Below, piece after piece: positions 1 through 12,935 of a DNA stretch of 12,935 nt (position 1 is the first letter of the stretch; every line of letters starts with the position of its first letter). The DNA is from Candidatus Phytoplasma phoenicium (lineage in GTDB: Bacteria > Bacillota_I > Bacilli_A > Acholeplasmatales > Acholeplasmataceae), in the NCBI RefSeq assembly GCF_001189415.1, contig NZ_JPSQ01000007.1, positions 1 to 12,935 on the forward strand. Direction: 5' to 3'. The notes beneath the pieces are model-generated. The model did no database searches. It saw only the letters and a program-made list of their open reading frames with translations, and was not told the origin of the DNA. The position numbers and the translations under genes were made by a program.

Positions 1-1
1 A

Positions 2-565
2 TTTTTTTCTTTTTTTATGTTATTTGTCGTTTTAGGTTATTTGAAAGTTGTTGATCAAAAAACTTTAGTTTCTTATGTTTGTTTAACTTTTTTTTTAACT
101 TTAATTTTTGCAAAAAAATGCGAACAAATTTTGATCATAAATAATTTAAAATTAAAGAACAATAAAAAAAATAACCAACAGAAATTAAAATTTTTCTATA
201 AGGTCCAATACGAAATTTTTTCAAAGATTAATTTATTAATTAACAGCGGTTTTGTTTATGCTGTCATTATTAGTGGTTATTTAAAAGATAAAAAAATTGG
301 TCATTTATTTTATACTGTTTTACAATCTTGTATTAGCAATGGACCAGAATCAACTTTGTCTTTGAATGAAATACCTATCAAATTAGAAAATATTTCTACA
401 GATTTAGATAATAAAACATTTTTATTAAGTCTTTTTTGGTTAATAGTTTTTATAACACAAAGTATTTATTGGTTTCTTCATTATTTTGTTAAGAAAAAAA
501 ATTGTCGGATGATTAATATAAAAGACAGTGTTCATTTAGATTCTGCAATGATCGATTTAATGTAA
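2..565 (+). CDS. Membrane protein of unknown function, 5'-truncated by window edge
   Basis: I do not recognise this protein. The reading frame is open to the left edge (Phe/Ser codons before the first ATG at 17), and that ATG has no Shine-Dalgarno sequence, so the gene very likely starts outside the window. The visible part (about 187 codons) has a hydrophobic segment near the start (around TLVSYVCLTFFLTLIFA), a Lys/Asn-rich linker, a weaker hydrophobic patch (SGFVYAVIISGYL) and a strong C-terminal membrane segment (FLLSLFWLIVFITQSIYWFL) followed by a basic KKK stretch, then a short hydrophilic tail. This suggests a polytopic membrane protein. It is the only convincing plus-strand gene and converges on the minus-strand operon, so it is probably host chromosome or the edge of another unit. 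An intrinsic terminator follows its stop by about 60 bases. Confidence 0.6.
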   Translation, partial: FFSFFMLFVVLGYLKVVDQKTLVSYVCLTFFLTLIFAKKCEQILIINNLKLKNNKKNNQQKLKFFYKVQYEIFSKINLLINSGFVYAVIISGYLKDKKIGHLFYTVLQSCISNGPESTLSLNEIPIKLENISTDLDNKTFLLSLFWLIVFITQSIYWFLHYFVKKKNCRMINIKDSVHLDSAMIDLM

Positions 566-623
566 ATTTTTTAAATTGCATTTTTGATCTCCAAATTATC
601 AATAAATTCATTTTTATTCCTTA

Positions 624-654
624 AAAAACTCACTAACAAATAGTGATTTTTTTT
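624..654 (+). terminator. Rho-independent terminator of the plus-strand membrane gene
   Basis: The inverted repeat TCACTA / TAGTGA with loop ACAAA is followed directly by a run of eight T on the plus strand. The six A before the stem can pair with the T-run. It lies about 60 bases after the TAA of the gene ending at 565, which is the expected place and orientation. Confidence 0.75.
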
Positions 655-697
655 GTTGACAGCAAATAGATAAAAAATAGAAAAATTAACCAGATGA

Positions 698-856
698 GAA
701 ACACGATTTGTAAAAGCAATCGATGATTATGACCAAAGAGCATAACATTATTTTGAATGCTCCAAGAAAATGGAACTCATATGAAGCCAAAATATTTTGT
801 CACTTAGAGTTCTAAAATTAGAACTACTAAATAAAAATCAAATTGCTAATTACTAA
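698..856 (+). pseudogene. Possible remnant of a small helical protein gene, three in-frame stops
   Basis: In one plus-strand frame, protein-like sequence is broken by TAA at 743-745, TGA at 782-784 and TAA at 854-856. The segments read ETRFVKAIDDYDQRA, HYFECSKKMELI and SQNILSLRVLKLELLNKNQI. Joined, they look like a charged, mostly helical polypeptide with Leu/Ile spacing typical of coiled coils. No intact start, signal peptide or ribosome site is visible. Phytoplasma mobile units often carry small secreted helical effectors next to such DNA, so a dead effector gene is one possibility, but this rests on composition only. It may be chance. A TTGACA hexamer lies upstream (656-661) with no good -10. 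Confidence 0.3.
808..825. repeat. 18-bp near-perfect palindrome
   Basis: AGTTCTAA and TTAGAACT form perfect 8-base arms around a 2-base centre (AA). There is no T-run beside it, so it is not a terminator. It could be a protein-binding operator, or chance in AT-rich DNA. It lies inside the possible decayed ORF at 698-856. Confidence 0.45.
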
Positions 857-1113
857 TATGCTAACATAAAAATTTTTTTTGTCAACACTTTTTTAAAAAA
901 ATTTAAATTTCTTTTTTAATTTTTCAAAAAAAAATTTTAAAAAAGAAAAAAGAAAAAAAGAAAAGAAAAAGAAGCAAAAAGAAATGATAAAAAATAAAGT
1001 AAAAAGTTAAAATCAAAAAAGATTTTTAATATTCTTTTTTAGCTGTTTTGCCCTTTAATTTAATTGAGTAATATTATTCTATTACTTTATAAAAAACTAT
1101 GCCTTTTAAGTAA
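857..1113. other. Non-coding AT-rich stretch with a pure purine tract
   Basis: No plausible gene is seen on either strand. Positions 939-974 are 36 consecutive purines (A with scattered G), and A-rich sequence continues to about 1020. An 8-base inverted repeat, CTTTTAAG / CTTAAAAG, lies at 1103-1110 and 1124-1131 without a T-run. In described phytoplasma mobile units the DNA beyond the tra5-type transposase carries the unit's terminal repeat. Only one side is in this window, so that cannot be tested here. Confidence 0.5.
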
Positions 1114-1227
1114 TGTTAAACCCCTTAAAAGAGGTATTTAAATTAATGTCAACCTTCTTTTTTTAGTTTCTGAGAAAATTGATTAATTTTTTTACTTATT
1201 GATTATTTTTTAATTAAAGAATTTTTC

Positions 1228-1267
1228 CAACAAAGCTAGCCCTCTTCTATCTATTGAGGGCTTGTTG
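1228..1267 (-). terminator. Hairpin overlapping the transposase stop codon, possible terminator
   Basis: AGCCCTC (1238-1244) pairs with GAGGGCT (1256-1262), extended by CAACA / TGTTG after a five-base bulge. The TAG stop (1247-1249) is in the loop. On the minus strand the hairpin is followed by A-rich sequence rather than a clean T-run, so terminator function is uncertain. Hairpins at transposase ends can also block translation or read-through. Confidence 0.4.
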
Positions 1268-2434
1268 TTTTATTTGTTTGTATTGTAAAGGGGAAACATA
1301 ATTTAAAAAAGAAAGTTGACGACTCTGGTTATAATGTTGGATAAAAGTATCAATAAGATTGATTAATCTGTTCTTAGTGCAAAATTTCTTTTTTTCTAAA
1401 TAAAAAGTTTCACATTTTAAATTACTAAAAAAAGCTTCCACGCAAGCGTTTTGAGAAGGTTCCCCTTTTTCGGAAAAACTCGGCATTAAGTTTTTGGATG
1501 TTAAAACTGTTTGAAATTCTAAAGAAGTATACTGACTTCCTTGATCTGAATGAAAAATTCCTGGTTGAGTACAATAAGGAAGTTGTTGCAGCGTTTTTAA
1601 AACTAAAGAATTGGTTTGTTGTTCTGCCCATTGATAAGCCACAATCTCTCGGTTATATAAATCCATAATAATGGATAAATAAAGTCTTTGATGTTGTCCA
1701 TAAATAAAACAAGTAAAATCCGCACAAAGTTTTTGAGCAGGTTGACTGGCAGTAAAATTATTTTTTAAGAGATTAGTTGTGGATAAAGGACGGCGGTAAT
1801 AAGCCTGTTGATGAATAGTTTTGATATAACGGTTTTTTTTCGTTTGACATAAAGACTTTAATGCTTTCATTTTGTTATAAACTGTTTTGGCGTTAACTTT
1901 TACTCCTTGACTCACTAAAAAAGCATGAACTTTACGATAAACCCATATAAAACGGCTTTGGCCTAAACTATTATAATATTTATTTTGAAGGCAAATTTGT
2001 TGGATTTGGATGGTTAAAGGAGAAGAAGAAGAAGTAGCAGCTTTTAACCAACGGTAATAAGTGGTTTTGGTAAGACCTAACCACTTTCTTAATTGTTTTA
2101 AAGGAACTATTTGTTGGTATTTTTTTATGATAGTTAAAAAAACTTTTTTGTTGAGAGGGGCTTTTAATTTTAAAATTTTTTGTATTTCTTGTTTGATAAG
2201 GAGGTAAGTTTTTTCTTTGGGTTGGTCTGGTATATTTTTGGGATTAGTATATTGAGGACCTCTTTTTGGTTGTAGACGGTCCCATTGTTTGGTTTGAAAC
2301 CATTTGACCCATCGATAAATTTGACTAAAATTTTTAATCCCCAAACGTTGTTGAATAGTGTGGTAATGGGCTCCTTCTTGAAAAGCTAACACCGCTTTTA
2401 ATTTTATTTCCAATGAATATTTTTTTTTTATCAC
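1247..2434 (-). CDS. tra5: IS3-family (IS150-like) transposase, intact
   Basis: This is a DDE transposase that moves its insertion sequence by copy-out-paste-in. Numbered from the ATG at 2461, the N-terminus is a helix-turn-helix (about residues 15-55, KYSLEIKLKAVLAFQEG then SQIYRWVKWF), then a linker, an HTH_21-like region (about 150-205) and the integrase core. The catalytic residues are D248 (CADFT), D306 (HSDQGSQY) and E342 (ACVEAFF), with spacings of 57 and 35 residues and Lys seven residues after the Glu, all as expected for IS3. HTH and catalytic parts are in one frame, whereas many IS3 elements need a programmed frameshift. I prefer the GTG start at 2434: it has AAGGAGG nine bases upstream, whereas the ATG at 2461 lacks a ribosome site and sits only 15 bases from a TATAAT. 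The product would be 395 residues. Family assignment is secure; the start is inferred. Confidence 0.93.
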   Translation of the reverse strand: MIKKKYSLEIKLKAVLAFQEGAHYHTIQQRLGIKNFSQIYRWVKWFQTKQWDRLQPKRGPQYTNPKNIPDQPKEKTYLLIKQEIQKILKLKAPLNKKVFLTIIKKYQQIVPLKQLRKWLGLTKTTYYRWLKAATSSSSPLTIQIQQICLQNKYYNSLGQSRFIWVYRKVHAFLVSQGVKVNAKTVYNKMKALKSLCQTKKNRYIKTIHQQAYYRRPLSTTNLLKNNFTASQPAQKLCADFTCFIYGQHQRLYLSIIMDLYNREIVAYQWAEQQTNSLVLKTLQQLPYCTQPGIFHSDQGSQYTSLEFQTVLTSKNLMPSFSEKGEPSQNACVEAFFSNLKCETFYLEKKKFCTKNRLINLIDTFIQHYNQSRQLSFLNYVSPLQYKQIKQQALNR

Positions 2435-2443
2435 TTTACCCTT

Positions 2444-2450
2444 CCTCCTT
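2444..2450 (-). promoter_or_regulatory. Strong Shine-Dalgarno for GTG start of transposase
   Basis: AAGGAGG on the minus strand lies nine bases before the GTG at 2434-2432. It is inside the frame if translation began at the upstream ATG (2461), so it decides in favour of the internal GTG. Confidence 0.55.
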
Positions 2451-2475
2451 TTTCTTTTCATGTGTAACTCTTTTT

Positions 2476-2481
2476 ATTATA
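2476..2481 (-). promoter_or_regulatory. Probable -10 box of the transposase promoter
   Basis: There is a perfect TATAAT on the minus strand, with no recognisable -35 at 17 bases. Transcription would begin near 2469, only about eight bases before the ATG at 2461, which again suggests that the downstream GTG with its strong ribosome site is the real start. Confidence 0.4.
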
Positions 2482-2528
2482 AAGTGAGAAGGGTTAAAAT
2501 GATTTTTTATATTCTTTTTTTTATTCTT

Positions 2529-2783
2529 TTATATTTGTTTTGTTTGTGTATAAAGCAGTAAGTTATCGATTTTTTCATTAATTTTTTGAAAATTATTGCG
2601 GTTTTGTTGTTTAAATTTATCTACTTTCTTTTCAATTTGATGAATGTCTTTTAAATGTTGGTTATAAGGGTTGTTAATTTGTTCTTTCCAATAATTATTA
2701 TACAGAAAGTTCCAAGTGGTGAATATCATGAAAATTAAAATTATTAATTGCAAATAAGTTGATTTTTTTTGCCATATTTCCAT
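2529..2783 (-). CDS. Small single-TM coiled-coil protein, unknown function
   Basis: This 84-residue protein is of a type common in phytoplasma mobile units, but I cannot name a family. A short N-terminus with two Lys precedes one membrane segment (about residues 12-29, LQLIILIFMIFTTWNFLY). A charged, probably coiled-coil tail follows (IHQIEKKVDKFKQQNRNN and onward to the C-terminus). By the positive-inside rule the tail would lie outside the membrane. A GGAAG ribosome site lies 10 bases before the ATG. It is the last gene of the operon-like row before the insertion sequence, with an HU remnant immediately upstream. Its TM-plus-coiled-coil architecture resembles the products at 6974-8428, so it may belong to the same membrane assembly; that is inference. 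Confidence 0.7.
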   Translation of the reverse strand: MEIWQKKSTYLQLIILIFMIFTTWNFLYNNYWKEQINNPYNQHLKDIHQIEKKVDKFKQQNRNNFQKINEKIDNLLLYTQTKQI

Positions 2784-2813
2784 TTTTTCTTTTCTTCCTT
2801 TTCTATTTTAAAT

Positions 2814-3027
2814 TTAACTTTGAATTTTGCCTTTGATGGTTTTTTTGAAAGTTTGCAAGGCAGGAATTTTTAGTTTTTTTTGTTTGAAGGTTGCTACTGA
2901 AATAAGTTTTTCTTGATTTTAATTTTCCTTTACTTATTTTAGAAAATCAAACTATTTCTTTGTTAGTAGTCATTGCTTCGAGGAAAGTGTTTTCAAATGT
3001 TTTATCAAATTTTTTAGTTTTAGTCAC
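2814..3027 (-). pseudogene. Broken remnant of an HU-family DNA-binding protein gene
   Basis: In the 256-base gap between two genes, the minus strand still reads like the middle and C-terminal part of an HU/IHF protein. Frame one gives KKFDKTFENTFLEAMTTNKE then, after an in-frame TGA (2947-2949), FSKISKGKLKSRKTYF. After an eight-base A-run (2874-2881) the similarity continues in another frame as KLKIPALQTFKKTIKGKIQS and a TAA at 2814-2816. This matches the HU layout: helix, strand with GKxxxxxR, a TxxxKxxIPA arm and a helical K-rich C-terminus. The first 25 or so residues are absent, and a TAA lies just upstream of 3027. The gene therefore has an N-terminal deletion, a nonsense codon and a frameshift. 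An intact HU-like gene is at 8654-8995. The homology is recognised by eye, without alignment software. Confidence 0.6.
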
Positions 3028-3039
3028 TATGTTTTTTTA

Positions 3040-3537
3040 TTATTTAATGATTGTTTCTGTTTTGGGCGATAAAAATTTTAATGTAAATTGATCTTTTTCT
3101 TTTTCCATAATTTGGAAATAAAAAGAAGTTTTTACTATAAGACTTTGTTTTGTTATGGGATTTGTTTCTTGACAGGAAGTTTCTGCAAATTTAAATTCTT
3201 CTTCCAGGAAATCATCTTTTTTTAAACCTGTAATCACAATTTCCTTTTGATCTTTCGCAAGATAAATATGAGGAGCAGAAATTTTATTTTTAAATTGAAA
3301 GTTTTTGCGGAATTGTTGTATGATTGGTTTGAATTTGATTGCAGTCAGATCGTCGTTGTGAGGAAATATTTTTGCAATATCTTCCTGTTTTATCTTGGTT
3401 AAATTTATTTTTTCATATGGATTTTCAAAATCAAATTTTATTTTGATAGGTTGATGATAATGTGCATAAAGAAAATACGTACCCACTGCCAAAATAATTA
3501 ATAAAAATAAGAAAAAAATTTGTTTTAATTTGTTCAT
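3040..3537 (-). CDS. Signal-anchored or secreted protein, unknown function
   Basis: This 165-residue protein belongs to no family I recognise. It has a typical signal/anchor: basic MNKLKQ followed by a hydrophobic run to about residue 25 (IFFLFLLIILAVGTYFLYAH). No clear AXA cleavage site or lipobox is seen, so it may remain anchored. The remaining 140 residues are hydrophilic and mixed alpha/beta in character (IYLAKDQKEIVITGLKK, then IVKTSFYFQIMEKEKDQF), with one Cys (SCQE). It should face the outside. The ATG lies 18 bases after the AAA+ gene stop with an AGAGAA ribosome site, so the two are probably co-transcribed and functionally linked. Downstream is the broken HU remnant. Confidence 0.75.
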   Translation of the reverse strand: MNKLKQIFFLFLLIILAVGTYFLYAHYHQPIKIKFDFENPYEKINLTKIKQEDIAKIFPHNDDLTAIKFKPIIQQFRKNFQFKNKISAPHIYLAKDQKEIVITGLKKDDFLEEEFKFAETSCQETNPITKQSLIVKTSFYFQIMEKEKDQFTLKFLSPKTETIIK

Positions 3538-3555
3538 TTTAATTCTCTTTCATAT

Positions 3556-5715
3556 TCATTTTCTCTGTAAATAAAGGAATAAGTTATCGTATGTTGGATT
3601 TTCTTTCGCATTCATTGGTTTTGTATATAAGGTAATATATTGTTTTACAGGATTAAAGTGGAGGAAATATGAAATTTCTTTTCTTTCACCGCGTATTTTT
3701 TTTTGAATAAAAAATTTCAAAATCCCTATATAAAAATCCTTATCTTCTTCTAAAAGATATTTTGGTCCTTCATAATCGAAACGTATTTGATGCAATAAAT
3801 AATCTATTGATACAAGAATATTTGAATCAAAATCAGATTTTGTTGACTCTCTTATTGTGCTAAAGTAATAAACGTTTTCAAAAAGATCTTTAAAGAGTTC
3901 GAATTCTTCTCTCGTTATAAAGGGATCGTTTGAATCTAAAAGCCAATTATCAAAAGGTCCTTTCATCAAAGGGGTTAAACTTTGTGCGACGAGGTCAGGA
4001 TGTTGACATTGATCTAACCCATTGAAACGTTGAAAAATGTAAGTTTTTTGCACTGGGGTCATATCTCTTTGATCAGTGAAGTATTTTAATAAGCCTTCTT
4101 TCCATTTCGCATATTCTGCTTCACAAGCTTCACGACGTTGTTGTTCTTCAGCTTGGGTTTTAAGTTGATTGATTTGAGTTTCCAACGCTTCATCTAAATC
4201 AGAAGGTAACATCACTTCATGTCGAGGAAAATGATAAGCATAATAATCGTAATTTAAAAAAGCATCATTCAGTAATTTCACCCAATCACGATTGGACAAA
4301 GATTTATCCTTAGGTAAACGATTAACTAAAGTCATAATATAATTAAAAGTATGATAACTAAGACGATAATTATTTTGTAAAATTAAGAATTCCAAAAAAC
4401 CAGGAATTTCTTCTTTCGAAAAAGAATCAATTTCAATTTCTTGTTGAAAACGACTTCTTAACGCACTATCAATTTTTTCTAAATGATTAGTCGCTCCCAT
4501 TAAAAGAATTTTTTTATTACTTCTTTTAAAACCATCTATTTTGGTTAATAAATTATTAACAATGTTACTAGCGGTTTGATTAGTATTTTTATCTTCCCGA
4601 TTCGCTAAACCACTAATTTCATCAATAAAAATCACTGCTTTGTCATGACTTTCTGCTTCGGCCCAAATCTTTTCTAATTCTTCATTTCCTTCTCCCACGT
4701 AAGTTTTGTCGAAACGAGAAGGATCTAATTCAATAAAATGTGTTTCTGTTTCTCCACAAAAAGCTTCAATTAAATGACTTTTTCCTGTTCCTGGAGGACC
4801 ATATAATAAAACACCCATGGGTCTAACATTTTGATAGCCTAAAACGTGTTTGTCTGCTTTAAAATAATGGACTAATTTTGCTAGTCGGTTTTTTTCTTTT
4901 TCCATCCCATAAACATTTTGAAAAGTTTTGGGTTTTTTCTTGTCTGTGACTAATTGAGGATTTTTTAAGATTTCAATCATTTGGTTAATTTTTTGAATTT
5001 TTTGGTTGAAAGCTAATAACTGTTTTCTTAAAAAAAGTTGGTATTTTTCTAACTGAGGAGTTTCCGTACTATGAGCGGGTTGTTCCTTTAATAATTCGGC
5101 TGTTCGTTGTTGGTTAACTTCGTTTTCTCTCATCGCTGTTTTTAAATCTTCAATTTCAGTGTAAAGTACTTGAAATTGTTGGGTTTGATTAATCACCTTA
5201 TTTTCTTGATTAATCGTTTGATGGAGAGTGGTTTGACGTTGATTCAGGGCTTTTCTTTGTTCCACTAAAGCTTGTGTGGCTTGTTCTAATTGAGTTTTTT
5301 CCTCTTTTTTGGTGGTGATGTTTTGTTGGAGGTTTTGAATTTCTTGCGTTAAAGTTTTTTTTTCTGCTTCCTCCGTCGCTGTTTTTAATTGTTCTTCTTT
5401 AGTGCTTGCTTCCTTTTCTAACTGACCAATGGCTTGGTAAAGATCTTGAATTAAGCCGATATGAGAACTGATTTGTTTGTTTAACTGGTCATCTAGCGTT
5501 TGAATTTGTTGGGCTTCTTCGATTTTCTTTTGATTTGTTTGGGTTAAGAGATTTAATTGAGTTTGGATTTGGTCCAATTCATTTGATGGATGGGTGATGG
5601 GAGTCACTGGTACTGTAGAGGAAAACATCAAGTGACAATATAGCCACGTTCCTCCAAACAAAACTACAAAACCTCCCAATAACCAACCAACAATTTTTTT
5701 CATCACTAATTTCAT
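3556..5715 (-). CDS. Membrane-anchored AAA+ ATPase with coiled coil, no protease domain
   Basis: This is an ATP-driven protein of the AAA+ group that phytoplasma annotations often relate to FtsH/HflB. From the ATG at 5715 (719 residues): one membrane segment (about 6-30), a long coiled coil (about 45-250), an AAA module (about 265-510) and a C-terminal region of about 200 residues without known motifs. Walker A is GPPGTGKS (306-313), Walker B AVIFIDE (360-366), pore loop TYVGEGNEE (Tyr339), sensor-1 Asn410 in MGATN and arginine fingers R420/R422 in ALRSRF. There is no HEXXH zinc-protease motif, so it is not a working FtsH protease; remodelling or disassembly of a protein partner is more likely. 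A longer start at 5772 is open but adds only a basic, Lys-rich leader; AAGGAA lies 10 bases before the 5715 ATG. It has its own promoter and leader. The positive-inside rule puts the ATPase outside the cytoplasm. Confidence 0.92.
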   Translation of the reverse strand: MKLVMKKIVGWLLGGFVVLFGGTWLYCHLMFSSTVPVTPITHPSNELDQIQTQLNLLTQTNQKKIEEAQQIQTLDDQLNKQISSHIGLIQDLYQAIGQLEKEASTKEEQLKTATEEAEKKTLTQEIQNLQQNITTKKEEKTQLEQATQALVEQRKALNQRQTTLHQTINQENKVINQTQQFQVLYTEIEDLKTAMRENEVNQQRTAELLKEQPAHSTETPQLEKYQLFLRKQLLAFNQKIQKINQMIEILKNPQLVTDKKKPKTFQNVYGMEKEKNRLAKLVHYFKADKHVLGYQNVRPMGVLLYGPPGTGKSHLIEAFCGETETHFIELDPSRFDKTYVGEGNEELEKIWAEAESHDKAVIFIDEISGLANREDKNTNQTASNIVNNLLTKIDGFKRSNKKILLMGATNHLEKIDSALRSRFQQEIEIDSFSKEEIPGFLEFLILQNNYRLSYHTFNYIMTLVNRLPKDKSLSNRDWVKLLNDAFLNYDYYAYHFPRHEVMLPSDLDEALETQINQLKTQAEEQQRREACEAEYAKWKEGLLKYFTDQRDMTPVQKTYIFQRFNGLDQCQHPDLVAQSLTPLMKGPFDNWLLDSNDPFITREEFELFKDLFENVYYFSTIRESTKSDFDSNILVSIDYLLHQIRFDYEGPKYLLEEDKDFYIGILKFFIQKKIRGERKEISYFLHFNPVKQYITLYTKPMNAKENPTYDNLFLYLQRK

Positions 5716-5823
5716 GATTTTCAAATTCCTTTTTTTAAATTTTCTCCTTTCCTTAATCTTTTGGGGTTTCATTCCATCAGAAGATTAAGCAAAAGAGAAA
5801 GCAATCATTTAATGTTTTCGTCA

Positions 5824-5848
5824 AAAAATGAAGGAATTTTTTTCCTTC
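5824..5848 (-). terminator. Intrinsic terminator in leader of the AAA+ gene
   Basis: On the minus strand GAAGGAA, a five-A loop, TTCCTTC, one A and then six T form a compact intrinsic terminator. It lies 110 bases upstream of the AAA+ start at 5715. It could simply end the upstream operon (last stop at 6078), but a promoter-like sequence and a competing hairpin precede it, which suggests attenuation instead. Confidence 0.65.
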
Positions 5849-5897
5849 TTGATGTTTCAGTATCTTTTGTAGGAAGATACTGAAAAGTGCAAGAAAG
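5844..5897 (-). promoter_or_regulatory. Long leader hairpin overlapping the terminator stem (candidate antiterminator)
   Basis: On the minus strand TTTCAGTATCTT (5885-5874 in reading order) and AAGATACTGAAA (5866-5855) form a perfect 12-base stem with a seven-base loop. A second stem outside it, CUUUCUUG (5897-5890) with CAAGAAGG (5851-5844), has one G-U pair. The outer arm takes GAAGG (5848-5844), which is the 5' arm of the terminator, so the two structures exclude each other. No ATG-started leader peptide is seen between them. Confidence 0.55.
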
Positions 5898-5918
5898 ATT
5901 GCTCCGAATAATTCTTCA

Positions 5919-5948
5919 ATGATAATTAATTAAGTTGGTTCTTTTCAA
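5919..5948 (-). promoter_or_regulatory. Candidate sigma-70 type promoter for the AAA+ gene
   Basis: TTGAAA (5948-5943) and TATCAT (5924-5919), each five of six to consensus, are separated by 18 bases. Transcription would begin near 5912, giving a leader of about 200 bases to the 5715 start that contains both the long hairpin and the terminator. In such AT-rich DNA chance matches are common, so confidence is moderate. Confidence 0.45.
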
Positions 5949-6077
5949 GGGGGAAAAGATATTAATAACTTTATCAAACAAACAGTTTAACGTCTTATTT
6001 GAGGACGAAAAAGTTCTTAATTTGGGTATTTTTTTATTTTTGAATAAAAATAAAGATTGATGTTCTTCTTTGTTTTT

Positions 6078-6971
6078 TTATTCTACATCATAATATAAAG
6101 TTCTTTTTTGCTTGGTTTTTTGCTCATATAAATCAATCTTTTTTAAAGATTTAATGTGATTAGTATTCCATAAAACCCCTTCTGTGACGTAATTATAAAA
6201 AGGGAATTTTAAGGCAAAGTCATAATTAAAAATAAAGAAAGGTTCTTCAATTTTTTGATTCATCGGAAAAACACCTACTACTTGGTTTTTTTCCCGATCT
6301 TTAAGGATTACTTTATGAAGGAAAAAATAACTAGGGCCACCAAAATTAGTACCTTGGTCATATAAAATATCTACTTGATAATTTTCCGGACGAAAAGGGG
6401 TAGTTTGGGGAAGATAAGGTTTAGGTTGACTCCAAAAATAATATAAAGATGAAGCTCCGTGCCCTTGTTTTTTTAAAGTAGCTAAAGAAAAAGTTTCGTC
6501 TTGGCCTTCTCTAGTACCTGCTTCAAAATATGCTAACAAAAAATGAGGAGGCGGATCTTTCAGACGAAAATCAAAAGAAACTTCATCAAGATCTGCTTGA
6601 TTATATAAAGCGTAACTAAAATGATGTTGAAAGTTTTTTTGGGGAAAAGCGTATTTTAACCACCCTAACGCTTCTTTCATCCCCGTATTTTCTCCTAAAT
6701 AAACATCATAAATGACCATTTCCCCTTCCTGTTCTTTTTTCACTGGCACCAGGGAATGATAATAAAAATCTTCAATAGGTTGGGTAGCGAGAGAATCGTA
6801 AGGAGCAGAAGCCAGATACGTCAGCGTTTTTTTGGGGACCGTGACTGCCTTGGTCAGGCGAGGAATGTCTGCAAAAACCTCGCCAGCATCCTCCTGTCTG
6901 CCCAGCAACGCGATGACATAACCACAGTAAAAAAAGAAAAACAGAAAAAGCCAACGACGAAAATGCCACAT
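6078..6971 (-). CDS. Secreted or signal-anchored protein, unknown function
   Basis: This 297-residue protein is of a type expected in phytoplasma mobile units, but I cannot assign a family. The N-terminus MWHFRRW followed by LFLFFFFYCGYVIALLG is a clear signal peptide or anchor with a possible AXA-like site near VIA. The rest is soluble, rich in Phe, Tyr and Pro, with no internal membrane segment, no coiled coil and no catalytic motif that I can see; it reads as a folded beta-rich extracytoplasmic domain. The ATG starts two bases after the upstream stop without a clear ribosome site, suggesting translational coupling. It is the last gene of the packed operon before the AAA+ leader. Its 5' part (about 6781-6920) is strikingly GC-rich, near 54 percent by direct count, against about 27 percent in an adjacent 60-base sample. 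Confidence 0.8.
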   Translation of the reverse strand: MWHFRRWLFLFFFFYCGYVIALLGRQEDAGEVFADIPRLTKAVTVPKKTLTYLASAPYDSLATQPIEDFYYHSLVPVKKEQEGEMVIYDVYLGENTGMKEALGWLKYAFPQKNFQHHFSYALYNQADLDEVSFDFRLKDPPPHFLLAYFEAGTREGQDETFSLATLKKQGHGASSLYYFWSQPKPYLPQTTPFRPENYQVDILYDQGTNFGGPSYFFLHKVILKDREKNQVVGVFPMNQKIEEPFFIFNYDFALKFPFYNYVTEGVLWNTNHIKSLKKIDLYEQKTKQKRTLYYDVE

Positions 6972-6973
6972 CG

Positions 6974-7696
6974 TTAAATTTGACTGCTAAGATAATTTTT
7001 TTCTTCTTCCAAGAGTTTGGTTAAACTTTCGTCTTCTTCTTCTTGACGGATAAGTTTCTCTAAAGTATGAATTCTTTGTTGATTTTTAATTTTAATTAAA
7101 AAAGTTTCAATTTCTTGAAGACGATTTTCCCACTTAGTTTTTTCTTTCGTTAAGTTGGTTTTATCTTGCGGAGTTAAGCTGGTTTCTTTTAATTTTTCTT
7201 CTAAATTAGGTAAAACTTGGGTTTGCAGTTCTTCTTTTTCTTGAAATAAATCTTTTTGTTCTTTTAATTGGATTAATTCTTTTTCTTTCTTTAATTTTTT
7301 TCCTGATAAAGTATTTTTTTTGATTAAAGAAAGGGGTTGTTCGTTTAATTGTTTTTCTAAATCAAGAATTTCTGCTGATAAATTACTTAAATAAGCTTGA
7401 AAAGCTTTTTGTTCTTCTGCTCTTTGAATTTTCGTTTCTAGTTTATGAACAATGGCTTGCAAAATTTTTTGGTATTCTGGAGTTACATTCGTTTGTTTTA
7501 ACAGTTTTTGACATTCTTCCAATTGTTCGATGAAATCGACAGTGGTGGAGGAGGAGGGAGGAGTGATGACCTTATTTGGATTGTCCTCTGTTTTATCTTT
7601 CAATAAACTGACAACGAAACAAAAACCGACTATCATTATGCCGATAACCCATAAGCTCCAACCAATTATTTTTATTTTTTGTTTTTTTTCTATCAT
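6974..7696 (-). CDS. Membrane-anchored coiled-coil protein
   Basis: The product has 240 residues. A basic start (MIEKKQKIKI) leads to one membrane segment (about 11-32, IGWSLWVIGIMIVGFCFVVS), a short Ser/Thr/Pro linker (ITPPSSSTTVDF), then Glu/Lys/Gln/Leu-rich heptads to the end, a nearly continuous coiled coil. Mobile-unit proteins of this kind are sometimes labelled SMC-like because of composition, but no ATP-binding motifs are present. The positive-inside rule predicts the coiled coil outside the membrane. AAGGAAAG lies before the ATG, 14 bases after the previous gene. The layout (TM, linker with T/P, coiled coil) parallels the N-terminal third of the AAA+ protein, so these two may assemble through their coiled coils; that is inference. 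Confidence 0.8.
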   Translation of the reverse strand: MIEKKQKIKIIGWSLWVIGIMIVGFCFVVSLLKDKTEDNPNKVITPPSSSTTVDFIEQLEECQKLLKQTNVTPEYQKILQAIVHKLETKIQRAEEQKAFQAYLSNLSAEILDLEKQLNEQPLSLIKKNTLSGKKLKKEKELIQLKEQKDLFQEKEELQTQVLPNLEEKLKETSLTPQDKTNLTKEKTKWENRLQEIETFLIKIKNQQRIHTLEKLIRQEEEDESLTKLLEEEKNYLSSQI

Positions 7697-7710
7697 TTTT
7701 TTTTCTTTCC

Positions 7711-8007
7711 TTAATTTTTTTCATTTTCGAGGCAGAGGTTCGTTGTGGTAACCAACTCATTCTCTGCTTGTTCTTTGTTTATTGGGGGTTCAGCCAGTGC
7801 TGGGGCTACCTTTGGGGGTTGCGGTTTAGCTTCCTCTTCTTGGCGCTGATATAATTTTTGTATATCTGCTTGCAGTTTGGTGAAATTTTGTTGGGTTTCT
7901 GGTACGCTAAAAAAAATTTTCTTAATAAGAAACATTAACCCGGTCGCAAAACTAGCCCCCACAAAAACCCCCAACACTAAACCCACCGCGAACCCTGTAT
8001 TACTCAT
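7711..8007 (-). CDS. Small single-TM protein with Gly-rich membrane helix
   Basis: This 98-residue protein has no recognised family. The membrane helix at about residues 5-28 (GFAVGLVLGVFVGASFATGL) is rich in small residues spaced like GxxxG packing motifs, which favour helix-helix association. It is followed by KK, then an amphipathic stretch (NFTKLQADIQKLYQRQEEEA) and a Pro/Ala-rich segment (KPQPPKVAPALAEPP). Positive charge after the helix suggests N-out, C-in, opposite to most of its neighbours. Its ATG overlaps the stop of the upstream gene by eight bases, indicating coupled translation and roughly matched synthesis. It probably belongs to the same membrane assembly. Confidence 0.75.
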   Translation of the reverse strand: MSNTGFAVGLVLGVFVGASFATGLMFLIKKIFFSVPETQQNFTKLQADIQKLYQRQEEEAKPQPPKVAPALAEPPINKEQAENELVTTTNLCLENEKN

Positions 8008-8428
8008 TTTTTTTCTCTTCCAATTCTTTTTTTTGGACCAAAGTGTCTTTCAAAGTTTGCTGGTTTTTCTTTTGAGCTACTTTGTGTTGTTGAGTCAAAA
8101 TTTTTTGTTGCAATTTTTGTTGCTGGTTTTGAAGAGTAGCTAATTTTTTTAAAAGTAATTCATGGCGATAAACCTCTTTGGCGTATTTAATTTCTAAATT
8201 TTTTAATTTTTTTTCAGGAAAAAAACAACCTAAAAAAACATCTTTCAGGAAAATCAACCCTTTTTGCAGAAAAAGAAAAAATGGTTGAAACCCCAAAATT
8301 AAAAAAACAGTAAAAATCGTTGTTTGCATCGTATCCAAACGACGTTCTAAAATTTCTTTAACGGTATAACCTTTTAAAAAATTAAAACAATAATAACCTA
8401 AACTCACTAAACTAAGACCCCACCACAT
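8000..8428 (-). CDS. Two-TM protein with C-terminal coiled coil
   Basis: This 142-residue protein is of unknown function. It has a first hydrophobic segment at the very N-terminus (MWWGLSLVSLGYYCFNFL), a short basic/acidic loop (KEILERRLD), a long second hydrophobic region (about 35-70, including FTVFLILGFQPFFLFLQKG), then a Lys/Gln/Leu-rich coiled coil to the C-terminus. With two crossings both ends lie on the same side; the RR in the loop suggests the loop is inside and the coiled coil outside, but this is weak. AAGGAG lies nine bases before the ATG, a strong ribosome site, and the gene starts six bases after the preceding stop. Its end overlaps the next gene by eight bases. Confidence 0.75.
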   Translation of the reverse strand: MWWGLSLVSLGYYCFNFLKGYTVKEILERRLDTMQTTIFTVFLILGFQPFFLFLQKGLIFLKDVFLGCFFPEKKLKNLEIKYAKEVYRHELLLKKLATLQNQQQKLQQKILTQQHKVAQKKNQQTLKDTLVQKKELEEKKNE

Positions 8429-8434
8429 AACAAT

Positions 8435-8629
8435 TTACTCCTTGATTTGAGTTAATAATTGTTCTAATTGCGTAATCATTTCTTGGAGAGTGGCTTTTAA
8501 AGGTAACTTTTTCGGGAGAGTTTTTTTGACTAAAGTTGTTTGGGGTAATATTTTTTTTTTAATTGAGGGGTTGTTTTTTTTCTTCGAGATTAACTGAGAA
8601 GTTGTTTTTTTCTTTTTTAAAAAAGCCAT
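8435..8629 (-). CDS. Small, very basic protein
   Basis: The product has 64 residues. The first two thirds are dominated by Lys, Thr and Pro (KKKNNPSIKKKILPQTTLVK), with no hydrophobic segment; the last 20 residues form a predicted amphipathic helix (LQEMITQLEQLLTQIKE). The charge suggests binding to nucleic acid or to acidic lipid surfaces. The position, 24 bases after the HU gene and six bases before the next gene, supports a real gene despite low complexity. AAAGAGAG upstream of the ATG is a fair ribosome site. No family recognised. Confidence 0.65.
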   Translation of the reverse strand: MAFLKKKKTTSQLISKKKNNPSIKKKILPQTTLVKKTLPKKLPLKATLQEMITQLEQLLTQIKE

Positions 8630-8653
8630 TTTTTTCGACTCTCTTTCTTTTTT

Positions 8654-8995
8654 TTAACTTTTCTTTTTTAAAATAATTGGTTTCACTGCTTGTTTTAAAC
8701 TAGTAGCAGGGCGAAAACGCACCACAGTCACTGCGGGATATTCTAATTTTCTTCCTGTGGGTTGAAACCTATACTTTTTCTTTTTAGGATAAAAAACGCG
8801 TTTCATCTCAGGATAAATACGAGCTGCTTGGGTACTTAAAATTAATTTCCCGATTTCTGGTGATAATACTACTTCTCCTTCTTGACTTAACCCTTGATAT
8901 AAAACTTCTTCAAAAATTTCATAAAACGCTTTTGTTTGAGTAATACTGATTTGACCTTGTTGGGCGATGTGAGTAATTAATTCTTTTTTCGTCAT
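8654..8995 (-). CDS. himA: HU-family DNA-binding protein with enlarged beta-arm
   Basis: This is a histone-like DNA-bending protein, 113 residues from the ATG at 8995. MTKKELITHIAQQGQIS begins helix 1 of HU, then TKAFYEIFEEVLYQGL is the second helix. The saddle and arm follow (IGKLILSTQAAR ... PTGRKLEYPAVTVVRF), with a C-terminal helix (PATSLKQAV) and a basic tail. The Ile-Pro-Ala element of HU is represented by YPA. Between AAR and PTG there are about 19 residues (including YPEMKRVFYPKKKKYRF) where typical HU has about four, so the DNA-gripping arm is longer and more basic. The frame is open farther upstream to 9094, but the extra residues are translated hairpin and poly-A and do not look like protein. 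It lies in the operon with the nuclease and helicase loader, so a role in element DNA architecture is likely. Confidence 0.85.
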   Translation of the reverse strand: MTKKELITHIAQQGQISITQTKAFYEIFEEVLYQGLSQEGEVVLSPEIGKLILSTQAARIYPEMKRVFYPKKKKYRFQPTGRKLEYPAVTVVRFRPATSLKQAVKPIILKKKS

Positions 8996-9020
8996 TTTTT
9001 TCTCTTTCTTTTTTTTTTTT

Positions 9021-9100
9021 TTTGGTTTGAGGCTCGGAGAAAAGGAGAAAGCGAGGAAAAAACGAAAAACTTTCCCCTCTTCTTCAAACCTCAAACCAAA
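9021..9100 (-). repeat. Large intercistronic hairpin between HTH and HU genes
   Basis: TTTGGTTTGAGG (9021-9032) and CCTCAAACCAAA (9089-9100) are perfect 12-base arms. Inside them GGAGAAAAGGAGAAAG and CTTTCCCCTCTTCTTC pair over most of another 16 bases, with extra G-U pairs if transcribed on the minus strand. The whole 80-base unit folds into one long stem. On the minus strand it is followed by a long A-run, not T, so it is not a normal terminator for the operon. It ends just after the stop of the upstream gene (9106) and before the HU ribosome site. Confidence 0.7.
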
Positions 9101-9105
9101 GTGAT

Positions 9106-9354
9106 TTATGTGACTACATAACTTGATAAAAGACTAATCCGTTCAATTAAAGTGTCTAAACTAAAAAGTTCTTCACTCATGAGCAAAAAATATAAACAAA
9201 CATGTTTCAGTTGAAGCCAATCACGGACAATGACTAAGGCAACGTCTGTTTTTTCCGCGATTTGACGGGCTGATTTTTTTTGAAAACTAGCGAGGATGAT
9301 GTCTTTCACTTTTTCGGGAGGATATTTTTGGGTTTCTTGCAAGAAATTGTTCAC
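9106..9354 (-). CDS. Small helix-turn-helix protein
   Basis: This 82-residue protein has a probable DNA-binding helix-turn-helix at about residues 27-49 (KSARQIAEKTDVALVIVRDW): two helices with Ala at the usual position and a hydrophobic recognition-helix core, as in phage-type or sigma region-4-like HTHs. The C-terminal part (VCLYFLLMSEELFSLDTLIE) is hydrophobic/acidic, perhaps a dimerisation helix. The ATG overlaps the nuclease stop by four bases (ATGA), so it is translationally coupled. It may regulate the operon or help the neighbouring DNA-processing proteins; no specific family is recognised. The large hairpin begins just after its stop. Confidence 0.7.
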   Translation of the reverse strand: MNNFLQETQKYPPEKVKDIILASFQKKSARQIAEKTDVALVIVRDWLQLKHVCLYFLLMSEELFSLDTLIERISLLSSYVVT

Positions 9355-9935
9355 GGTTTTTCTCCTTTCATTTGGTTTTGGTAATCATTGAATAATTTTT
9401 GATAAGCCCGACCTTTTATCATCATTTCTCCAATAAAAGAAGGATTAATCACTACTTCTTGAAGAAAATTTTCTTGAGGATTAAAATACACCAGAAAATA
9501 AGCTTTTTGTGTATCGGAACAAAATAACCCACATTGGATTTGAGCCCAGTAATAAGGAGGAATGACATTCTTTTCAAAAAAATCTTTCCAAGAGGAACTA
9601 TTTTTCTTTAAAGGACACTTAATTTCTAACATAGTTTGGCTGGCTTCATGGTAACCATCTAAAGAAGCGGAAAATAACTCTTTCGTAAACACAGCGGGTT
9701 CATAATTTCTTTTAGTTTTGACCGAAAAAAATAAATTAGCCTGAGGTTCCATTTTTTTTCCATGTTCCACTGCTTCGTTGGTCACAAAATTACTCCCAAA
9801 CAACTTCTTTTTCATTAATTCTTCTGGAGTTTCATAAGGATTTAACCCCATGATGGTACCTATTTCGGAAGCGTTCAAAAAATTTTTGCGATGTTGCCAC
9901 CAAGCCCAACTATTTTGTTTTAATTCAATTTTCAT
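9351..9935 (-). CDS. YqaJ-like recombination exonuclease
   Basis: This is a PD-(D/E)XK nuclease of the YqaJ/lambda-exonuclease type, which degrades one strand of duplex ends so that a single-strand annealing protein can recombine them. Numbered from the ATG at 9935 (194 residues): NASEIGTIMGLNPYETPEEL (21-40) is the family N-terminal motif, then EHGKKMEPQA (Glu63), SLDGYH (Asp93), LEIKCP (Glu104, Lys106) and WAQIQ (Gln132/Gln134). All residues of the metal site are present, so it should be active. An upstream TTG (9953) is also in frame, but the ATG gives an 11-base overlap with the preceding gene and a normal N-terminus. The usual partner, a RecT/Bet annealase, is not in the window. The operon context fits a phage-derived recombination module in a mobile unit. 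Confidence 0.9.
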   Translation of the reverse strand: MKIELKQNSWAWWQHRKNFLNASEIGTIMGLNPYETPEELMKKKLFGSNFVTNEAVEHGKKMEPQANLFFSVKTKRNYEPAVFTKELFSASLDGYHEASQTMLEIKCPLKKNSSSWKDFFEKNVIPPYYWAQIQCGLFCSDTQKAYFLVYFNPQENFLQEVVINPSFIGEMMIKGRAYQKLFNDYQNQMKGEKP

Positions 9936-10170
9936 GTGATGGGCCCATATCAATGTTGGTTACTGTAACTAAATAAGTTTCTTTTAATTTTTCCATATCA
10001 ATTTCTTCTCCTGTGAGGGGATCATATTCAACAATAAAATCAATGTCTTGACTATTCGGTAAATACCAAATTTGTTTAATAATAATACCTTGATCATTAA
10101 ATTCATTATCATAAGTAATTTTGTTTTGATTTTCATAATAAGTAGTGCGATGAATATACATTTTTTTCAT
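9925..10170 (-). CDS. DUF2963-like small protein
   Basis: The product has 81 residues. The segment IIIKQIWYLPNSQDIDFIVE followed by YDPLTGEEI resembles the repeat unit of DUF2963 proteins, which are abundant in phytoplasmas and built on YDPxTGxxI plus a following strand with Y and D/G residues. An earlier, weaker copy may be HRTTYYENQNKITYDNEFND. The function of the family is unknown. The ATG overlaps the helicase-loader stop by four bases and its own end overlaps the nuclease start by 11 bases, so it is firmly inside the operon. It is shorter than many DUF2963 proteins, which carry several repeats. No signal peptide. Confidence 0.7.
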   Translation of the reverse strand: MKKMYIHRTTYYENQNKITYDNEFNDQGIIIKQIWYLPNSQDIDFIVEYDPLTGEEIDMEKLKETYLVTVTNIDMGPSHEN

Positions 10171-11078
10171 AGTCTTTCTTTTTCCATTGGGGAAGTTAAA
10201 GGGGGAGTAGGAGAGGGTTTTAAGTCAAAAGAATAAAATTGACACATCTGTTTTAATTTATTGATGATTCTTAAAGCTTTGATTCTTTGACTTTTTTCCT
10301 CCTTAATACTTAAATGTTCTAATAATTGAGGAATAGTTAAAACACTACTAATAAAAGTAGGTAATCCTTGTTCCTGACGGTAATGAAGAAAAGGTAAAAA
10401 AATATCATCTCGTAAATAAGGAGTTAAATTTTCTGCTCCTAAATCATCTAAAAACAAATAAGGAATGGTTTTTAATATTTCCATTTTTTTCCCTAAATGT
10501 TCATCATGCCAATGAGTTTTAAATTGACTTGGTAATTCTGGCATAAAGAGAAATAAAAAAGGTTGACATTGTTGATAAAAAGTTTGCATCATTAATTTTA
10601 AAAAATAAGTTTTTCCAGTAGAAAAATCACCTTGAAGATATAAACTAGGTTTCGTTTGATAAATTTGAAAAGTTTGAAAATGACTTTTTAAAATTTCTCT
10701 TTGACCTTTAATTTTAGTTCGAAAAGTTTGGACATTAACTTTTTCCAAGGTTTCCACCTGAAAGGTTTGATGAAAAATATGATGAATTTCCCTTAAATGG
10801 TTTTGAAAACGTAAAGCCTGGGAAGCTAAAGTTTCCTGATAAACCAAATGAACATAAGGAGTAGTTTTTAATTTAATTTCATAAGCACTTTTGGTTTGAG
10901 CCTTGAGTTTTAAATATTTAGAGACCATGGGTAAATCTTTTTGGTGAAAGGTTAATGTTTTTAATTCAGGATCTTGTTGAATAGCAGTTTGAAGGTCTGT
11001 TTCCACTAAAACGTCTTTTGACGCAGGGATAAGTTTTTGAAAGTGTTCCCAAAGTTGGTTTTTAGTGTTTTTTTTCAT
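10167..11078 (-). CDS. dnaC: DnaI/DnaC-type replicative helicase loader (AAA+ ATPase)
   Basis: This is an ATP-dependent loader that places the DnaB-type helicase on DNA. The 303-residue product has an alpha-helical N-terminal half (about 1-140, helicase-binding in DnaI) and a C-terminal AAA+ core. It shows Walker A GDFSTGKT (150-157), Walker B YLFLDDLGAE (207-216), then LRDDIFLPFLHYRQEQGLPT and a sensor-1 region ISSVLTIPQL. This run closely follows DnaI (LDDIGAE, RDEV, YR, LPTF, SN). The start at 11078 is preferred: AGGAG lies seven bases upstream and the ATG shares one base with the previous stop (TAATG). An in-frame ATG at 11117 would overlap the upstream gene by 40 bases. The final TGA overlaps the next ATG. 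In phytoplasma mobile units such a gene implies self-replication capacity; dnaB and dnaG are not in this window. Confidence 0.9.
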   Translation of the reverse strand: MKKNTKNQLWEHFQKLIPASKDVLVETDLQTAIQQDPELKTLTFHQKDLPMVSKYLKLKAQTKSAYEIKLKTTPYVHLVYQETLASQALRFQNHLREIHHIFHQTFQVETLEKVNVQTFRTKIKGQREILKSHFQTFQIYQTKPSLYLQGDFSTGKTYFLKLMMQTFYQQCQPFLFLFMPELPSQFKTHWHDEHLGKKMEILKTIPYLFLDDLGAENLTPYLRDDIFLPFLHYRQEQGLPTFISSVLTIPQLLEHLSIKEEKSQRIKALRIINKLKQMCQFYSFDLKPSPTPPLTSPMEKERL

Positions 11079-11428
11079 TATAAATCTCCTAAAACTTGTT
11101 TTTCTAAACGATGACATGAATCATCCCAAATAGGATCTTTTGATTGAAGAGTTGTTTTTTCCTCATTAACCAATAATTTTTTCGTTGACACATCAAATAA
11201 ATAATTTTGAGTTAAAGTAGAAGAAAAATCAATCTGAAAAGGAGGAGAAGGAAATTGTAATAACAGATGATGTATGGTTAAAAGATCTCTATAATTCAAA
11301 TATAAACATTTGAAACAAGTATTATAATTCGTTTTTTGATGAACACAAACAATTTTGAATTTCGTTTCTTGAAGTAAATATTTCAAAATTGATTTTAAAT
11401 CATAAATATATTTAGTTATTTTTTTCAT
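11078..11428 (-). CDS. Small protein, intact paralogue of the broken gene at 12514-12811
   Basis: The 116-residue product has no recognised family. The central part CFKCLYLNYRDLLTIHHLLL then FPSPPFQI and LTQNYLF is shared almost residue for residue with the decayed gene upstream at 12514-12811 (KCLYLNY, FHHLL, SSPPFQI, LTQKYLF), so both derive from one ancestor. The N-terminus (KYIYDLKSILKYLLQE) is also shared. The three Cys include a CxxC-like FKC pair region, but no metal site is evident. The C-terminal 25 residues are acidic/polar. It begins after AAAGGAAAA and ends in TAATG with the helicase loader, suggesting coupled expression and possibly a function with that ATPase. It is probably cytoplasmic, as no membrane segment is seen. 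Confidence 0.75.
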   Translation of the reverse strand: MKKITKYIYDLKSILKYLLQETKFKIVCVHQKTNYNTCFKCLYLNYRDLLTIHHLLLQFPSPPFQIDFSSTLTQNYLFDVSTKKLLVNEEKTTLQSKDPIWDDSCHRLEKQVLGDL

Positions 11429-11497
11429 ATATTTTCCTTTGGGCGTTAAATTCTTTTTTATTTTTATTATTTGGTTTAACAGGCATTACGTTCACCG

Positions 11498-11566
11498 TTT
11501 GTGTTAGTGTTTGGATTCATGTTCGTGTTGGGGTTTGGATTTGTGTTGGGGTTTGGGTTTGGGTTG
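11498..11566 (-). repeat. Short tandem repeat encoding an Asn-Pro/Asn-Thr tail
   Basis: Hexamer-like units of AAC/AAT-CCA/CCC and AAC-ACA on the minus strand encode alternating Asn-Pro and Asn-Thr (NPNPNPNTNPNPNT and on). The sequence is unusually G-rich on the plus strand (repeated GGGTTTGG). Copy number could vary by slippage without shifting the frame. Confidence 0.7.
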
Positions 11567-12237
11567 TCATTTATATCTCTCAAAGCCTCAACATCCAAAC
11601 CTAAAAATTTTTCTAAAGCCTTTGTTATTTTGTTGGCATCTGAATACACTTCCATAAGACAATCCTTTATGTAACTTATATCGCGGTCTTTTTGTGAGTT
11701 TTCGTTGTTCATATCTTCGTTACTGAATGGGGTATCACAAAAATAATTATAGGCATCTACTACTTTGTCTGATTGTGCATCTAAATGTAGCAAAAATGGT
11801 TTAGCAGTTTCAAGATTTTGATAAGGTAATAGCTTCTTAGGGTCCTTAGTATATTCCCACGCTCTTATGTGAGACAAATATGAAGGAGAACTTTTTTCAA
11901 AATAAAGTACTTTTCCAATTACATATTCTTCCTCACATTTATAACCTTTAGGATCAAATTTTTATTGATTTAAAAAAAAAGAATCAAAAAATAAAGTAAT
12001 TTTTTCGTCACAATAAAGGGGATGTTTTAAGGTTAAAGCAACAATACGATATTCTTGAGGTTGTGCACAATATTTAACGTCTAATTCGTAAATTTGGTGA
12101 TGATTTTTTTTATTATATAAATTAATTTTTAAAGTTCTGGTTAAATTATCGTAGTCAAATTGTTTGGCATCAAATTTATTTTCTAAATCAATATAGTATT
12201 TTTGAAAAAAATCAGCTCCGACATAATCCTTATGATT

Positions 12238-12407
12238 GTCAACTTCTTTTTCCACTATTTTTTCAACTTCTTTTTCCACTATTATTGGTTTTTCAACTTC
12301 TGTAATTATTCTTGTACCACAACCTTCAATTACTTTTAGTTTTTCAACTATTTTTCAACTATTATTGGTTTTTTAACTATTTTTTCCAGATAAACAGGTT
12401 TTTCAAC
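12238..12407 (-). repeat. Imperfect tandem repeats encoding VEK units
   Basis: At least eight copies of GT(T/G)GAAAAA, with variable spacers such as ATA, CC and GAA, encode VEK/VEKP/VEKE/VEKI units after the membrane segment of the broken protein. They probably form a charged stalk. The first frameshift of that gene lies in one of these A-runs. Confidence 0.7.
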
Positions 12408-12513
12408 TATTTTGTTTTTGGCTTTAAGATAAAACAAACTGCAAGCACTTAAAATAACAATAATTAAAAATATAGGAAAAACAAAGATAAATAAGATGGA
12501 ATAACTATTTTTA

Positions 12514-12811
12514 TTATCTTCCATTTGTTTTTACTCCTTGTTTGTTGAACCTTTTAATAAATAAAATTTTTACCAAAGAAACAAATAAATATTTTTGAGT
12601 TAAATCTTTAGTATGCATGATTTGAAAAGGAGGGGAAGAATTTAAACATAATAAATGGTGAAATTGTGGAATGTCTTGATAATTCAAATATAAACACTTG
12701 GAAGAAAGATTATATTTGGTTTTTTTGTTGGCCACAAATAATTTCAAAAGTTTGTGTTTGTGATAAATATTGTAAAATAGAATTTATTTCATAAATATAT
12801 GAATGGTTCAT
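12514..12811 (-). pseudogene. Frameshifted paralogue of the small protein gene at 11078-11428
   Basis: An ATG at 12811 with GAGG upstream opens MNHSYIYEINSILQYLSQTQ and continues as FEIICGQQKNQI, then stops. The next frame takes over at a seven-A run (12720-12726 on the plus strand as T7) with KTKYNLSSKCLYLNY, FHHLL, SSPPFQI and LTQKYLF. The intact copy at 11078-11428 reads straight across this point (CVHQKTNYNTCFKCLYLNY). Six A instead of seven would restore one continuous protein of about 98 residues. The C-terminus differs from the paralogue (KRFNKQGVKTNGR) and overlaps the start of the next gene by 11 bases. So it is a diverged tandem duplicate, now broken, or switched off by slippage, or misread in the homopolymer. 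Confidence 0.72.
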
Positions 12812-12830
12812 TTTTTTTCCTCTTTTACAA

Positions 12831-12860
12831 TTTGACTTTTGGCAAAAGAAAAAAGTCAAA
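12831..12860 (-). repeat. Inverted repeat competing with the upstream terminator
   Basis: TTTGACTTTT (12831-12840) and AAAAGTCAAA (12851-12860) are perfect 10-base arms around a 10-base loop. The second arm is also one arm of the terminator at 12853-12890, so only one of the two hairpins can form at a time. It lies 20 bases upstream of the gene starting at 12811. Confidence 0.6.
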
Positions 12861-12890
12861 CTGTTTATTTTTAATTAAACAATTTGACTT
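12849..12890 (-). terminator. Intrinsic terminator after the gene at the right edge
   Basis: On the minus strand AAGTCAAA, a mismatch and TGTTT pair with AAACA and TTTGACTT, followed by TTTTCTTTT; the A-run before the stem can extend the pairing. It begins 13 bases after the stop codon at 12903-12905, as expected for the end of that gene. Confidence 0.6.
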
Positions 12891-12902
12891 ATTTTTTTTG
12901 GC

Positions 12903-12935
12903 TTAGTTTAAGTCCCATTTTTCTGGGGCACAACC
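12903..12935 (-). CDS. C-terminal end of a gene cut by the window edge
   Basis: On the minus strand the last ten codons before a TAA (12903-12905) read GCAPEKWDLN, with the frame open to the edge. Support comes from the terminator that follows directly. The fragment is too short to identify, and an open frame of this length alone would not be convincing. Confidence 0.35.
   Translation of the reverse strand, partial: GCAPEKWDLN

Follow-up and report, generated by a model that had tools for sequence, protein, structure and literature searches.

What separates two neighbouring genes of a phytoplasma mobile-unit operon, and could it set how much of the second gene is expressed? The DNA analyzed here, a 12,935-nt stretch from Candidatus Phytoplasma phoenicium that we call the window, carries such an operon on its minus strand, with an HU-type protein, a YqaJ recombinase, a transposase, and an AAA+ ATPase recognized by Pfam. 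The gap between the ATPase gene and the gene upstream of it measures 362 nt, versus 24–29 nt in six relatives. A preliminary description of this DNA had read part of the spacer as an attenuator-like leader of the ATPase gene, assembled from a promoter-like pair, a hairpin with an outer stem, and a terminator. We found all of these structures on the minus strand exactly where it had placed them, along with two that it does not contain: a 19-bp hairpin close to the ATPase gene and a small pseudoknot approximately 80 nt upstream of the hairpins already described (Table 1).

Table 1. Genes and RNA features of the region, in window coordinates
Feature	Position	Strand	Details
AAA+ ATPase gene (putative membrane protein), 719 aa	3556..5715	minus	Pfam AAA, 6e-35
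19-bp hairpin just 5' of the likelier ribosome-binding site	5741..5800	minus	-23.5 kcal/mol, z -4.6
Intrinsic-terminator-like hairpin, 7 bp plus T tract	5820..5848	minus	
Terminator arms	GAAGGAA 5848-5842 / TTCCTTC 5836-5830, then ATTTTTTG	minus	
GAAGG common to outer stem and terminator arm	5848-5844	minus	
12-bp hairpin and 8-9 bp outer stem as a unit	5844..5897	minus	
Outer stem, antiterminator-like	CTTTCTTG 5897-5890 + CAAGAAGG 5851-5844	minus	8 bp, 9 with one more pair
Inner stem, perfect 12 bp	5885-5874 + 5866-5855	minus	
Promoter-like pair TTGAAA-18-TATCAT, doubtful	5948-5919	minus	10/12 consensus letters
Small H-type pseudoknot, 29 nt	5979..6007	minus	model R1, covariation
Pseudoknot P1	CGTC 6007-6004 / GACG 5994-5991	minus	
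Pseudoknot P2	loop CAAATA 6001-5996 / TGTTTG 5984-5979	minus	six pairs, all form
Pseudoknot linker TTAAAC	5990-5985	minus	
Upstream gene, 297 aa, without Pfam match	6078..6971	minus	adjoins the AAA+ gene in related genomes

A 362-nt spacer before the ATPase gene

An alignment with nine homologues, seven of which have the N-terminal segment, places the start of the ATPase gene at the ATG at 5715 and not at 5772, so automatic annotation might overextend the gene by 57 nt. The same N-terminus is the basis for the putative label of membrane protein. Among named relatives, the closest to this ATPase (67% identity over 75%) is assigned to 'Ca. Phytoplasma phoenicium'. The longer open frame, from 5772, starts inside a hairpin loop. 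As for translation signals, AAAGGAG closes the 3' arm of the 19-bp hairpin, at a distance of 28 nt from the start codon; AAAAGGA at 5733-5727, which lies nearer to that codon, is the likelier ribosome-binding site.

The six genomes with a 24–29 nt junction are G001, G020, G012, G016, G008, and G009; the contig of G016 ends within the next gene, and in-frame stops interrupt the upstream copies in G009. For ten homologues of the upstream gene, no ATPase gene was detected alongside, and these are uninformative on the junction. The order is different in P. oryzae (G017): there, a structured spacer comes after the same upstream gene, and a thymidylate kinase gene lies between this spacer and the ATPase gene. 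Its spacer is 81% identical to the counterpart in G026, and the two fold alike: across 91 pairs, this comparison of two sequences yields three paired double changes, nine one-sided changes, and no broken pair. The P. oryzae spacer is closed by a hairpin placed similarly to the 19-bp hairpin of the window, with two paired double changes between G017 and G026, and the window and P. oryzae spacers contain a common sequence element at matching positions past the upstream gene.

The big closing hairpin of the G017 spacer (spacer at 434480-434090, minus strand) bears an inverted copy of the P1 sequence of the pseudoknot at its top. This inverted copy, about 290 nt away, led us to consider terminal inverted repeats of an inserted element, a reading we rejected because the copy is predicted to form the top of the hairpin. 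A triple change in P. oryzae, tried as the mark of an attenuator, was likewise discarded, the second hairpin amounting to just -2.5 to -3.3 kcal/mol.

Searched as DNA against 61 genomes, the 378-nt region returned short, mostly AT-rich matches, one of which, in P. oryzae, led to the pseudoknot motif. With this region, plasmids gave no match, and phages a single 23-nt match attributable to chance, present in two records of one phage. Genomes scanned with the AAA+ protein gave no match; with a homologue as the query, the scan recovered nine loci, including the motif-bearing P. oryzae locus. Viral sequences contained no match to the AAA+ alignment.

Competing folds ahead of the ATPase gene

The perfect 12-base hairpin and its outer stem, which were part of the preliminary description, are present and fold far better than shuffled sequence. 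Positions 5912-5824 reach -24.8 kcal/mol (z -6.1; none of 200 shuffles was as good), and a perfect hairpin of at least 12 bp arose within the 362-nt spacer in 2 of 300 shuffles. The compact terminator has standard anatomy, and the GAAGG of its 5' arm consists, as had been pointed out, of the very letters used by the outer stem. A scan of 5600-6200 detected three terminators against 0.2 expected; two of these are this one palindrome, counted once per strand, and the third falls within the gene. The promoter-like pair fared less well: its letters are in place, but promoters in the region are at chance level (1 found, 2.8 expected), and the minus strand of 5700-6100 has no match to the phytoplasma RpoD pattern published in PMC4493692.

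The outer-stem form and a forced terminator form (-24.8 and -23.7 kcal/mol, respectively) are separated by approximately 1 kcal/mol, and the predicted probability of the terminator is 0.22-0.50 in RNAs ending at 5824 and 0.04-0.18 in RNAs running to 5716. These energies and predicted probabilities indicate that two folds compete, and the arm that they share bears out the earlier view that the structures are mutually exclusive. The overlap of the outer stem with the terminator arm is itself near chance (P about 0.03-0.3). When the stem was free to lie anywhere in the 94 nt on the 5' side (5948-5855, inner hairpin included), one of at least 9 bp (8 bp) against the terminator arm appeared in 16% (30%) of 2000 shuffles; when it flanked the inner hairpin, the figure was 3.0% (6.1%) of 5000 shuffles.

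The preliminary description had named conservation of the outer stem as a test of its regulatory role, with lack of conservation counting against that role. A structural model of the hairpin identified the window site alone among 29 phytoplasma genomes, its own included (best outside site, E 0.097), and so, for these genomes, conservation was not found and the outcome is the one that counts against regulation. At the leader we saw no ligand site, trigger, or leader peptide, the last in agreement with what had been noted before.

These observations bear on whether the region is an attenuator, with the outer stem as antiterminator, the short hairpin as terminator, and a signal that picks between them and thereby sets ATPase expression. 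Like transcription attenuators, the window has a shared arm and two near-isoenergetic folds, and the strong local folding and the terminator probability in RNAs ending at 5824 also favor this reading. It differs from them in that no trigger is seen, no promoter rises above chance, and no second copy was found in the 29 phytoplasma genomes; further against it stand the near-chance overlap of the arms and the order of events, since, according to the prediction, the outer stem folds ahead of the terminator in the growing transcript and nothing was seen that would open it. The attenuator proposal is supported in part, by its exclusive folds and its terminator anatomy, and we regard the proposal as a whole as doubtful. 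A regulated choice between the outer-stem hairpin and the terminator may exist.

A plainer account treats the region as a partial terminator or insulator whose stems are unrelated and which lowers ATPase expression, or separates it from that of the upstream operon, with no switch involved. Such a device would suit a terminator that is above chance in this region, and related genomes in which the spacer is just 24-29 nt (six cases). It sits poorly, however, with a terminator located about 230 nt past the upstream gene, and it leaves the conserved pseudoknot unexplained, so that we consider it unlikely.

The pseudoknot motif in phytoplasma genomes and viral contigs

Copies of the motif follow a common layout: a 4-bp hairpin with a loop, mostly of 8 to 10 nt, that starts with CU, then UUAAAC, then a brief tail. 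Because the tail pairs with the loop as well, the element is an H-type pseudoknot. Model R1, built without the window sequence, detects the window copy at E 5.2e-6 in the window and 1.4e-4 per genome. This copy has an extra A in the loop, matched by an extra T in the tail.

Both helices display covariation. Across 20 phytoplasma sequences, 89.4% of cells pair versus 76.1% after shuffling, and 31 cells are changed on both sides versus 8.9; in neither case did any of 500 shuffles reach the observed value. In P1, the outer pair occurs as CG, UA, UG, and AU, and the third as UA, AU, and GU. A test on copies picked without reference to stem letters, at loci retrieved before the structural model was built, gave 62 of 87 pairs formed in P1 (48.7 shuffled; 0 of 2000 shuffles reach this), and with all loci, including those fetched by R1, 72 of 99 (53.3 shuffled); in both of these tests the window row counts as 0 pairs, owing to its extra loop base. 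The window row is left out of alignment A3, in which MAFFT misplaced that base, and four rows from a tandem array (locus L169) were picked partly for their pairing. For P1 alone, neither the count of doubly changed pairs (112/500) nor the pair types (60/500) exceeded those of shuffles.

No Rfam 15 model reaches its gathering score in the window, and none that covers the element exceeds its curated score, either in the window stretch or at another 33 loci. Among the matches listed for the open-access literature we found no description of the motif; newer or subscription work could hold one.

Within phytoplasma, a 23-letter pattern allowing up to 3 mismatches occurs at 16 places in 8 of 29 genomes, versus 1 when written backwards. 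Looser patterns are noisy (a degenerate 23-mer with 3 mismatches has 63 matches versus 26 reversed, and a 20-mer with 3 mismatches is at background level), and some weak matches are therefore chance. At E <=0.05, R1 has matches in 14 of the 22 phytoplasma genomes and in 1 of the 59 remaining Acholeplasmataceae genomes, a count that is partly circular because nine of the 14 supplied sequences to the model; the five that did not are G000 (the genome of the window), G001, G002, G005, and G024. Of the 17 phytoplasma copies examined, two of which are mutual orthologues, ten start within 100 nt past a same-strand stop codon, and four have an antisense frame nearby. Genes for a D12 methyltransferase, YqaJ, and a sigma factor are found upstream, and those for ssb, HU, and thymidylate kinase downstream.

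In G010, about 11 copies make up a 27-nt tandem array (L169, 1346-1634), located 3' of two genes, one of which looks sigma-factor-like by eye. The stems of this array alternate between CGTC/GACG and CATC/GATG. We set aside a reading of the motif as a promoter or sigma-factor site because its stem covaries, its loop varies in length, and most copies are read in the same direction as their neighbours. A rule by which a terminator follows the motif was also abandoned: one lies within 230 nt after 9 of 32 motif instances, seven of which come from a single array, versus 21% of random positions, which gives no clear link between motif and terminator.

The motif also occurs in viral contigs. IMG/VR holds 35 exact matches to the pattern and 0 to its reverse; over the three stem pairs scored, those whose 5' letters the pattern leaves free, 29 of the matches form all three, five form two, and one forms one. 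In the viral set of 27 distinct sequences, pairing extends to 94.7% of cells versus 83.4% shuffled, and 33 cells carry double changes versus 13.5, neither value being reached by any of 500 shuffles. At the first P2 pair, where the pattern fixes neither letter, 13 sequences have GC, 9 have AU, 1 each has CG, GU, and UA, and 2 have another combination. Counted as pairs in which a double change occurs, the viral set gives 4 versus 3.6, which is not above shuffles (318/500). Because both helices covary, the sequences support membership of the window's pseudoknot in a family common to phytoplasma and phage-like viral contigs.

These results weigh on the possibility that the spacer is a decaying insertion without function, left over between genes that adjoin each other in several relatives. 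Six genomes lack the spacer, as such a remnant would allow, and the draft genome of the organism itself (344,581 bases in 77 contigs) contains no other copy of it at E 1e-3. Yet the pseudoknot is intact down to its compensating extra base pair, and the same motif is kept at the same junction in P. oryzae, which together render this explanation highly improbable.

A sister form of the element carries a hexaloop, CGUAAU at phytoplasma loci L133-L137, L195, L208, and L209 and CGAAAA at L191 and L212. Its pattern is found in at least 120 viral stretches, with 0 in the reversed control; among the 80 hexaloop loci listed, there are 81 matches in 61 distinct contexts, with the loop CGAAAD in 30 and CGCAAD in 16. 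None of the 81 matches falls inside a same-strand open frame of at least 150 aa. In several phytoplasma mobile units (L133-L137 and their relatives), the sister element lies between a sigma-70-like gene and ssb, with a strong terminator within about 70 nt.

Proteins encoded 3' of the viral copies are often those of phage heads: among 20 tested of the 31 listed, 12 match head scaffolding proteins and 1 a major head protein family, and 5 of the 10 tested 3' of the hexaloop form (10 among 40 listed) match head scaffolding proteins as well. Such positions would be natural for a phage-derived protein-binding or translation element, acting for instance with a capsid or mobile-unit protein and with no exonuclease block, and coremin RNAs of plant viruses are described, in PMC10520033, as slowing scanning ribosomes too. 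The neighbours in phytoplasma differ, however, being ssb, HU, thymidylate kinase, and AAA+ genes, and copies stand in tandem in one genome. One viral copy (L253, 2817-2843) moreover lies between what we take by eye to be two tRNA-like sequences, and we judge a protein-binding or translational role to be distinctly unlikely. A known RNA, GP20-b (Rfam RF03003), lies 4 nt 3' of the element in L241, before a head scaffolding gene; it is a separate structure, and the coordinates of the two do not overlap.

Likeness to exonuclease-resistant RNAs

Exonuclease-resistant RNAs are best known from RNA viruses of eukaryotes. The pseudoknot resembles one class of these, coremin (xrRNA-C, plant viruses), in having a 4-bp hairpin closed by C-G and followed by a UUAAAC spacer. 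In PMC10520033, coremin is described as a 4-bp hairpin whose loop reads YGAD or YGNNAD, with a conserved spacer, and the loops CGAAAU and CGCAAU are reported to be Xrn1-resistant. The window copy possesses the first hairpin (CGTC/GACG, 6007-6004 with 5994-5991) and the spacer (TTAAACTG at 5990-5983), but its 9-nt loop CTCAAATAA departs from that consensus as given there. Coremin also needs a second hairpin; the letters that follow the spacer in the window copy pair with the loop, as a loop-tail pseudoknot, and by eye form no separate hairpin. Judged by the letters of its loop and of this missing hairpin, the window copy falls outside coremin; by analogy, it may nonetheless work in a coremin-like manner. 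The carriers differ as well, being bacteria and phage-like contigs in the present case.

The phytoplasma sister form fits the first hairpin, the YGNNAD loop, and the spacer of coremin as set out in that source (CGTC-CGTAAT-GACG-TTAAACTA; L133-L137, L195, L208, and L209), and TTATT/AATAA after the spacer could pair by eye at L133, L134, L136, and L137. In the viral hexaloop contexts (61 among the loci listed), the 28 nt past the spacer are no more stably folded than shuffled sequence (-1.68 versus -1.66 kcal/mol), and 21 of the 61 are below their own shuffle mean.

A second comparison, made by description, is with the resistant RNAs of flaviviruses. These too are folded RNAs; they act as a mechanical block to 5'-3' exonucleases, and one of them, according to PMC5760640, halts bacterial RNase J1 in vitro. 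They differ from the present element in being larger, elaborate assemblies of stem-loops and pseudoknots, as portrayed in PMC10520033. RNases J1 and J2 are reported for all Mollicutes analyzed in PMC4014445. In phages of hosts that lack RNase J, the pseudoknot would need another role.

Our main reading, to which we assign a probability of about 0.4, is that the spacer is a structured intercistronic RNA in which the pseudoknot would block a 5'-3' exonuclease and thereby protect a leader that includes a partial terminator. The spacer would be transcribed, probably by read-through from the upstream genes. On account of its likeness to coremin, we infer that the pseudoknot would bring an exonuclease running 5' to 3', for example RNase J, to a halt, and RNA downstream of 6007 would then outlive the upstream part of the message. 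The outer-stem hairpin and the terminator would sit within this protected RNA. There, the terminator would probably halt some polymerases near 5824, producing a short RNA of roughly 184 nt, and would be expected to lower read-through into the ATPase gene and with it the amount of ATPase message.

We tentatively extend this reading to the family as a whole: a large group of tiny pseudoknots of coremin-like design may serve as roadblocks to 5'-3' exonucleases in bacterial mobile elements and phages, determining in phytoplasma mobile units which portion of an operon message is kept and, at the present locus, guarding the ATPase leader and message. The presence of a covarying 29-nt relative in phage-like contigs as well as in phytoplasma mobile units would point to the same strategy being turned against RNA decay in bacteria. 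If true, it would provide a testable handle on how genes within one mobile-unit operon come to unequal levels in these uncultured plant pathogens.
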